Source: Saprospiraceae bacterium (GTDB taxonomy: Bacteria; Bacteroidota; Bacteroidia; Chitinophagales; Saprospiraceae). From it: DNA of 64,000 nt. A program made the translations under genes and the position numbers. Shown here piece by piece: positions 1-64,000 of this stretch; within the stretch, counting starts at the first letter, position 1, and each line of letters opens with the position of its first letter. A model generated the notes under the pieces. It saw only the letters and a program-made list of their open reading frames with translations, was not told where the DNA came from and ran no database searches. The DNA is taken from NCBI GenBank assembly GCA_013214355.1, contig JABSSL010000005.1:1-64000 (forward strand). The letters are read 5' to 3'.

Positions 1-1600
1 TTAATTTCCGACCTGCAGCGGTGGTATTATCGCCAATCGGTTGGTCTTCACCAAACCCTTCATAATTCATCCGGGTTTTATTGATACCGTTTGTAGATAG
101 GTAGTTGTAGCAAGAGCGAGCTCGACGCCTAGAAAGATCCAAATTTAGCTTATCATTTCCTCGGCTATCGGTATGTCCCCCAATTTTTAGTGAGTAATAC
201 GGGTATTCGTTTAAAATGTTCGCAATTTCTTCAAGAGTTTTCAAAGAATTTTTCTTTATGACATCACTGCCAGTCTCAAATTCGATCGCCTTGGAGGCAA
301 AGGTAAGGACTTTCTTTGCTTCTTCAGATATATCAGGACAACCTTCATTTGCTTTAAGGCCTGCCAATTCTGGACACTTATCTGCTAAATCTGCAACCCC
401 ATCACGATCTTGATCCGGGCAGCCATTTGCTCCCAAGAGTCCAGGAATATCAGGGCAAAGATCATCACTATCAGGGGTGCCATCTTGGTCGGCATCTGTA
501 AAAAGGCAACCATAACATTCAGCATAGCCGGCTTGATCTGGACAGGAGTCTTCCCAATCCGCAACACCATCTTGATCTGCATCAGGACAGCCATTCAATT
601 CTATTGGACCAGCCATAAAAGGACAGGTATCCTCTCGATCTGCAATTCCATCCTTATCAGAATCAGGGCAGCCATCTGTCGCCTCGGTCCCTGGTTCATC
701 TGGGCATTGATCTAAGATGTCATTGACTAAGTCGCCATCACGATCCGGGCAGCCATTCATAGCCAGGGTACCTTTCTCATCTGGGCAAACATCTTCCAAG
801 TCTTCTACGCCATCTCCGTCACGATCCGGACAACCATAGGCGGAATAACTCCCCGCCACTCGTGGACATTTATCTTCTTTATCGACTATCCCATCATTAT
901 CAGCATCCTTCGCACCAAATCTAAAGGAATAGGTTAAGCCCCCAAAAGTGTACCAGTCATTCTTTTCCGGATTACCAGTATAACTTACACCATCAATATA
1001 GTCACTAAAAGCAGTCCTCAGTCCTAACTCCAAACTAACCACAGCTCTTTTACCCAAATCACGTTTGAGACCAACCCCCATTGGGATACTTACACTGGAT
1101 TGTGTTCCTCCATTAGGTCGATCCTTCTGAATTTTTTCAAACCAAGTTTCACGAGCCGCTGAGGAAATATCAGGTTGCGCATCCCAAAAAGTCATGCCAA
1201 TACCTGCAAAAATATAAGGTGAAAAAATCTTTCGGAACCTGTGGTCTTCTCGGTATCTCTTCTTACCGAATGGTTCCCAAGTGAGGACAAGGCTTGCCTC
1301 AGTTATATCTGTGTCAAAAGAAAAGTTCCTATTTACCACTCTTATACCATCAAAATTACTATCCCTTCCGCTAAGTCTACCACGAATACCTCCTAGACGA
1401 ATTCCCCATTCGTTACCGAATACAAAGGTACCACTCAAGCCGTAAGCAACCTGAGTTTCGTCAAGAAAAGGAAATCGAGTTTCAACCAAGTCTCCTAAAT
1501 AGTTGGCTCCCCCTCCGAAAAAACCTAGCTCAAATTGAGTCTGCGAATTGGCCTTGATTGCCAATAGCAAAATAATTGTGGTGTAGTAATACCTTCTCAT
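1..1600 (-). CDS. OmpA-family outer-membrane protein with TSP3 repeats (3' end cut by window)
   Basis: This is an open frame of 533 codons that runs off the left edge, so its C terminus is missing. The start is the ATG at 1600; the protein opens with a short signal peptide (about residues 1-20, ending near ANSQ). Residues of about 25-230 look like a beta-barrel of the kind placed before TSP3 repeats in Bacteroidota (DUF6089-like). Next come about seven calcium-binding thrombospondin type 3 repeats (motifs such as DRDGDGVEDLEDVCPD), one of which carries an irregular insertion. The visible end is an OmpA peptidoglycan-binding domain (GGHTDSRGNDKLN, then LSRRRA). The likely role is a structural link between outer membrane and peptidoglycan. 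Domain order is read directly; the exact role is family inference. Confidence 0.88.
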   Translation of the reverse strand, partial: MRRYYYTTIILLLAIKANSQTQFELGFFGGGANYLGDLVETRFPFLDETQVAYGLSGTFVFGNEWGIRLGGIRGRLSGRDSNFDGIRVVNRNFSFDTDITEASLVLTWEPFGKKRYREDHRFRKIFSPYIFAGIGMTFWDAQPDISSAARETWFEKIQKDRPNGGTQSSVSIPMGVGLKRDLGKRAVVSLELGLRTAFSDYIDGVSYTGNPEKNDWYTFGGLTYSFRFGAKDADNDGIVDKEDKCPRVAGSYSAYGCPDRDGDGVEDLEDVCPDEKGTLAMNGCPDRDGDLVNDILDQCPDEPGTEATDGCPDSDKDGIADREDTCPFMAGPIELNGCPDADQDGVADWEDSCPDQAGYAECYGCLFTDADQDGTPDSDDLCPDIPGLLGANGCPDQDRDGVADLADKCPELAGLKANEGCPDISEEAKKVLTFASKAIEFETGSDVIKKNSLKTLEEIANILNEYPYYSLKIGGHTDSRGNDKLNLDLSRRRARSCYNYLSTNGINKTRMNYEGFGEDQPIGDNTTAAGRKL

Positions 1601-2062
1601 TTCCAACACTTTTATACCCCAGAATGATTTCTCAAAACAAAAAACGTTCTTAAAGACCATGATCTGCATGCTCTAATTCAATGAAGGCTTTAGATGCTGT
1701 ACACTTTGCCTGCAAGCATTAATAAACCTACGCTATATTGCATTGAGGTAGATCAGCTCCTAGTGAAGCTCATTGAAGTTTTCTCAAGTATGTGATGGGA
1801 ACCGTACTGAAAAAAAGGGGTCAGTGGCGTCCCTTTTAATTTAAGCCTAAAGCGGCTTGGGAGGGCGAAATTATTGTATGTGTATTGGACTCTAAATCTA
1901 TCACTTTATACAAATGTACTAAAAGCCAAGCGATAAAGGGTAAATTATATGAAAAATAACATTCAAATGTAAACCATAAAAAGAAGGCCTAGTGAGATCA
2001 CTAAGGCCTTCTTTACAAAAGTATCAGTAAATTAGGTTAACCACTATTCTTTAAGCGATTGC
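1601..2062. other. Intergenic stretch between ompA-like gene and nrdA
   Basis: No convincing gene is seen in these 462 bases. Two inverted repeats stand out: the strong nrdA terminator at 1981-2014, and a weaker hairpin with arms AAAAGGG (1813-1819) and CCCTTTT (1831-1837). On the minus strand the latter is followed by a run of T and may be a second terminator. The promoter of the OmpA-like gene should lie just right of 1600, but I see no clear TAnnTTTG element there. Confidence 0.5.
1981..2014. terminator. Hairpin terminator after nrdA
   Basis: The arms AAGAAGGCCT-AGTGA and TCACT-A-AGGCCTTCTT form a long stem with one bulged A. T-rich tails are present on both sides. It lies about 50 bases after the nrdA stop codon and so probably ends the nrdBA transcript. 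Confidence 0.8.
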
Positions 2063-4477
2063 TTAACTTCCACACATCAAGCAATCGGGATCATCAAGGT
2101 TACAAACTTGACCTTCAGTATCTCCAAGATCACTTTCTATAATTGGGCCTCCGCCTGCAATTGTGGAAGTCCCTGTATTACCAGACTCGGCAGCAACTGC
2201 TACCTGCTGGGCTTTTTGCTTTACAGTGAATTTAATTGGATCGGTAGCTGCTTTTGATCTCAAATAATACATACCTGTCTTCAATCCTTTTTGCCAAGCA
2301 TAGAAATGCATCGAAGAAAGCTTTCCGAAGTTTGGATTCTCCACAAAAAGGTTCATACTCTGACTTTGACAGATATACGCTCCACGATCCGCTGCCATAT
2401 CGATAATGACCTTCTGACTAAGCTCCCAGACCGTCTTGTACAAATCTTTCAAATCTTGTGGAATATCAGGGAATTCCTGAATAGAGCCATTAGAAGCCAT
2501 TAATCTATGCTTCATCTCATCATTCCACAATCCAAGACGGATAAGATCTTTCAGCAAATGCTTGTTGACAACGATGTACTCACCTGATAATGTTCTACGC
2601 GTGTAGATATTTGAGGTATAAGGTTCGAAACATTCATTGTTTCCGAGGATCTGAGAAGTTGAGGCAGTAGGCATCGGCGCCAATAACAGGCTATTACGCA
2701 AACCGTTTTTCTTGATCTTCTTCTTCAAATCACTCCAATCCCATCTACTTGATGGTTCTACTCCCCACATATCGTACTGGAGCTCTCCTTTACTAGCAGG
2801 AGATCCAGGATAAGATTGGTAGGTGCCTTCTTTTTCTGCTAAAGCATTGGATTCTGATAAGGCCGCGAAGTAAATAGTCTCAAAAATGTCCTTATTCAAT
2901 TGCTTAGCCTCTGGACTATCGAATGGATGACGCATTAAAATAAACGCATCGGCAAGGCCTTGAACACCAATACCAATCGGACGATGTCTCATGTTAGAGT
3001 TTTCCGCCTCTGGAATTGGATAGTAATTAATGTCAATTACTTTGTTAAGGTTTCTGGTAACTACTCTCGAAATCTCGTACAAGCGCTCAAAATCATAGGA
3101 ACCGTCCTCCTTTACAAATTTGCCTAGAGAAATCGAAGCCAAGTTACAGACGGCTACCTCATCAGGTGAGGTGTACTCCATGATTTCTGTACATAGATTA
3201 CTAGATCTAATCGTGCCCAAGTTCTTTTGATTGGATTTACGGTTAGCAGCATCCTTGTATAGGATATATGGTGTACCCGTTTCAATTTGAGATTCCAAAA
3301 TGGCGAACCAAAGATCCTGAGCTTTCACCGTCTTCCGCGCCTTTCCTTCTTGCTCGTATTTGTGGTACAAAGCCTCAAACTCTCCACCGTAAGTATCATA
3401 TAGACCTGGACATTCGTTCGGGCAGAACAAAGACCATTCTGCATTGTCCTTCACTCTTTCCATGAAAAGATCAGAGATCCACATGGCATAGAACAAATCT
3501 CTCGCTCTTAACTCTTCCTTACCATGGTTTTTCTTCAAATCTAGGAATTCAAAAACATCAGCATGCCAAGGTTCCAAGTACACAGCGAAAGCGCCCTTTC
3601 TCTTGCCACCACCTTGATCTACATAACGAGCAGTATCGTTGTATACCCTTAACATTGGGATAATACCATTGGAAGTCCCTCCTGTGCCCTTGATATAACT
3701 GCCTTGGGCTCTGATATTATGGATACTCAGACCGATGCCCCCTGCCGATTGTGAAATTTTGGCACAACGCGATAGCGTCTCAAAAATCCCAGAAATACTA
3801 TCATCAGTCATGCTTAGCAAAAAGCAAGAAGAAAGCTGTGGTTTTGGAGTACCAGCATTAAACAAGGTAGGAGTGGCATGAATAAACCACTTCTCAGACA
3901 TTAAATTATAAGTCTGCACCGCAGATTCGATGTCATCTCCATGAATCCCGATAGCAGCTCGCATCAACATGTGCTGTGGACGTTCCACTACCTCACCATC
4001 CATTCTCAAGAGATAAGAACGTTCAAGTGTTTTGAAGCCGAAAAAATCAAAGCTATAGTCTCGATCATAGATAATTGCCGAGTCTAGGCGATCCTTATGC
4101 TTCCAAACTAGTTTATAAGTATCTTCTCCAATCAAACCAGCCTTTTCTCCTGTCTTCGGATCAATATAGTTGAAAAGCGCTTTTACCGTCTTGGAAAAGG
4201 ACTTATCTGTATTCTTATGAAGGTTCGAAATGGATATGCGTGCGGCCAACAAAGCATAATCGGGATGGGTGGTAGCCATCGTAGCTGCCGTTTCAGCTGC
4301 CAGATTATCCAATTCGGTGGTAGTTACTCCATCGTATAATCCAAGAATAACTTTTTTTGCTATCTCAATATGGCTGACGTAACGCGTGTCCAAGCCATAG
4401 CACAATTTTTTAACTCTAGCGGTGATTTTGTCAAAACTTACATCTTCCCGCTTACCGGAGCGTTTTACTACTTGCAT
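2063..4477 (-). CDS. nrdA: Ribonucleoside-diphosphate reductase, class Ia, alpha (large) subunit
   Basis: NrdA reduces ribonucleoside diphosphates to deoxy forms in the cytoplasm, with NrdB providing the tyrosyl radical. The 804-residue protein begins with an ATP-cone allosteric domain (about residues 1-95; VVKRSGKRE). The catalytic cysteines are all visible: C218 (QLSSCFLL), C429 in SSNLCTEIM with N427 and E431, and C444 in VAVCNLASI. The radical-transfer tyrosine pair is in GMYYLR. The C-terminal tail carries the swinging thiols C799 and C802 (CLMCGS), which accept electrons from thioredoxin or glutaredoxin. It lies 32 bases downstream of nrdB on the same strand, a two-gene operon in the order B-A. 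Length and all key residues are normal for an active enzyme. Confidence 0.97.
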
Positions 4478-4509
4478 AAAAAGTGTCTTTGAAGGTTAAA
4501 TGTTTGTGG

Positions 4510-5487
4510 TTAGAAGTCTTCGTCAAGGGTAAATACTTGCTTCTCGCGATCCGTCATCACACCAGATTTTTGGTAATCTCCGACTCTCTTCTCGAAGAAG
4601 TTTGTTTTGCCCTGTAGAGATATCATATCCATCCAAGGGAATGGATTTTCTACATTGAATATCTTTTCTTGTTGTAAAGCAGCCAATAGGCGATCAGCAA
4701 CGAATTCGATGTATTGACACATCAGATCGGAATTCATCCCAATTAGATTCACTGGCAGTGCGTCCGAAACGAATTCCTTCTCAATTTCTACCGCGTCAGA
4801 TATAATGGTTCTGATCGTATCTTTTGAAAGCTTATTTTGTATATGGTTATTGTACAGGAGACAAGCAAAATCACAATGCATACCCTCATCACGAGAGATC
4901 AGTTCATTAGAGAAGGATAAGCCGGGCATTAAACCTCTCTTTTTCAACCAGAAGATCGAACAGAAAGAGCCAGAAAAGAAAATTCCTTCCACCGCTGCAA
5001 ATGCAATCAATCGCTCAGCAAAGGAAGCCTCATCGATCCACCGCAGTGCCCATTCTGCCTTCTTCTTCACACAATCCATAGTTTCGATTGCATTGAAGAG
5101 ATAGTCCTTCTCTTTTGTGTCATTGATGTAGGTATCAATTAATAGAGAATAAGTCTCAGAATGAATGTTTTCCATCATTATCTGAAACCCATAGAAGAAC
5201 TTCGCCTCAGTATATTGCACCTCACTAACAAAATTCTCTGCTAGGTTTTCATTCACTATCCCGTCACTAGCAGCAAAGAAAGCCAAGACATGCTTTACAA
5301 AGTGTCTTTCATCGTCATTCAATTTATTGCTCCAATCCGTAAGATCTTGTGATAGATCTATTTCTTCCGCAGTCCAAAAACTAGCCTCAGATTTTTTGTA
5401 GAACTGCCATATATCATCATGTACAATCGGGAATAGCACAAATCTATTGGGGTTTTCCTCCAAAATGGGCTCCAAATTCTTACTCAT
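4510..5487 (-). CDS. nrdB: Ribonucleoside-diphosphate reductase, class Ia, beta (small) subunit
   Basis: NrdB houses the di-iron (or similar) centre and the stable tyrosyl radical used by NrdA. In the 325-residue protein the first metal ligand is D75 (AASDGIVNE). E106 and H109 follow in [10 protein letters not shown], with the radical tyrosine at Y113, the same spacing as E115/H118/Y122 in the E. coli enzyme. The second ligand set is in [14 protein letters not shown]. The presence of the tyrosine argues against a class Ic (radical-free) subunit. The start is ATG at 5487 without an evident Shine-Dalgarno site, usual for Bacteroidota. It is the first gene of the nrdBA operon, and the 420 bases upstream contain several DnaA boxes. 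Confidence 0.97.
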
Positions 5488-5906
5488 CTCAATAAAAATT
5501 TAAAATGGTTCACTTAGAATATAACTGTTAAATAAGGTGCAGAAAGGGGGAGGTCAGGCAACACAAGTTTAGAGCTTTTGCGAGTTACTTCTCTCGAAAA
5601 GCAAATTTTAATTTAGGCCTGTAAAAATTAAGGATTTCCCTTCTTTTGTAATGTCTAAGTAACTATGTTTTCTCGTATTCTATCCACTGATATTTTGTCA
5701 CCACTAAAGTAATAAAAAGGAGTACTGAAAACCGCCGAAGTTATCCACATAATGTGGATAACTATTTTAACAAATTGTAAATCAACCACTTAAAAGCAAA
5801 TCGTTTTTTTCCACAATGTGGATAACTTTATGTGGATAACTGACGTCTTATCAGCAAATAAGTGAGCATTAACATAAAATTAATGTATAAATAACATGAA
5901 AATCAG
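5488..5906. other. nrdB-corA intergenic region, AT-rich, with DnaA boxes
   Basis: No gene is seen in these 419 bases. The half nearer corA holds the DnaA-box cluster listed separately (5740-5839), embedded in AT-rich DNA. The half nearer nrdB should contain the nrdBA promoter, but I cannot point to a clean TAnnTTTG element. No NrdR-box pair is obvious by eye. Confidence 0.6.
5740..5839. promoter_or_regulatory. Cluster of five DnaA-box sequences
   Basis: Four exact copies of the consensus DnaA box are present. One is TTATCCACA on the plus strand at 5741-5749; three are the complement TGTGGATAA at 5753-5761, 5817-5825 and 5831-5839. A relaxed match TTTTCCACA sits at 5807-5815. The first two form a perfect inverted repeat with a 3-base spacer (arms 5740-5749 and 5753-5762). 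The 5807 and 5817 boxes are likewise head to head, with a 1-base spacer. In E. coli nrdAB transcription is controlled by DnaA boxes upstream of the promoter, so control of nrdBA is the simplest reading. A replication origin or a DnaA-titration site is the alternative. Confidence 0.75.
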
Positions 5907-6854
5907 CTAAAAAAGTCGCTTACGCTGGAAGTACCAAGCTACCAACAAACTACTTAAAACAGATGCAATAATAATACCATATACAGTGAAGCCACTGTCC
6001 ATAAATGGAATTGGTACATTCATCCCGTAAAAGCTGGCGATTAAAGTCGGTACCATCAAGATAATGGTAATTAAGGTGAGTCTTCTGATGGTGAGATTCA
6101 GGTTATTGGAGATGATTGATCCATAGGCATCCATGGTGCCATTCAAGATATTGGTATACACATTTGCCATTTCCAATGCCTGACTATTGTCAATGATAAT
6201 GTCTTCAAACTGATCCGATTTATCCTCATCTTCTCGGATGCCTAAATAGTCTGAACGCTTCATCTTCATCTTCAATAGCTCATTAGAACTTAATGAGTTC
6301 ATGAAATACACCAAGCTCTTTTCTATACTCAATAGTTCTTTCAGCTCTTTATTCCGGCTAGAATCGTATAACTCTTTTTCAATCAGATTTCGCTTTAAGT
6401 TGAGTTTCTTCAAACAAGTTAGATAACGATAAACAGTCTGTTCCAATATTTGAATCACAAATAGAGACTCATCTGCAGGATCAAAGTGCTTTACTTTATT
6501 GTCTAAGAATAGCTGGAGGACAGGATTTTCATAAGATGAAATGGTGATGATATGATCTAAGGTTAGGATGATACCGATAGGGACCGTAATGTAGATGGCA
6601 TCATTCTCCTCTTCAGACTCATTCAAGATTGGGGTATTGACCACAATTAATCGGACATCATCCTCCCTTTCGTAGCGGGAACGCTCGTCGATATCCAGTG
6701 AATCAATCAAGAAATCTAGAGGAATAAAGAAACGTTGTGCAATCTCTTCTAATTCTTCCTGGCTAAAAGGGGGGGAGATATTGATCCAGCATGATGCTTG
6801 GGGCTCTTCTAACTCCTTCAGTCTCCGATCAGCCTTGGCATAATACTGTATCAT
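5907..6854 (-). CDS. corA: CorA-family magnesium/cobalt transport protein
   Basis: CorA proteins are homopentameric inner-membrane channels for Mg2+ (and Co2+). The 315-residue sequence has the expected plan: a large acidic cytoplasmic N-terminal domain, a long helical stalk (about residues 160-245), and two C-terminal membrane helices. The signature YGMN loop lies between them (GMN at about 277-279, then VPIPF). The C terminus is basic (FQRKRLF), placing it in the cytoplasm. The gene stands alone, with a TATGTTTG element 56-63 bases before its ATG. Mg2+ selectivity is inferred from the family, not shown by the sequence. Confidence 0.93.
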   Translation of the reverse strand: MIQYYAKADRRLKELEEPQASCWINISPPFSQEELEEIAQRFFIPLDFLIDSLDIDERSRYEREDDVRLIVVNTPILNESEEENDAIYITVPIGIILTLDHIITISSYENPVLQLFLDNKVKHFDPADESLFVIQILEQTVYRYLTCLKKLNLKRNLIEKELYDSSRNKELKELLSIEKSLVYFMNSLSSNELLKMKMKRSDYLGIREDEDKSDQFEDIIIDNSQALEMANVYTNILNGTMDAYGSIISNNLNLTIRRLTLITIILMVPTLIASFYGMNVPIPFMDSGFTVYGIIIASVLSSLLVAWYFQRKRLF

Positions 6855-6909
6855 TGCCTTACTCTTTGTTTGCTAGAAATGTAAATTAAAGGCCTTTCAA
6901 GCAGCCCGA

Positions 6910-6917
6910 CAAACATA
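6910..6917 (-). promoter_or_regulatory. Possible -7 promoter element for corA
   Basis: On the minus strand this reads TATGTTTG, matching the Bacteroidota -7 consensus TAnnTTTG. It lies about 56 bases upstream of the corA start. I do not see a well-spaced -33 TTTG partner, so this remains tentative. Confidence 0.4.
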
Positions 6918-6937
6918 CAACTTAAACAGCTATCTTC

Positions 6938-7630
6938 CTAGCCTAGTTTCACAAGCTGATCTATGAAATACTCATACTCCGAAATATCCTGCAAGGTTGC
7001 AGTCCCCCACCGGGGAGGATGCCCGTTTTGTAAACGATAATAATCCATCACAATATCCGCCTGCTGTTCAAAATTAAAGGCTGAAAGTTTTCCTCCCGCT
7101 CTTCTCACCTGAGCCAATTCTGTCCACCCCCCATAATCATACCCTTCTGCCCTCTGTGCAAGGAGTGCTTTAGCTATATATAAAGCTCCAAATCTTTCAT
7201 ACTGCCAAACGTGTACCAATTCATGAATCAAGGTATCATTTCTCATCGTCCCCCAGCTGTTAATGGTATAAAAACTCACATAACAGAACTGATATTGTTT
7301 AGGGCCAAGCCAAGCACGCCCGTCGATTCGAACCCGCCGATAATTGATGGTGTCCGCAAAAATAGACTGGGCTTGTGCTATCTCTTCTTTTCGCAAAGGT
7401 CTTATTTCTCTCTTTGATAAAGCGCTAAGACCTTCATACAATTCAACAATTCCTAACAAATCTAATATCAACAATAATCCCCCAAACCACCACCATGGAA
7501 TAAGCCTTACTTGAACGTTCAAGGAAAGTAAATCTTTCGTCCCTTCCAGAAAATATCGCAGGGCTCTACCACATCGAATCGGAAGTTTCTGAATGAAATC
7601 TTTTGCTAACTGTCCTAGGTACAACAACAT
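6938..7630 (-). CDS. HEXXH-motif putative zinc metalloprotein
   Basis: I do not recognise a named family. The protein has a hydrophobic segment (about residues 47-66) that probably anchors it to the membrane. A zinc-protease signature HELVHVWQ follows at about residues 136-143, and further on EQQADIVMDYY could supply the third metal ligand. This arrangement resembles DUF4157-like and related peptidase-like proteins. The frame is open from a GTG at 7633, but the ATG at 7630 is preferred. It starts 3 bases after the stop codon of the upstream LolC/E-type permease gene, so the two are almost certainly translated from one mRNA. Proteolytic activity is inference. Confidence 0.6.
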   Translation of the reverse strand: MLLYLGQLAKDFIQKLPIRCGRALRYFLEGTKDLLSLNVQVRLIPWWWFGGLLLILDLLGIVELYEGLSALSKREIRPLRKEEIAQAQSIFADTINYRRVRIDGRAWLGPKQYQFCYVSFYTINSWGTMRNDTLIHELVHVWQYERFGALYIAKALLAQRAEGYDYGGWTELAQVRRAGGKLSAFNFEQQADIVMDYYRLQNGHPPRWGTATLQDISEYEYFIDQLVKLG

Positions 7631-7633
7631 CAC

Positions 7634-8929
7634 TTACTTGAATCGGATGGCTTGCACCGGAGTAATTCTAGTGACCAAGTAGGAAGGAATCACCAGAAAC
7701 AATAAAGTAACCAGAAGGGTTCCAATATTTAAAAGTAGTACTGTCCACAGGTTTAACTCTACCGGTGCTACGGAAAGATAATAGTCCGCCTCGGAAAGCT
7801 TTATAAATTCGAATTTCTCTTGAAAATAACAAAGGCCTATCCCGATGAGGTTCCCCCAGAATAATCCAACGCCGATAATGAGGCCAGCATGGTACAAGAA
7901 AATTCGTCTTATTTTCCAATTACTCGCTCCAAGTGCTTTCAAGATTCCAACCATATTCGTTCTTTCCAAAATTAGGATCAATAGTGCTGTCACCATATTA
8001 ATAATAGCAACAATCACCATCAGTCCTAAAATCACGATCTCGTTAATGTCTTGAAGATCTAACCAATTGAATATCTCCTGGCGTTTTTGACGTATAGGCT
8101 CAGCATAAAGATTATGAGGGAGTTTTTCCATATAGATATACTCCGCCATCTTCACCATATCATCTATGTCATCTAAGTAGACTTCAAAGCCACTTACTTC
8201 ATCCTCCTTCCATTTCATTAACCGCTGTATTTGCCTAATATCGATTAGTGCAAATTGTCTATCATATTCCTCCAGCCCTGTTTTGTAGATACCCGCCACA
8301 TAGAACTTAAGTTTAATCGGTTCTTTATCGACGATGAAGTTGACGATAAATGAATCCTGAACCCCCACTTGAAGTCGAGTGGCGGTCTGTTTAGAGATCA
8401 ATATTTCCCTACTTCTGGTTGAATCCGGCAATTCCAGCTTTCTCCCCTCCTGCAAATACTGATCCATGAATTGCCAATCAAAATCCTGACCAATGCCCTT
8501 CAAAAAAATCCCCTCCATTTCTCGCTTAACGGTGATGATCCCAGGCATAATGGCAAACGTCTGGATATGACGAACTCCGCCTTTACTTGGTTCTAAGCGT
8601 TCTTTCCCCTCTCCCATCCATTCTTCGTAGACGAGAAAATCAACCTGCTTAATTGTATCTAGATATGGATAGAAGTCTTGATTTTTACTGATGGGATTTA
8701 CCTCCATCAAACTTTGGTTCATGGCGGGTTCGGTGATGTGAATATGACCCCAAAAACCAAATATCTTCTCACTAATTTCTTTCTTAAACCCAGTCACCAA
8801 GGCATTGGTAATAATCATTACGGAAAGACTAATGGCTACCGCCACCATCGCAATGCGAATGATTAATCGGGTAAAAGATTTCTGGCCAGCTCCAGCCACT
8901 TTCCGTGCTATGAAATATTCTATATTCAT
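7634..8929 (-). CDS. LolC/LolE-type ABC transporter permease (FtsX family)
   Basis: The 431-residue protein has the MacB/LolCE plan. An N-terminal membrane helix (about 24-47) follows the motif FIARKVAGAGQKSF. A large periplasmic domain comes next, and then three C-terminal FtsX-type helices (about 294-318, 345-365 and 395-420). The loop RTNMVGILKALGASNW between helices is typical of lipoprotein-releasing permeases that couple to an ATPase through this cytoplasmic stretch. It probably extracts lipoproteins from the inner membrane. No LolD ATPase gene is adjacent, which is common in Bacteroidota. The gene is directly followed by the HEXXH protein gene with no real gap. Confidence 0.85.
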   Translation of the reverse strand: MNIEYFIARKVAGAGQKSFTRLIIRIAMVAVAISLSVMIITNALVTGFKKEISEKIFGFWGHIHITEPAMNQSLMEVNPISKNQDFYPYLDTIKQVDFLVYEEWMGEGKERLEPSKGGVRHIQTFAIMPGIITVKREMEGIFLKGIGQDFDWQFMDQYLQEGRKLELPDSTRSREILISKQTATRLQVGVQDSFIVNFIVDKEPIKLKFYVAGIYKTGLEEYDRQFALIDIRQIQRLMKWKEDEVSGFEVYLDDIDDMVKMAEYIYMEKLPHNLYAEPIRQKRQEIFNWLDLQDINEIVILGLMVIVAIINMVTALLILILERTNMVGILKALGASNWKIRRIFLYHAGLIIGVGLFWGNLIGIGLCYFQEKFEFIKLSEADYYLSVAPVELNLWTVLLLNIGTLLVTLLFLVIPSYLVTRITPVQAIRFK

Positions 8930-9256
8930 CTTCTAGGTAAAAGCATCGCAAATTTAGACTTCTTACTGATTAAGTGTACATATGGATGCTTCCTTTTGCA
9001 AGAAAAGTTGCTTTTTCATCATCAGATAGCGCATACATTGTTTTCTACTTGAATCTGATTAAAATATATTGCCTTGAAACAATCCAATTCCATTACAACA
9101 GGCTAAGAAGTGCTGCCTATTTAAAACTCAAATCTAGCTCTGCGTATTTTGTATTTAGCAATATCCCCAAAAAAAGTATTTTTGTGGCCAATTACAGGGA
9201 GCATGGAACTTTCCCTGAATTTAGACAATTGACTGATATAGATAAAACTCAAGATA
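8930..9256. other. Divergent intergenic region upstream of tyrS
   Basis: These 327 bases separate the minus-strand LolC/E-type gene from tyrS. The sequence is AT-rich and contains a good -7 element (TATTTTTG, 9177-9184) for tyrS. No T-box stem, tRNA or small gene is visible; the plus-strand frame running through it has no recognisable features. Confidence 0.5.
9177..9184 (+). promoter_or_regulatory. Possible -7 promoter element for tyrS
   Basis: TATTTTTG matches TAnnTTTG and lies about 73 bases before the tyrS ATG. A TTTTG sequence upstream is about 25 bases away, a little farther than the usual spacing of the -33 element. Confidence 0.45.
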
Positions 9257-10531
9257 ATGGATTTTTTGGAAGAACTTAGTTGGAGAGGGATGATCCAAGA
9301 TCAAACCCCGGGAGTCAACGAAAAGCTACAGGAAGGTATGGTAACGGCTTACATTGGCTTTGACCCGACCGCTCCTTCTTTGACGATTGGGAATTATGTG
9401 CAGATCATGCTTCTAAAGCTATTCCAATTATCTGGACATAAGCCGATTGTACTAATGGGCGGGGCTACAGGACGAATTGGAGACCCTAGTGGTAAAGACA
9501 AGGAACGGCAACTGAAGTCCTACCAAGAATTGGATGACAACCTTGCTCGTCAATCGGAACAGTTCAAGAAATTCCTAAATTTTGATGAAGGTGAGAACAA
9601 GGCCATCATGGTCAATAATCTAGATTTTTACAAGGATATGGATGTATTGTCCTTCATGAGAAATGTAGGCAAGACACTCACCGTCAATTATATGATGTCG
9701 AAGGAGTCCGTCAAGAAACGGATTGAAACCGGCATTTCTTTCACTGAATTCAGTTACCAGCTCCTGCAGGGATACGATTACCAGTGTCTCTATGACCAGT
9801 ACAATTGCAGACTACAGATGGGAGGATCAGATCAATGGGGGAATATTACCACGGGAACCGAATTTATCCGTAGAAATTCTGGTGGTAAAGCCTTTGCCAT
9901 CACCACTCCTCTATTGACTAAAGCTGATGGTTCCAAGTTCGGCAAATCTGAACAAGGTAATATTTGGCTTTCTGCAGACTATACCTCTCCGTATAAGTTT
10001 TACCAATTCTGGATCAATGCAGCTGATGCGGATCTTCCTTCTTTCACTAGATATTTTACGCTCAAATCAAAAGAAGAAATTGAGGCGCGTGAACGGGAGT
10101 TTGCTGATAACCCAAGAGAATTGAAGAAGTTACTCGCAGAGGAACTGACCAAAAGAGTCCATTCTGAGGAAGACTTTTTGGCAGTGATGAAGGTTTCCGA
10201 ATTACTATTTAACAGAAAAGCGAGTAAAGAGACACTCCATTCTTTGAGTAAGTCAGCATTAGCTACTGTGGCAGAGGAAATTCCAAGCTTCAAGATCCCC
10301 CAAGCTGTACTAGCTAGTGGAGTTCCTATCGCTGATCTATTGGCTGATCATACTAGTATTCTTGCTTCGAAAGGAGAGGTTAGAAGAGCCATCAAGGGCA
10401 ACGCCATTAGTATTAACAAGGAAAAAATCACCTCTCACGAAGCTATGATCAATCATGAAATTCTTCTCCATGGCCAGTTCTTTATGATCGAGAACGGCAA
10501 GAAGAATAAATACATGGTAATTGCTGAATAG
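9257..10531 (+). CDS. tyrS: Tyrosyl-tRNA synthetase
   Basis: TyrRS charges tRNA-Tyr in the cytoplasm. The 424-residue protein has the class I Rossmann catalytic domain with IGFDPTAPSL near residues 33-42, VLMGGATGRIGDPSG, the tRNA/amino-acid binding segment, and a KFGKS signature at 227-231 (the KMSKS equivalent). A C-terminal S4-like RNA-binding domain covers about 355-420. An oddity is that the HIGH signature reads TIGN (43-46). Relative to the Bacillus enzyme this replaces both histidines (H45 by Thr, H48 by Asn). The start is ATG at 9257. The next gene begins 8 bases after the stop, suggesting co-transcription. Confidence 0.95.
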   Translation: MDFLEELSWRGMIQDQTPGVNEKLQEGMVTAYIGFDPTAPSLTIGNYVQIMLLKLFQLSGHKPIVLMGGATGRIGDPSGKDKERQLKSYQELDDNLARQSEQFKKFLNFDEGENKAIMVNNLDFYKDMDVLSFMRNVGKTLTVNYMMSKESVKKRIETGISFTEFSYQLLQGYDYQCLYDQYNCRLQMGGSDQWGNITTGTEFIRRNSGGKAFAITTPLLTKADGSKFGKSEQGNIWLSADYTSPYKFYQFWINAADADLPSFTRYFTLKSKEEIEAREREFADNPRELKKLLAEELTKRVHSEEDFLAVMKVSELLFNRKASKETLHSLSKSALATVAEEIPSFKIPQAVLASGVPIADLLADHTSILASKGEVRRAIKGNAISINKEKITSHEAMINHEILLHGQFFMIENGKKNKYMVIAE

Positions 10532-10539
10532 AATCCCTT

Positions 10540-12612
10540 ATGGACTTAGTCCTCACTACCCGCGACTTTCAGCAAGGATGGCCTACGGAAGCCCATAAGC
10601 ATTTCGAACGTTTTAGGCGATCAGAAGTGAGCTTTGTTTCAAACCTTATGCCCGAGGTTTTGGTGAATCTAGAGGGGACCAAGGTTCTACAAGTTCTGGC
10701 CGAAAGACTAGGTCCAGAGCAGCTGCGATCTGCCCTAGCAGCGGAGCATACTATTTCAAGTCCAGTAGCATCTAGAAATAATACGGACTGGTTGCGCTCT
10801 GCCAATATTGTTGGGATTAATGTACGCACCATTGATAGTTTTTGGAATGTTGTAAAATATAGCCTTGGTCTACCTGCATTACAGGACACTATTCATCTTT
10901 TACCCATCTGGGAGCCTGGCGTAGTTAGCAGCCTTTACGGCATGGCTAGTTGGCACATTAATCCCGCCTTCTTTTCATCAGAATTAGCAGTTCTTTTCCC
11001 AGAATTAGATACAGTTGAGAAACAGTTGAAAGTGGTGGTCAACCTCCTTCATGCCCTTGGGAAGAAGGTCGGTATGGATGTGATTCCTCATACCGATCGC
11101 TACGCGGAAATTGTGCTGGCTAATCCACATCTTTTTGAATGGCTCCGAAGAAAAGAACTCGAGATTGTAGACCACTCAGAAGATCTGCATGTGCAGGTCA
11201 TGCAAGTAATTTTTGATCTGTTACACCAGATTGGTAGCGCCATGCCTGAGATAAGTGTTCCTAGTGATTGGCAATACTTTTTCAGTCCACAATTTGGCGA
11301 AGAAAACCGCCTGAAAATCCTTTTTGGAAAATCTACGGACTTACTAGGTCGTAATACCAGGCGGGAGATCTTTGTGGATTACCTCTTCCGACAAGGGCTT
11401 GAACCCGTCCCTGCGACCATGGCACCTCCCTATCGTAGCTTAGAAGTTGACCCAAACCCCAAAGCAGTAACGATAGATGATAAAGGTAGGGTTTGGCGTG
11501 ACTATCGAATTACAAAACCAGAAGAAATGTCACGTGTTTTTGGCCCTTTAACGCGATATAAATTATACGATAGAAAAGAGGATAACACAGCCTGGGAAAT
11601 TGACTTTGATCGCCCGAGAGCATTTGTCTGGGATTATGTGGCTACTCAATACAAGAAAGTTGCGGATCAGTACCATTTAGATTTTATGCGGGGAGACATG
11701 TCCCATGTACAAATGCGTCCACCAGGAGTACCACTTATTGCTGATCCCTACTACGACATCCACAAACACATCAAAAATACGATACAAGAGGACAAGCCGT
11801 ACTTCGGCTATTTTGGAGAATCCTTCTTAACGGCACCAAATTACATGGGATTTGGAGATGAAGTGGAGCACCTAGACCTGTCCGAAGCAGAAGCGACTCT
11901 AGGAGATCTTCAGTCCATGGTCGTCGGCTCCGAGGTGTTCCTACAGAACTTAAATCGGTATATCCAGATTCATGATACATATTCAGTGACGCCCTCCTTG
12001 ACCATGATGACAGCAGACAAAGACGATCCTCGCTTTGATCAGTTTTATCTATCCGGAAATACGGTGCGTTTTTTCATGGGCTTTTTCATCACAGATATGC
12101 CCAGTTATATGGGATTGGGTTTCACTTGCAGGGACCGGCACCTGTTTCCTGCCCCTAATGAGCATTACACAAAACTGTATGTCTTCGAAATTAAAGAAGG
12201 CCCTAAAGCCACAAAAGGGCCCTATCACTGGGGCAGAAATAATCAACTCTTCCAAAAGTTGAACCGAATAAAACTCTTTGCCGAAAGCATAGTTAAACAA
12301 ATTAGAAATCAAACGACCTACTGGTTACTTCCTCCAGATCCGACGGCAGGTAACAAGATAATCGCCTGGACCCAAGCAGCAGAACCAGCATTCCTGTTTG
12401 TCTGTAATCTGGATACGGAACAAACTAGATCTAATATCAAGATCCCTCGGGTGAATCAAATACCTCTCAGTGCTAGTGCACATTTGACCTTTTCCTCTTC
12501 AGAACGAAACCCTTACCTTGGTCAACAATTGGCCAGCAGCAGGCTCTGGCTTCAGTTACCTATGTTAGGAGCCGGAGAATGCCAATGCTATTCCATCTCT
12601 TCACAGTCCTAA
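10540..12612 (+). CDS. GH13-like (alpha-amylase superfamily) protein, function unknown
   Basis: This 690-residue protein has no signal peptide. It shows a degenerate version of the four conserved regions of GH13 enzymes: region I as DVIPHTD (D180 to D186), region II as FMRGDMSH with R384 and the nucleophile position D386, region III as GES with E427 as possible acid/base, and region IV as HDTYS (H478-D479). All three catalytic acids are therefore present in order and plausible spacing. The C-terminal 120 residues look like an all-beta domain. Substrate and activity cannot be assigned. It follows tyrS by 8 bases and precedes the PhzF-like gene by 9, so it sits in a tight operon whose logic is unclear. 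Confidence 0.55.
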   Translation: MDLVLTTRDFQQGWPTEAHKHFERFRRSEVSFVSNLMPEVLVNLEGTKVLQVLAERLGPEQLRSALAAEHTISSPVASRNNTDWLRSANIVGINVRTIDSFWNVVKYSLGLPALQDTIHLLPIWEPGVVSSLYGMASWHINPAFFSSELAVLFPELDTVEKQLKVVVNLLHALGKKVGMDVIPHTDRYAEIVLANPHLFEWLRRKELEIVDHSEDLHVQVMQVIFDLLHQIGSAMPEISVPSDWQYFFSPQFGEENRLKILFGKSTDLLGRNTRREIFVDYLFRQGLEPVPATMAPPYRSLEVDPNPKAVTIDDKGRVWRDYRITKPEEMSRVFGPLTRYKLYDRKEDNTAWEIDFDRPRAFVWDYVATQYKKVADQYHLDFMRGDMSHVQMRPPGVPLIADPYYDIHKHIKNTIQEDKPYFGYFGESFLTAPNYMGFGDEVEHLDLSEAEATLGDLQSMVVGSEVFLQNLNRYIQIHDTYSVTPSLTMMTADKDDPRFDQFYLSGNTVRFFMGFFITDMPSYMGLGFTCRDRHLFPAPNEHYTKLYVFEIKEGPKATKGPYHWGRNNQLFQKLNRIKLFAESIVKQIRNQTTYWLLPPDPTAGNKIIAWTQAAEPAFLFVCNLDTEQTRSNIKIPRVNQIPLSASAHLTFSSSERNPYLGQQLASSRLWLQLPMLGAGECQCYSISSQS

Positions 12613-12621
12613 TCCTTTATC

Positions 12622-13407
12622 ATGCAACTTCAGATCTATCAAGTAGACGCTTTTGCAAGCAAAACCTTCGAAGGCAATCCCGCCGCTGTTTGCCCATTAG
12701 AAGAATGGTTGCCAGATGAAACCATGCAAGCTATTGCCCTGGAAAATAACTTATCAGAAACTGCCTTTTTAAAAAGCTCGGCGCAGGGTTTTGAGATCAG
12801 ATGGTTCACTCCAGCTATTGAAGTGGATCTTTGTGGGCATGCTACCTTGGCCAGCGCACACGTGCTTTTTGAGCATTTAGGATACCCGGAGAAGCTTATT
12901 CGCTTTGGTTCTAGAAGTGGAATCTTAGAGGTGGAGCGGGCGGATGTGGGCTATACGATGAACTTTCCCACGGATACAATCAAAAACGAACCCGTTGCCC
13001 CTATACACCATCAAGTTCTCGGAAAGATGCCATTGGAAGCATGGATGGGTAAGGACGATTTGATGTTAGTACTTGCCTCAGAAGAAGAGGTTTTGGCTCT
13101 TGCACCAGATTTCCACAAAATGAAAGAAATCCCTACCCGAGGAGTGATAGCTACAGCCCCCGGAAATCAGCTGGACTTCATCAGTCGCTGTTTTTTCCCT
13201 AATGCAGGAATAGACGAAGATCCCGTTACCGGCTCAGCACACACTACCTTAATTCCGTATTGGAGTAAGAAACTTAACAAAACATCTTTGCGGGCCAGGC
13301 AATTGTCTCCTAGAGGTGGGACCTTAGGTTGCCAGATGCTTGGTGATAGAGTCAAGATCACCGGTAGCTGCGTTACTTATTTAAGTGGGAGCATCCAGAT
13401 CGACTAG
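12622..13407 (+). CDS. PhzF-family isomerase/epimerase
   Basis: The PhzF fold is related to diaminopimelate epimerase and catalyses proton shifts on small metabolites. The 261-residue sequence opens with the family motif YQVDAFASKTFEGNPAAV. It has the catalytic glutamate at E46 (NNLSETAF), DLCGHATLASAH around residues 69-80, and the second-half motif GIDEDPVTGSAHTTL. It is somewhat shorter than the 278-residue phenazine enzyme. No other phenazine genes are nearby, so a housekeeping or unknown isomerase role is more likely. It begins 9 bases after the GH13-like gene. Confidence 0.88.
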   Translation: MQLQIYQVDAFASKTFEGNPAAVCPLEEWLPDETMQAIALENNLSETAFLKSSAQGFEIRWFTPAIEVDLCGHATLASAHVLFEHLGYPEKLIRFGSRSGILEVERADVGYTMNFPTDTIKNEPVAPIHHQVLGKMPLEAWMGKDDLMLVLASEEEVLALAPDFHKMKEIPTRGVIATAPGNQLDFISRCFFPNAGIDEDPVTGSAHTTLIPYWSKKLNKTSLRARQLSPRGGTLGCQMLGDRVKITGSCVTYLSGSIQID

Positions 13408-13469
13408 TATTCCTTTTTCCTAATAAAGGGAAAGGATCAGGCAGAATTTGGCTAGATTTAACACTAAAA

Positions 13470-14630
13470 ATGCATCAAAGTGAAATCCTTACTCACCTAG
13501 GTGAAAAGCGAGAGAAATATTTTCAGGCCGTTTCCCCTCCAGTAATCCAGACCAGCAACTTCTGTTTTCCTAACCTAAAAAGCTTTCGAGAGGCCTTTAC
13601 CAACGAACTAGAACACCATATCTATAGCCGAGGAAATAATCCGACAGTAAAAATACTGCGGGCCAAGCTAGCGGCGCTGGAAGGCACAGAAGATGCGCTT
13701 GTTTTTTCCAGTGGAAGTGGGGCGATAGCCGCGGCAGTCATAGCTCAAGTTGAAGCGGGAGATCATATCGTATGCGTTGAAAGTCCCTACTCTTGGACAC
13801 ATGCGCTACTGACTCAGTTTCTAGCAAGGTTTGGCGTTACGCACACCTTCGTAGATGGGCGCGATATGACCGCTATTGAAAGTGCCATTCAAGACAACAC
13901 TAAGGTCCTTTATCTAGAAAGTCCTTCCTCCTTGACTTTTAATCTACAAGATCTTAAGGCGTGTGCTGAACTGGCCAAAAAACATGGCTTAGTCAGCCTC
14001 ATCGATAACAGTTTTGCCTCTCCCATCTTCCAGCAGCCCGCCAAACTTGGCATCGATTTGGTACTGCATTCTGGCACCAAGTACATCAATGGTCACAGTG
14101 ATGTCGTTTGTGGGGTGGTTTGTGGATCCAAGGAAAAGATATTTGAGATTTTCAATTCAGAACAAATGACTCTAGGCTCCATCCTTCCACCTCATGATGC
14201 AGCTATGGTCATCCGAGGCCTTCGGACTTTACCCTTACGCATGGAACGAGTGGCGGCGAGCGCTTTAAGGATTGCCCAATACTTAGAGACGCATCCTAAA
14301 GTGGAGCAAGTTATTCATCCTTTACTCCCCTCCTTCCCTCAATATGACCTGGCCAAAGAGCAAATGACTGGAGCAGGAGGTTTGTTCTCTGTTTATCTAA
14401 AGGCCGAAACATTGGCCAAAATGGAAGCATTCATCCATAATCTCCGGCGATTTTTAATTGCTGTTTCCTGGGGGGGTCACGAATCTCTGATCATGCCCGT
14501 AGCTGGTTTCTATGGGATTGAAGGGCGAAATGATTCTGAGCTACCCTGGAACTTAGTTCGATTTAGCATCGGTTTAGAAGACCCCGAATGGCTCATAGAA
14601 GACATTGATCAAGCTTTACATGAACTATGA
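13470..14630 (+). CDS. Trans-sulfuration family PLP-dependent enzyme (cystathionine synthase/lyase type)
   Basis: This 386-residue member of the Cys/Met metabolism family acts on homoserine- or cysteine-derived substrates. Visible hallmarks are Y52-S-R (phosphate contact from the neighbouring subunit), SSGSGAIAAA (about 80-89), D179 in LIDNSFASP (contact to the PLP ring nitrogen) and the Schiff-base lysine K204 in HSGTKYINGHSD. Cystathionine gamma-synthase, beta-lyase, gamma-lyase and methionine gamma-lyase cannot be separated safely by eye. The divergent stretch ESPYSWTHAL replaces the usual YGGT motif. Its stop overlaps the ATG of the next gene (ATGA), which implies translational coupling. 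Confidence 0.85.
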   Translation: MHQSEILTHLGEKREKYFQAVSPPVIQTSNFCFPNLKSFREAFTNELEHHIYSRGNNPTVKILRAKLAALEGTEDALVFSSGSGAIAAAVIAQVEAGDHIVCVESPYSWTHALLTQFLARFGVTHTFVDGRDMTAIESAIQDNTKVLYLESPSSLTFNLQDLKACAELAKKHGLVSLIDNSFASPIFQQPAKLGIDLVLHSGTKYINGHSDVVCGVVCGSKEKIFEIFNSEQMTLGSILPPHDAAMVIRGLRTLPLRMERVAASALRIAQYLETHPKVEQVIHPLLPSFPQYDLAKEQMTGAGGLFSVYLKAETLAKMEAFIHNLRRFLIAVSWGGHESLIMPVAGFYGIEGRNDSELPWNLVRFSIGLEDPEWLIEDIDQALHEL

Positions 14631-15034
14631 GTCGGCATCAAGGAAGAAAGGCTAATAAAGAACAAAGGAATATCATCTTCAACGCAAGAAGGGCATTGTT
14701 CATTTATACTTCTTTTCACCTACTGATGTCTCTTTTTCTGCTACTATATGCCAATGGATTGGATATTCTAGCTTTTGTCAATGTGGCCGTTTTTCCTTTA
14801 CTCTTCTTGATACTGGGCTTTTGGAGTATCAATCGGCCGTACCAAGGTTTTGCTATCGCCATTGCCCTACTGGTCCTTTGCCTTTTACTACAGATCTACT
14901 ATCAAAACCTAGTCGGCATTGGCGTCTTGGTGCTAGTGATCTACTATGTTAATCAAGGTCGGATCATAAGTTTTAGTCTAGGAAAAGGAGCCGATGAGCA
15001 ATTGGACATTCTAGATATGGAGTTGGAAGATTGA
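14627..15034 (+). CDS. Small four-helix membrane protein, unknown function
   Basis: The 135-residue protein starts with a basic, soluble segment (about 1-24). It then has about four hydrophobic helices (25-43, 47-66, 73-91, 93-108) and ends in an acidic tail (EQLDILDMELED). I do not recognise the family. The ATG overlaps the stop codon of the preceding PLP enzyme by four bases (ATGA), so the two are translationally coupled. Confidence 0.6.
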   Translation: MSRHQGRKANKEQRNIIFNARRALFIYTSFHLLMSLFLLLYANGLDILAFVNVAVFPLLFLILGFWSINRPYQGFAIAIALLVLCLLLQIYYQNLVGIGVLVLVIYYVNQGRIISFSLGKGADEQLDILDMELED

Positions 15035-15127
15035 AGCCTAAGAACTACCTTTAAGACAAACCGTAAGCCTAGCTATGAAAAGCGGAGCTAGCTTATTGAA
15101 CACCTACTAATCGATAAAACCTTGTTT

Positions 15128-17062
15128 ATGAGCAACGAAAACCAGAAGCCCTATATCGGACCAGAGATTAAACTGCCAGAGATTACAGTAAAGGCCTTCA
15201 TTTTGGGTGCGGTACTCTCTGTCATCTTATCCGGTGCTAACGCCTATTTAGGTCTTTTTGCGGGTATGACGGTATCGGCAAGTATCCCCGCGGCCGTACT
15301 TTCCATGGCCATCCTAAAGCTGTTTAAGAACAGTAATATCCTGGAAAACAATATTGTCCAGACTTCTGCATCGGCCGGAGAATCTTTAGCAGCAGGAGTG
15401 ATATTTACGATTCCGGCTTTGATCATCATGGACTATTGGACTTCCTTTAGTTACCTCGAAACTGCACTCATTTCTCTCTGCGGTGGTGTATTGGGTGTAT
15501 TATTCACCGTTCCATTGCGATCGGCCTTGATCGTCCGACAAAAGCTGCAATTTCCAGAGGGGGTTGCTACCGCTGAGGTTTTGAAGACAGGGGAACAAGG
15601 AGGAGACACCGTAAAGTATTTGGTCTGGGGCGGGATCGCTGGGGCCTTGATTAAGCTGGCAGAAGGCGGGCTAAAGCTCTGGCATGGCCTAGCAGAAGCA
15701 GCGACTTTGGCAGGTAACAAGGTGTATTTGTATGCTGGTGTAAACCTCTCCCCTGCCCTAATTGCGGTAGGCTACATAGTCGGCTTACGGATTGCGGTCC
15801 TAGTCTTTCTAGGAGGAGTAATCAGTTGGTGGATAGCCATCCCGGCATTTATTGCCATAAATGGAGCTCCAGATGGTACAGCCGCACAAATCGGTGGTGA
15901 AATATGGAATAGCCAGATTCGCTATCTTGGCGTCGGTGCCATGGTGGTCGGTGGGTTATGGGCCTTGATCAACCTTAGAAATGCGATTGGGTATGCGGTG
16001 AAAAGCGGAATGGCTGCTTTGAAAGGGGCAAAGGAGCAAGGAAAGGTCCTTCGTACCGAACTTGATACGCCCATGTCTTGGGTCATCATTGCGATCGGAG
16101 CCATGATCGTGCCAGTTTTCATTATCTATTTAAGAGAAATTGAACATGTTCCCATCTCGGCCTTAATGGCTGTTTTGATGGTAATAGCCGGTTTCCTATT
16201 TTCTGCCGTTGCAGGTTATATGGCGGGACTAGTAGGTAGTTCCAATAATCCGATTTCTGGTGTAACGATCGCTACTATCCTCACCGCAGCCTTAATTCTG
16301 TTGGCCTTATTGGGAAGTGGTGCCGAAAAGGGACCAGCGGCCGCCATTATGATCGGTGCGGTAGTATGTTGTGCCGCAGCCATCGCTGGAGATAATATGC
16401 AAGACCTTAAATCTGGAAATATACTAGGAGCCACACCGAGGAATCAGCAGATTATGCAGATGGTAGGTGTGATTGCAGCAGCCTTATCACTTCCATTAGT
16501 GTTGCAACTATTGAATTCTGCTTACGGAATTGGCAGTGATACCCTCCCCGCCCCGCAGGCTGCGCTAATGGAGAGTGTAGCCGTTGGTATATTCCAAGGA
16601 GGTCTGCCCTGGAATATGGTGTACATCGGAATGGGAATCGGTGTCTTGATCATCTTGGCAGATCAATACCAGGCGGCGAGAAAAAGTGATTTCAGGATTC
16701 CGGTTTTAGCAGTAGCGGTTGGCTTATATCTACCTTTCGAACTAGATAGTGCGATTATGGTAGGGGGGATCATCGCCTGGCTCGTAAGTCGTTACCAAGC
16801 TAGAACTGCCGGGCAAAAATCCGGGGATGTCGAGGCAGCCAAAGAAAAAAGTAATAATGCGGGGCTTCTTTTTGCATCTGGACTGATTACTGGTGAAGCC
16901 TTGATTGGAATTATTTTAGCTATCCCTATTGCCATTTATCAAGATACAGAAATCCTAGCGCTCTTGGATCAGCCACTGGGAAGCTATGCGGGACTAGCTG
17001 TGATCATTGGCATTTGTTACTGGCTGTATAACATTGCCAGACGGGAATTTGACAAAGCCTAG
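15128..17062 (+). CDS. OPT-family oligopeptide (or metal-chelate) transporter
   Basis: OPT proteins are large proton-coupled inner-membrane carriers of peptides or metal-siderophore complexes. This 644-residue protein is almost entirely hydrophobic, with about 14-16 predicted helices. It shows the family-typical N-terminal stretch GANAYLGLFAGMTVSAS and the motif FPEGVATAEVLKTGE, plus AIAGDNMQDLKSG in the second half. The start chosen is the ATG at 15128; an in-frame TTG lies two codons upstream and is less likely. A strong terminator follows at 17089. Confidence 0.93.
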   Translation: MSNENQKPYIGPEIKLPEITVKAFILGAVLSVILSGANAYLGLFAGMTVSASIPAAVLSMAILKLFKNSNILENNIVQTSASAGESLAAGVIFTIPALIIMDYWTSFSYLETALISLCGGVLGVLFTVPLRSALIVRQKLQFPEGVATAEVLKTGEQGGDTVKYLVWGGIAGALIKLAEGGLKLWHGLAEAATLAGNKVYLYAGVNLSPALIAVGYIVGLRIAVLVFLGGVISWWIAIPAFIAINGAPDGTAAQIGGEIWNSQIRYLGVGAMVVGGLWALINLRNAIGYAVKSGMAALKGAKEQGKVLRTELDTPMSWVIIAIGAMIVPVFIIYLREIEHVPISALMAVLMVIAGFLFSAVAGYMAGLVGSSNNPISGVTIATILTAALILLALLGSGAEKGPAAAIMIGAVVCCAAAIAGDNMQDLKSGNILGATPRNQQIMQMVGVIAAALSLPLVLQLLNSAYGIGSDTLPAPQAALMESVAVGIFQGGLPWNMVYIGMGIGVLIILADQYQAARKSDFRIPVLAVAVGLYLPFELDSAIMVGGIIAWLVSRYQARTAGQKSGDVEAAKEKSNNAGLLFASGLITGEALIGIILAIPIAIYQDTEILALLDQPLGSYAGLAVIIGICYWLYNIARREFDKA

Positions 17063-17088
17063 GAAGGTAGGTTCCGTCACAATTCCTA

Positions 17089-17126
17089 GAAAATCTACAA
17101 GTGATAAACTTGTAGATTTTCTTTTT
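17089..17126 (+). terminator. Rho-independent terminator after the OPT gene
   Basis: A perfect 14-base-pair stem (17089-17102 with 17108-17121, arms GAAAATCTACAAGT and ACTTGTAGATTTTC) closes a GATAA loop. It is followed directly by five T residues. It lies 26 bases beyond the stop codon and closes the tyrS-to-OPT gene run. Confidence 0.92.
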
Positions 17127-17279
17127 GGGTGCATGAATGACTTTTGTCAACTGAACTCAATTTGTGTAAAGCCTGTCTAATTGGTAAGGAAAATTTCCGA
17201 TCTTTAGCAGCGTAACGATTTACTTTAAACAAGTTGATGAAGACTTTTACCATAGGTCTTCAAACATAAAGTTGTAGCT

Positions 17280-20200
17280 ATGCTGCTCACCCTCGTTGAT
17301 GAAGTTTTGCCAATTAGGTCTCTTGGCCTGGTAGCAATAGCCCTAGTTTTGCTCCTCTGTTCCTGCCAATCCGCCATTCCCGAAGAAATTGAAGCTGAAT
17401 TCGCTAGTTTACCTAAGGAATTAGATTTCAATATCCATGTAAAACCCATCCTCAGTGATCGCTGCTATGCTTGCCATGGACCAGACCAGGCTAAAAGGGA
17501 AGCTGGTTTGCGCTTGGATGAAGCAGCAGCAGCCTATGCACCACTTCCTGATCATCCCGATAAAGTTGCCATCGCTCCTAAAAGCTTGAGGAACAGTGAA
17601 GCTTTTCAAAGGATTACCACTACTTCTCCAGACTTGGTGATGCCTCCACCAGAATCAGAATTACATCTAAGCGCAAGGGAAAAGGCCATTCTTACCCGGT
17701 GGATACAGGAAGGAGCTATCTATCAGCCGCACTGGGCCTTTACCCCACCTAATCTTCCTCAAGTCCCCACAGGCAAAAGCGGGGACTGGCCACGCAATGA
17801 AATAGATTATTTTATACAACGTAAAGCAGAGGAACAGTCCCTCCCCACTTCTACACAAGCTAATGCCGAAATTTTGCGAAGGCGTCTGAGTCTTGACCTA
17901 ACCGGTTTACCTCCAGACGAGGAGCTCTTACCCTTGGGAACAGCTGATCAGGTGTCTGAGGAGCAGTATGAAGCCTGGGTAGATCAGCTCTTGTCTTCGC
18001 CTCATTTTGGAGAACGTATGGCAGCTGATTGGATGGATGTATCCAGGTTTGCCGATACGCATGGATATACGGTCGACCGTTATCGAGACATGTCCCCTTG
18101 GCGAGATTGGGTCATCAAGGCTTTCAACAACAATATGCCGTTTGATCAATTCATCACTTGGCAATTGGCCGGTGATCTTATTCCAGATGCGACAGATGAA
18201 AGCATCCTCGCCACAGGATTTAACCGCAACCACCAACAAAACATGGAAGGCGGCATCGTTCCAGAGGAGTTTAGGGTAGAATACGTAGCTGACCGAACCA
18301 ATACCTTAGGAACGGCCTTCATGGGTATGACGCTGGAATGTGCCCGTTGTCATGATCACAAATACGATCCCATATCACAGGCAAATTACTACCAGCTTTT
18401 CAGCTTTTTCAATAATGTACAAGAAGCCGGACAAATCAGTTGGGACAATGCCATGCCTGTCCCTACGCTCCTACTAAAATCCGAAAGGACGGATAGTATC
18501 CTATCTCTACATGCACAAAAGATTGAGCAACAGCAAGAAGCATTAACGGCTTTCGACCAAAGTCAGTTACAGGAATTTGAGGCTTGGTATCAAACCCAAA
18601 GGCAACAAGAAATTCAGATCAAAGTGCCCCTACAAGCTCATTTTGATTTTGATGGTAATCGCATTCAAAATAAACTTCCACCCTACCAGATCGGAGTCAT
18701 GAAACAACAGCATGTAAAGGGCAAAATTAAGGCTGATTTGGTAGAGGGTAAATCTGGGAAAGGCCTGAAATTGGATGGTGATGCCTGGCTAGACCTAGGT
18801 CCTGTTGGAGTATTTGATCGTGCAACGCCTTTTAGTATCAGTCTCTGGGCCAATATCCCAGAAGATCTAACAGATGGGGTAATATTTCACAAGGGCATTG
18901 GTGCAGCCTTGTATAATTTTCGGGGTTATCACTTAGCGCTTAAGGATAATCGATTTGAAATACTAATGGCCCGAACGGAACCCTACAATGCCATCATAGA
19001 GTACAGTGATGACATCCCCCGAGATCAGTGGATACACCTCGCCCTCACTTACGATGGCTCCTCAACAGCAAAAGGACTGCGGTTTTTCCTCAATGGAGAG
19101 GAACAATCTACCGAAGTTAGCAGTGATCATTTGTACAAAAGCATACTTTTTGATATGCCTAAGTCGCAAGAACCCGGATTGCAGATTGGAGCCCGGTGGA
19201 GAGGTATAGGGGCTGCAGGTAGCATAATAGATGATATCAAGGTATTTAAAGGGCAATTGAGCAATTTGGAAGTTCAAAAACTGGCTTTAGTTGCCTTACC
19301 AGACGTAGCCGCTCAAAACAAAGACCTATATCGCGAGTTTTTCCAGTTCAATCAAGCAGCAAATCGGAAGCCTTTACTCCATACGCTAGAATCCGAACGC
19401 AGGGACTACAACCAGATCATGGATACCATCAAAGAGATTATGGTAGTACGGGAAATGGAAAAAGCTAGGGCTACTTTCATATTGGATCGAGGCCTTTATG
19501 ACAGTCCTACGGATCAAGTTTTCCCCAATACCCCTGAAAGACTCTTGCCGTTCGCCGAAGATCTTCCGAAAAACAGATTGGGGCTAGCTAAGTGGCTACT
19601 TGATCCTGCCAACCCTACGACAGCACGAGTATTGGTAAACAGAGTTTGGCAGCAGTTTTTTGGTAGGGGGTTGGTAGCTACCGCAGAAGACTTTGGTAAT
19701 CAAGGACAACTCCCATCTCACCCAGCCCTATTGGATTGGTTGGCTGTGCAATTCAGGGAATCAGGTTGGGATACTAAAGCTTTGGTAAGATTGATTGTGA
19801 TGTCGTCCACCTATCGACAGAGCTCCAAAGCAAGCGTCCTGCAAAGAGAACAAGATCCAGAAAATATTTATCTCACACGAGGCCCAAGCATGCGATTAAC
19901 AGCTGAAATGTTGCGGGACAACGCCTTAGCTGCTAGTGGGCTTTTATCCGATCGAATTGGAGGTCCTAGTGTCAAGCCTTATCAACCGGATGGTTTGTGG
20001 CGCATCAATGGCTCTAGATACCAGGCAGATAAGGGTGAGCGATTATACCGTAGAAGCTTGTATACCTTCTGGAAACGTACAATCCCCCACCCTACGCAAG
20101 CTACCTTTGACGCCCCTAGCAGAGCCAACTGTACCGTGCGACGGCAAAAAACCAGTACCCCTTTGCAGGCTTTGGTCTTGCTTAATGATCCGATCTTTTT

Positions 20201-20498
20201 GGAAGCAGCAAAGGTATTGGGGCAGAAAATGAGCAAGGCTACAAGCAACGAAGCTGCCATCGCTAGCGCTTTCAGAAGCCTGTCAGGCAGAGCCCCTACC
20301 CACGATGAATTACAAGTTTTACTGGAACTGCAACAGCAGGAAATCCAGAAATTCAAGACCGAATCAACTAAAACTGAAGGATGGTTAACCGCAGGAGACT
20401 TTGCATTGGACTCCTCCATAGACCCTGCCTTACTGGCTGCCAATGCAGTTGTGGCTAGTACTATTATTAATGCCGATGCTAGTGTAATCAAAAGATAA
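17280..20498 (+). CDS. PSD1-type multidomain cytochrome c / DUF1549 / LamG / DUF1553 lipoprotein
   Basis: The 1072-residue protein begins with a signal peptide ending in a lipobox-like stretch (LLLCSCQ, C29 likely lipidated). A planctomycete-type cytochrome c domain follows with a haem site CYACH (62-66). The DUF1549 domain (about 160-390) has a second CxxCH at 354-358 (CARCHDHKYDP). A concanavalin-like LamG domain (about 450-665) is inserted, and then a DUF1553 domain runs to about 1040. Such proteins are abundant in Planctomycetes and Verrucomicrobia and are linked, without firm proof, to complex polysaccharide use. The DUF1501 gene starts 4 bases later, the usual partner. The domain order is read from sequence; the function is unknown. 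Confidence 0.88.
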   Translation: MLLTLVDEVLPIRSLGLVAIALVLLLCSCQSAIPEEIEAEFASLPKELDFNIHVKPILSDRCYACHGPDQAKREAGLRLDEAAAAYAPLPDHPDKVAIAPKSLRNSEAFQRITTTSPDLVMPPPESELHLSAREKAILTRWIQEGAIYQPHWAFTPPNLPQVPTGKSGDWPRNEIDYFIQRKAEEQSLPTSTQANAEILRRRLSLDLTGLPPDEELLPLGTADQVSEEQYEAWVDQLLSSPHFGERMAADWMDVSRFADTHGYTVDRYRDMSPWRDWVIKAFNNNMPFDQFITWQLAGDLIPDATDESILATGFNRNHQQNMEGGIVPEEFRVEYVADRTNTLGTAFMGMTLECARCHDHKYDPISQANYYQLFSFFNNVQEAGQISWDNAMPVPTLLLKSERTDSILSLHAQKIEQQQEALTAFDQSQLQEFEAWYQTQRQQEIQIKVPLQAHFDFDGNRIQNKLPPYQIGVMKQQHVKGKIKADLVEGKSGKGLKLDGDAWLDLGPVGVFDRATPFSISLWANIPEDLTDGVIFHKGIGAALYNFRGYHLALKDNRFEILMARTEPYNAIIEYSDDIPRDQWIHLALTYDGSSTAKGLRFFLNGEEQSTEVSSDHLYKSILFDMPKSQEPGLQIGARWRGIGAAGSIIDDIKVFKGQLSNLEVQKLALVALPDVAAQNKDLYREFFQFNQAANRKPLLHTLESERRDYNQIMDTIKEIMVVREMEKARATFILDRGLYDSPTDQVFPNTPERLLPFAEDLPKNRLGLAKWLLDPANPTTARVLVNRVWQQFFGRGLVATAEDFGNQGQLPSHPALLDWLAVQFRESGWDTKALVRLIVMSSTYRQSSKASVLQREQDPENIYLTRGPSMRLTAEMLRDNALAASGLLSDRIGGPSVKPYQPDGLWRINGSRYQADKGERLYRRSLYTFWKRTIPHPTQATFDAPSRANCTVRRQKTSTPLQALVLLNDPIFLEAAKVLGQKMSKATSNEAAIASAFRSLSGRAPTHDELQVLLELQQQEIQKFKTESTKTEGWLTAGDFALDSSIDPALLAANAVVASTIINADASVIKR

Positions 20499-20502
20499 AG
20501 CC

Positions 20503-21963
20503 ATGAGCAAGGAGCTATTTAAGATCGAAGACAAACAATCGCGGAGAAACTTTCTCACAAAAACATCTATGGGCTTGGGTGCCATGGCCCTAGGTTCGAT
20601 CGTTGGGGGTGGCCAGCTGTTGGCACAACAGCTTAACTCAACTGCTGATCATAGTCCAGCACCGATTTTACCCAATTTCCTACCCAAAGCAAAACGGGTG
20701 GTATACTTGTTCATGAGTGGAGGCCCATCACAAATGGATTTGTTCGATTACAAACCCGAGCTTCGTGCCGTGCATGGCCAGAATCTTCCCGACTCCGTCC
20801 GGAAAGGGCAGCGGCTAACGGGTATGAGCGCGGGGCAAACAGCTCTGCCCATGGCGGCCTCAGCATTTGACTTTCAGCGACACGGAAAGTCCGGGGCATG
20901 GGTGAGCGAACTCCTACCCCATACCGCTAAAGTCGTCGATGATCTTTGTTTCATTAAAACCATGTATACAGAGGCCATCAATCACGATCCGGCCATCACC
21001 TTCTTCCAATCCGGCAATCAAATTGCCGGGCGTCCCTCGATCGGGGCATGGGTGAGCTATGGTTTGGGGTCCTTAAATGAAAATCTCCCAACCTTTATCG
21101 TGCTCGTCTCGAAAAATGCGGGAGGCCAACCCTTATACGCCCGACTATGGGGTAATGGGTTTTTACCTACCAGACACCAGGGTGTACAATTCCGATCGGG
21201 CAAGGATCCAGTCCTTTATCTAAATAATCCAGAAGGCTATGATGGGATGGATCGACGGGCCATGCTCAATTACCTGAAGAAGCTGAACCAATTCCAAAGA
21301 GATGCCTATAATGACCCCGAGGTAGATAACCGAATCGCTCAGTACGAGATGGCCTATCGTATGCAAACGGCCGTGCCAGAGGTTACTGACCTTTCCGATG
21401 AACCCGACTACATCTTCGAACGCTACGGACCCGATAGCCGAGATCCAGGAACATACGCAGCCAATTGCTTACTAGCCAGAAAATTATTGGAAAAGAACGT
21501 TCGTTTTGTACAACTTTATCACCAAGGTTGGGATCAGCATACCTACCTCAACGGCGGGCTAAGACATCAAGCCAAAAACACAGATCAGGCAACCGCAGCC
21601 CTGATTACAGACCTAAAAGAGAGGGGACTGTTGGAAGATACACTCGTGATCTGGGGCGGTGAGTTTGGGCGCACCGTCTACTCCCAAGGCAAATTAACTG
21701 GAGACAGTTACGGCAGGGATCACCACCCTCGATGCTTCACGATGTGGATGGCAGGTGCAGGGGTGAAGGCAGGTATGACCTACGGTCGAACGGATGACTT
21801 CGGCTACAATATCTTGGAGAACCCCGTACATGTACATGATTTCCAAGCGACCTTGATGCATTTGATGGGGATTAATCACGAGCAATTGACCTTTAAGTAC
21901 CAAGGTCGACGGTTCCGCTTAACAGATGTACATGGTCATGTAGTTCATGATATCCTAAGCTAA
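20503..21963 (+). CDS. DUF1501 protein with Tat signal (sulfatase-like fold)
   Basis: This 486-residue protein carries a twin-arginine export signal (QSRRNFLTKTS then a hydrophobic stretch ending near LLAQQ), so it is probably exported folded. DUF1501 proteins share the alkaline-phosphatase/sulfatase fold; motifs seen here are FMSGGPSQMDLFDYKP, HDPAITFFQSG, WGGEFGRT and GRDHHPRCF. The gene follows the DUF1549/DUF1553 gene by 4 bases, and the two families nearly always travel as a pair. A substrate has not been established for the family. Confidence 0.9.
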   Translation: MSKELFKIEDKQSRRNFLTKTSMGLGAMALGSIVGGGQLLAQQLNSTADHSPAPILPNFLPKAKRVVYLFMSGGPSQMDLFDYKPELRAVHGQNLPDSVRKGQRLTGMSAGQTALPMAASAFDFQRHGKSGAWVSELLPHTAKVVDDLCFIKTMYTEAINHDPAITFFQSGNQIAGRPSIGAWVSYGLGSLNENLPTFIVLVSKNAGGQPLYARLWGNGFLPTRHQGVQFRSGKDPVLYLNNPEGYDGMDRRAMLNYLKKLNQFQRDAYNDPEVDNRIAQYEMAYRMQTAVPEVTDLSDEPDYIFERYGPDSRDPGTYAANCLLARKLLEKNVRFVQLYHQGWDQHTYLNGGLRHQAKNTDQATAALITDLKERGLLEDTLVIWGGEFGRTVYSQGKLTGDSYGRDHHPRCFTMWMAGAGVKAGMTYGRTDDFGYNILENPVHVHDFQATLMHLMGINHEQLTFKYQGRRFRLTDVHGHVVHDILS

Positions 21964-22051
21964 GAGAGGAAATGGTCCATTTGTAGTCAAAGGAGATACT
22001 TAGTTCCCCTGTTCTTCTAATCCATCGGTAAAGTCAGTAGTAAGCAGGAGC

Positions 22052-22354
22052 CTACACATCCTTCTGTAAGATTTCCCTAGCTTGCCTTACCATTTGGACC
22101 AGCTTAGGCCGAAGTTCTTGTGCTTTATCTATTGGCGCATCATAAGGCAGCATGAAAATTTTTTCCTCACCTTTCTCACCAAAGCCCTTTAGCTTGATCT
22201 GCTCTCGATCAAAATCTAACATCTCTGCATCCGTAACCCAATCCTCCTTCAAAAATGCCTTGATCATATCCCTCATATCAGGTCGATGATCCTCATTCAT
22301 GTGCGTAATGGCATAATTCACGAATTTCTGCTGAAACTCAGTATTTTCTGTCAT
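22052..22354 (-). CDS. DUF2470-domain protein
   Basis: The 100-residue protein matches the small DUF2470 domain, recognised from YAITHMNEDHRPDM near the N terminus and the later stretch MLDFDREQIKLKGF. In other proteins this domain is the C-terminal part of HugZ-like haem-utilisation proteins or pyridoxamine-phosphate-oxidase-like proteins. Here it stands alone. It is transcribed away from the adjacent AraC-type regulator gene. Confidence 0.75.
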   Translation of the reverse strand: MTENTEFQQKFVNYAITHMNEDHRPDMRDMIKAFLKEDWVTDAEMLDFDREQIKLKGFGEKGEEKIFMLPYDAPIDKAQELRPKLVQMVRQAREILQKDV

Positions 22355-22438
22355 ATTAATTAGATCTATGAGGTAGATTCGAAATCCTTCGAAAGTTTGT
22401 TCTCTTGCGTTGTCAAAATTAGGCTAACTTAAGGCTTG

Positions 22439-23257
22439 ATGCAATACCAAGAATTTCAACCGACAAAAGCACTTAGATCCTATGTAAATTGTATCTGGAC
22501 TTTGGAAAATCGTGTGCCAATGGGTCAATACTGCCCGAAGATAGAACGGATATTGCCTGATGGCCAAATGGAAATGATCTTTCACTTAGGTGGTCGATTC
22601 TTACAAAAGGATCAGGATCAAGAACGGATCCAAGCCAGAAGTTTCTTGTATGGACAACTGCACCAGTATTTGGATCTAATCCCATCAAGCGATACCAAAA
22701 TCATTGCCATTCGATTCCTGCCCTGTGGAGTTTTTCCTTTTGTTCCTATATCGCCCAAGGACTTTCAAGCACAGCAAATAAGCTTGCTAGATTTATTTGG
22801 AAAAAGTGGTGTGGAGTTGGAAGAACAGGTAAATGAGGCTCCTAATATTCCTTCTGCCATTCGCATCATAGAGGCATTTTTACTGCGTCAACTCGTCCGT
22901 TTTTCAAGGCCAGATCCACTGATTGTACATATAAGTGAAGTAATCAGGCATAGTGGGGGAATTGGCGACATCAAAGATATTCTTCGCTCCTACAAAATCA
23001 GTCCACGACACTTTCAAAGGAAATTCCTAGAAGTGACTGGCACAAAATCAAAAACCCTAGCTCGAATTACTCGCTTGCAAAAGGCTATGCGTCTAATTCA
23101 AGATCAGCCATCTTCTACTCTAACAGAGATTGGCTTAAGAGCAGGTTATTTTGATCAAGCTCACTTTATTCGGGACTTCAAGGGCTTTGCTGGCCAAAGT
23201 CCACGCCAATTCTTCACACAACAGAATCAATTAAACGAGCAATTTGTAAGGACCTAA
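22439..23257 (+). CDS. AraC-family transcriptional regulator
   Basis: The protein of 272 residues has an N-terminal domain resembling the DUF6597-type sensor (CIWTLENR, ILPDGQMEMIFHLGG). A C-terminal AraC DNA-binding domain follows (about 165-260) with two helix-turn-helix units; the second contains LTEIGLRAGYFDQAHFIRDFKGFAGQSP... in family-typical form. The start is the ATG at 22439 rather than the in-frame TTG just before it. It is divergent from the DUF2470 gene with about 85 bases between starts, so it may regulate that gene, itself, or the lipoprotein gene downstream. Confidence 0.88.
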   Translation: MQYQEFQPTKALRSYVNCIWTLENRVPMGQYCPKIERILPDGQMEMIFHLGGRFLQKDQDQERIQARSFLYGQLHQYLDLIPSSDTKIIAIRFLPCGVFPFVPISPKDFQAQQISLLDLFGKSGVELEEQVNEAPNIPSAIRIIEAFLLRQLVRFSRPDPLIVHISEVIRHSGGIGDIKDILRSYKISPRHFQRKFLEVTGTKSKTLARITRLQKAMRLIQDQPSSTLTEIGLRAGYFDQAHFIRDFKGFAGQSPRQFFTQQNQLNEQFVRT

Positions 23258-23258
23258 A

Positions 23259-23426
23259 ATAAGTAGTGTGACAATAGTAATCGTGAAATTTCAGGTAGTG
23301 AATTTTATGCCTAGGTGAGGCAGAAAAATTGCACCTAGCCGTAGGCTAAGTAAGATCTTTTCTAACGAAGGCTAGGCGAAAAAGTCGCAGCTGAAAAACA
23401 GGAGAATCTATTGTCACACTGCTTAT
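23259..23426. repeat. Possible MITE-like element with terminal inverted repeats
   Basis: A 19-base sequence ATAAGTAGTGTGACAATAG (23259-23277) recurs in inverted orientation at 23408-23426 with one mismatch (18/19), bounding a 168-base non-coding segment. The interior is rich in AGGCTAGGC/CCTAGGTG-like words and has no open frame. The span and terminal inverted repeats fit a miniature inverted-repeat element or a structured repeat. No second copy occurs in the window, and no obvious target-site duplication is seen beyond the repeat itself. Confidence 0.5.
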
Positions 23427-23475
23427 GTCGCTTTTGTACAATTTTACGCTAAACCAGGGAACTAGCTTTGTGTTC

Positions 23476-23970
23476 ATGAAAAAGAAAAATCAACTACATA
23501 GTGCCATCCTTTTGATGATCGTAAGTCTCTTACCTGCTTGTGCTTCCCAAAAGCATCTTACCGATACCACTATTACGCCATTTGACAACCTAATAGGACA
23601 CTGGGAGGGGCCTTTAGGAGGGGGAACATTCATAGAAAAATGGGAAAAGAAGTCCGGAGATTATCTACAAGGAGAAGCCTATTGGATTAGAGGAGGGGAT
23701 ACCATTTTGACTGAGGATATTAGTATTAGGAAGTTAGGTATTCATTGGGCATACATTGCGATCATCAACCATTCCGCACCAACTCTATTTACCGCTTCTA
23801 CTATTCAGGACAATAAGTGGATTTTTAAGAACCCAGAACATGACTATCCTCAGGAGGTCGGGTACCAACTAGGCAGTGAGAATGAACTTCAAGCCTGGAC
23901 CGATGGAATATCCAAGGGCAAACCAAGGAAAGATGAATACTTATTGCAACGGGTTACTTCCGGTCAGTAA
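23476..23970 (+). CDS. DUF6265-like lipoprotein
   Basis: With the ATG at 23476 the protein has 164 residues. It opens with a canonical lipoprotein signal (MKKKNQLHS, then LLPACAS with the lipidated Cys). A frame-compatible ATG at 23425 lies in the end of the inverted repeat and would spoil the signal peptide. The mature part resembles DUF6265 beta-sandwich proteins (IGHWEGPLGGGTFIEKWEK, WIFKNPEHDYPQEVGY). No function is known. It may be under control of the AraC gene upstream. Confidence 0.7.
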   Translation: MKKKNQLHSAILLMIVSLLPACASQKHLTDTTITPFDNLIGHWEGPLGGGTFIEKWEKKSGDYLQGEAYWIRGGDTILTEDISIRKLGIHWAYIAIINHSAPTLFTASTIQDNKWIFKNPEHDYPQEVGYQLGSENELQAWTDGISKGKPRKDEYLLQRVTSGQ

Positions 23971-23994
23971 ACCTAGGCCTTGTAAGCCCTCAAA

Positions 23995-24162
23995 CTAAGC
24001 TAACCAGTTCACAATGCTTCTTCCAATAATATACACTACAGGGAAAAAAGTGAGGCAAGCAATGGCAATGAGCGCGGAGGAGAGTTTTTCTTTATCGGGC
24101 ATTGTTTCTTCCTTTTTCCTTTCTTCTACGGAGGAAAATGGCATGGGGTTTTCATTTGACAT
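23995..24162 (-). CDS. Small single-helix membrane protein (55 residues), unknown
   Basis: A short frame starts at ATG 24162 and ends at TAG 23995. The product begins with a charged, soluble stretch (SSVEERKKEET, then PDKEKL), followed by one membrane helix of about 24 residues (about 29-47; SSALIAIACLTFFPVVYIIG) and a short tail. It is the third gene after the two YeeE/YedE genes, with 87 bases between. Charge and hydrophobicity pattern support a real small membrane protein, perhaps an accessory subunit. The function is unknown. Confidence 0.5.
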   Translation of the reverse strand: MSNENPMPFSSVEERKKEETMPDKEKLSSALIAIACLTFFPVVYIIGRSIVNWLA

Positions 24163-24249
24163 GACTTTTGGGTTTTGAGGGTTGAAGTTTATTACCTCTT
24201 TGGGTTCATTAAGCTCAGAGATCCCCTTTGAGGTGATTTAGGGACGACT

Positions 24250-24663
24250 CTAATGTGGTAGACTTTCTCGAAATTGACCGTAAACATACACGCCAAGTAG
24301 GGTACTCATTAAGATAGGAGCAGCTGCGATGTAGCCAGTACCAACAAGCGCAAAAATGGGAGCTACACAGAGCCCCGTCAAGACCCAGCCAAACCCAAAA
24401 AGTACACCGCCAATTATATGGGCCGTGGGTTGTAGGGGCTTCCTTTGCAGGATGACATCCTGCCCAGAGAAGGTCCGAAGTTGATACTTCCTAATGAGGA
24501 ATACCGTTATGCTTCCAACCAAAACAGCAGATCCAAATATTCCATACATATGAAAAGATTGCAGTCGGAACATCTCTTGAATCCGAAACCAACTTAAAGC
24601 CTCTGATTTGATAATTAATACACCAAAATACATGCCGATAATCAAAAATTTCAAGTTTTTCAT
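24250..24663 (-). CDS. YeeE/YedE-family (DUF6691) membrane protein
   Basis: This 137-residue protein with about four membrane helices is the shorter half of the split YeeE/YedE pair found in many Bacteroidota. The motif GFGWVLTGLCVAP matches the family stretch that usually reads GFGWALTGACPGP, so the central cysteine is kept while the following Pro-Gly is changed. Related proteins import thiosulfate or move sulfur compounds, but the substrate here is inferred only from the family. It starts 10 bases after the larger partner gene. Confidence 0.85.
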   Translation of the reverse strand: MKNLKFLIIGMYFGVLIIKSEALSWFRIQEMFRLQSFHMYGIFGSAVLVGSITVFLIRKYQLRTFSGQDVILQRKPLQPTAHIIGGVLFGFGWVLTGLCVAPIFALVGTGYIAAAPILMSTLLGVYVYGQFRESLPH

Positions 24664-24673
24664 AGCGTAAACT

Positions 24674-25237
24674 TCAGCTTAGGAAATAAGGTAAGAGAAA
24701 AAAGGTGAAGAACATTCCGCCTCCAAAGAATGCCAGGATGGCTAAAAAGGAAGCCCTACTCATCAATGACAAGCCCATGAAACCATGCCCCGAGGTACAG
24801 CCACCTGCATAACGAACACCAAAACCCACCAGGAATCCCCCCACGACCGTAAATAGCCAATATCTAGTTTCTGTGAAGCTAGATATCCCAAAGATCTCAT
24901 AGGGCATCATCCCGCTAAAGTCGGACAAGCCTAATTGTTGTAGATCCTCAACCGTAGCAGAGGCTATGGTGACTTGATTCGTATCATAGAAATAGTGAAA
25001 GCAAATCGCTGCTCCTAGGCATACACCGATGGAAAAGGCAATATTCCAATACCCATTGCGGACATCGTATTGGAAGTATTCAGCCTTGGAAGGTAATAAA
25101 GCGCAGAGATGTTTTAAACTCGAAGAGGCCCCTAACATTCTATTCCCCCAGAAAAGTAATAGCGGAATAGTTGCACCCATCAATGGTCCTACCACATACC
25201 ATGGCCAGGGGTCATGTAAAAGATCAAAAGTTTTCAT
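24674..25237 (-). CDS. YeeE/YedE-family sulfur transport-like membrane protein
   Basis: The 187-residue partner has about five membrane helices and carries the family signature GGCTSGHGFMG near residue 150. The conserved Cys of this signature is thought in TsuA/YeeE to handle thiosulfate. Together with the 137-residue protein encoded 10 bases downstream, it forms a split two-gene version of the transporter. It is first in the operon that continues to a small membrane protein. Confidence 0.87.
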   Translation of the reverse strand: MKTFDLLHDPWPWYVVGPLMGATIPLLLFWGNRMLGASSSLKHLCALLPSKAEYFQYDVRNGYWNIAFSIGVCLGAAICFHYFYDTNQVTIASATVEDLQQLGLSDFSGMMPYEIFGISSFTETRYWLFTVVGGFLVGFGVRYAGGCTSGHGFMGLSLMSRASFLAILAFFGGGMFFTFFLLPYFLS

Positions 25238-25408
25238 TTGGTTATTGCTGATTTTGGACGCAATTAAGTACCATTTTCAGGCAGATCAAAGCCTACATTA
25301 GTACTTGACACCCCTTTTCAGACCAAATGTCAACATCTTGAGTAAGTGGGAATAGGGAAACTGCTATCTGGTGCAGATTTAGTTCTATCTACTCCAGCAG
25401 TTCCATTC

Positions 25409-27046
25409 TTAGGGTATATGGATTGCCCCAATACCAAGGGATTCTCCGATCGCTTGCCCAAGGATATCATGTGGCACAGTAAGCCCTACCTTCAACCCTA
25501 TGGAATCGCCCGGTATTTTCGGAATGGGCAAGCCTTGAGCTTTAACAAGCTGACTGTTTTGGGGCACCCATCGATATATATCTTCGACCGCAAGCCTAGG
25601 CCAAACGGGCGCTGCAATAACTTTGCCATTGGGCTGTATCCAGGCTTCTTCTGGCCAAGCCTCTGGGTGTAAAAAGAGATTATTAGTGAAGACGACTCTT
25701 CGAATCTCATTCGATCCCCCTTCATCAGGCCGGTATTGATCTCCAAGCACCCAATTACTCTTCCCCTGGATATAAAAGATGTTGTTCATAATCAATAAAC
25801 CGTCCGCAGCACGATCTATGGCAAATTTGGCTACAATACCAGAATCTACCACAATGGTATTATTGTAAAAATAGCTATTGAAGGGCCCTGTTCTCTTCTT
25901 CTTACGCCCCACGTATCCACTGAGCCAAAAGATCTTTCCTTCCTGGAAAGCGCCATCTTTTCCCTTCACCCTGTAACCATCATTATAGCTGATATTGTAG
26001 CGGTACGCACAATTGTGGTTATTCCCCAAAATTTCGCAAAACCCTCCGGCATTATTTTGGCTAATATTATATTGGACAATTATATTTTCACAGTTGAAAT
26101 CTATATGGCAGCCGGCTGAATCTCCTGGTCCATTGGCCCATTCAAAACGGTTGTGCTCAATAATGACGTCTGCAGATCCCCAGGTCCACAGTCCACTTCC
26201 TCTTCCCCACTTCCTGGAATCATCCTTACTCCCACTATGGCTGACAAGATTTTGACGGATCCGACCGTCTTTCACGCCAGACATTTGAATGCCTGGACCA
26301 CCCGTGTACCTCACTTCACAATTCTCAACTTGAACCGAATGTATGCTTCTATTTCTCCCCGTAAACTTGATCCCAGTATGTGCCACATTTTCCACCTGAC
26401 AGTTTCTGATGCTAATGTCTTTAATTAGTGCCTCTTGTGTACGATTAATCACCCTGATTCCCCAGCCATAGCGTTGAGTTCCATTGGCCGTTCGTACCTC
26501 TTTCGCCCCCCGCTGAAAGCCAACATCTTCAAAGAACACATTGGCTATACAAAGTTCCTCCAACTCAATTCCTTCGTAAATACCTTCCTGATTCACCGTG
26601 ATCAACACTCCACAACGCATGTCTATCGGCGAGCCCTCCTTCTGAGCAAGTCCTCCTCCATCTGCCTGAATCCTGATATCACACAGTTTTACATGAGAGG
26701 AATTAAGGATAAGAACCCCATTAGCCTGACCTCTGGCGTTGATTTCAGCTGACTCTAAACCTGTGCTTGGACCCTTTCGGTAGGTACTAATAACGATCGG
26801 AGCCTCAGGGGTTCCCCGGACGGAATTCAATTGTAAAGTTCCAGGGAAAACTTGACCGGCTGCGAGAAGGATGGAGTCTCCCGCTTGTAGTTTGAGGCTG
26901 GAAGCTCCCTGTAAGCTTTTCAACGGCATCAAGATTGAAGTGCCCGAATTATTGTCATTGCCAGACGGATGAACATAATAGGTCGTAGCAGATATACCAG
27001 AGTGGTAAAGAATTATAATTAAGGAAAGAATGAGGCGTTGTTTCAT
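25409..27046 (-). CDS. Secreted right-handed beta-helix protein
   Basis: With the start at ATG 27046 (signal peptide MKQRLILSLIIILYHSGISA) the protein has 545 residues. The frame extends upstream to an ATG at 27127, but the longer form would bury the signal. The mature part begins with TTYYVHPSGNDNNSGTS, a common opening of pectate-lyase/poly-uronate lyase-like parallel beta-helix proteins. It then has many short repeats rich in Asn and Gly (CENIIVQYNISQNNAGG, YNISYNDG). No catalytic residues can be named with confidence. It lies downstream of the fasciclin gene but is separated from it by a terminator. Confidence 0.75.
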   Translation of the reverse strand: MKQRLILSLIIILYHSGISATTYYVHPSGNDNNSGTSILMPLKSLQGASSLKLQAGDSILLAAGQVFPGTLQLNSVRGTPEAPIVISTYRKGPSTGLESAEINARGQANGVLILNSSHVKLCDIRIQADGGGLAQKEGSPIDMRCGVLITVNQEGIYEGIELEELCIANVFFEDVGFQRGAKEVRTANGTQRYGWGIRVINRTQEALIKDISIRNCQVENVAHTGIKFTGRNRSIHSVQVENCEVRYTGGPGIQMSGVKDGRIRQNLVSHSGSKDDSRKWGRGSGLWTWGSADVIIEHNRFEWANGPGDSAGCHIDFNCENIIVQYNISQNNAGGFCEILGNNHNCAYRYNISYNDGYRVKGKDGAFQEGKIFWLSGYVGRKKKRTGPFNSYFYNNTIVVDSGIVAKFAIDRAADGLLIMNNIFYIQGKSNWVLGDQYRPDEGGSNEIRRVVFTNNLFLHPEAWPEEAWIQPNGKVIAAPVWPRLAVEDIYRWVPQNSQLVKAQGLPIPKIPGDSIGLKVGLTVPHDILGQAIGESLGIGAIHIP

Positions 27047-27138
27047 CAGGTACATTTTCCACTCAAGATCCAGGAAAGTCAGATAAGTGAGTGGAAGAAA
27101 ACCTTCAGAAATGGGGTACAAATCCACCTAAAAAGAAA

Positions 27139-27178
27139 AAAGGATGTCATTCAGTGTTCACACTTTTCGACATCCTTT
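27139..27178 (-). terminator. Terminator after the fasciclin-domain gene
   Basis: Arms AAAGGATGTC (27139-27148) and GACATCCTTT (27169-27178) form a 10-base-pair stem with a 20-base loop. On the minus strand the stem is followed by a T-rich run (TTTTTTCTTTTT), fitting termination of the minus-strand fasciclin transcript, which stops 48 bases earlier. Confidence 0.75.
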
Positions 27179-27225
27179 AATTGTTGAAACAAATGTAAAA
27201 GAGGTTGGCTCGTTAATTCCGGAGC

Positions 27226-28128
27226 CTATGGTGCAATAGATTCCACAATGTTTTGTACTAGGTGGACAATGCCATTTTCGGCTCCAATATCCGTCTGTAT
27301 CACCTGCGATCCACCGACAAAAACACCCTCATCATTTACCACGATGATCAGTGTATCGCCGGTCAAGGTTGTCAACACTTGTCCATTATATAGATCGGTA
27401 GCGGCATAAGAACCCGCAACTACATGATTTAAAATAGTAGTTCTTAGAGCAGTACTTGGTGAATCAAACAAGGCCACTAAATCTGTCGCGTCTAAGGCTG
27501 CGAAAGCATTATTAACTGGTGCAAAAACGGTCAGAGGCCCTTCCATAGTTAGGTCATCTTCCAGTTCGGCATTTTCTACTCCGCGCTCTAAGATCTGAAG
27601 TAAGCTATTCCGTTCAATAGCTTCTAAAACAGTTCCATAGCTGATCATTACCTCCGGATCTGGGCCAGCTCCGTTCCCTACTCCCTCGCCATTGCCACCG
27701 CCGTCTGGTTCGCTACTGTTAATCACAAAAGGAACAAAATTTCTAGATAAACCACTACAGAAGGCTGCCAATTGAACTGCGCCTGCGTCCTGTCCAACTG
27801 CTGCTGTGATGGAACCAATGTAGGAAAAGGACCAAACTCGATAGTTACCGGCAGCTAAACCCGAGATATCAATGGAATTGGACGGACTTACCCTTACTAT
27901 AATGTTATTGGTATCTGTTACTAGGTACTGATAAGGACTAACTTGCGGTCTAGTACTGAAACGAATAATCTCAGGTGTATTCAGTGCCGTATCTTGATAC
28001 ACAAGTCCAGGCATGCCGCTTGTTGCCTTGATCGTTGCTCCATCAAAGCAAAATTTACCTTGAGCCTGTAACACTCCTAGGCTGAGTAGGATCAAAAAAA
28101 TGGTAGTGGAAAAGTATTTCTTGAACAT
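27226..28128 (-). CDS. Fasciclin (FAS1) domain secreted protein
   Basis: The 300-residue protein has a signal peptide (ends near VLQAQG). The N-terminal domain (about 25-140) appears beta-rich and is not recognised, and a Gly/Asn-rich linker follows (GGGNGEGVGNGAGP). The C-terminal FAS1 domain (about 160-298) has GPLTVFAPVNNAFAAL and the late motif NGIVHLVQNI, in the usual order. FAS1 domains mediate adhesion. The gene is in the minus-strand set of exported proteins, downstream of the di-haem peroxidase gene. Confidence 0.88.
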   Translation of the reverse strand: MFKKYFSTTIFLILLSLGVLQAQGKFCFDGATIKATSGMPGLVYQDTALNTPEIIRFSTRPQVSPYQYLVTDTNNIIVRVSPSNSIDISGLAAGNYRVWSFSYIGSITAAVGQDAGAVQLAAFCSGLSRNFVPFVINSSEPDGGGNGEGVGNGAGPDPEVMISYGTVLEAIERNSLLQILERGVENAELEDDLTMEGPLTVFAPVNNAFAALDATDLVALFDSPSTALRTTILNHVVAGSYAATDLYNGQVLTTLTGDTLIIVVNDEGVFVGGSQVIQTDIGAENGIVHLVQNIVESIAP

Positions 28129-28201
28129 GAATCAGTTGTTATCGGGGGTGGTTATGTGATGCGAAAATGGTTTTCTCCTAAGATCAAAGCGGACGATTAC
28201 G

Positions 28202-30160
28202 CTAGTAGGTACCACCAATGACCCGCTTATTCCATTGCCCTTCCTGATCGAATTTTGGTAGTACTTTTGGCATAGTGGTCAGTCCAGTTGTGTCCGTAAG
28301 TGTTTCCATGAAGGAAATCATATCTGCAATTTCTGACTTGGTCAGGTTTAAGGGTGCATCCGGTAGCGTCTGGTATGGAACATCCAAGCCCATTCCAGCT
28401 CCTCCTCCTTTATTGTAGAAGTCCATTACCTCTTCCAAGGTCCGGTATACACCATTATGCATGTATGGAGCGGTCAAGGCAATATTGCGGATGGTAGGTG
28501 TCTTGAAGGAATGGACATAAAATTGAGTCTCATCTAGTGGTACTGCATTGGCAGCACGTCCCAAGTCCTTATCTAAAGTTGGGCGTAAGGTATCAGGCGT
28601 AGCGGGAATACCCAGCACTTCCGATTCTGATTCCCGATAACGGGGAGGAACAAGGCCACTGAAGGTCGGTGCAAAGTGGCAAGTTGCGCAAGCTCCTTTA
28701 CCCATAAATAGGTTAAAGCCGCGAATGGCCGCTGGGCTAATCGCAGTTTTATCTCCCTTAACATACTGATCAAATGGACTATTGAAGGCTGTCAAACTAG
28801 CAACGTACGCGGATAAGGCGTTAGAGATAGACCACTTTGAAATCGAGTATTTGGGATAAGCCTCCTCAAACAATTGTCGGTATTCTTGACTTTTTTCGAG
28901 TTTTTCCACGATCTCAAAGAAGTCTGTATCAAATTCAAGCGCATCCAATACCACGTGCTTCATCTGCCGCTCCAGGAACTCTTCTCGCAAATCATAGAAG
29001 TATTTTTCTGCAAACACTGAGTTGATAATGGTTGGAGAATTCCGCAAAATATGGCCTTTCCCATTGGCTGCCAGGCTCGTTCTCTGTCCATCCGTAAAGC
29101 CTAACTCTGGCTTATGGCAAGAAGCACAAGCCCGTTCATGGTTACCTGATAGTACTGGGTCAAAAAATAGGAGTTTCCCAAGAGCCACTCGCTTCAACTC
29201 TGCCGCTTCATCTAGGTTGAAGCCTGCATAAAAGCTGGGATTGAGCAAATCTTCGTCAAAAATATGCTCCGCCTTATAGTTGATAGGTTGGGGCATGTTA
29301 TTCACCTCGTGAATCATCTCGATCCCAGTTATACGGTGCGCAGCAAGTATATCCTTGAAGAGTGGATTGACATAGTCGACAAGGAAGTGCATTCGATCAA
29401 AGGAGTCAAAGTCATTATGCACCCTCAAATACTCAATCGCTTCGGCAAAATTGGAAACGATCCTCTCCGCAAGCTCTGCATCTTTCTTTTCCACAATCGG
29501 ATAATAAGCTTGGAACGCCCCCTCAATACTTCCCATAGCCACAATTGCTTCAGGAATAGCGTTGCCGGAACCAGGCGTATCAAAACCAGTGACCCCTAGA
29601 CTGACAATCCGTATGAGTTCAAATCTGATGCTCTCAAAGATATGTCGATGGTTAATGGGGATATTATATTGATAATTGTATATACTGGAAAAACCCTTGA
29701 CTAATAATTCTGTGAGTCTTTCTATCTCCTCTTTTTCCGCTAAAGGAGCTTCTCCAAATACGATTTCATCTAATACTTGCAGGCCGATGGGTTCAATTAT
29801 TCGAACCTCAGGCACTTTTTTTTCCACCGTGGGTAAAGGAGCTCCATTTAATTCTTTCTTTATACTGGGGTGGTCCAAATACTCCAATAGAAATTCGATT
29901 TTCTTAAAAGAGAGTCGGGTGGCTAAGTGTGCTTCTTGTAATTGCGCTAGATAGGTTGGTGAGCTAGCAGCTTGATGTGCTAGGGTATGGTAATCCAAAA
30001 TCTTGTTCTTGAGATCTGTCAAACCAGTCTGGAATTGCTGTTCTACCATTTCCAGGCTCTGTGTGTGTTTTAGCGTAGAGAAATTCAGGAAACTCGAGCC
30101 AAAAAATAGGATAAGAAAGGTTGAGATTAGTAGTGTTTTTTTGTTCATCGTTGTAGCCAT
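28202..30160 (-). CDS. Di-haem cytochrome c peroxidase-family protein with long N-terminal extension
   Basis: The 652-residue protein has an N-terminal membrane/signal stretch (start ATG at 30160, or at 30148 which gives MNKKTLLIS). A mainly helical region of about 270 residues follows that I do not recognise. From about residue 315 it is a MauG/CCP-type protein with two haem sites: CASCH at 345-349 (followed by KPELGFTDG) and CATCH at 491-495. A later EVMDFYNKGGG and TPTIRNIALTAPYMHNG are typical of the family. It probably reduces peroxide or oxidises a partner in the periplasm. It lies between the PhoX-like and fasciclin genes on the same strand. Confidence 0.9.
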   Translation of the reverse strand: MATTMNKKTLLISTFLILFFGSSFLNFSTLKHTQSLEMVEQQFQTGLTDLKNKILDYHTLAHQAASSPTYLAQLQEAHLATRLSFKKIEFLLEYLDHPSIKKELNGAPLPTVEKKVPEVRIIEPIGLQVLDEIVFGEAPLAEKEEIERLTELLVKGFSSIYNYQYNIPINHRHIFESIRFELIRIVSLGVTGFDTPGSGNAIPEAIVAMGSIEGAFQAYYPIVEKKDAELAERIVSNFAEAIEYLRVHNDFDSFDRMHFLVDYVNPLFKDILAAHRITGIEMIHEVNNMPQPINYKAEHIFDEDLLNPSFYAGFNLDEAAELKRVALGKLLFFDPVLSGNHERACASCHKPELGFTDGQRTSLAANGKGHILRNSPTIINSVFAEKYFYDLREEFLERQMKHVVLDALEFDTDFFEIVEKLEKSQEYRQLFEEAYPKYSISKWSISNALSAYVASLTAFNSPFDQYVKGDKTAISPAAIRGFNLFMGKGACATCHFAPTFSGLVPPRYRESESEVLGIPATPDTLRPTLDKDLGRAANAVPLDETQFYVHSFKTPTIRNIALTAPYMHNGVYRTLEEVMDFYNKGGGAGMGLDVPYQTLPDAPLNLTKSEIADMISFMETLTDTTGLTTMPKVLPKFDQEGQWNKRVIGGTY

Positions 30161-30249
30161 CTTGTTAGGTTAATCCCATAATATGGGAGTAGCACCCCTA
30201 AAAAGAAATGCTACTCCATTAGCGTTATAAAGCTTCAATTAGACCAGAC

Positions 30250-32181
30250 TTACTGTATAGCGATCTGGATCAATTCACCTTTAGCATTTTGTACGAAGTA
30301 CATGCCTTTAGCAAGTGTAGAAACATCCAGCTGGCTAACATTTTGTGCTACCTGAACACGTTTTCCTCTGATGTCATATACCGCTACATCCGTAGTTTTA
30401 TTGAAAAACAAAGTACGAGTAGTGGGGTTAGGGAATGCCGTAAAGGCTGCGTCAGCAGTAGCTGCACCAGTACCAGCTTTCAATTCATCAGGGTTAGTGT
30501 TGAAGGGGTTGCTATCAGCCAAGTCCTCAACATTTACTCGGTCGAAACCGTGAATAGCAAAAGTCAAAGAATGATTCCAAGGGAAATCATTATCAGAAGA
30601 TGGGTGCTGGGAGTTGATCAACAAAGACTTACCATCCGGAGTAGGAATAGCTCCCGTCACCTCTGCACCTCTTGGAACCGCAGTCAAACGGATTAGATCC
30701 TCGATAGTTGGGTTTTCGATAGCAAGGTTGAGCAAGTACACTTCACAGGTACGGTTGCTCACACCAGCTGGCATACGACCATAAGATGTTCCGTTCAAGT
30801 CCTCCTGGATAACTAAGAAGCTCTGACCGTCAATCTTCATTACGTTCAACCCATCAGGGTTTGACAAGTGCTTACCAAAGTATGCGTTAGTTGGAGGAGA
30901 ATCAGCATTGTCCCAATCTGGACCACCTTCTAACAATACATAGTTTGTATTGAGGTTTGGATCGAAAACCCAAACACGTCCGTAAGTGTCACGGTATCCA
31001 TCATCACCAGGTGAAGAAAGACCTTGAGCAGCAGCTCTAGCTACGTGGTAAGGATCGTAGACAGCACCTTCAGCTGCTTCATCAGCCCAGCGACCGCCTG
31101 GGAAATCACGACCTGTTTCCGTCCAGTATACTAGGTTGGTAGATGGATCATGAGCTACCCATTCTGGGCGGTTGTACATGGTACCTCCAGCAGCAACAGC
31201 TCTGTCCTGCAAATTCAACATATTGTCAACCGAGTGGGCAATTTCCACCCACTTGTCATCAGAATCGTGCTTGTAGACGTACATAGTTCCTTCAGTAAAG
31301 TCACCAGGTTGGTCAGCAACGAATCTCATCCAGAATCCAGGTGTAGCATCAGGTCCTAGGAATACGGTGCGGTTGTCGTTAGTAACGACACCACCTTCCC
31401 AGCCCATACGGCCCCAGTTGTACTGCTTACGGATCGCCTTCGCTTGCTTAGGATCGATCTCCACCATGTAGTTGAAGTTTTGGTACTTGGCTAGTGTTTG
31501 ACCATCCCAGCCCTGAATGTCAGAATCTACCACGAAATCAGAAGTATCACGTACTCCAGAGTTAGCGCGGTCATTAGTTGACATAATTGGAGCAGATCCA
31601 CCTGGGTTTCCTCGAACAGAACCATTGTAAATGGAACCGTTGCTTGTACGGAACCATTCTTCGGCAGTCCAAATACGACCGTCAAAAGTGGAGCTAATTC
31701 CACCGCAGTTCATACCGGTCTCACCGACAGTGTTTACAAAATCAACGTTGAAAAACTGACCTTGACGGCCATCTTCTAGTCGCTGATCCATTACATGTAA
31801 TAGGCCAGTAATTGGGTCTCTTTCCACGCGGAAAGCAGTCATCCCACCACCGTCACCGATCTTGTCATCACGGTAGATCATTTCGTGGTTTACAGATACC
31901 CACCCCAAAGAAGCACCTGTACGGTCTGGAGTGAATCCGATAAAGTCATGCCATTCTTTGGCGATGTTACGTCCTGCAGGGTTGCCATAGGTTTTGGTAG
32001 TCTCTACAATGTCGTGGCCACCAACAAACAAAACCTGTAGTGTTAGAGGGGAAGGAGGCATGATTACCTGGAGTGGAGTGTAGTCATCCGGTAATTCAAT
32101 TTCCTCAGAGAAGATGGTTTGGGCATTTGCCGCAACCACAACAAGGGTTAGCACAAAAAGAGTAGACAGAAATCTTTTCAT
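30250..32181 (-). CDS. PhoX-like (DUF839) secreted protein with T9SS type A sorting domain
   Basis: The 643-residue protein has a signal peptide (ends near VVAANAQ). Its main domain matches the PhoX/DUF839 beta-propeller-like phosphatase family, with GWVSVNHE, the Cys-containing MNCGGISSTFDGRIWTAEEW and a later ETGRD motif that recalls metal-binding glutamates. The last about 75 residues are a type A type IX secretion domain (FPNPTTRTLFF, then VYDIRGKRV and AKGMYFVQ), so the protein is sent across the outer membrane. Phosphatase activity is family inference; not all metal ligands could be verified by eye. Confidence 0.88.
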   Translation of the reverse strand: MKRFLSTLFVLTLVVVAANAQTIFSEEIELPDDYTPLQVIMPPSPLTLQVLFVGGHDIVETTKTYGNPAGRNIAKEWHDFIGFTPDRTGASLGWVSVNHEMIYRDDKIGDGGGMTAFRVERDPITGLLHVMDQRLEDGRQGQFFNVDFVNTVGETGMNCGGISSTFDGRIWTAEEWFRTSNGSIYNGSVRGNPGGSAPIMSTNDRANSGVRDTSDFVVDSDIQGWDGQTLAKYQNFNYMVEIDPKQAKAIRKQYNWGRMGWEGGVVTNDNRTVFLGPDATPGFWMRFVADQPGDFTEGTMYVYKHDSDDKWVEIAHSVDNMLNLQDRAVAAGGTMYNRPEWVAHDPSTNLVYWTETGRDFPGGRWADEAAEGAVYDPYHVARAAAQGLSSPGDDGYRDTYGRVWVFDPNLNTNYVLLEGGPDWDNADSPPTNAYFGKHLSNPDGLNVMKIDGQSFLVIQEDLNGTSYGRMPAGVSNRTCEVYLLNLAIENPTIEDLIRLTAVPRGAEVTGAIPTPDGKSLLINSQHPSSDNDFPWNHSLTFAIHGFDRVNVEDLADSNPFNTNPDELKAGTGAATADAAFTAFPNPTTRTLFFNKTTDVAVYDIRGKRVQVAQNVSQLDVSTLAKGMYFVQNAKGELIQIAIQ

Positions 32182-32261
32182 AATGTCTTGAATGAATAGA
32201 TTAGGAATGTTAGGAATAAGTTGAATAACAATATGAAATTACCTACCTATCATTATGCTAA

Positions 32262-32280
32262 TCTTAATTCAAGATTAAGA
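32262..32280. repeat. Short inverted repeat upstream of the PhoX-like gene
   Basis: TCTTAAT (32262-32268) and ATTAAGA (32274-32280) are perfect complements with a 5-base centre. The site lies about 85 bases before the PhoX-like start in AT-rich DNA and might be an operator. No consensus for a Pho-box was recognised. Confidence 0.3.
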
Positions 32281-32480
32281 CAAAGTAAAGTATGTTAACC
32301 CAATGCTAATAAGCACATTATCTACTGATTATCAATTATTTAAAAATTAAAAATCGAACACTTTAAATAAGTTCTAAATTAGCATTTTGCGTAGTATTAA
32401 CACTAAAAAAAGGTATACTTTAGATCTGTTTTGTAAGGCAGTGAAAATATGTTGTTAGGGAGGACACCCTTTCTGGTGTA

Positions 32481-33626
32481 TCAAGGTTCCAAAGACTGAC
32501 CAAAGCGCTCCCAAAGTTCTATCCGCAAGGTTTGTTTTAGCTGCTGCACCTGCTTGCTTTCTGCATTAACAAGGATGACGATCCCCGTTTTACGCGTTGC
32601 ACTTAGCATCACCGCAGAGGAGAATGTTCCCAAGCTTCCTCCATGGTAGCTGAATCGTTCGGGACCGCCCCCAATTAATCCATTGTACCAGCCCAAGCCA
32701 TAATCAGGGAATCCGTAGTGCAACTTCTGATAGTTTTCGCTGCTTATGAAATGATCATGCCCTACCAATCCTCGTAGATGATACTGCACCCAGATAGCGA
32801 AATCACTTACACTAATGGCGACATCTCCTGCAGGTCTAAAATACTTCGGCATACTAAAGCTATTGTTAGGATCCAAGGAATGATATCGTTTCCCAAGCAA
32901 GAAACCAAGGAAGGACTTCCGATGACCCAGTACGACTTCATTTTCCTCATCAATTGGAAAGCCGAATCGTAGAGTAAGTCCCAACTTCTCTCCCATTTCT
33001 ATCAATAGTTCTTCAAATGAGGTACGGGTGGCTCGCTCAAGCATCAGTGCAGCAAGTATATACCCTCCATTAGAATATAGGTGGTTCTGGTCTTTGGAAC
33101 TGGCAGGTGCGAAGGACAAGGCTACTTTTGCAAAAACCAAGCGAGGGTCATCCATCAGCTGAATATCTTTAGGTACGGCCCTGAACTCCTTACTGTCTGC
33201 CGACTCGTATGGGGCGATACCAGCTCGATGGGAAAGTAATTGTTCCAAGGTTACTCCTCGATAGGCGTCATTTTCGGGCAAATCAAGTTCAGGAACAATC
33301 TGCAATAAGCTGTCTGTCCAATTAATGTGTCCCTGTTCCACTAAATAGGCAGCTAAGAGTGACGTGAAAGCCTTGGTATTAGATCCAATATGGAAAAGAT
33401 CATCCTTGCCGATCGGCATTTGTTGGCCAACCTGCTTACTACCAGCTATACCTATATAAATGGTGTCCGGCCGAATGAGAGCGATGGCAACCGCTGGCAC
33501 TTTAAATTCGGACTGATAGCGGGCTGCCATTTGATGCAAGGCTACATTGGACTGGGCATTTACCGCAATGGGGCCTACTAGCATTAAGGCCAAGAATGTT
33601 TGAAGAAAGCAAATCTGGATGTACAT
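32481..33626 (-). CDS. Serine hydrolase, class C beta-lactamase family
   Basis: The 381-residue exported protein (signal peptide ending near AVNAQS) has the penicillin-binding/class C fold with S82-x-x-K85 (GSNTKAFTSL). A YSN motif lies in HLYSNGGYILAA, and a HGG box in YHGGSLG replaces the KTG box. These residues fit esterases, D-aminopeptidases or beta-lactamases, which cannot be separated by sequence alone. It is a single-gene unit and is the first of two such hydrolases flanking a LytTR regulator. Confidence 0.85.
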   Translation of the reverse strand: MYIQICFLQTFLALMLVGPIAVNAQSNVALHQMAARYQSEFKVPAVAIALIRPDTIYIGIAGSKQVGQQMPIGKDDLFHIGSNTKAFTSLLAAYLVEQGHINWTDSLLQIVPELDLPENDAYRGVTLEQLLSHRAGIAPYESADSKEFRAVPKDIQLMDDPRLVFAKVALSFAPASSKDQNHLYSNGGYILAALMLERATRTSFEELLIEMGEKLGLTLRFGFPIDEENEVVLGHRKSFLGFLLGKRYHSLDPNNSFSMPKYFRPAGDVAISVSDFAIWVQYHLRGLVGHDHFISSENYQKLHYGFPDYGLGWYNGLIGGGPERFSYHGGSLGTFSSAVMLSATRKTGIVILVNAESKQVQQLKQTLRIELWERFGQSLEP

Positions 33627-33746
33627 ACGTGGTCGAATTCAGAAGTTAAGTAGAGATCGCAAAATGGCTAACTCTGTCTGAAATCTCTAAGGCCAGGATG
33701 TACAAGCTATGTGAAGCCGAAACTTTCGTGCTGTAAAGCCGAAAAC

Positions 33747-34697
33747 CTAGGATAGTGACTTAGATTGGTGCCACCAAGATTTAAAGCTGGCAGCTTTATT
33801 TTTGCTAACCATGGGTTGTACTGCACTTTCGTAGTAGAGTTCTAATTTCAACCGATGCCCCTCGGTTCGCTTATACCCCTTGACTGCCGCTCGGTGGATC
33901 AGTAGTTTTCTATTCAATCGAAAGTACTGCGCGGCATCAAGCTTGAACTCTTTTTCTAGCACTCTCAGAGACTGACTAGACCATCTCTTTTTCCCATCTT
34001 TATCTACTATACAGCTAAGGTTGTTATGAAGGCAGATCAGCCTTACATCCGATTTTTCCGTTCGCTGAACCCCTCCAGGTACTTTGAGCAAAACTTGAGT
34101 GTTATCCGCCACTACTTCATTAGGTCGACCAGCTTCGTAGGTATGGCGGCGGGCTTGTTCAAATTGGACGTAATAGTAATAGTTCAAACCTGCAATAAGA
34201 AGAAGAGATACTGGCCAATCCACGGTAAGTAGGACAACATCTAGCAACTCAGGTTCCCCCAGCATGATGTAATCGTAAAAGTCGTTAACCACCAACCAAA
34301 AAGATGTGATTATGGCACAAGTGAACAGCTGTAAGCCCCAACGCCAGCGGTTTTGATCTTCCTTCCAAGGCATCCATTGATCGAATCCCAGTATGCAAGA
34401 TCTAATGCTAAAAAAGGTAAGGTAAGCGATGGCAAGACTTACGACCAGGTTTTCGTAATACAAGCTATTACTCAACAAACTACCTAATCCTTCTTCCAGG
34501 CCAACATGGACCACAAAGAGCGTCATCAGTGGGATCCCAATGTACATCATCTTGCTATCTTGATATTCTATTTCTGGTGAGCTTGCACAGTAAGTATTCA
34601 TAAGGCTGTCGGGTTTAATTATAAGCCGTTTACAACCTATAGATGTGTAAACCCTTCCAACACCACTACTTGATCCCCAAAAATATTTTCCCACCAT
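33747..34697 (-). CDS. Membrane-bound LytTR-family transcriptional regulator
   Basis: The protein has up to 316 residues; the ATG at 34601 giving 284 residues (MNTYCASSPEIEY) is an equally good start. Four membrane helices occupy the N-terminal half (about 50-185). A LytTR DNA-binding domain forms the C terminus (YFRLNRKLLIHRAAVKGY, then VSKNKAASFKSWW). The fusion of a helical membrane sensor to LytTR without a histidine kinase is a known Bacteroidota layout. It starts 13 bases after the stop of the upstream hydrolase gene, so the two are probably one operon. Confidence 0.82.
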   Translation of the reverse strand: MVGKYFWGSSSGVGRVYTSIGCKRLIIKPDSLMNTYCASSPEIEYQDSKMMYIGIPLMTLFVVHVGLEEGLGSLLSNSLYYENLVVSLAIAYLTFFSIRSCILGFDQWMPWKEDQNRWRWGLQLFTCAIITSFWLVVNDFYDYIMLGEPELLDVVLLTVDWPVSLLLIAGLNYYYYVQFEQARRHTYEAGRPNEVVADNTQVLLKVPGGVQRTEKSDVRLICLHNNLSCIVDKDGKKRWSSQSLRVLEKEFKLDAAQYFRLNRKLLIHRAAVKGYKRTEGHRLKLELYYESAVQPMVSKNKAASFKSWWHQSKSLS

Positions 34698-34710
34698 ATA
34701 TTCAAACCTG

Positions 34711-35916
34711 TTAGAAGGCCTTGGCCATGGCCTGAAAGAAATCTATATGTTGATACTTTGATTCATCACCAGGAATACGAAAATGATGATTAGCCGACAG
34801 CTTCACTACGATGAAATCTTTTTCTGGGTAGACATAGATATATTGATTGTAAATACCAGCCGCAAAAAAATCACCCATCGGCTTTTCCGGAATCCACCAC
34901 TGAAAACCATAACCATAGCGATTACTAGAGTTTTGATTGTTCCGACCGGGCATGAGATGCGGCGCGTCTGGAGAGATGGCCCGTTCCACCCATTCTGCAG
35001 GTACCAATTGTTGGTCCTTCCAGCGCCCCTTCTGCAAGTACAGCAAGCCCAGTTTAGCATAATCTCGCAAACTAATATTTAGCCCCCCTAGGGCTAACTC
35101 CATACCTGTTTCATCAATGATCCACTGCGCATCATGCTCCATTCCCATCGGATCCCACAACTTCTCTTTAAGATATACAGACAAGCGCTTGCCCGTGACC
35201 TTTTCTAATAACATCCCTAACACCTGAGTATCAATACTGACATAATGATTATAGGTACCAGGTTTTCTTTCGTTCTTCAAGGACAGGGCAAAGCTTTCAT
35301 AAGAAGTGCCCAAGGCAAAGGCTCTACCAAAGCGATTAATATCTGAATTGAAATCTCGATAGTCTTCGTTGAAGCCGACGCCTGAACTCATATTCAGGAT
35401 ATCCTTAATCTTCACCTCATTATAACCTGAGTTCGCGAGTTGGGGTAGATAAGAAGTTATTGGATCGTTGAGGTCTTTGATGAGTCCGTCATGATAGGCT
35501 ATGCCCAATAAGGTGGCTACCACAGATTTTGCCACTGACCAAGAAATATGGGTAGTGGCCTCCGACATCCCATTGTAATACTCTTCATATATAATAGTGT
35601 CGGACCTCATCACCAGCAATCCCATTGTTCGAGTATCTTCAATGAACTGTGGAACTTGAATAGTGGAATCTTCATAACCGAAAGAAGTAATCGGTTGATA
35701 GCTTATATCTTTTACCAATTTCGTTGGGCTGGCACTTTTTTCGATCGTTCGGGTATCAAAAAGGTCTTCCATATGCATAAAATTATGCACAATCTGATCT
35801 TCGTCGAAGATGTGAAGAACAGTATATAATTGTGTGATTTTTTTCTTGTTAAAGAGCGCAACAGCTAGTACTACAACAACTAGTACCCCCAAGACCTTAA
35901 GAATTTTGGTTCTCAT
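34711..35916 (-). CDS. Serine hydrolase, class C beta-lactamase family, membrane-anchored
   Basis: The 401-residue protein has an uncleaved-looking N-terminal helix (VLVVVVLAVALF) that likely anchors it to the inner membrane. The catalytic motif is S127-V-A-K130 (ISWSVAKSV). A YVS triad lies in YNHYVSIDTQV and a late RYGYGFQWW stretch is typical of the family. It is the upstream partner of the LytTR regulator gene (13-base gap), suggesting a sensory or regulated enzyme pair; the substrate is unknown. Confidence 0.84.
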   Translation of the reverse strand: MRTKILKVLGVLVVVVLAVALFNKKKITQLYTVLHIFDEDQIVHNFMHMEDLFDTRTIEKSASPTKLVKDISYQPITSFGYEDSTIQVPQFIEDTRTMGLLVMRSDTIIYEEYYNGMSEATTHISWSVAKSVVATLLGIAYHDGLIKDLNDPITSYLPQLANSGYNEVKIKDILNMSSGVGFNEDYRDFNSDINRFGRAFALGTSYESFALSLKNERKPGTYNHYVSIDTQVLGMLLEKVTGKRLSVYLKEKLWDPMGMEHDAQWIIDETGMELALGGLNISLRDYAKLGLLYLQKGRWKDQQLVPAEWVERAISPDAPHLMPGRNNQNSSNRYGYGFQWWIPEKPMGDFFAAGIYNQYIYVYPEKDFIVVKLSANHHFRIPGDESKYQHIDFFQAMAKAF

Positions 35917-36115
35917 GATTTGATGTTGAAAGGATTTATACCAAAGAACTGATTTTATTTGTCTGCTAAAGCTAGGGTTTTCTGTAAATATTATCGCCTG
36001 AAAATTCGGCTCCTTTCAAATCTTGTTTAAGAATGAGCAAATACATCCTTTCTCCAAGGCAAATTTTGCAGTCTGTCCATATTTTCACATATTGACCTTA
36101 TAAACGCATAGGTAT

Positions 36116-36877
36116 ATGGAAAGGAAAACTATTCAAACACACAAGTTAGAGTTAAAGGAAGTACCAGTAGAGGACACCTCCTCTTTTACTAAGATCGGTT
36201 GCCCAAACTGTGACTATGATGTCCCCGCTTCCGATCTAAACATCAATGATAAAATTGCCAAATGCGGCAAATGCAATGTCGTTTTTTCTTTCCGCGAAGA
36301 AATCCAGAAAATGAATCGTGCCGCTCAAGCCCCTCCCAAGCAAGAGATTATCCGTCCGGAGGGGATTGATATTTTCCATTTCGAGGAGGAAATGGACATC
36401 ACCTTAGAACAACCCATCAGCGTTCCGGAAGTCTTGATAGGCACCTTAGTTCCCTTTATTGGACTATTGTTTGTACTCGTTTACTTCCTAGGGGATGGAG
36501 ACTTTCCAATGTGGCTAGCCGCAACGGGAGGATTGGCATCTTTCCTATCTGTGTTCAATCTCGCGCATCGCTCCAATCAGAAGATTTTCATCAATATTGA
36601 CACTCAATATCTATCGATAAAAAGAAGACCTAAAAAGTTTATTCAAGATCAACAATACAGTATACATGATATCGATCAGCTCTACCTTAGAGTTATAGGA
36701 GGCTATCATCATGTATACATGTTAGTCAATAGCCCAAGTGGGCAAAAACATGTTAAGCTCGTAGCTAACATCCAAAGTGTTTCCAAAGCACGCTACTTAG
36801 AACAGGAGATTGAACGAAAATTAGGGATAAAAGACCGCCGGGTACCGGAGGAAACGGTTCTTCCTAGCACGATGTAG
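36116..36877 (+). CDS. Zinc-ribbon membrane protein (MJ0042-like), unknown function
   Basis: The N terminus (about 24-58) holds a zinc ribbon with C29-x2-C32 and C50-x2-C53 (CPNCDYDVP and CGKCNVVF). Two membrane helices follow (about 104-126 and 129-150). The C-terminal part, about residues 155-245, is predicted cytoplasmic, with basic and beta-rich stretches. The protein type resembles MJ0042-family zinc-finger membrane proteins, but the role is not known. The start is ATG at 36116. The next gene begins 100 bases away on the same strand. Confidence 0.65.
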   Translation: MERKTIQTHKLELKEVPVEDTSSFTKIGCPNCDYDVPASDLNINDKIAKCGKCNVVFSFREEIQKMNRAAQAPPKQEIIRPEGIDIFHFEEEMDITLEQPISVPEVLIGTLVPFIGLLFVLVYFLGDGDFPMWLAATGGLASFLSVFNLAHRSNQKIFINIDTQYLSIKRRPKKFIQDQQYSIHDIDQLYLRVIGGYHHVYMLVNSPSGQKHVKLVANIQSVSKARYLEQEIERKLGIKDRRVPEETVLPSTM

Positions 36878-36977
36878 ATGTTAAAATTTCGCCGTGGAAG
36901 CAGGTTCATTCTAATTTCTCGTTTTATCTATAAGTCTCCCCCTCGATCATTATCCACTAACATTTGCTTGAACAGAT

Positions 36978-37358
36978 ATGAAACACTTAGTTCTAATCTT
37001 TGGATCTATTGCCGTACTTGCCATCGGCGCTATTTTAGGCTTTAGAGGTTTAGTAAGTCACATCTACAATCATGTAGACTGCGAACAATTCAATATTGAT
37101 AATATAGAGGTTCGTACAGGAATCGATATTCCTGCTGTCACGGAGGTAGAATGTTCTTGCAACGAAGATAAAACCATCAAGACTTCCACTTTCACACTTG
37201 ATACAGACCAAGTTGATCTTGATCGATATGTTTCACGAAATAAATTCAAAGCGATAGATGGTCATTACGAAAACATCGGTGAACGCAAGGACACCAAATG
37301 GAAAGCCAAACTAGATATGGTAAGCCATCAGCTGACCGTTACCGTCGAGTACTTTTAA
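36978..37358 (+). CDS. Small membrane-anchored protein, unknown function
   Basis: The 126-residue protein has one N-terminal hydrophobic helix (about 4-22) and a soluble domain with three cysteines, two in a CSC pair (VECSCNEDK), possibly a redox or metal site. The family is not recognised. It is on the same strand as the zinc-ribbon gene, but its 100-base gap leaves co-transcription open. Confidence 0.5.
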   Translation: MKHLVLIFGSIAVLAIGAILGFRGLVSHIYNHVDCEQFNIDNIEVRTGIDIPAVTEVECSCNEDKTIKTSTFTLDTDQVDLDRYVSRNKFKAIDGHYENIGERKDTKWKAKLDMVSHQLTVTVEYF

Positions 37359-38063
37359 GCTTGTGGCTACTGCTCTACCATTCTCTTTTTTTGTTCTTTC
37401 AAACTAAAACTTCTGCCTACAACAATACTCCTTCACCTCTTTCCTTCGGTCCACCGCAGATTTTTGTTCTTTAGCTGCTGGCGATGAAGCAATTACTACG
37501 TCTCCAGTGGTGAAGTAAAGCCTGACAGCCATACTACGCTAGAGGCTTTTGACTTGTTAATTGCCCAAAAAATCCAGGGTAATGTTCAAAATTTCGAATC
37601 ATAATTACTATGTTAGTCCGGATTTTTGATGGTTCAAAAATCACTGAACCTGTTAAAATTTGGTGAAGGATAGTAAGTTAGTCATTGAAAGATCGTTCGC
37701 CGATAGGGTTCATAGTATCCTTAAACACGGATACGAACCTAAAGCTCCCTACCAAATTGCCAAGCACCAGCTGGTTCAGTTATTGATTTGCATATATCCC
37801 GAAAGACACAATGGAAACGGTTCTCTGACAATTTTTGTGTTTTAAGTCAACTAAAACTTTAATCAACGCTCATTATTATTCGCTTATGATCTTCACTTTG
37901 AGTTGACCACAAAAATTGGCAGAGAAGGTTGAAAACTTTCAACATGAGAAAGCTCATGGTAAGACTTGATCTCATTCTCCTTTCCTGGAGTGATTTCATT
38001 TCTTCTTACAGAGGAAAATAGTTTTCTTCTGATCCGTAATCAAAATGAAAAATCTAACAAACA
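37359..38063. other. Long intergenic region upstream of the MFS gene
   Basis: These 705 bases have no convincing gene. A 61-codon plus-strand frame (37660-37845) lacks family signs and a good start. Structured elements are a perfect 9-base inverted repeat (GATTTTTGA 37621-37629, TCAAAAATC 37634-37642, centre TGGT) and two abutting palindromes at 37928-37958 listed separately. Leftover sequence of a decayed gene is possible but unsupported. Confidence 0.5.
37928..37958. promoter_or_regulatory. Two abutting palindromes, possible operator upstream of the MFS gene
   Basis: GTTGAAA-AC-TTTCAAC (37928-37943) and CATGAG-AAAG-CTCATG (37943-37958) sit edge to edge about 105 bases before the MFS start. 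They could bind a dimeric repressor or form RNA hairpins. No match to a known operator consensus was recognised. Confidence 0.35.
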
Positions 38064-39284
38064 ATGACAAACGACAACAGGCTTTTTTACGGTAGTTGTT
38101 TTGCCTTGATCACTACCGCCTTATCATTTAGTATTAGAGCTGGTATTCTTCCGCAGTTGGGAGAAGAACTAAGCCTGAGCGCTGAGCAACTCGGGTTCAT
38201 CAACTCCATGTGGTTCCTTGGATTCCCTATTTCCATGGTCATTGGTGGTTTGATCTATCATTCTGTTGGAGGAGCTCGGATCATGCAATTTGCCTTTTTG
38301 GCCCATGCCATCGGTATCATCATGACCATTTATTCTGGTAGTTATACTGGATTATTGATTTCCACCCTTTTAATCGGATTAGGTAACGGCTGTACAGAGG
38401 CGGCTTGTAACCCGATGATTGCCGATAAATACGAAGGTGTGCAAATGAGTAAGATGATGAATCGCTTCCATATGTGGTTCCCAGGCGGTATCGTGATTGG
38501 AAGTTTAGTATCCAAGTTTATGACAGATGCTGGTTTTGGTTGGGAATCGCAGATCTGGGTAATTATGATTCCAACTTTGATCTACGCTTATTTATTCTTT
38601 GGTCAGGAATGGCCTAAGGCTAAGTCCGACGAAGCTGCAAAAGTTTCTGGCAACTTAGAAGCTATGCTTACGCCCTTATTCATCTTCATGTTTGCTTGTA
38701 TGGCACTGACCGCGATTTCAGAATTTGGACCTCAGCAGTGGGTAGGTTTGATTCTCGCCAAGAGTGGTGCACAGCCCATGATCATTTTGGCTCTTGTGAC
38801 CGGGCTGATGGCCGTGGCAAGATATTTTGGTGGAGAGGCCGTACACCAGTTCAACACTACAGGTGTCTTGTTGATATCTGCAGTTTTGGCAACTATCGGT
38901 GTATACTTGTTTAGCACGCAGACTGGATCCATGGCTTATGTGGCCGCGATCGTTTATGCACTGGGTATCGCTTACTTCTGGCCAAACATGATTGGATTTA
39001 TTGCAGAATATATTCCAAAGAGTGGGGCCTTAGGTATGTCCATCATCGGGGCAGTTGGTATGTTCTCGACCTCCATTTTCCAGCCGATTATCGGTCGTTG
39101 GATTGATTCTGATAAAGCCGATGTAGCGGCTACCGGAGTTACTGGAGATGAACTAGAGCTGCTGGCAGGCCAGGCCACCTTAGGAACCATGGTCCTATTC
39201 CCCGCGATTTTGATCGTGCTCTTTACGATCCTCTTCTTCTGGATGAAAGGCAAAAGCGGAGAAACCGCTGCCGCCACCGCATAA
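38064..39284 (+). CDS. MFS transporter, sugar:H+ symporter (FucP-like)
   Basis: The 406-residue protein has about 12 membrane helices and resembles the fucose:H+ symporter branch. Typical features are a conserved stretch MWFLGFPISMVIGG in helix 2, the motif GNGCTEAACNP and MNRFHMWFPGGIVIG in helix 5. It probably imports a sugar with protons across the inner membrane. The start is ATG at 38064. The gene stands alone and is closed by a strong terminator. Confidence 0.87.
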   Translation: MTNDNRLFYGSCFALITTALSFSIRAGILPQLGEELSLSAEQLGFINSMWFLGFPISMVIGGLIYHSVGGARIMQFAFLAHAIGIIMTIYSGSYTGLLISTLLIGLGNGCTEAACNPMIADKYEGVQMSKMMNRFHMWFPGGIVIGSLVSKFMTDAGFGWESQIWVIMIPTLIYAYLFFGQEWPKAKSDEAAKVSGNLEAMLTPLFIFMFACMALTAISEFGPQQWVGLILAKSGAQPMIILALVTGLMAVARYFGGEAVHQFNTTGVLLISAVLATIGVYLFSTQTGSMAYVAAIVYALGIAYFWPNMIGFIAEYIPKSGALGMSIIGAVGMFSTSIFQPIIGRWIDSDKADVAATGVTGDELELLAGQATLGTMVLFPAILIVLFTILFFWMKGKSGETAAATA

Positions 39285-39300
39285 TTGAATTACGTTTAAT

Positions 39301-39340
39301 AAACAAAAAGGCCGCTGGGTTTCCAGCGGCCTTTTTGTTT
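39301..39340. terminator. Strong bidirectional terminator after the MFS gene
   Basis: An 18-base-pair perfect stem (39301-39318 with 39323-39340) closes a GTTT loop; the core arms are GGCCGCTGG and CCAGCGGCC, flanked by A-rich and T-rich runs on both sides. It serves the MFS gene on the plus strand and the GyrI-like gene on the minus strand, which ends 15 bases away. Confidence 0.95.
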
Positions 39341-39354
39341 ATCCATCCATTTAG

Positions 39355-39984
39355 CTATTGTTTAGTGATCGGTTGCCGAAGCACCGTTTTCATTTTAGCA
39401 GGATTGGCTCTGCGTGGGTCACTCAAATATATTTCATGATGTTTCCCTCTGAAGTCATACCCATTCTCTTTGATAAACCCGTGTAGTACATCCAAGGTAG
39501 CCGGTTCTTCGGAATACGGCCCTAGGTGCATAATTTGTACCACTAAACCTTCATTCATCCCCTCAAACCGCACCTTTTCTAGGGCAGGGAGGTCCTTTTT
39601 GATCTTTAGTTCCGCTATTTTCTCCTCCACCATTTCAGCGGTAATGAAATCAGGCTGTCGGATCATCATGGTCCAACGCCAATCCTCCTTGTTTTGCATG
39701 TAGAAGTCAGGATCGCCTTTGGCCAACCACCATAAACCTTCTAAAGGTGGCACCACGTAATCAAAATAATCCGTAGGTGGGGTTTTCTTCTTGAACATGA
39801 ACTTCAGCCCAAAAGCCAAGGGATACAAGGCTTCGATACTTGCAGTCCAGGCTGGGTTTTCTTCTGGATAACCTTCCCCATCTATCATCAGGTAATTCAT
39901 CGGAGGGATCTCCGTTAGCGTCGGGGTTTTGGCCTTAGGAGCGTACTCGCTCTTATAGGCTTTCTTAAAATCAATCTTTGTCAT
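39355..39984 (-). CDS. GyrI-like small-molecule-binding protein
   Basis: The 209-residue protein has the GyrI-like domain, which binds small ligands (IPPMNYLMIDGEGYPEENP and a later VVQIMHLGPYSEEPAT). Stand-alone members are often annotated YdhE/GyrI-like. The ATG overlaps the AraC stop codon (TAATG), so it is translated with the AraC/GyrI regulator from one mRNA. Ligand binding is inferred from the family. Confidence 0.86.
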   Translation of the reverse strand: MTKIDFKKAYKSEYAPKAKTPTLTEIPPMNYLMIDGEGYPEENPAWTASIEALYPLAFGLKFMFKKKTPPTDYFDYVVPPLEGLWWLAKGDPDFYMQNKEDWRWTMMIRQPDFITAEMVEEKIAELKIKKDLPALEKVRFEGMNEGLVVQIMHLGPYSEEPATLDVLHGFIKENGYDFRGKHHEIYLSDPRRANPAKMKTVLRQPITKQ

Positions 39985-40835
39985 TATCTGAATGTTTTTA
40001 TGGGTAGATAGATAGCCGTACGAGTGTCAGCTGGCGCCGTTTGCCTATGATCGGTCAAATAGATTTCCATGGAAGGCTCATTGCGTAATTCGTAACGACT
40101 ATTGGGTAACCAAAGTCCATAGAGCAGATGATAGGTATCGTCAATGTTTTCGAACGAACCTTGATGAATTGTCTCTACAAATTGCCCTCCCGCAAGCTCC
40201 TTTACCTGGACTTCCTCCGGAGGCGAAAAATCAGCTCGGATTTCAACGCAGGCATCATATCGTATTTGCTCTGGAGCTGCAGTATGGGGATCACTGTAGG
40301 GGATACCAATTAATCGTCCACATTCAATTGGTGGTATCGATTTAATAAGTCGTTCCCAGGTGCTACCCACAGTTTGATAAGGTCCTTTATGGGTAAGAGA
40401 TGCTACTCTAATAACATCTATGCGTTTAACTGCCGTGGATATTACTTGATCTACCAATCTCTGGCGTACAATTTTTCCCAGCCGACTCTCCACGATCTGT
40501 TGCTGTGTTTTTCTGAATGCTCTTGGGGTAATTTGATACTTCCGATTAAAAGCTCTAGTGAAAGTCTCTGGATTCTGATAACCTACCTCAAAAGCAATGT
40601 CCTGTACTTTTTCTTCTGTGAACTTCAACCTCATGGCTGCTACCTCCAGTCTAATCCGGGTAACATACTCATGAACTGGCTCTCCTACCAAGCTCTTGAA
40701 TATTCGATGGAAATGAAAAGCGGAAAGGTGCATTCTTTGGGCTAAAGCTTCCACCGAGAGTTCTTGCTCTAGGTTAGCTCTGATATAGCCCTCTAGTTCC
40801 ATCAATTGCTTATAGTAAGGATGATTAAAGATCAT
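39984..40835 (-). CDS. AraC-family regulator with GyrI-like effector domain
   Basis: This 283-residue regulator starts with an AraC DNA-binding domain (about 1-108; MHLSAFHFHRIFKSLVGE, FTRAFNRKYQITPRAFR). A GyrI-like effector-binding domain follows (about 128-283; VIRVASLTHKGPYQTVG), the reverse order of most AraC proteins and typical of Rob/SoxS-Rob-like GyrI fusions. It overlaps the separate GyrI-like gene by 1 base. The two probably respond to a common toxic or signalling ligand. Confidence 0.88.
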   Translation of the reverse strand: MIFNHPYYKQLMELEGYIRANLEQELSVEALAQRMHLSAFHFHRIFKSLVGEPVHEYVTRIRLEVAAMRLKFTEEKVQDIAFEVGYQNPETFTRAFNRKYQITPRAFRKTQQQIVESRLGKIVRQRLVDQVISTAVKRIDVIRVASLTHKGPYQTVGSTWERLIKSIPPIECGRLIGIPYSDPHTAAPEQIRYDACVEIRADFSPPEEVQVKELAGGQFVETIHQGSFENIDDTYHLLYGLWLPNSRYELRNEPSMEIYLTDHRQTAPADTRTAIYLPIKTFR

Positions 40836-40961
40836 ACCACAAATATGAGGGTCATTTCCCGCAAAAAATTGACGTTTCTTGCTGGATTCAATTTTTCCTT
40901 TTTCTACGGTAGTGCGTAGACAAGGTTCCTAAGAGAGTGAGCGGTGGTGTTACAACAAAAA

Positions 40962-42494
40962 TCAGTCTCCTAGGGCTGACATTTTGAAGCGTTCAATGCT
41001 AGCAGGAACATGTTCTGCAGCAAGAATGGTCGCAATCTGACTAACAACATCGGGGAAGGAATCAGCGAGATTAATCGTTTCCTGCGGGTCGTTTTCTAGG
41101 TCATACAAAGCGATATCCATTTGATCCTTTAAGATTCCCTTGCGGATCCCCTTCCATTTCCCCATTCGCACTGCTTGCTGGCCTTGGTAGGCCGGAAACT
41201 CCCAATAGAGAAACTCATGAGCGCTCTGTTCTTCCTGCATGAGGGTAGGCAAAAAACTAATGCCATCCGTATTTTGAGGTATCTGTTCTCCCACCAACTC
41301 ACATAGTGTAGGTAATACATCATAGAAGGAGGAGATATGATCAGTAGTACTGCCCGCTTCAATCTTTCCTGGCCAGGCAGCAATCATCGGCACCCTAATG
41401 CCTCCTTCATGCACAAAGCCTTTTCCCCAGCCATAGGTGGTCTTAAAGGGTTTGGCACTGTCAAAGTAGGGCGTGTCAGCTCCCCCCGTATAGGTCGGCC
41501 CGTTATCGCTACTAAAAATCACCAAAGTGTTATCGTACTTACCTTGCTTTTTTAGGGTTTCGATTAGATCTCCAACCTGCTCATCCAGGTAGGAAATCAT
41601 AGCAGCATAGGTAGCTCTGGGATACTGGGTAGGAAAATAACTCTTGCCGGTGTAGGGCGATTCTGGACCCAGTTTTTGACGGTAATATTCAATCCACTTT
41701 TCCGGTGCCTGCAGGGGCACATGAGGCAAAGGAGAGGCATAATACAGAAAGAAAGGCTGATCACCTATGGTATCCAAAAACTGAAGCGCTTCCTCATGCA
41801 TGAGGGTTGGTGCATATTCCTTCAAGTTGAAGTCAGCATAGCTCGCTGCATCAAGTGTATCAGCCCCTTCGGCTAGATTACTATGTGGCGCTACCATCTT
41901 ATTTTCAAGCAAATCTCGTTCTTCATTACGCCACAAATGCATGGGATACAAGGTATGGGCCTGTCTTTGGCAATTGTAGCCGTAAAAGAAGTCAAACCCC
42001 TGCTTATTCGGAACTCCTTCTGTAGTGGGCGCTCCTAGCCCCCATTTCCCAACTGCACCGGTTCGATACCCAGCCTGCTGGAGGATTTCCGCCACCGTTA
42101 TTAAGCTATCCGGAAGCGGGCGTTGTCCTTCTAGAAATGGATCTTCAAACATAGCTTCATAATCCCAAACCTTCCCACGATCTCTCCATTCATCATTACC
42201 CCTCACGTAAGCATGGCCGGCATGTTGCCCTGTCATGAGAATACAGCGAGCTGGTGCGCAAACCGGAGCACCAGAATAATGCTGCATAAATCGCATTCCG
42301 TTCTTGGCCAATTCATCCAGATTCGGTGTTTCTATCAGGGCTTGACCGTAGGCCCCTAGCTCACCGTAGCCTAAGTCATCGGCCAGAATGTAAATGATAT
42401 TGGGAGTGGTTGATACGGAAGATTCATCCGCAGTATTACAGGCTACAAGACTAAGTAAGAGTAGTAAACCTGCTATGAAAGATAATCTGAACAT
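40962..42494 (-). CDS. Sulfatase family lipoprotein (formylglycine type)
   Basis: The 510-residue protein begins with a lipoprotein signal (LLSLVACN, C19 lipidated). Metal-binding aspartates D39-D40 (ILADDLGYGE) and the formylglycine motif C79-A-P-A-R83 are present, with SSDNGPTYTGG and EGGIRVP in family order. The cysteine must be converted to formylglycine by a maturation enzyme not encoded here. It likely releases sulfate from a polysaccharide or small ester. Substrate is unknown. Confidence 0.92.
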   Translation of the reverse strand: MFRLSFIAGLLLLLSLVACNTADESSVSTTPNIIYILADDLGYGELGAYGQALIETPNLDELAKNGMRFMQHYSGAPVCAPARCILMTGQHAGHAYVRGNDEWRDRGKVWDYEAMFEDPFLEGQRPLPDSLITVAEILQQAGYRTGAVGKWGLGAPTTEGVPNKQGFDFFYGYNCQRQAHTLYPMHLWRNEERDLLENKMVAPHSNLAEGADTLDAASYADFNLKEYAPTLMHEEALQFLDTIGDQPFFLYYASPLPHVPLQAPEKWIEYYRQKLGPESPYTGKSYFPTQYPRATYAAMISYLDEQVGDLIETLKKQGKYDNTLVIFSSDNGPTYTGGADTPYFDSAKPFKTTYGWGKGFVHEGGIRVPMIAAWPGKIEAGSTTDHISSFYDVLPTLCELVGEQIPQNTDGISFLPTLMQEEQSAHEFLYWEFPAYQGQQAVRMGKWKGIRKGILKDQMDIALYDLENDPQETINLADSFPDVVSQIATILAAEHVPASIERFKMSALGD

Positions 42495-42554
42495 ACTTGT
42501 GATAGGTTGGTATAGAAATCGTTTTGGTGTCTACATTAAAGATCAAAGCTACGC

Positions 42555-44966
42555 TTATTTTGGTGTTAGTTCTAAAGCATATTCCTTTACGGATTCAACC
42601 TTCTTCCTGGAATAGAACAACGGAAAAAAGCGATCTTTAGCCCAGAGTTCGAATAAGTTTCGATAGTGAGGATGATCTGGATCCCCCGATTGTCCAGGTG
42701 TATTACTGGCCAAGCAAGCATCCCAGTCTCCGGTATCTACTATAATTCTAAAGCTTGCTCCATGGCTCTGGTTATCATTGCTACTGGTATTATTAACCGT
42801 ATGAGAATTTCCTCCTCGAGGCGCGGGCCCAACTTCCAACTTAGCTCGTATATCAGGCTTTACAGCATTGCTCATGGGATGTTTCAGCCTTATATGCTTG
42901 TAGGCCGCTTGGCCGTATGTCCAATTCGCTGTGTCTTTCCCCAGTTTTTTAGTCAATGCTTCGATGGCCTTTCCAAAGGTTTTCGCTAACAATTGGTCAC
43001 GCCCTGCGATAGGGTCTTCACCAAATTTCCCATCGGGCAAACTGAGCCATTCCAAGATCCTCTTCATTTGGATATTAATCAGATCGTCAGCCTCCCTAGG
43101 AACCATCATGCGCTCTATTTCTGATGCAATTTCCCGTTCCCATTGGTTGTAAATACCTGCAGCAATTGACTCAGGCCTCAATTCGTGGTTCCATGCCAAT
43201 AGCCGTTCCTTTGCCGCCTTTTGACCAGGATCGGCAAAATCAATTGCGCTTAATAATTGTGTCAACTGTCGAGCGGGCAAAGACAGGTAATCGGTCTGAT
43301 AAGCCGCCATATCCATCAAGCTGTGCTTACGTCCATTTTGCAACATTTCTGCCACCCGGGTCTGTCGATAAGGATCAGACCAAGAAAAACCAATCGCATT
43401 CATATGCTCGTACCCCTTTGGTGTAACATCAGCATTGGCAGTGTAAAAGATTCCACTTTCAGGATCAAAAACATTCGGTTTGGCAATAATGGGTAAGTAT
43501 CCATCCCATTCATAGGATCCATCTCCCGGTACCGGCACTAAGCCACTCCAATTTCTTCTTACGGGTGCGATACCTACGGCTTGCCAGCCAATATGACCAT
43601 TGCGGTCCGCCCAAATCATATTCTCTCCCGGAATATTACTGTAGTTACAAGCAGCTCGGAAGGACTCAAAATCAGTAGCCTGATTCATCCGCAAGCTGGC
43701 TAGGTACGGTGAGCCCCCAAGTTCTAACCAGCCACAGCGAACAGCATAAGCAATATTATTTTCAGTATCCTGCCGAGTCACGGGACCATGTCGGGTATAC
43801 TTTAAAGCAACTACGTGATCTCCTTTCCCCTTTACGGGAATGGTATCCATAATTATTCTCATGTTTTCCCAAGCGCCCTGATACCAATACTGATCCGGAT
43901 TATCTGGATTGATCTTGTATACATATAGATCTTCGGCATCCGTCCTAAATACGGTTAACCCCCAGGCACCAAATTGATTATGACCTATCGAAATCCCCGG
44001 AATTTCCGGTTCTCCACCTCCTATGACATCCCATCCAGGGGCAACTAAATGCGCCATATAGCGTAGGGATGGGGCGGCCTGTGTCCGGTGAGGATCATTG
44101 GCCATCATGGGATAACCACTCTGGGTATGTCGGCCATCTACTACCCAGTTGTTACTACCAATGGAATTGATATCGTTGGCCATGGCTCGCAGATAATCTG
44201 CTTCATCGCTAGCAGCTAAGCCGCGGTACTCTTCATCAGAAGTTCGGACCGCTGCAATCAAGTCTTCAGGTTGAAAACGAACCGGTTTGCGATAGGCATT
44301 GTACAGCTCTAAAATATCGTCGAACAAACGATTAGCATCAATCTTTGAGTCAATGGTCAAGTCTGGGCGATGCGGATGAAACCAAGAGAGTTCTCGAGTC
44401 TTTTCCTCTCCTATTTTACCAATCAAGCGAGCGATTTTCAACTCATCCCCAATGTTACCCAACAAACCTTGGTGCCTAGAGATCACTACCTCGGGTGTCC
44501 AGGTCTGTGGTCTGGTTTTTAGCAATTTAAATTCGAGTGGTAACTCCTCTGGCTTAGCGTTGACCTGGTTTATGTATGCATTAACTCCTTCCACAAAAGC
44601 CGTGATAATAGCTGCTCCCCTTTCATGATAATGATTCATTTCCCCTTGGATATCTCCTCTGAACATGAATAATCGAGTACCAATATCTCTCTTTAATTCA
44701 CGAGAACCGAGCAGCTCAGCGACCGTACCAGTGGCCTGCCTACGCCAGATTTCCAACTGGAATAAACGATCACGAGCAGCATTGTATCCTTGGGCAAAAA
44801 AAAGATCATGCTCATTCTGGGCATAGATGTGTGGCACACCCCATTCATCCACAATAATCTCAACTGGCTCTTTTAGGCCCTCAAGGGTCAACTGGCTTGT
44901 TTGTGCCTGTAAGCAGATTGAAAAGAAGGATAACACTAGCCCCAAAGTAGTTTTTCGTATTAGCAT
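42555..44966 (-). CDS. Penicillin-acylase-family Ntn hydrolase
   Basis: With the start at ATG 44966 the 803-residue protein has a signal peptide (ending near CLQAQTS); the frame is open upstream to 45086 but that lacks an N-terminal signal. The family precursor is cut autocatalytically, with the new N-terminal Ser as nucleophile: here S271 in SIGSNNWVV. Other signs are GVPHIYAQNEHDLFFAQGY and PMMANDPHRTQAAPS. The substrate could be N-acyl amides such as homoserine lactones, but that is speculation. A 60-base gap separates it from the sulfatase gene on the same strand. Confidence 0.88.
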   Translation of the reverse strand: MLIRKTTLGLVLSFFSICLQAQTSQLTLEGLKEPVEIIVDEWGVPHIYAQNEHDLFFAQGYNAARDRLFQLEIWRRQATGTVAELLGSRELKRDIGTRLFMFRGDIQGEMNHYHERGAAIITAFVEGVNAYINQVNAKPEELPLEFKLLKTRPQTWTPEVVISRHQGLLGNIGDELKIARLIGKIGEEKTRELSWFHPHRPDLTIDSKIDANRLFDDILELYNAYRKPVRFQPEDLIAAVRTSDEEYRGLAASDEADYLRAMANDINSIGSNNWVVDGRHTQSGYPMMANDPHRTQAAPSLRYMAHLVAPGWDVIGGGEPEIPGISIGHNQFGAWGLTVFRTDAEDLYVYKINPDNPDQYWYQGAWENMRIIMDTIPVKGKGDHVVALKYTRHGPVTRQDTENNIAYAVRCGWLELGGSPYLASLRMNQATDFESFRAACNYSNIPGENMIWADRNGHIGWQAVGIAPVRRNWSGLVPVPGDGSYEWDGYLPIIAKPNVFDPESGIFYTANADVTPKGYEHMNAIGFSWSDPYRQTRVAEMLQNGRKHSLMDMAAYQTDYLSLPARQLTQLLSAIDFADPGQKAAKERLLAWNHELRPESIAAGIYNQWEREIASEIERMMVPREADDLINIQMKRILEWLSLPDGKFGEDPIAGRDQLLAKTFGKAIEALTKKLGKDTANWTYGQAAYKHIRLKHPMSNAVKPDIRAKLEVGPAPRGGNSHTVNNTSSNDNQSHGASFRIIVDTGDWDACLASNTPGQSGDPDHPHYRNLFELWAKDRFFPLFYSRKKVESVKEYALELTPK

Positions 44967-45157
44967 GGACACATATTTTGGTGTGACAGTTGGTAATTCT
45001 CTATCGCGTATAAGTTCATGTTCTAAGGTAAGTTTAGTTGACCGAAATTGGCAGCAAATGAAAGAAATATTCGAATCCTTGGTCACGAAGACCGAATTCT
45101 AGATTTATAAGTTAGAGGGCTTGGTCATTTCCGTAGCTACAAATTAGGCTGGGTACT

Positions 45158-45171
45158 ATCGTTGCAACGAT
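45158..45171. repeat. Perfect 14-base palindrome between divergent genes
   Basis: ATCGTTGCAACGAT is self-complementary and lies between the penicillin-acylase-family gene (minus) and the lipoprotein gene (plus). It has the form of a dimeric operator site, but it is not matched to a specific regulator. Confidence 0.35.
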
Positions 45172-45238
45172 CTACGCTCCATCCCAAAAGCCTGGAGTGC
45201 CTCAGAGGTTATTTTCATTTCTTCACTTAAAATCATGA

Positions 45239-45826
45239 ATGATGAATATCAAATCATTGTATGTTGGTTTGGTGGTACTACTATTTGGCGTCTTCACCAT
45301 TAGTTGCGAACGAAGTGTCCAGGAAGAGGTAGAACCAACAATTGATGGAATTGCTGTGAAAGCTCCACTCTTTGGCTTACAGCAGTCCTATACTAAACTG
45401 GAAGTAGGGAGATCGGTTTCCGGATTAGCTGTAGCTCAGCTAGATAAAAAGGTCTATGATAGTATGTTCAGAACTATCGCTCAAACCATCACACAGGAAA
45501 AAGGTGAACTGGTTAATTATTATATTGACGAGCAAACCTCCAAAGAAGGAGAATTGCATTATTTCCTAGTGCTTCAAGGCGAACTCGCTGATGGCAGCTA
45601 TCTTACCACAGGCATGCATCTATTGCCAAATGAGTCCAGTATTGTAAAAGATGGAGAGTATGACATTATCGCCTATAATATTGATCTGCGACCTGTTTTC
45701 CATTGGTCTTGTAGGGGTAATATCTGCAATACCTGTCAATATGATCTGAGTCAAGCAGATGGATGCCGCTGCTCCTTTGGTATTGACGACTGTCAGCGCT
45801 ACTATCAGGATCAGGATCCAACCTAA
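45239..45826 (+). CDS. Cys-rich lipoprotein, unknown function
   Basis: The 195-residue protein has a lipoprotein signal (VFTISCERS; C23 lipidated). The mature part is mostly acidic and unrecognised, and the C-terminal 30 residues are Cys-rich (CRGNICNTCQYDLSQ, then CRCSFGIDDC), possibly a disulfide- or metal-stabilised tail. A duplicate ATG lies one codon in. A clear terminator follows. Confidence 0.6.
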   Translation: MMNIKSLYVGLVVLLFGVFTISCERSVQEEVEPTIDGIAVKAPLFGLQQSYTKLEVGRSVSGLAVAQLDKKVYDSMFRTIAQTITQEKGELVNYYIDEQTSKEGELHYFLVLQGELADGSYLTTGMHLLPNESSIVKDGEYDIIAYNIDLRPVFHWSCRGNICNTCQYDLSQADGCRCSFGIDDCQRYYQDQDPT

Positions 45827-45864
45827 TTTGGGCTTGATTTTTCTCCTGATTAATAGGATCTAGC

Positions 45865-45905
45865 CAAGTGGGTACTCATTGCATGCAGGGTACCCACTTG
45901 CTTTT
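45865..45905 (+). terminator. Rho-independent terminator after the Cys-rich lipoprotein gene
   Basis: An 11-base-pair perfect stem (CAAGTGGGTAC 45865-45875, GTACCCACTTG 45890-45900) with a 14-base loop is followed by CTTTTT. Confidence 0.85.
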
Positions 45906-46091
45906 TAAACAACTTCTTCAACTAATTGTACAAATAGCGATTATACAGCTTAGAAAAAAATATTGCCTCACGGGAAAAAAATAGCGATTGGGCTTGTCAT
46001 ATGCTAGACGGATTGAATATTCCATTGCATTAGTATGGACAAATTCGATATTTTGTAGCGCGAAACGAATACACCGACTAAAACATTTTCT

Positions 46092-48374
46092 GTGAGAGAT
46101 CTAGTGAAGCTGTTCAGCCTGTTGACTTGTCTGATATACCTGCCCGTTACCCTCTATACGCAAACTAATGAAGGAACCTCCTTCTGGTGTGGCTTTATGG
46201 AGCATCGAGACGAAAATCAGAATACCAAGGTCTTGATGATTACTTCCAAACAGAGTACAAGTGGCACTGTAAGCATGCCAATCAATGGATGGAATCAAAA
46301 CTTCTCGGTAGTAGCTAATGGGGTTAGCCTAATCACCTTGCCTGCTAATGCCGAAACCTTCGGTTCGGAATCCATTACCTCTACTGGGATCAATATTGTA
46401 GCCAATGATCCTATCTCCGTTTACATGCATCAATACTTTTCGGCACGCTCAGAAGCTTCTGTAGTGCTACCCAATTCATCAATTGGTGATGAGTATTTCG
46501 TCATGACCTACGAAGGTGTGGTCCGATCAGGCAACGTTTTTCCATCTGAATTTTTAATTGTTGCCACACAAGATGAGACGACCGTCACCATAACGGTGAG
46601 TGATAATACAGTTAGAGGTCGAGGTCCTGGTAGTAGTTTCAACGTCACTTTAGATCAAGGCCAAACTTACCAAGTACAAGCCCTTTCTGGTGATGGAGAT
46701 CTAACAGGATCGCATGTTAAAGGGGATAAGGATTTCGCCTTATTCGGTGGTAATAAATGGACCCAAGTCCCAAAAAGCTGTGAAGCCAGAGACAATCTAT
46801 TGGAGCAGATGTACCCACTAGCCACCTGGGGTAAATTATTCGTCACAGTGCCAAATGATAAGGTACTATTTGATGTATTCAGAATCCTAGCATCCGAAGA
46901 CAATACGGAAATAACCGTTAGTGGTACGGGAACGCAGACTTATAATCTTGATGAAGGAGAGTTTGTAGAATATCAATCTTCACAGGCTTCTTTTATCAGC
47001 GCCACTGCCCCCATCATGGTTGCCCAATTCAATGTAGGTGCCAATTGCAACGGACACACTTTGGGAGATCCATCCATGGTTATCCTGAATACGGTGGAAC
47101 AGACTAGAGACACAGTTACGCTCTTTAATTCTTCCTTCCAGGACATTACAGAGAACTATATTAATGTGATCGCACAAACGGTAGATATTGAGGATATTCT
47201 ATTTGATGGTAGTCGGATCGGTGATATGGGGGTATCCATTGGATCGGTGGGCCCAAACGACGAGTTCTCTTATGCCCGCGTATCGGTCAATGCTGGAGCA
47301 CATACTATCATTTCCAAAGGTTGTGGCGTGATTGCGACCGCGTATGGATATGGTTTTGTGGAATCCTATGCGTACAGTGGTGGAGCGAGTTTCAATGAGA
47401 TCAATGCGAATCCAATTCCGGAAGGAGGCTGTCTCAATGATACCATCTTTTTCGATACCGGTCTGGAACCCCCGCGATTTTCCTTTGACTGGGATTTAGG
47501 AGACGGCACCATGACTAACTCAAGTGAATTTGAACATATTTACGATGGGCTTGGTGAATACCCCGTACGTTTGATATTGACCGACCATTGCCTAATGAAA
47601 GTAGATACCTTATATCGAGACCTCTTAGTCAGCCTCAGACAAGCAGTGGAGGCAACAGATCTGGTAGAATTGTGTGAAGGAGAAGAGATACAATTAAGCG
47701 CTACCGATCTAGACGGAGCTCGTTACGAATGGCAAGGTCCGAGGCAATTCTTTTCTGAAGAACAATTCCCTTTGATCACCAACGCTAGTCCAGCCATGAG
47801 TGGTGAATATGAGGTAATTGGGATTGTTTCAGGCTGTGCTACCTTTCCCGCATTCACACCCGTTACGGTCTACCCAACCCCGATACCCAACTTAGGTCCC
47901 GATACCTTATTCTGTGCGCGGGATTTCGCCTTTGAGCTAGATCCGGGAGAATTTGCCAGTTATCGTTGGCAAGATAACTCCGTTGCCAATACTTACAATG
48001 TCCTATTTGAAGGTAATTATGCCGTGACCGTGACTAGTGACTTTGGTTGTCAAGGTGAGGATGAGGTAAGTTTGGTTGAGCAATGCCCCACCAAGATTTT
48101 TGTACCAAACATCTTCAGTCCAAATGATGACAATATCAATGACGACTTTGGCCCCTTTGGTACTGATATCATTAGCCTCCACATGCAAATCTTCGATCGA
48201 TGGGGTAATCTTATATTCGAAACTTTTGATGAAAACAATCATTGGAACGGCGAGTGGAACAATCAGCCAGCTCCCAATGGTGTATATGTTTGGTTTATTG
48301 AACTAGAGGGTTATCTAGAAGACGGAAATACCTTTAGTCAGAAAAGGACTGGATCAGTGACCTTGGTACGCTAA
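46092..48374 (+). CDS. IgGFc-binding-like surface protein with PKD domain and T9SS type B domain
   Basis: The 760-residue protein starts with a signal peptide (YLPVTLYTQ) and an IgGFc-binding-protein N-terminal domain (about 30-400; GTSFWCGFMEH and ISVYMHQYFS, IMVAQFNVGANCN). A PKD domain (about 455-510; FSFDWDLGDGTM) and an Ig-like domain follow. The C terminus is a gliding-motility-type (type B) secretion domain: IFVPNIFSPNDDNINDDF then DRWGNLIFET and NGVYVWFIELEG. It is likely exported and attached to the cell surface. The start is GTG at 46092, since no ATG fits the signal peptide. Confidence 0.88.
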   Translation: MRDLVKLFSLLTCLIYLPVTLYTQTNEGTSFWCGFMEHRDENQNTKVLMITSKQSTSGTVSMPINGWNQNFSVVANGVSLITLPANAETFGSESITSTGINIVANDPISVYMHQYFSARSEASVVLPNSSIGDEYFVMTYEGVVRSGNVFPSEFLIVATQDETTVTITVSDNTVRGRGPGSSFNVTLDQGQTYQVQALSGDGDLTGSHVKGDKDFALFGGNKWTQVPKSCEARDNLLEQMYPLATWGKLFVTVPNDKVLFDVFRILASEDNTEITVSGTGTQTYNLDEGEFVEYQSSQASFISATAPIMVAQFNVGANCNGHTLGDPSMVILNTVEQTRDTVTLFNSSFQDITENYINVIAQTVDIEDILFDGSRIGDMGVSIGSVGPNDEFSYARVSVNAGAHTIISKGCGVIATAYGYGFVESYAYSGGASFNEINANPIPEGGCLNDTIFFDTGLEPPRFSFDWDLGDGTMTNSSEFEHIYDGLGEYPVRLILTDHCLMKVDTLYRDLLVSLRQAVEATDLVELCEGEEIQLSATDLDGARYEWQGPRQFFSEEQFPLITNASPAMSGEYEVIGIVSGCATFPAFTPVTVYPTPIPNLGPDTLFCARDFAFELDPGEFASYRWQDNSVANTYNVLFEGNYAVTVTSDFGCQGEDEVSLVEQCPTKIFVPNIFSPNDDNINDDFGPFGTDIISLHMQIFDRWGNLIFETFDENNHWNGEWNNQPAPNGVYVWFIELEGYLEDGNTFSQKRTGSVTLVR

Positions 48375-48470
48375 AGCCATAGAACCAATATGGTGTTTTT
48401 TCTTGTTTTCCTCGACCAGCTCGGGCCTGACTAGACGATGAAAGCTCCTGAGCTTGGTTCCAAGCTGCTG

Positions 48471-49856
48471 CTACTGACCCAATATAAATTGCATACCTAT
48501 AGTAGCATTAAAAAGTAGTCGTCCTTCTCTGAAGTCAGCATTGGATTGCACCGTATTGGGGTAATACTTGGTCTGGAAACCACCGATACATCTCCATTTT
48601 TCGCCTAGTTGATAGGTGATTCCTGCCTGTAGCTGGGCACCCCAGAGATTTGATGGTCGGTAAGGAAGCTGACCTAGGGATTGGTACGCTCCACTGGCGT
48701 TTGAATCACTAAAAACCATTCCTTCCGTTCGTTGCACAAATCCGTATAAGACACCCAAATTAAGATCCAGTCCAAAATCCCCAGTCAAGTCTTGCCGGTA
48801 ACCTACCAATAGGGGAAGTTCCGTTACATTCTGGGTGTTATAGATAGTCGAACTTAACGATTCTGTCACTTCTACGGTCACATCACCTCGTATCTCGGTG
48901 GTAGTACCATCCGCCCGTTGAATAATCTCGGTAAGCTGATCTTCTAGAACTTTATCAAATGTCCGTTCGTATTGGTCTACAAAACGATCAAAGGCAAGCT
49001 GATGCCTAAGTCCAGTTTGGAAATACCAATTCGATCCAAAGTCTTTGCGTATATCAAAGCTAAAGCTATAGGCTTCTAGTTCCTGTTCTGCCGCCTCTCT
49101 CCTATTCAACCAGGATTCGATGTCGGAATTGTCGGAAGAATTGACTTCTAGCCTTCGCTGCTGACTTCCTAGGGTACCACTAAAACCAATCCACCAGCTA
49201 CCAGCACCCTGGTTTTTCCTCCTGAATCTCACTTCCTCCAGTGGCAAACCCTTGAGACTAACTGAAGCAGCCTCTTTTAGTGGGCTAATGGCTCGCGAAG
49301 GCAGGGCACTAAGACTTTGTCGTATTGTGGAGGGCAAAACCCTGGCATCTTCCTTGCTCGGATCAGCAACAGATGGAGTCTTGATATCAGATAATTTGGT
49401 GCTCATCCCCCGATTATTGAATGTATTCGATTTGGAATTTGGCAGGCTGGATGGGGACGGTTTTTTAGTTTGTTTATCGCTTTCTGATACCAGGTTCAAA
49501 ACCTTCTCCTTTGCTCTATTATCAATCGGCAGATTTTTTCCAGTTTCAACCTCAACTAAGGATTGCCGAGACGTAATATTCGTAGGCTCTTCTACCTGAA
49601 TAAGCGGTGTAAGCTCTTTTTTCTCAAGCTTATTTGAAGTGAAGTCGATCTCTTGTTCTACCGAATCAGAAAGTGTAATGAGGAAGATTCCTAGTATCGC
49701 AACGGCTCCTCCAAGCCACCAGAACCATACTCCTCTTCGTTTCTTTTCTTTATTTCTTGTGCGCTCCAACTTGGACCAAGCCCCCTCAAGGTCCAGCGGA
49801 GAAGGATATTCACTGAGGCTTGTCCTCAGCTTTTCTTCAAGCCGGTCTTTTTGCAT
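48471..49856 (-). CDS. Putative anti-sigma-like protein fused to an outer-membrane beta-barrel-like domain
   Basis: The 461-residue protein has a short soluble N terminus (about 1-41), one membrane helix (about 43-62; WFWWLGGAVAILGIFLI), and a long Ser/Lys/Glu/Pro-rich linker (about 70-205). A C-terminal domain of about 245 residues follows with alternating hydrophobic/polar strands and aromatic residues (GSWWIGFSGTLG, FDIRKDFGSNWYFQTG) ending in NATIGMQFILGQ, like an outer-membrane barrel. Its gene overlaps the ECF sigma gene by 20 bases, typical for an anti-sigma partner. A protein with a helix in the inner membrane and a barrel in the outer membrane would span the envelope; this topology is inference. 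Confidence 0.6.
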   Translation of the reverse strand: MQKDRLEEKLRTSLSEYPSPLDLEGAWSKLERTRNKEKKRRGVWFWWLGGAVAILGIFLITLSDSVEQEIDFTSNKLEKKELTPLIQVEEPTNITSRQSLVEVETGKNLPIDNRAKEKVLNLVSESDKQTKKPSPSSLPNSKSNTFNNRGMSTKLSDIKTPSVADPSKEDARVLPSTIRQSLSALPSRAISPLKEAASVSLKGLPLEEVRFRRKNQGAGSWWIGFSGTLGSQQRRLEVNSSDNSDIESWLNRREAAEQELEAYSFSFDIRKDFGSNWYFQTGLRHQLAFDRFVDQYERTFDKVLEDQLTEIIQRADGTTTEIRGDVTVEVTESLSSTIYNTQNVTELPLLVGYRQDLTGDFGLDLNLGVLYGFVQRTEGMVFSDSNASGAYQSLGQLPYRPSNLWGAQLQAGITYQLGEKWRCIGGFQTKYYPNTVQSNADFREGRLLFNATIGMQFILGQ

Positions 49857-50391
49857 AGTTCTTTTTCGTTAGAGGTTGAAGAAATTGTTTTAGCAATCTT
49901 TTGGCTCGAGCCAGTTGAGAACGTGAAGTACTCTCGGTGATTCCGAGTTTATTGGCTATTTCCTTATGGGTCCAACCGTCAAATATGGCCAGGTTCAGCA
50001 CTTGTCTATAGCCATCAGGCAGCTGACGGATAGCTGCCAGTAGCTGCTCTTCCGAAATCGCCTCCAAACTCTCCTCGGGCAAACTCTGTTCTGGAACTTC
50101 TGCACGAAATTCGATCTCAGGTTCGCGTTTTGATTTCCGATAGGATTGTAGGATTCTATTGGTACACAGCCGATAAAACCAGGCCTCAAAAGGCCCTTTG
50201 GCAGCATCGTATTTCTTGATGTTTTTGAAAAGCGTTAGGAAACACTCCTGAAGATAATCTTGTGCCAAGGCTTCATCCTTCGTATATCGACGACATAGCG
50301 TCAGGACCTTAGGCGCCAGACGGAAAAAGAGTTCTTTTTCCGCCCGGCTACTTTGGGATTTGCACTTTTCAACTAGTTGCTCGAGGTTCAT
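49837..50391 (-). CDS. ECF-type RNA polymerase sigma factor
   Basis: The 184-residue protein has the two-domain extracytoplasmic-function plan. Region 2 (about 20-90) contains YLQECFLTLFKNI and FEAWFYRLCTNRIL; region 4 (about 120-175) has the helix-turn-helix GWTHKEIANKLGITEST. An acidic linker separates them. It directs RNA polymerase to a small set of promoters, usually released by an anti-sigma factor. It overlaps the next gene by 20 bases and follows the regulatory lipoprotein gene by 50. Target genes are not known. Confidence 0.93.
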   Translation of the reverse strand: MNLEQLVEKCKSQSSRAEKELFFRLAPKVLTLCRRYTKDEALAQDYLQECFLTLFKNIKKYDAAKGPFEAWFYRLCTNRILQSYRKSKREPEIEFRAEVPEQSLPEESLEAISEEQLLAAIRQLPDGYRQVLNLAIFDGWTHKEIANKLGITESTSRSQLARAKRLLKQFLQPLTKKNYAKRPA

Positions 50392-50441
50392 GTAGTGGGA
50401 TTACATAGGGATTGTGTATTGAATACTTTCTCTATAAGTCG

Positions 50442-52199
50442 TCAATTCAGTATGGCCGTTAACTCCAATACGCAGCCAGGAATACTTTCTCCAGAAATCT
50501 CATTAATCAGAATCACATTAGTAATACTAAAGAAAATCGATTCTCCTGGCTCATCTCCGTAGAGCAGATTGGTCACTTGGTAAGTTCCACTAAACTGATA
50601 AAATGGATCAGGCGTACCTAGGGTTTGAAGATCAAAAGACATTCCCCAGAAAGCGTTAGCGGGATCGTTCGTCCAATTGACCAGATTAAAAGTATAGGTG
50701 ACACTGTTTCCTGCCCCTTGGTTATCAACTGCTACTATTTCATAGAGTGCAAGGGAGTCATTGGGGTTGATTGAGGCAACGATATTATTCACCACATAAT
50801 CATCTTGGTCAGGAATAATGATTCTCATTTCAGCGGTAAAGGTAGTACCACAAGCTTGTACATTCCCAACGTCGACAGCAGAACCAATTCCAAAACTGGC
50901 CTCTTCTCCTCTCACATGCTCCGTCCAATCTACTCCAAGGATAGTGAAATTTGCTTCGCTACAAGCGGGAACGGCTGCGGCTAAACTTCCATCCGACTGC
51001 GGTGAAACTAGGTGAGATCTATCGCCGATTCGGACCACGGCTATGCCATTTGAAATAGCCTCATTATCGCAATTCACCAGCGTTCCACTAACTGTTACCC
51101 AGTCCTCATTTAGGTTAATATTGATAGAGCCCAAATCTAGGTCATCTGTCAAGCTTCCCAATTCTCTGGTGTACAGCACCTCGTTACAATTCGGATCAAG
51201 TAATTCTAAGGTCAAAGGCGTACCCTTGATGACTTTACCTCGGAATGAGCCATCACTTGCAAGATTCATCGAACCTTGGGTCTCCAAGGAAGTTGCGGTC
51301 ACACGGACTATGCCCGACACCTCAAATTTTTCAGCTAAAAAGCTTCCAGACAGCTCTACAAGATCGTAGGGTACATCGCAATTCCAGAAAGTGAAGTGGC
51401 TTACATTACCCACATAGTTGTTGCCAACTAAATCTGCACTCCCTTCTTCCATCCACAGACCGGAATTCTCATCAAAGTGCCACAAAGGTAAAGACTGTGG
51501 TGCTTGACTTAAGAGTGCTGCTGGAACAGGCATTGTCAACTGGGCTGGGCTAGAAATCTGTAATGATCCTCCACTGCTACTTTCCAACTGTACATTAATC
51601 ATTCCAAAACTCTGCAAGGTCTGATTCTCGCCATCTTGGTTAAGCGCTTGTAAATTTCCCGGCATTATTTCATCTAATTCAGGATCAGTAGGATCAATGT
51701 AGCTTGCAAACACGTTGACATTGCCAGCGTAGGCATTACCTTGATCATCTACAAACGAATCCGCAGCAAAACTAACTGCGCTGCCATTAGGCAACTCCAG
51801 TTGACCTCCTTGACTGGCCTCAAAGGTAGCTGATAAAAGCCGTGGGGTCAGCTGAACTCTTGTCTTAAGGATGGTCTCAGCAATAGGGAGAACAGTTTGA
51901 AAAGCATCAAAATATCCATCCTTAGTAACCTTTAAAACCGCTTGCTCACCATTCACAAGATCATCAATTGTGAAAAGCCCATCTTCATCAGTTTCGGTCT
52001 GCTCATTACCCCACTGGACAGTGGCATTCTCCAAGGGAAACCCCTGACGATCAAGCACCAAACCTCTGATCGTAGATTCAATCGTAATCTTCGGAGCAGG
52101 AGGTTGCCCTTCAGTGGTAGTGGTAACAATACTGTCCTTCTTGCAACTGCCTAAAAAAATCAGGCAAAGTGTAAATAGAAATAGCGTTTTAGTCTTCAT
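50442..52199 (-). CDS. Lipoprotein with carboxypeptidase-regulatory-like domain
   Basis: The 585-residue protein opens with a lipoprotein signal (LIFLGSCKKD; C19). A carboxypeptidase-regulatory-like beta-sandwich lies at about 40-117 (GLVLDRQGFPLENATV, EDGLFTIDDL). Later come a ZU5-like stretch (SFAADSFVDDQGNAY) and further beta domains. These domains often mediate binding or sensing at the cell surface. It is the first gene of the operon leading into the ECF sigma factor and the anti-sigma/barrel protein, which suggests a sensing or substrate role there. Confidence 0.75.
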   Translation of the reverse strand: MKTKTLFLFTLCLIFLGSCKKDSIVTTTTEGQPPAPKITIESTIRGLVLDRQGFPLENATVQWGNEQTETDEDGLFTIDDLVNGEQAVLKVTKDGYFDAFQTVLPIAETILKTRVQLTPRLLSATFEASQGGQLELPNGSAVSFAADSFVDDQGNAYAGNVNVFASYIDPTDPELDEIMPGNLQALNQDGENQTLQSFGMINVQLESSSGGSLQISSPAQLTMPVPAALLSQAPQSLPLWHFDENSGLWMEEGSADLVGNNYVGNVSHFTFWNCDVPYDLVELSGSFLAEKFEVSGIVRVTATSLETQGSMNLASDGSFRGKVIKGTPLTLELLDPNCNEVLYTRELGSLTDDLDLGSININLNEDWVTVSGTLVNCDNEAISNGIAVVRIGDRSHLVSPQSDGSLAAAVPACSEANFTILGVDWTEHVRGEEASFGIGSAVDVGNVQACGTTFTAEMRIIIPDQDDYVVNNIVASINPNDSLALYEIVAVDNQGAGNSVTYTFNLVNWTNDPANAFWGMSFDLQTLGTPDPFYQFSGTYQVTNLLYGDEPGESIFFSITNVILINEISGESIPGCVLELTAILN

Positions 52200-52497
52200 A
52201 ACTTTTTCTTACGAATAAAAATGGATTCTGACGCGTCCTCGTTTATATATTATGCACAGAACTGCTCAACGCTGCACAGAAGAAAAATTTTATTCCAAGA
52301 AAAATATTTGATTGTTCTACTCTACTCTACTCTTAGAAGTTATGATATTGGAGCTCCATAAGACTTCCAAAAGCTTGTAATTTTAGATTTCAGCTCCTAT
52401 CCCTAGGAAATTATCTTTAATTCAGAGTAATTTTTAATTGGAAAGAAAATTTAGTTAAAGTAAACATTCATTAGGTTTAAGTAATTAAGTGGTGACA

Positions 52498-52530
52498 AAA
52501 AAAGGAAACATGAAATTCATGCTTCCTCTT
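52498..52530 (-). terminator. Terminator after the START-domain gene
   Basis: On the minus strand the stem GGAAGCATGAA and TTCATGTTTCC (one internal mismatch) is followed by a run of T. It lies about 200 bases past the START-domain gene stop and upstream of the sigma operon. Confidence 0.65.
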
Positions 52531-52537
52531 TTGCGGT

Positions 52538-52555
52538 TATACAAGAGCTTGTATA
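52538..52555. repeat. Perfect 8-base inverted repeat, possible operator
   Basis: TATACAAG (52538-52545) and CTTGTATA (52548-52555) are exact complements with a 2-base centre. It lies next to the START-gene terminator in otherwise AT-rich non-coding DNA. The function is unknown. Confidence 0.3.
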
Positions 52556-52730
52556 CTTAAATCTTAAGCCATGGGAAATGACTAACGGATGTATTCGTTG
52601 TTTTACTTCCTATACTAACAACAAAGTCTTCATTCGGAATCCTAAATATCGCTATCATCCAGTTAGCACAACTGGACATTTTCGACATAAACTAGCACAT
52701 TTTCATCTTTCTAGATGAGAAGGCCGTGTA

Positions 52731-53393
52731 TTACTTATCAGCAACGGTAGTAGAGGGTCTGGGAGCGGTTTCCTTGGCCAGTTTTTCCAAGTTTCGCATA
52801 GTCTTGGTGGGACCTTGTGTAATCGCCATATTTACTAACCAGGCGGGAAGATTTCCTCCAGGGTCGGCAATAGCTCGGTAGTCAATTTCAATTCCTCCGC
52901 TGGGCAGCGGCCAAATTTTCCAGTAAGCTTCCAACATGGGTATTCTTACCATCTTTTTGTCCTCCGGAAGGTAATCCGGTACGGCAACAGATACAGAGGT
53001 ATAGACTTTAGAAATGGGATCTAATTCTTGCTTAGAACGGATTACCATATCTCGATCATTCAGCGGAAATGGAAAATCTGATTCGATGAAGTAATACATT
53101 TCGTTATTGCTAACCTCTTCCAGTAATTTAGGCTTGCGACTTTTGTACACCCATTGGTCATACTTATCTACCTCTCCCAGCACCTTAATGAAATGATCAA
53201 AATCTACATCCATTCTGGTCTTTATTCTAACTTCCTTGATCTTGGATACCTTGTTGGATCGGGTAAACACCTGGGTCCTCCCCTCTTGTTTAACTAATGA
53301 CCATTGCAATTTCTTGGCGGATTGGCCAAAGCTGGGTAGGGTCATTAAGCAACTAATGACAAGTAGGAATAAATACTTGGATAAGCGGTTCAT
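52731..53393 (-). CDS. START-domain lipid-binding-like exported protein
   Basis: The 220-residue protein has a signal peptide (ending near LPSFGQS). Its mature part is a START/Bet v1-like domain with family-typical VFTRSNKVSKIKEVRIK, FPFPLNDRDMVIRS and a C-terminal helix. START domains bind hydrophobic ligands in a pocket. It lies downstream of the trp/DAHP gene block but is separated by 120 bases. Ligand is unknown. Confidence 0.87.
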   Translation of the reverse strand: MNRLSKYLFLLVISCLMTLPSFGQSAKKLQWSLVKQEGRTQVFTRSNKVSKIKEVRIKTRMDVDFDHFIKVLGEVDKYDQWVYKSRKPKLLEEVSNNEMYYFIESDFPFPLNDRDMVIRSKQELDPISKVYTSVSVAVPDYLPEDKKMVRIPMLEAYWKIWPLPSGGIEIDYRAIADPGGNLPAWLVNMAITQGPTKTMRNLEKLAKETAPRPSTTVADK

Positions 53394-53513
53394 GTCTCAA
53401 GGATTGGAATTGAAGGCAGTAAATGCCAAACTAGTTAAGCGTGATACATACATTCCAAAAATAACAATCCTCTAGAATATCGGTTTATCCAGACCCTTAC
53501 TTTTTACTGGAAA

Positions 53514-54524
53514 TTAATATTCCTCTCTTAGTCGGAATGCTTTTCTCATTCTTGAGATCAGCAGATCGGCCTCCTGGAAGTTTAATGTTTGTTGACCATC
53601 AGAGAAGGCTTTTTCTGGTGTAGCATGCACTTCAAAGATGACGCCATCCGCCCCTGCCATTATGCTTGCCAAGGCAATTTTGTCCACAAATTTACGAACC
53701 CCAATTCCATGAGATGGATCAGCAATTACAGGAAGATGTGATTTTTCCTTCAGCATCGCAATCGCATTAATATCCATGGTATTGCGGTAAGCTTTCTCAA
53801 AGGTTCTTATACCTCTTTCACAAAGCATGATCTTTTCATTGCCATGCGAAAAGATATACTCAGCTGACTGGAGTAATTCGTCCAAGGTACCGGAGATCCC
53901 TCGCTTAAGCAGTACTGGTTTATCGACCTCACCTAGGGCATCCAGTAAATTAAAGTTCTGGGAATTTCGAGCTCCCACCTGAAAAATATCAATGTAGTCC
54001 GCCATGGCTTCGATCTGTTCCACCATCATCACCTCAGTAATAATCGCTATTCCCGCCTCCTTGGCCATGGAATGCCAAAGCTTCAAGCCATCAATGCCCA
54101 ATCCCCTAAATGAATAGGGAGAACTTCGGGGTTTATAGACTCCGCCCCGCATGATCTTTACTCGATTCTTCTTCAAATGCTGTATTGTAGCTGCAATTTG
54201 TTCTTCAGATTCTATGGAGCAAGGGCCAGCCATTAAAGCAAAATGGCCAGTACCAATTTGAATATCATCTCCAATTTGAAGCACCGTGTCATTAACCTTC
54301 CATTTCCGAGACACTAATTTATATGCATCACTAACCCGATGAATATCTCGAATACCCGGTAAATTACCAATGCTTCGAATATCAAACTCTTCCTTTCCAA
54401 CACCAATCAAATAATTGGCGAACTGGGTCTTCACATTGGTAGGCTTGAACTTAATAGATGCTAATTTATCTGCTAGCTGCTGCTGTTCAGCAGGAGTGAT
54501 ATCTGAATCTAGTTGAATGATCAT
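53514..54524 (-). CDS. aroF: 3-Deoxy-7-phosphoheptulonate (DAHP) synthase, type I-beta
   Basis: DAHP synthase joins phosphoenolpyruvate and erythrose-4-phosphate, the first step toward chorismate. The 336-residue protein has an N-terminal regulatory domain of about 70 residues (ferredoxin-like, as in the Thermotoga enzyme) and a TIM-barrel core. Core signs are GPCSIESEEQ (metal Cys), RGGVYKPRSSPYSF, ADPSHGIGVRK and VIFEVHATPEKAFSDG. It is the last gene of the trp operon, 61 bases after trpA, so the precursor pathway is co-controlled with tryptophan synthesis. Confidence 0.94.
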   Translation of the reverse strand: MIIQLDSDITPAEQQQLADKLASIKFKPTNVKTQFANYLIGVGKEEFDIRSIGNLPGIRDIHRVSDAYKLVSRKWKVNDTVLQIGDDIQIGTGHFALMAGPCSIESEEQIAATIQHLKKNRVKIMRGGVYKPRSSPYSFRGLGIDGLKLWHSMAKEAGIAIITEVMMVEQIEAMADYIDIFQVGARNSQNFNLLDALGEVDKPVLLKRGISGTLDELLQSAEYIFSHGNEKIMLCERGIRTFEKAYRNTMDINAIAMLKEKSHLPVIADPSHGIGVRKFVDKIALASIMAGADGVIFEVHATPEKAFSDGQQTLNFQEADLLISRMRKAFRLREEY

Positions 54525-54585
54525 GATGAGTTATTTTGCTAGGAGTTCTGTAGTAGTAATCGGACCAGACCAATTGGCACATTAC

Positions 54586-55389
54586 TTATACCATGTACTG
54601 CAACTTGGTTGGAATCTCCCCTTTAATCTTCTGTACAAATAGTTTGGTGTCCTTTTCAATGTCTTGAGCCTTAGCTAGCATTTTGATGTAAGCACTACCG
54701 ATGATGGCTCCGTTGGCGTATTGGCAAGCCGTCTCAAAGGTTTCATGACTAGAAATACCAAAGCCAATCAAGCGAGGGTTTTTCAGTTGCAAAGCATTGA
54801 TCCGGTTGAAATAGGACAACTGTAGGTCCGAAATGGTATTCTTTGCACCAGTGATGGATGAATTGGAAACCATATAAATGAATCCCTTGGTCAGTTCATC
54901 AACCTTACGAATGCGCTCTTCACTGGTCTGCGGAGTGATCAAGAAGCTAATGTGCAAGCCTGCCTGCTCAAACATATCTCGATAATACTGCTCATATTCA
55001 TAAAGTGGCAAGTCTGGTAAGATTACTCCATCAATCCCTACTTCCACACATTTATCGATGAAGGCCTGTATTCCAAACTGCATGACTTGGTTAAAGTACC
55101 CCATCATAATCAGTGGAATCTGTGTCTCCTGTCGTACTTCCTTGATTTGATCAAAAAGCAAGGGTAAGGTCATTCCGTTGGCTAAAGCCTGTTGGCCACT
55201 TTCCTGGATAGTTGGGCCATCCGCTAGCGGATCGGAATAGGGCATTCCGAGCTCAATCAAGTCGACTCCTGCCTTTTCCAGGGATAAGATGATCTCTTTT
55301 GTATCCGCTAACTTTGGGTAACCTGCCGTGAAATAGATATTAAGAATGTGGTCATTTTTTTGGCTGAATAACTGGTCTAATCGATTCAT
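54586..55389 (-). CDS. trpA: Tryptophan synthase alpha subunit
   Basis: TrpA cleaves indole-3-glycerol phosphate to indole, which is channelled to TrpB. The 267-residue TIM barrel shows the catalytic glutamate and aspartate in LIELGMPYSDPLADGP, and the phosphate-binding GFGISSHET near the end. Its ATG lies 2 bases after the trpB stop codon, so they are translationally coupled. Confidence 0.96.
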   Translation of the reverse strand: MNRLDQLFSQKNDHILNIYFTAGYPKLADTKEIILSLEKAGVDLIELGMPYSDPLADGPTIQESGQQALANGMTLPLLFDQIKEVRQETQIPLIMMGYFNQVMQFGIQAFIDKCVEVGIDGVILPDLPLYEYEQYYRDMFEQAGLHISFLITPQTSEERIRKVDELTKGFIYMVSNSSITGAKNTISDLQLSYFNRINALQLKNPRLIGFGISSHETFETACQYANGAIIGSAYIKMLAKAQDIEKDTKLFVQKIKGEIPTKLQYMV

Positions 55390-55391
55390 AA

Positions 55392-56594
55392 CTAGCTAAT
55401 TTTTCCTATACCACTAAAACGGTCCAGGTGTTTAATGTAGGTGTTTAAGTCCTTATCTCCTCGTCCTGACAGGCAGATAACGATCACATCATCACGCTGG
55501 AAGGAGATTTTATCTAAAGCGGAAAAAGCGTGAGCCGTTTCTAAGGCTGGAATGATTCCCTCTTTCCGACTTAAGAAGAAAGCTGCCTCCAAGGCATCAT
55601 CATCCGTGATACTGACTGCCTCTGCTCTACCGCTCTTAATTAAGTGCGCATGCAATGGACCGATCCCCGGATAATCTAGGCCTGCCGAGATAGAATAAGG
55701 TTCAACGATTTGCCCATCAGATGTCTGCATCAATAAGGTTCGGCTTCCATGGATAACGCCTTCTGTTCCTAAGACGCTGGTCGCCGCTGATTCGCCGCTA
55801 TTAATACCCAGGCCTGCAGCTTCAACTGCTACCAATCTTACGTCTTTCTCATTTAGGTAGTGGTAAAAGGCACCTGCGGCATTGCTCCCACCACCTACAC
55901 AGGCAACAATCATATCTGGATTAGCCTTTCCAGTATGCTCTTCCAATTGCCACTTCATCTCTTCACTAATCACAGATTGGAAACGGGCTACCATATCAGG
56001 ATAAGGATGCGGTCCTACCACCGAGCCGATAATGTAATGGGTATCAACTGGATTATTGATCCAATCCCGAATTGCCTCGTTAGTAGCATCTTTGAGCGTT
56101 TGGCTACCACTCACTGCTGGTCTAACTTCAGCTCCCAGCATTCTCATGCGCGAGACATTTGGCGCTTGTCGCTCAATATCCACCGCCCCCATGTAAACGA
56201 TACATTGAATTCCCATCAAGGCACATACTGTCGCAGTAGCTACGCCATGTTGGCCGGCTCCAGTTTCAGCAATGATCCTGGTTTTCCCTAAGCGCTTTGC
56301 CATCAAGATCTGTCCAATCGTATTATTGATCTTGTGTGCTCCAGTATGGTTTAGATCCTCGCGCTTTAGATATATGGTGGTTTGGTAGTGTTCTGACAAG
56401 CTTTTCGCTAGATACAGAGGCGATGGTCTTCCTACGTAATCTTTCAGCAACTGTTGGAATTCTTTTTGGAAAGAATCCTCTTGCATGATCTGCACATAAT
56501 GCTGACGCAGCTCTTCCACATTGGGATGGAGCATCTCGGGGATATAAGCCCCACCAAAGTCTCCGTAGTAACCTTTTTCGTTAATAGCTATCAT
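55392..56594 (-). CDS. trpB: Tryptophan synthase beta subunit
   Basis: TrpB condenses indole with serine using PLP. The 400-residue protein has the Schiff-base lysine in NHTGAHKINNT. It also has ETGAGQHGVATATV for substrate binding and the phosphate loop CVGGGSNAAGAF. It is a canonical TrpB1 by length and by pairing with trpA. It starts 10 bases after trpF and abuts trpA. Confidence 0.97.
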   Translation of the reverse strand: MIAINEKGYYGDFGGAYIPEMLHPNVEELRQHYVQIMQEDSFQKEFQQLLKDYVGRPSPLYLAKSLSEHYQTTIYLKREDLNHTGAHKINNTIGQILMAKRLGKTRIIAETGAGQHGVATATVCALMGIQCIVYMGAVDIERQAPNVSRMRMLGAEVRPAVSGSQTLKDATNEAIRDWINNPVDTHYIIGSVVGPHPYPDMVARFQSVISEEMKWQLEEHTGKANPDMIVACVGGGSNAAGAFYHYLNEKDVRLVAVEAAGLGINSGESAATSVLGTEGVIHGSRTLLMQTSDGQIVEPYSISAGLDYPGIGPLHAHLIKSGRAEAVSITDDDALEAAFFLSRKEGIIPALETAHAFSALDKISFQRDDVIVICLSGRGDKDLNTYIKHLDRFSGIGKIS

Positions 56595-56604
56595 AAGTAT
56601 TCTG

Positions 56605-57282
56605 TTATATATCCACCATCTGCGTGGAGTTCAATTCATTCAAAAATGATCTTATTTTTGGTGCGTCCTTGAGTGCTGGCGAAGATTCGAATTTGCTATT
56701 AATATCCACGCCGACCATCTGTTTGAAATTAAGTTGTCGGATAGCTTCAGCATCACCTTCTCCAATTCCACCACTCAACAGGTAGGAAATCATGCCTTCA
56801 TATTGCTCCATGAGTTCCCAGTTAAATTGCTTTCCGGTACCGCCGTATTTATCCCCACTCGCTTTGGTATCAAAAATGAATAAAGAACAAAAGCGTTCGT
56901 AGGCTCTGGTTTGTTGAAAATCAAAGTCTTCATCTACCGAAAAGGCCTTGATCAATTGGGCCGATCGCATAGAAGTGATATCCCAATAAGTTTTAATTTC
57001 CTGACAATACTCAGCACTTTCGTTTCCGTGTAACTGTACATAGTCCAACTGGAAGTCGTGAACAGCGTTCAAAATCGCTTCGAACTCGGCGTTGACGAAT
57101 ACACCAACCCGTTTCACATTTCCAAATGCTTCTAAGTTGCTCTGCACCCATTCCCCTAGATTCGATTGGCCAACAAATCGAGAAGATTTTGGGTAGAAAA
57201 TAAAGCCCATGTAATCGATAGGGAGTTCTAATACAGCCTCAATATTGGCTGGTTCTCTCATTCCACATACTTTCACTTGCAT
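56605..57282 (-). CDS. trpF: Phosphoribosylanthranilate isomerase
   Basis: TrpF isomerises phosphoribosylanthranilate by an Amadori rearrangement. The 225-residue barrel has the catalytic Cys in VKVCGMREPANIE, then DYVQLHGNESAEY, an Asp in FIFDTKASGDKYGG, and SGGIGEGDAEAI for phosphate binding. It is separate from trpC, not fused as in E. coli. The gap from trpC is 151 bases, the longest within the operon. Confidence 0.94.
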   Translation of the reverse strand: MQVKVCGMREPANIEAVLELPIDYMGFIFYPKSSRFVGQSNLGEWVQSNLEAFGNVKRVGVFVNAEFEAILNAVHDFQLDYVQLHGNESAEYCQEIKTYWDITSMRSAQLIKAFSVDEDFDFQQTRAYERFCSLFIFDTKASGDKYGGTGKQFNWELMEQYEGMISYLLSGGIGEGDAEAIRQLNFKQMVGVDINSKFESSPALKDAPKIRSFLNELNSTQMVDI

Positions 57283-57433
57283 AATGATTCTGGTTTAGGT
57301 AGAAACTAACTGTCATAGGTTATGTACAGCCAATAACGGTTGCGCAGGAGCAACTAGTACTAATCTGCGTAATAATATTGGAACTAAACCATTTGACATA
57401 CTCCAGTCATTCATTTTACGGTAAAAATACGCT

Positions 57434-58249
57434 TTAAGCTATGGCATTTTCCAACAAATCCTCGATGGCATTTATCCGATTGATAAATTCCTGACAAGCT
57501 TTTGCTGGCTCGGGCGTTTTCATAAAGTGTTCTCCAATCAAAAAGCCCTGGAAACCTACTTGTCTTAGTTGTACGATAGCGTTGGGATCACTGATTCCAC
57601 TTTCAGATATGCGCACAAAATCCGCGGGAATCTTATCAAACAAGCCGATCGAAGTTTGTATACTAACCGAAAAATCTTTGAGATTCCGATTGTTGACTCC
57701 TACCACATCAATTTCGGGACAGAGTTTGCTTAACTGCTCTTCCGAGTGGATCTCCATCAGCACTTCCAACCCTAAACTCTTGGCTAAACCCGCCAGCACT
57801 TTCACCTGCTTTGCCTCCAAACATTCGGCAATCAGAAGAATCACATCCGCCCCGATAGATCGAGCTTCAAAAATCTGATAGGGATCAATAATAAAATCCT
57901 TTCGCAGGATGGGGCAAAAGTTGAAAGCTCTAGCCTCCTTCAAGTCAGCGCTTTTACCTTTGAAGAATTTCTCATCCGTCAGGACTGAAAGCGCAGAAGC
58001 CCCCGCTTGCATGTAACCAATGGTCACCTGCTCCACCTTGGCAAAAGGGTTGATATCTCCTTTCGAGGGAGAGTGTCGTTTGAATTCGGCTATAATGCCG
58101 GATTTATCTTCGCGGAGGAGGTACTTCTTCAGAGAAACCGTAGGCGTATCGTAGTAAATACTCTTCTCTAGAAGCTTCACAGGAAAGAGCTCTTTTCTTT
58201 GCTCTACTTCCTCCATCTTATGTCTTACGATCTTATCTAGAATAGTCAT
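57434..58249 (-). CDS. trpC: Indole-3-glycerol phosphate synthase
   Basis: TrpC closes the indole ring. The 271-residue barrel has the catalytic lysine in IIAEFKRHSPSKG, a later LRKDFIIDPYQI, the NNRNLKDFSV stretch and the C-terminal phosphate loop ISESGISDPNAI. It begins 33 bases after trpD and ends 151 bases before trpF. Confidence 0.95.
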   Translation of the reverse strand: MTILDKIVRHKMEEVEQRKELFPVKLLEKSIYYDTPTVSLKKYLLREDKSGIIAEFKRHSPSKGDINPFAKVEQVTIGYMQAGASALSVLTDEKFFKGKSADLKEARAFNFCPILRKDFIIDPYQIFEARSIGADVILLIAECLEAKQVKVLAGLAKSLGLEVLMEIHSEEQLSKLCPEIDVVGVNNRNLKDFSVSIQTSIGLFDKIPADFVRISESGISDPNAIVQLRQVGFQGFLIGEHFMKTPEPAKACQEFINRINAIEDLLENAIA

Positions 58250-58282
58250 AAACTATTTGTTTTTAGGTCTTTAAGCTTCGCT

Positions 58283-59281
58283 TCAAATGGCAACCAATTT
58301 GTGGAAGGTCGCCTGGGCTTTTTTACTTATAATACTCTCTCGAGCTTCAGCGACACAATCCTCCAATGACTGCTCTGGTTTGATACAATTAATCGCGACA
58401 CCCGCATTGGCAGAAACTACCGAAAGTTGAGCTGCGGTACATTCGTTGGCTAGCACATTGCTGAAAATAGTCGCTGCTTCTTCGGCCGTATCCCCTCCAT
58501 GCAAGTCAGCTTGGGTTAAAACATCCATGCCTAGATCACCTGCATCCATCAATTGTTCACTTTGATTGGTCCGCAGCTTGAATTGCCCGGTTAAAGAAAT
58601 CTCATCATAACCATCCAGCGCATAGACGATGGAGAATTGGCGGCCCGTCTCTTGCATAATGTATTGATACATACGAGATAAAGCCAAACTAAAGGTTCCA
58701 AATAACTGGTAATTAGGTTGTAAGGGATTGACCAGTGGGCCCAGCATGTTGAAGAAGGTAGGAACTTTTAGTGCCCGGCGAATGGGCACTACTTCTTTCA
58801 TGGCGGGATGAAACAAAGGAGCATGTAAAAAGCAAATATTAGCTTCATCCAACTGCCGCTTTAGCTTATCTGAGTCATTTGTGAACTCATACCCCATGGC
58901 CATTAGCACATCAGATGATCCAACGGAAGACGATACGCCATAACTACCATGTTTACTCACTTTGTACCCGGCACCCGCGACCACTACCGCCGATAAGGTG
59001 GAAATATTGAAGGTATTTTTGCCATCGCCTCCCGTTCCTACGATATCAATAGTATCTACTCCACCTATATCCACTTTGACACACAACTCAAGCATAGCAT
59101 CACGGAAGCCCTGAATTTCTTCTAATGTGATCGGCCTGACATTAAACACCGTTACAAAACTGGCCACTTGGATAGGATCGAAGGCACCAGCTGAAATCTT
59201 CATCAACATTGACTTGGCTTCCTCCCTGCTTAAGGTCTCGTGTTGGTATAGTCGGAGTAATAAGGGTTTCATGTTTTCCAT
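58283..59281 (-). CDS. trpD: Anthranilate phosphoribosyltransferase
   Basis: TrpD joins anthranilate to PRPP. The 332-residue protein has the PRPP/glycine-rich motif DIVGTGGDGKNTFNIST, the basic KHGSYGVSSSVGSSDVL and the substrate stretch FFNMLGPLVNPLQP. It is a monofunctional TrpD; the glutamine amidotransferase is separate (trpG). The start is 21 bases after trpG. Confidence 0.95.
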   Translation of the reverse strand: MENMKPLLLRLYQHETLSREEAKSMLMKISAGAFDPIQVASFVTVFNVRPITLEEIQGFRDAMLELCVKVDIGGVDTIDIVGTGGDGKNTFNISTLSAVVVAGAGYKVSKHGSYGVSSSVGSSDVLMAMGYEFTNDSDKLKRQLDEANICFLHAPLFHPAMKEVVPIRRALKVPTFFNMLGPLVNPLQPNYQLFGTFSLALSRMYQYIMQETGRQFSIVYALDGYDEISLTGQFKLRTNQSEQLMDAGDLGMDVLTQADLHGGDTAEEAATIFSNVLANECTAAQLSVVSANAGVAINCIKPEQSLEDCVAEARESIISKKAQATFHKLVAI

Positions 59282-59302
59282 AACTAGTAAATATTTCTCG
59301 TC

Positions 59303-59893
59303 CTAAACAGCCACGGGTTCGCGACGTGCCAATAATATATTCTCTAACATCTTTCTACCGAACTCCGTCATAATAGACTCTGGATGAAATTGCACCCCAC
59401 GTACATCAAACTCCTTGTGGCGCATGGCCATGATCACGCCATCTTCATCCACTGCGGTGATTTCAAGTTCACTCGGAAGATCTTGCTTCGCCACCACCCA
59501 GGAGTGGTAACGACCAGCCTGAAAGGTGGTCGGCATGTTTGCAAACAAGGGTTCATCTTCAGCCACTACTTCCACGGGCGTCTCAACGCCGTGAAAAACG
59601 TGTGCCAAATTCTCCAAGCTTGCGCCGAAAGCTTCGCCAATAGCCTGATGTCCCAAGCAAACTCCTAGGATGGTCTTAGTAGGGGCATAGCGCTTGATCA
59701 AGGCCGGCATAATACCCGCGTCCTTCGGTAAGCCTGGACCGGGAGATAGAATGATAAAATCGTAAGTTTCGATAGCATCCAAGTCGATCTCATCATTGCG
59801 GAAGACATCGATCTTCTGCTCCAAAATTTCCTGGATGTATTGCACCAGGTTGTAGGTAAAGGAATCGTAATTATCTAGAACGAGGACTTTCAT
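59303..59893 (-). CDS. trpG: Anthranilate synthase component II (glutamine amidotransferase)
   Basis: TrpG feeds ammonia from glutamine to TrpE. The 196-residue class I amidotransferase has the catalytic Cys in GVCLGHQAIGEAFG and the His-Glu pair in GVQFHPESI. PabA is nearly identical in sequence; its position between trpE and trpD indicates the tryptophan role (it may serve both). It starts 29 bases after trpE. Confidence 0.94.
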   Translation of the reverse strand: MKVLVLDNYDSFTYNLVQYIQEILEQKIDVFRNDEIDLDAIETYDFIILSPGPGLPKDAGIMPALIKRYAPTKTILGVCLGHQAIGEAFGASLENLAHVFHGVETPVEVVAEDEPLFANMPTTFQAGRYHSWVVAKQDLPSELEITAVDEDGVIMAMRHKEFDVRGVQFHPESIMTEFGRKMLENILLARREPVAV

Positions 59894-59922
59894 TTCTTCG
59901 AGTTTTGCTGTTTACAGTGGAA

Positions 59923-61341
59923 TTATAATTTCGTGGCTTCTACCAAAGCCTTCTTCAACGCACCTAATTTATTATTGACTTCCTGGAGTTCCTTCTCCTC
60001 TTGACTAGCCGTCACGATCCCGGCTCCTGCCTGACAATACAAGGTATTATCCAAGCTCATAAATGATCGAATGACGATGGCCTGGTTCATGTGACCATCA
60101 AAGCCGATGTACCCCAAAGCTCCTCCATAAAAACTTCGGTTTTGGTTTTCGTATTTATCTATCAATTCAATCGCCTTATATTTTGGGGCTCCAGATAGCG
60201 TACCGGCAGGAAAGGTATCTGCAAAGACTTGGATCGGATTGGTATGTGGTTCTAAGTCGCCGGTAACTTTTGAAACTAGGTGAATCACGTGACTAAAGAA
60301 ATGGATCTCCTTTAGCTCTTTGACCTGTACATTGACGGCGTGCCTCCCCAAATCATTTCGCGCCAGATCCACCAGCATAATATGTTCTGCATTCTCTTTA
60401 GGATCTGCCGCTAACTCCTTAGCCTTAATGGTATCATCTTCTTTATCTCCAGTTCGGCGGTAAGTTCCGGCTATTGGATTGACGGTAGCCACACGATCTA
60501 CGATGGACATTTGTGTTTCTGGAGAGGAGCCAAAGATCCTATATCCTCCCAAATCCATGTAAAACAGATAAGGCGATGGGTTGATAGATCTTAGCACGCG
60601 ATAAACTTGAAAATCATCACCAGTGAATCGTTGAGAAAATTGGCGAGCAAATACGATCTGAAATACATCTCCAATTTGACAGTGATGCTTACCGACCCGT
60701 ACTAGTTCTTTAAATTCCTCATCGGTCAGGTTGCTGCTTTCTTCTCCATCTAGTGCAAAAGGAAAGGTACGAACCGTTTGTGCTTTAATCAGTTGTAGAA
60801 TCTTTTCCATTTGTGATTCCTCACCTTCAGGAAGATTCTCCAGCACATACAATTCATCCTTGAAATGATTGATCGCTAAGACAAACCGATGAAGCTTATA
60901 GTTGATGTCTGGCAAGTCAAACTTCCGTTTCTCCCGATCGAATTTCAGGGTATCGCAGTACTGAACACCATCAAAGCCAGTATGTCCAAAAACACCGTTC
61001 ACTCCTTCATAGGGCGTCTCATATTGCACATCATAGCGATCCACAAAAGTTCTTAAGGCCAATGGAACTGTAGTCACATCGATCACCTTGGAGGTTATCA
61101 CCTCCCCTGAAGGAAAGCGTTCCTCAATCACCCCATTCTGTACCTGAAAACTAGCAATGGACTCGAATCCCATGAAAGAAAAGCAATCTTCCTTGTTCCG
61201 GAAGTCGTTGTTTTCCAGCAGTACGGGATCCGTATAATGGTCTCTTAATTTCAAGTAGAGGGATACTGGTGTAAAGGTATCCATCAGCATCTTGTGCACT
61301 TTCGTCTGTATCAGAATCTTAGTTTCCGTTGTAGCATTCAT
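59923..61341 (-). CDS. trpE: Anthranilate synthase component I
   Basis: TrpE makes anthranilate from chorismate and ammonia, and is normally feedback-inhibited by tryptophan. The 472-residue protein has the N-terminal feedback region (LLENNDFRNKEDCF, which corresponds to the LLES-type tryptophan site) and the C-terminal catalytic domain with NPSPYLFYMDLGGYRIFGSSPE and FPAGTLSGAPKYKAIELID. It is the first gene of the operon; a leader peptide and terminator hairpin lie directly upstream. Confidence 0.96.
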   Translation of the reverse strand: MNATTETKILIQTKVHKMLMDTFTPVSLYLKLRDHYTDPVLLENNDFRNKEDCFSFMGFESIASFQVQNGVIEERFPSGEVITSKVIDVTTVPLALRTFVDRYDVQYETPYEGVNGVFGHTGFDGVQYCDTLKFDREKRKFDLPDINYKLHRFVLAINHFKDELYVLENLPEGEESQMEKILQLIKAQTVRTFPFALDGEESSNLTDEEFKELVRVGKHHCQIGDVFQIVFARQFSQRFTGDDFQVYRVLRSINPSPYLFYMDLGGYRIFGSSPETQMSIVDRVATVNPIAGTYRRTGDKEDDTIKAKELAADPKENAEHIMLVDLARNDLGRHAVNVQVKELKEIHFFSHVIHLVSKVTGDLEPHTNPIQVFADTFPAGTLSGAPKYKAIELIDKYENQNRSFYGGALGYIGFDGHMNQAIVIRSFMSLDNTLYCQAGAGIVTASQEEKELQEVNNKLGALKKALVEATKL

Positions 61342-61356
61342 CTTTTCCTAAAATTA

Positions 61357-61391
61357 AAAACGGCTTGTCGGATGATCCGACAAGCCGTTTT
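61357..61391 (-). terminator. Attenuator terminator hairpin of the trp operon
   Basis: A perfect 15-base-pair stem (61357-61371 with 61377-61391, core CGGCTTGTCGG / CCGACAAGCCG) closes a 5-base loop. On the minus strand it ends in TTTTTAATTTT, 16 bases before the trpE ATG and 30 bases after the leader-peptide stop codon. Placement and form are those of a transcription attenuator. The alternative antiterminator pairing could not be resolved fully by eye. Confidence 0.88.
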
Positions 61392-61421
61392 GTGTTATAG
61401 AGTAATACATTACATAGCGTG

Positions 61422-61484
61422 TCACTTCATCCGATCGGAAGAATGTTTGTGCCACCAACGCCATGTATTAGTATTATAATTCAT
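61422..61484 (-). CDS. trpL: trp operon leader peptide (20 residues, WRWW)
   Basis: A short frame on the minus strand starts at ATG 61484 and ends at TGA 61422. It encodes MNYNTNTWRWWHKHSSDRMK, with three tryptophan codons in four positions. It lies immediately upstream of a terminator hairpin and the trpE gene, exactly the arrangement of a ribosome-stalling attenuation leader. When charged tRNA-Trp is scarce the ribosome should pause at these codons and favour read-through. The peptide itself has no other expected function. Confidence 0.9.
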   Translation of the reverse strand: MNYNTNTWRWWHKHSSDRMK

Positions 61485-61504
61485 CTTAAATTTTCTGATC
61501 AGCT

Positions 61505-61512
61505 CAAATATA
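61505..61512 (-). promoter_or_regulatory. -7 promoter element of the trp operon
   Basis: On the minus strand this reads TATATTTG, a match to TAnnTTTG. A TTG lies about 21 bases upstream, close to the usual -33 spacing. The predicted transcription start is only about 10-15 bases before the leader peptide ATG. Confidence 0.65.
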
Positions 61513-61618
61513 AGGTCATTGGATTAATAAAAACAAGAATTCAATGCCCCTTTTTAAAAAAATCTTCCGTGAAGCGATAAATTCCTGACAAATCCTAAAT
61601 CTACTTACCCTTGATGCT

Positions 61619-62656
61619 CTAATGTAGGATCTTCCAAATCAACTCTTTTAGTAATTGACCATCGGGTTTTCCTGTACTGACATAGTCGACTCCTTTCGAT
61701 TTCAAATCAAATTCTTTGAGCAAGGAAAGAACATGCTCAGTCTTTCGCAGCGGGAAGGCACGTGCAGCGGCTCTATATTCCCGCAAAAAAAAGGCAGATC
61801 GCAAACTTAAAGCACTCAACAGCTCTGCTTCAGGCAATTGCTTGAGGAAATGCAGCATGTACACTTTACTGAAGTAATTGTACAACGAACTGATTACGGC
61901 TGGTAGCGCATTCTTTTTTGGGTTAGCTGCGAAGTAGTTGACGATGCGATTGCTCTTCAACACATCCCGCTGTGAAAGCGCTTTCTGTAATTCGAAGACG
62001 TTGTAGTCCTTACTGATACCAATGTTATCTTCAATATGCTTGCTGGTGACTACCGTTCCTTCTGGTAGGTTCAGACGTAGCTTGTCTAGCTCATTGACTA
62101 CCTTAGAGAGACTGGTCCCCAAATATTCAGCTAACAATTCTGCCGCTTCTGGTTGGACTTGTAATTTCTTTTTCTTCAGGTACTTGGAGATCCAATCCGG
62201 GACCTGATTATCATATAGCGGTTTGGACTGAAAAACCACCGCCTTGGCTTTCAACATCTTACCAAATTTGGTATTCATATTGAAGCGTTTGTGCTTATGA
62301 CAAATAACTAATATTGTCGTGGGGGTTGGATTTTCAACGTAGGAAATCAAATTGCCCAGGCTTCTCATTTCTTGTGCCTCCTTCAGGATAACCAGTTGAT
62401 GTTGGGCCATCATCGGGTATCGCCTAGCATTATCAACAACCGCTTGAAAGTCTGCATCTTTTCCATAAAGCACCATTTGATTAAAAGCTCGTTCACTTTC
62501 AGACAATACCTTTTGCTCAAAGTACTGGCTGATTTCATCAATGAAGTAAGACTCCATCCCATATAGAAAATATACAGGTTGAAAATTCTTCTTTCGCAGG
62601 TCCGATAATAGTTGTTCTGCAGTCAAAGCTAATTCTTTAGGACTCGAGGCAGGCAA
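61619..62656 (-). CDS. holA: DNA polymerase III delta subunit
   Basis: HolA is the clamp-loader subunit that opens the sliding clamp. The 345-residue protein has the family plan, beginning with FQPVYFLYGMESYFIDEI, then LVILKEAQEMRSL, and a helical C-terminal collar domain. Only a TTG at 62656 precedes the conserved start of the domain in frame, because an upstream stop codon (TAA) closes the frame. The TTG sits in the T-rich tail of a terminator hairpin, described separately. Delta subunits are poorly conserved, so the function call rests on overall pattern and length. Confidence 0.87.
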   Translation of the reverse strand: MPASSPKELALTAEQLLSDLRKKNFQPVYFLYGMESYFIDEISQYFEQKVLSESERAFNQMVLYGKDADFQAVVDNARRYPMMAQHQLVILKEAQEMRSLGNLISYVENPTPTTILVICHKHKRFNMNTKFGKMLKAKAVVFQSKPLYDNQVPDWISKYLKKKKLQVQPEAAELLAEYLGTSLSKVVNELDKLRLNLPEGTVVTSKHIEDNIGISKDYNVFELQKALSQRDVLKSNRIVNYFAANPKKNALPAVISSLYNYFSKVYMLHFLKQLPEAELLSALSLRSAFFLREYRAAARAFPLRKTEHVLSLLKEFDLKSKGVDYVSTGKPDGQLLKELIWKILH

Positions 62657-62697
62657 AAAGAAAGGCCTGCCTTAATGATAAATGTATTAAGCAGGCC
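62655..62697 (-). terminator. Terminator/attenuator hairpin overlapping the holA start
   Basis: On the minus strand GGCCTGC-TTAA and TTAA-G-GCAGGCC (62664-62675 with 62687-62697, one bulge, 11-base loop) are followed by TTTCTTTTT, whose last two T residues belong to the holA TTG start. A competing hairpin pairs 62647-62654 with 62665-62672 (AGGCAGGC/GCCTGCCT) and would cover the start codon. The two pairings exclude each other. It could end the LuxE-like transcript, attenuate holA, or both. Confidence 0.65.
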
Positions 62698-62836
62698 TAC
62701 CCAAATTTCCATTCTTGCACTACTTATTACATTTAGTGAATCAAAGGTAAACAGTCGAGGCAAAAAATTCTATAATTTTTTTCTGGCTGACGAGATGAGT
62801 AGAAAAAACTGAGGATTCAGGATAAGATTTGAAAGG

Positions 62837-63841
62837 TTACAAATCGGCCACCATTAGGTTACAACCTCGAATATCACTCTTATCTAGCCTGCCCATAACC
62901 CGAAAAGAATGATCTGCGTATACCTGCCCGATATCTTCCGTAGCGATAAAGGAAATAGTATTTATGTTAGCCAGGTCGATAATGTTTAAAGCAGCCGTTT
63001 GTCCAAGCTTTTGTGGAGATAAGGGATCTGTAATATCCCGGCCTAGAACCCTCATGGTTGGACTAGGCCAAAAGAGCCCTTCACCTTTTGAATAGGCCTG
63101 GGATAAGAGCTCCGTCATTCCATATTCTGAGTGAATTTGCTGAACTTGAAAGGCAGAACTGAGGGTCTGATGCAATTCCTCTCTGGTCATTTCTTTCCTG
63201 CGTCCCTTCATACCTCCAGTTTCCATCACGATAGTATCGCCCAATGGCATCGGAAATTGCTCAGCAAGATCTAGCAACGCAAAACTTACCCCAATGAGTA
63301 AAGTAGGGAATTTTCGACTCCTGCAATCCTCCAGTTGAGAAGCTAAACCAGCAAGATCGTGCAAGAAGAAGCCGCTCTCTTTGTAGTGGGATTGACGAAT
63401 AAAATAGTCCGCCATGTAAACCAGAGATGATCCACTGCGTTCTAAGTAGGAAGGCAAAAGAGCCAAAACGCAATATTCGCTGATATCCCCGTAGAAAAAC
63501 TCAAAACCTTGACGGCTTACAGATTCGTACAATTCGGCAGAATAGAGATGATGTAAGCTAGGTTGTTGACCTGTGGTACTGCTACTGGAAAAAGTGGTTA
63601 CAGCTGTCCAATCCTCAGTCTTGATGGTCTGGTTTTTGAAGAAACGAATGGGTAGGAAAGGGATATCCGCCAAGTGGTGAATTTGCTTTGGATCTTTCTG
63701 CAACAAGTCTAGGTAGGAACGGTATAAGGGATTGGAGGCTGCTTGGTATTGGAATGCCTCAAGAGCCAGGCCTTCAAAATCTTGATCTGATAGAGAGCTA
63801 AGTTTTGCAATCCACCTGTCTGTATACTGCCGCTTTACCAT
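62837..63841 (-). CDS. LuxE-like acyl-protein synthetase family protein
   Basis: The 334-residue protein resembles the LuxE acyl-protein synthetase family, which activates or transfers fatty acyl groups, with the serine/threonine-rich loop FSSSSTTGQQPSLHHLY, METGGMKGRRKEMTREEL and HSEYGMTELLSQAYS near the middle, and a C-terminal segment with IATEDIGQVYADHSFRVMGR. No luxCDABG genes are nearby, so a role outside bioluminescence is likely. The start is ATG at 63841. Confidence 0.82.
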   Translation of the reverse strand: MVKRQYTDRWIAKLSSLSDQDFEGLALEAFQYQAASNPLYRSYLDLLQKDPKQIHHLADIPFLPIRFFKNQTIKTEDWTAVTTFSSSSTTGQQPSLHHLYSAELYESVSRQGFEFFYGDISEYCVLALLPSYLERSGSSLVYMADYFIRQSHYKESGFFLHDLAGLASQLEDCRSRKFPTLLIGVSFALLDLAEQFPMPLGDTIVMETGGMKGRRKEMTREELHQTLSSAFQVQQIHSEYGMTELLSQAYSKGEGLFWPSPTMRVLGRDITDPLSPQKLGQTAALNIIDLANINTISFIATEDIGQVYADHSFRVMGRLDKSDIRGCNLMVADL

Positions 63842-63877
63842 ACATGAGTTAAACTAAAAAACGCTATATTTCCGTTA

Positions 63878-63885
63878 CAAAACTA
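63878..63885 (-). promoter_or_regulatory. Possible -7 promoter element for the LuxE-like gene
   Basis: On the minus strand this reads TAGTTTTG, matching TAnnTTTG, 37 bases before the ATG. A plus-strand sequence TATATTTC at 63865-63872 is a weaker candidate for the divergent lipoprotein gene. Confidence 0.4.
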
Positions 63886-63892
63886 AAAAAAC

Positions 63893-64000
63893 ATGCGCGT
63901 TGCAAAATCTATAAGTTTGGTTTTCTTCTTGAGTTTGATCTTGACGGCTTGTTTACAACCGCCTGACTATCCAGCAGAACCGGTAATTGAATTCAAGTAC
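63893..64000 (+). CDS. Lipoprotein, N-terminal part only (3' end cut by window)
   Basis: The 36 codons visible encode a lipoprotein signal (MRVAKSISLVFFLSLIL, then TAC with the lipidated Cys at 20) and the start of a mature chain (LQPPDYPAEPVIEFKY). The function cannot be read. It is divergent from the LuxE-like gene across 51 bases. Confidence 0.7.
   Translation, partial: MRVAKSISLVFFLSLILTACLQPPDYPAEPVIEFKY

Follow-up and report, generated by a model that had tools for sequence, protein, structure and literature searches.

A conserved cluster of DnaA boxes upstream of nrdBA in Saprospiraceae, a likely DnaA-responsive operator-promoter predicted from comparative sequence analysis

What does a dense group of DnaA boxes do in front of the ribonucleotide reductase (RNR) genes of a Saprospiraceae bacterium? 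The group lies in the first 64,000 nt of contig JABSSL010000005.1 (hereafter the window, which begins at the start of this contig, C170), from an assembly of 11.19 Mb in 224 contigs. Near relatives of the NrdB encoded there were recorded as Lewinella and Saprospiraceae, with 96% identity to an uncultured Lewinella MAG. The initial annotation of the window proposed control of nrdBA through these boxes and named a replication origin or a DnaA-titration site as an alternative. The features concerned are as follows, in the order in which they are met from corA towards nrdA:

5907..6854, minus strand: corA-like Mg2+ transporter gene, a common upstream neighbour (PF01544)
5831..5839, minus strand: DnaA box B1 (TTATCCACA), exact match, tandem with B2 at a 5-bp spacer
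5817..5825, minus strand: DnaA box B2 (TTATCCACA), exact match, head-to-head with B3 at a 1-bp spacer
5807..5815, plus strand: DnaA box B3 (TTTTCCACA), one mismatch relative to the E. coli word
5768..5792, no strand assigned: 25-bp dyad near YAANNNNYTGATWATCARNNNNTTR, 15 of 17 specified bases, between the box groups
5753..5761, minus strand: DnaA box B4 (TTATCCACA), exact match, partner half of the palindrome
5741..5749, plus strand: DnaA box B5 (TTATCCACA), exact match, promoter-proximal half of the 3-bp-spaced head-to-head pair
5704..5711, minus strand: putative -7 element of the promoter, TACTTTAG against a consensus of TAnnTTTG, lying 29 nt past the palindrome when read along the nrdB strand, with a predicted start near 5699
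5488..5699, minus strand: predicted nrdB 5' leader, about 212 nt
4510..5487, minus strand: nrdB, class I RNR small subunit (PF00268, E=1.5e-116)
2063..4477, minus strand: nrdA, class I RNR large subunit with N-terminal ATP-cone (PF02867, PF00317, PF03477, TIGR02506)

The cluster (5741-5839) was located entirely within the gap between the end of corA (5907) and the start of nrdB (5487). Read in the direction of nrdB, the order was B1> B2> <B3, a 45-bp gap, B4> <B5, the -7-like element 29 nt further on, the leader, and the nrdB start. The four exact boxes and one near-match within 100 bases that had been annotated initially were recovered as four copies of TTATCCACA and one of TTTTCCACA, the latter a word frequent both in the nrd clusters and in clusters of Saprospiraceae called origin-like here on box density alone. 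The head-to-head pair with a 3-base spacer, described as perfect, was indeed a perfect 9+3+9 palindrome at 5741-5761, and a second head-to-head pair absent from the initial annotation was formed by B2 and B3 at 5807-5825.

In the 64 kb, TTWTCCACA (the meaning of "exact box" in all counts over genes and genomes below) occurred six times, compared with 1.6 expected under a first-order Markov model, and five of the six fell in this 100 bp. The Poisson estimate for five boxes in a given 100 bp, multiplied by 64,000 positions, was about 6e-11, so the pairing initially judged unlike a random scatter reflects clustering far above chance. One-mismatch matches were at chance level over the whole window (22 found, 18.5 expected), and the signal therefore lies in the clustering. 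Across the whole genome, exact TTATCCACA was present at 120 places (90 for the reversed control), and convergent pairs of TTWTCCACA no more than 30 bp apart were limited to the two in the nrdBA cluster.

NrdB-like protein matches were present in 51 of 61 Saprospiraceae genomes, and a close orthologue (69-100% identity) in 47, one of which (L091, with less than 150 nt upstream before the contig end) was left out, giving 46 upstream regions. An exact box was found within 400 nt upstream in 36 of the 46, bearing out the conservation among relatives for which the initial annotation had suggested a comparison, and within up to 1000 nt in 38. The eight regions lacking an exact box in the scanned upstream DNA (up to 1000 nt) comprised five at NrdB identity of 74% or less and three at 84-88%. 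With the same 400-nt test, boxes preceded 10 of 17 nrdJ genes (L116, with less than 150 nt upstream, left out) and, among the 30 best-scoring loci for each gene, 21 dnaB, 13 dnaN, 10 smc and 5 dnaA genes (mean upstream length of the last 367 nt), compared with 1 of 30 for the control gene corA. The background was 10 of 507 genes (2/261 in G057, 5/144 in G031 C2 and 3/102 in the contig of the window), counted in stretches that were not picked for boxes and with their own nrdB genes included. In an ungapped alignment of eight regions of equal spacing, box columns were 84% identical versus 44% outside the boxes and the -7 element. The distance from box cluster to nrdB start ranged widely, from about 85 to 706 nt.

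A named set from the wider Bacteroidota comprised 80 nrdB loci, of which 26 were titled Saprospiraceae, Lewinella or Phaeodactylibacter and 54 otherwise. An exact box within 800 nt was present at 22 of 25 of the former (L235, with no upstream DNA, left out) and at 9 of the latter, the remaining 45 being without one, some of these 54 loci having less than 800 nt upstream. At least one of the nine, L202, is the same contig as the family genome G012, so the titles understate the family, and several named loci repeat contigs of the 61 genomes, so that the two sets are not independent. The nrdB region of Lewinella cohaerens DSM 23179 (L186) also had five boxes, of which four were exact, and their order was that seen here. 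In L236, L240 and L242 (recorded as Cyclobacteriaceae, Flammeovirgaceae and Marinoscillum), two exact boxes upstream of nrdB were divergent and 118-119 bp apart, possibly a separate arrangement.

Several observations concerned the other genes preceded by boxes. Tandem exact boxes 11 or 21-22 bp apart were located about 110-160 nt upstream of dnaB (L370, L374, L381, L382, L386), a recurring spacing that suggests helical phasing. Many DnaB genes were open frames of about 685-1277 aa whose match was split near query residues 240 and/or 410 (e.g., G000:C214:60688-63225; L380-L383, L385, L386), as expected for inteins at one or two sites. Exact boxes lay 58-126 nt upstream of smc in 9 of 30 genomes, including the present one with two boxes, and at 185-199 nt in a tenth (L087:7092-7132, L387-L416).

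The strict 21-bp palindrome TTWTCMACANNNTGTKGAWAA occurred at 27 places in 26 of the 61 genomes, and its reversed control at none. Twenty-four of the 27 preceded an RNR gene, 18 nrdB and 6 nrdJ (G001, G020, G028, G031, G045, G054), with one copy before each of the two genes in G031; the other three were in G026 (behind corA, at a locus from which the orthologous nrdB is missing) and elsewhere in G003 and G005. The nrdJ query matched best the NrdJ family TIGR02504, being a partial query under the whole-protein cut-off. Looser convergent TTWTCCACA pairs with gaps of 0-30 were found at 72 places in 32 of the 61 genomes, a noisier pattern, given that its reversed control gave 20 places in 14. The common neighbour corA as anchor of the cluster was ruled out by a separation test: none of 15 corA loci away from RNR genes had an exact box within 900 nt downstream, versus 9 of 11 nrdB genes away from corA that kept exact boxes, with G026, G055 and G058 as exceptions. 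Among L277-L306, 17 of 21 RNR-adjacent corA loci had an exact box within 900 nt downstream (the adjacency in L283 spans a contig break). Thus, the boxes are kept upstream of nrdB, mostly follow nrdB where corA lies away from it, and recur before nrdJ, a pattern that supports the DnaA-box control of nrdBA proposed at the outset.

The relation to a promoter was analysed with 38 palindromes of 2- or 3-bp spacer, located upstream of nrdB (31) or nrdJ (7). The sequence TA..TT[TAC]G started 28-31 nt after the palindrome in 19 of them and at exactly 29 nt in 14, compared with at most three over 28-31 nt in 2000 mononucleotide shuffles; two of the 19 palindromes lacking the element at 28-31 nt had it at 40 nt. 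The -7 box of Bacteroidota, TAnnTTTG, has been placed at -12 to -5 in a Flavobacterium (PMC9723704), from which the palindrome would end near -42. The boxes of the window are accordingly near a predicted promoter, with the -7 element at 29 nt and B5 at about -42 to -50 relative to the predicted start. A regulatory RNA in the nrdB leader was considered and rejected, since all Rfam matches were sub-threshold and the folding energy was no better than that of mononucleotide shuffles (z 0.24).

Between the two box groups, the plus-strand arm of the dyad (5780-5792, AATCAACCACTTA) matched exactly the IHF consensus WATCARnnnnTTR, as taken from PMC8407004, and the dyad resembles in sequence two back-to-back IHF sites. 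In 13 of the 38, TGAT preceded the palindrome by exactly 23 nt (shuffle maximum 4). The IHF consensus, with up to one mismatch allowed, was sought in 41 regions, those of the 38 palindromes and three more in which the cluster stands behind corA. It occupied one fixed register on one strand in 18 of the 41 and the mirror-image register on the opposite strand in 16; no column exceeded three in 1000 shuffles. None of the seven nrdJ copies had the dyad at fewer than five mismatches. With up to two mismatches it was present at 112 places in 2.41 Mb of overlapping loci, 48 with an exact box within 150 nt and 64 without; three of the places were inside the origin-like ranges and one just outside. A DNA-bending member of the HU/IHF family is the probable ligand of the dyad, whose symmetry suggests a homodimer. 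In other Bacteroidota, the dyad with one or two mismatches was also observed 310-369 nt before nrdB genes lacking exact boxes there (L203, L222, L246, L249).

Taken with the conservation and linkage described above, this layout makes it likely that nrdBA has here an operator-promoter responsive to DnaA. DnaA would recognize the five boxes as a monomer: B1, B2 and B3 make up an upstream group, and B4/B5 the promoter-proximal head-to-head pair, whose end would be about 42 bp short of the predicted start of transcription. An HU/IHF-family protein bending the DNA at the dyad would fold the two DnaA groups together, and the number and nucleotide state of the DnaA molecules on the array would set nrdBA transcription, thereby coupling dNTP supply to replication. 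In some relatives, the same palindrome precedes nrdJ, the gene for the class II RNR. What we infer from the sequences in this scheme are DnaA binding, the function of the dyad, the sign of the control (activation or repression) and the cell-cycle coupling.

Alternatively, the cluster could titrate DnaA or switch its nucleotide state, as do datA or DARS2, being positioned before nrdB by chance and controlling the DnaA pool instead of the adjacent gene. Boxes together with an IHF site correspond to the plan of datA as given in PMC8407004, and clusters with the dyad persisted without the orthologous nrdB behind corA in G026, G055 and G058, where the dyad register had 1, 3 and 5 mismatches, respectively. 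Even in these three genomes, however, the -7 element was kept at exactly 29 nt, and this preferred distance, together with the recurrence before nrdJ, indicates promoter control, so that a role in titration without control of the adjacent gene is unlikely; promoter control and titration could coexist. The gene next to the nrdB-less cluster encoded a SpoIIE-domain protein in G026, an OmpA/DUF6089 protein in G055 and, judged by eye, a similar-looking one in G058, and the module there may now drive expression of what follows, be it these genes or a short RNA, or may have DnaA itself as its target. Behind the G058 cluster (L315:1820-1865), a hairpin followed by a T run was observed about 75-95 nt past the predicted start, from which a short RNA could be made.

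As to the protein bound, the DnaA of this genome (TIGR00362) aligned over residues 4-462 with the solved DnaA 8btg and possessed in its DNA-binding domain the motif GGRDHSTV, which we take to contact the box. The candidate protein at the nrdBA cluster is DnaA. A dedicated RNR repressor or activator acting on a look-alike word would account for the RNR-centred linkage, for the symmetric sites and for half-site variants such as TTATCAACA and TTATTAACA. The 108 half-sites of the nrd clusters included 42 TTATCCACA, 36 TTTTCCACA and 12 TTATCAACA, the rest being others, and 22 of the 108 had A at position 6; the origin-like regions had 54 TTATCCACA, 20 TTTTCCACA and 3 TTATCAACA (3 versus 74 exact). 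Half-sites with A at position 6 are thus more frequent in the nrd clusters than in the origin-like ones, and this argues against identical specificity at the two kinds of site. Several genomes, however, had TTATCAACA upstream of dnaN, about as far from the gene as the exact boxes of other genomes. Against a dedicated regulator, the predominant word is identical to that of the origin-like clusters and stands also before dnaB, dnaN and smc. Tandem boxes occur, and close pairs have spacers of 1, 2 and 3 bp, which fits a box recognized by a monomer better than one rigid dimer. The regulator NrdR (TIGR00244) was detected in none of the 61 Saprospiraceae genomes, compared with 9 of 14 control genomes, the Bacteroides control not being among the positives. 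A dedicated factor in place of DnaA is therefore quite improbable.

The remaining alternative, a replication origin, was assessed from box clusters elsewhere. In G057 (main contig 4.35 Mb), 11 exact boxes were found at 2,052,119-2,052,832 (L146) beside a ctaA-like gene (NF045570 match, under its cut-off); nrdB is there at 955 kb, dnaA at 1.4 kb. In G022 C349, a ctaA gene (PF02628) and its surroundings contained 18 exact boxes over 3 kb, G056 C95 and G060 C74 had smaller groups (6 and 3 boxes) beside genes that looked by eye like ctaA, and G046 C139 (L314) had 28 exact boxes in 1.43 kb, no ctaA being seen in the stretch. The origin-like clusters of these five nrdB-bearing relatives were all away from nrdB, and four were beside a ctaA-like gene; those of G046, G022 and G057 had more boxes than the nrdBA cluster. 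Two further groups were noted: nine exact boxes about 7 kb from the G057 cluster (G057:C1:2045334; L276:1141-1537), and four similar 25-bp elements, TTATCCACA-N7-TGTGGATAA, on three G056 contigs (C95:6381-6498, C133:24901, C138:473). In the genome under study, one other close pair, C150:7092/7124, which precedes smc, was present among 100 of the 120 exact TTATCCACA places listed, TTTTCCACA having been scanned across this genome only inside convergent pairs. GC skew was too weak and noisy for an origin to be placed from it in C170 (164 of 170 kb), G057 (20 samples, 400 kb of 4.35 Mb) and G031 C2 (14 samples, 280 of 353 kb), and no switch was seen at 5.8 kb, where only 5.7 kb of contig lies on the far side. 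That the cluster is oriC or part of it, an alternative named initially, is thus unsupported and very unlikely. In its favour, five boxes and an IHF-like dyad lie within 100 bp, relatives have the dyad in or next to their origin-like clusters too, and no rival origin site was located in this genome. Against it, in G046, G022, G057, G056 and G060 the box clusters (up to 28 exact boxes) are on other contigs than nrdB or far from it, the loci at which the palindrome goes with nrdB or nrdJ differ, G031 having one copy in front of each gene, and the weak skew showed no switch at 5.8 kb, with that short far side.

Control of RNR genes by DnaA is known from other bacteria. E. coli nrdAB has DnaA boxes and is under both positive and negative DnaA control, RNR genes of B. 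subtilis and C. crescentus have been proposed as DnaA targets, and dnaN (E. coli, B. subtilis) and dnaB (Caulobacter) are among the DnaA-linked genes reviewed in PMC8203912. E. coli DnaA favours tandem boxes spaced 2-3 bp, those of nrdA included, and binds, too, upstream of nrdD, a class III gene (PMC11317965). The Saprospiraceae cluster shares with E. coli nrdAB its place before a class I RNR operon, the TTATCCACA type of box and a close pair with a 3-bp spacer, but the E. coli pair is tandem (TTATCCACAaagTTATGCACT, PMC11317965), whereas the pairs here are head-to-head with 3-bp and 1-bp spacers. The E. coli-type tandem double box (2-3 bp spacer) was not found, the tandem B1-B2 spacer being 5 bp. 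The central dyad, the Bacteroidota-type -7 element, the nrdB-nrdA order and the failure to find NrdR in 61 genomes are further differences from E. coli nrdAB.

The combination of DnaA boxes with an IHF site, here a resemblance in sequence alone, recalls E. coli datA and DARS2, which act on the DnaA nucleotide cycle (PMC8407004), whereas the Saprospiraceae cluster keeps a preferred distance to a promoter element, mostly precedes RNR genes and has a symmetric dyad. The pairing of DnaA with RNR genes in another phylum parallels that proposed for B. subtilis and C. crescentus (PMC8203912), a source whose main text contains no Bacteroidota case. The literature searched, most subscription papers being outside it, yielded no report joining DnaA box, ribonucleotide reductase and Bacteroidetes, and none on a DnaA regulon in Bacteroid- taxa. 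In regulation through NrdR boxes, palindromic operators stand before RNR genes of different classes, with another word and spacing. The present palindromes likewise precede different RNR classes, unlike that system in genomes of which none of 61 had an NrdR gene. DnaA control of nrdAB was thus already known from E. coli, and the new details are the inverted pairing, the dyad and the nrdJ target: the logic is as in E. coli, and the differences lie in geometry, dyad and class II target.

A bolder extension, which we hold only tentatively and which has the odds against it, would regard the element as a portable switch in which two DnaA groups, folded together over a symmetric IHF-like site, read the DnaA nucleotide state (and perhaps reset it, as datA does), drive whichever RNR a given lineage has, class I nrdBA or class II nrdJ, and replace NrdR. 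With dnaB, dnaN and smc preceded by this box code as well, Saprospiraceae would have a replication regulon headed by DnaA.

The element stands before two separate RNR genes in different contexts, and the regulation of the function is therefore separable from the inheritance of one locus. The repeated geometry provides concrete predictions testable in a cultured strain such as L. cohaerens DSM 23179. A conserved DnaA-box cluster before RNR genes suggests that the supply of building blocks, the dNTPs, is probably tied to the replication cycle in Saprospiraceae; these comparisons are sequence evidence for coupling of dNTP synthesis to the replication initiator in a phylum distant from E. coli, in genomes without a detected NrdR.
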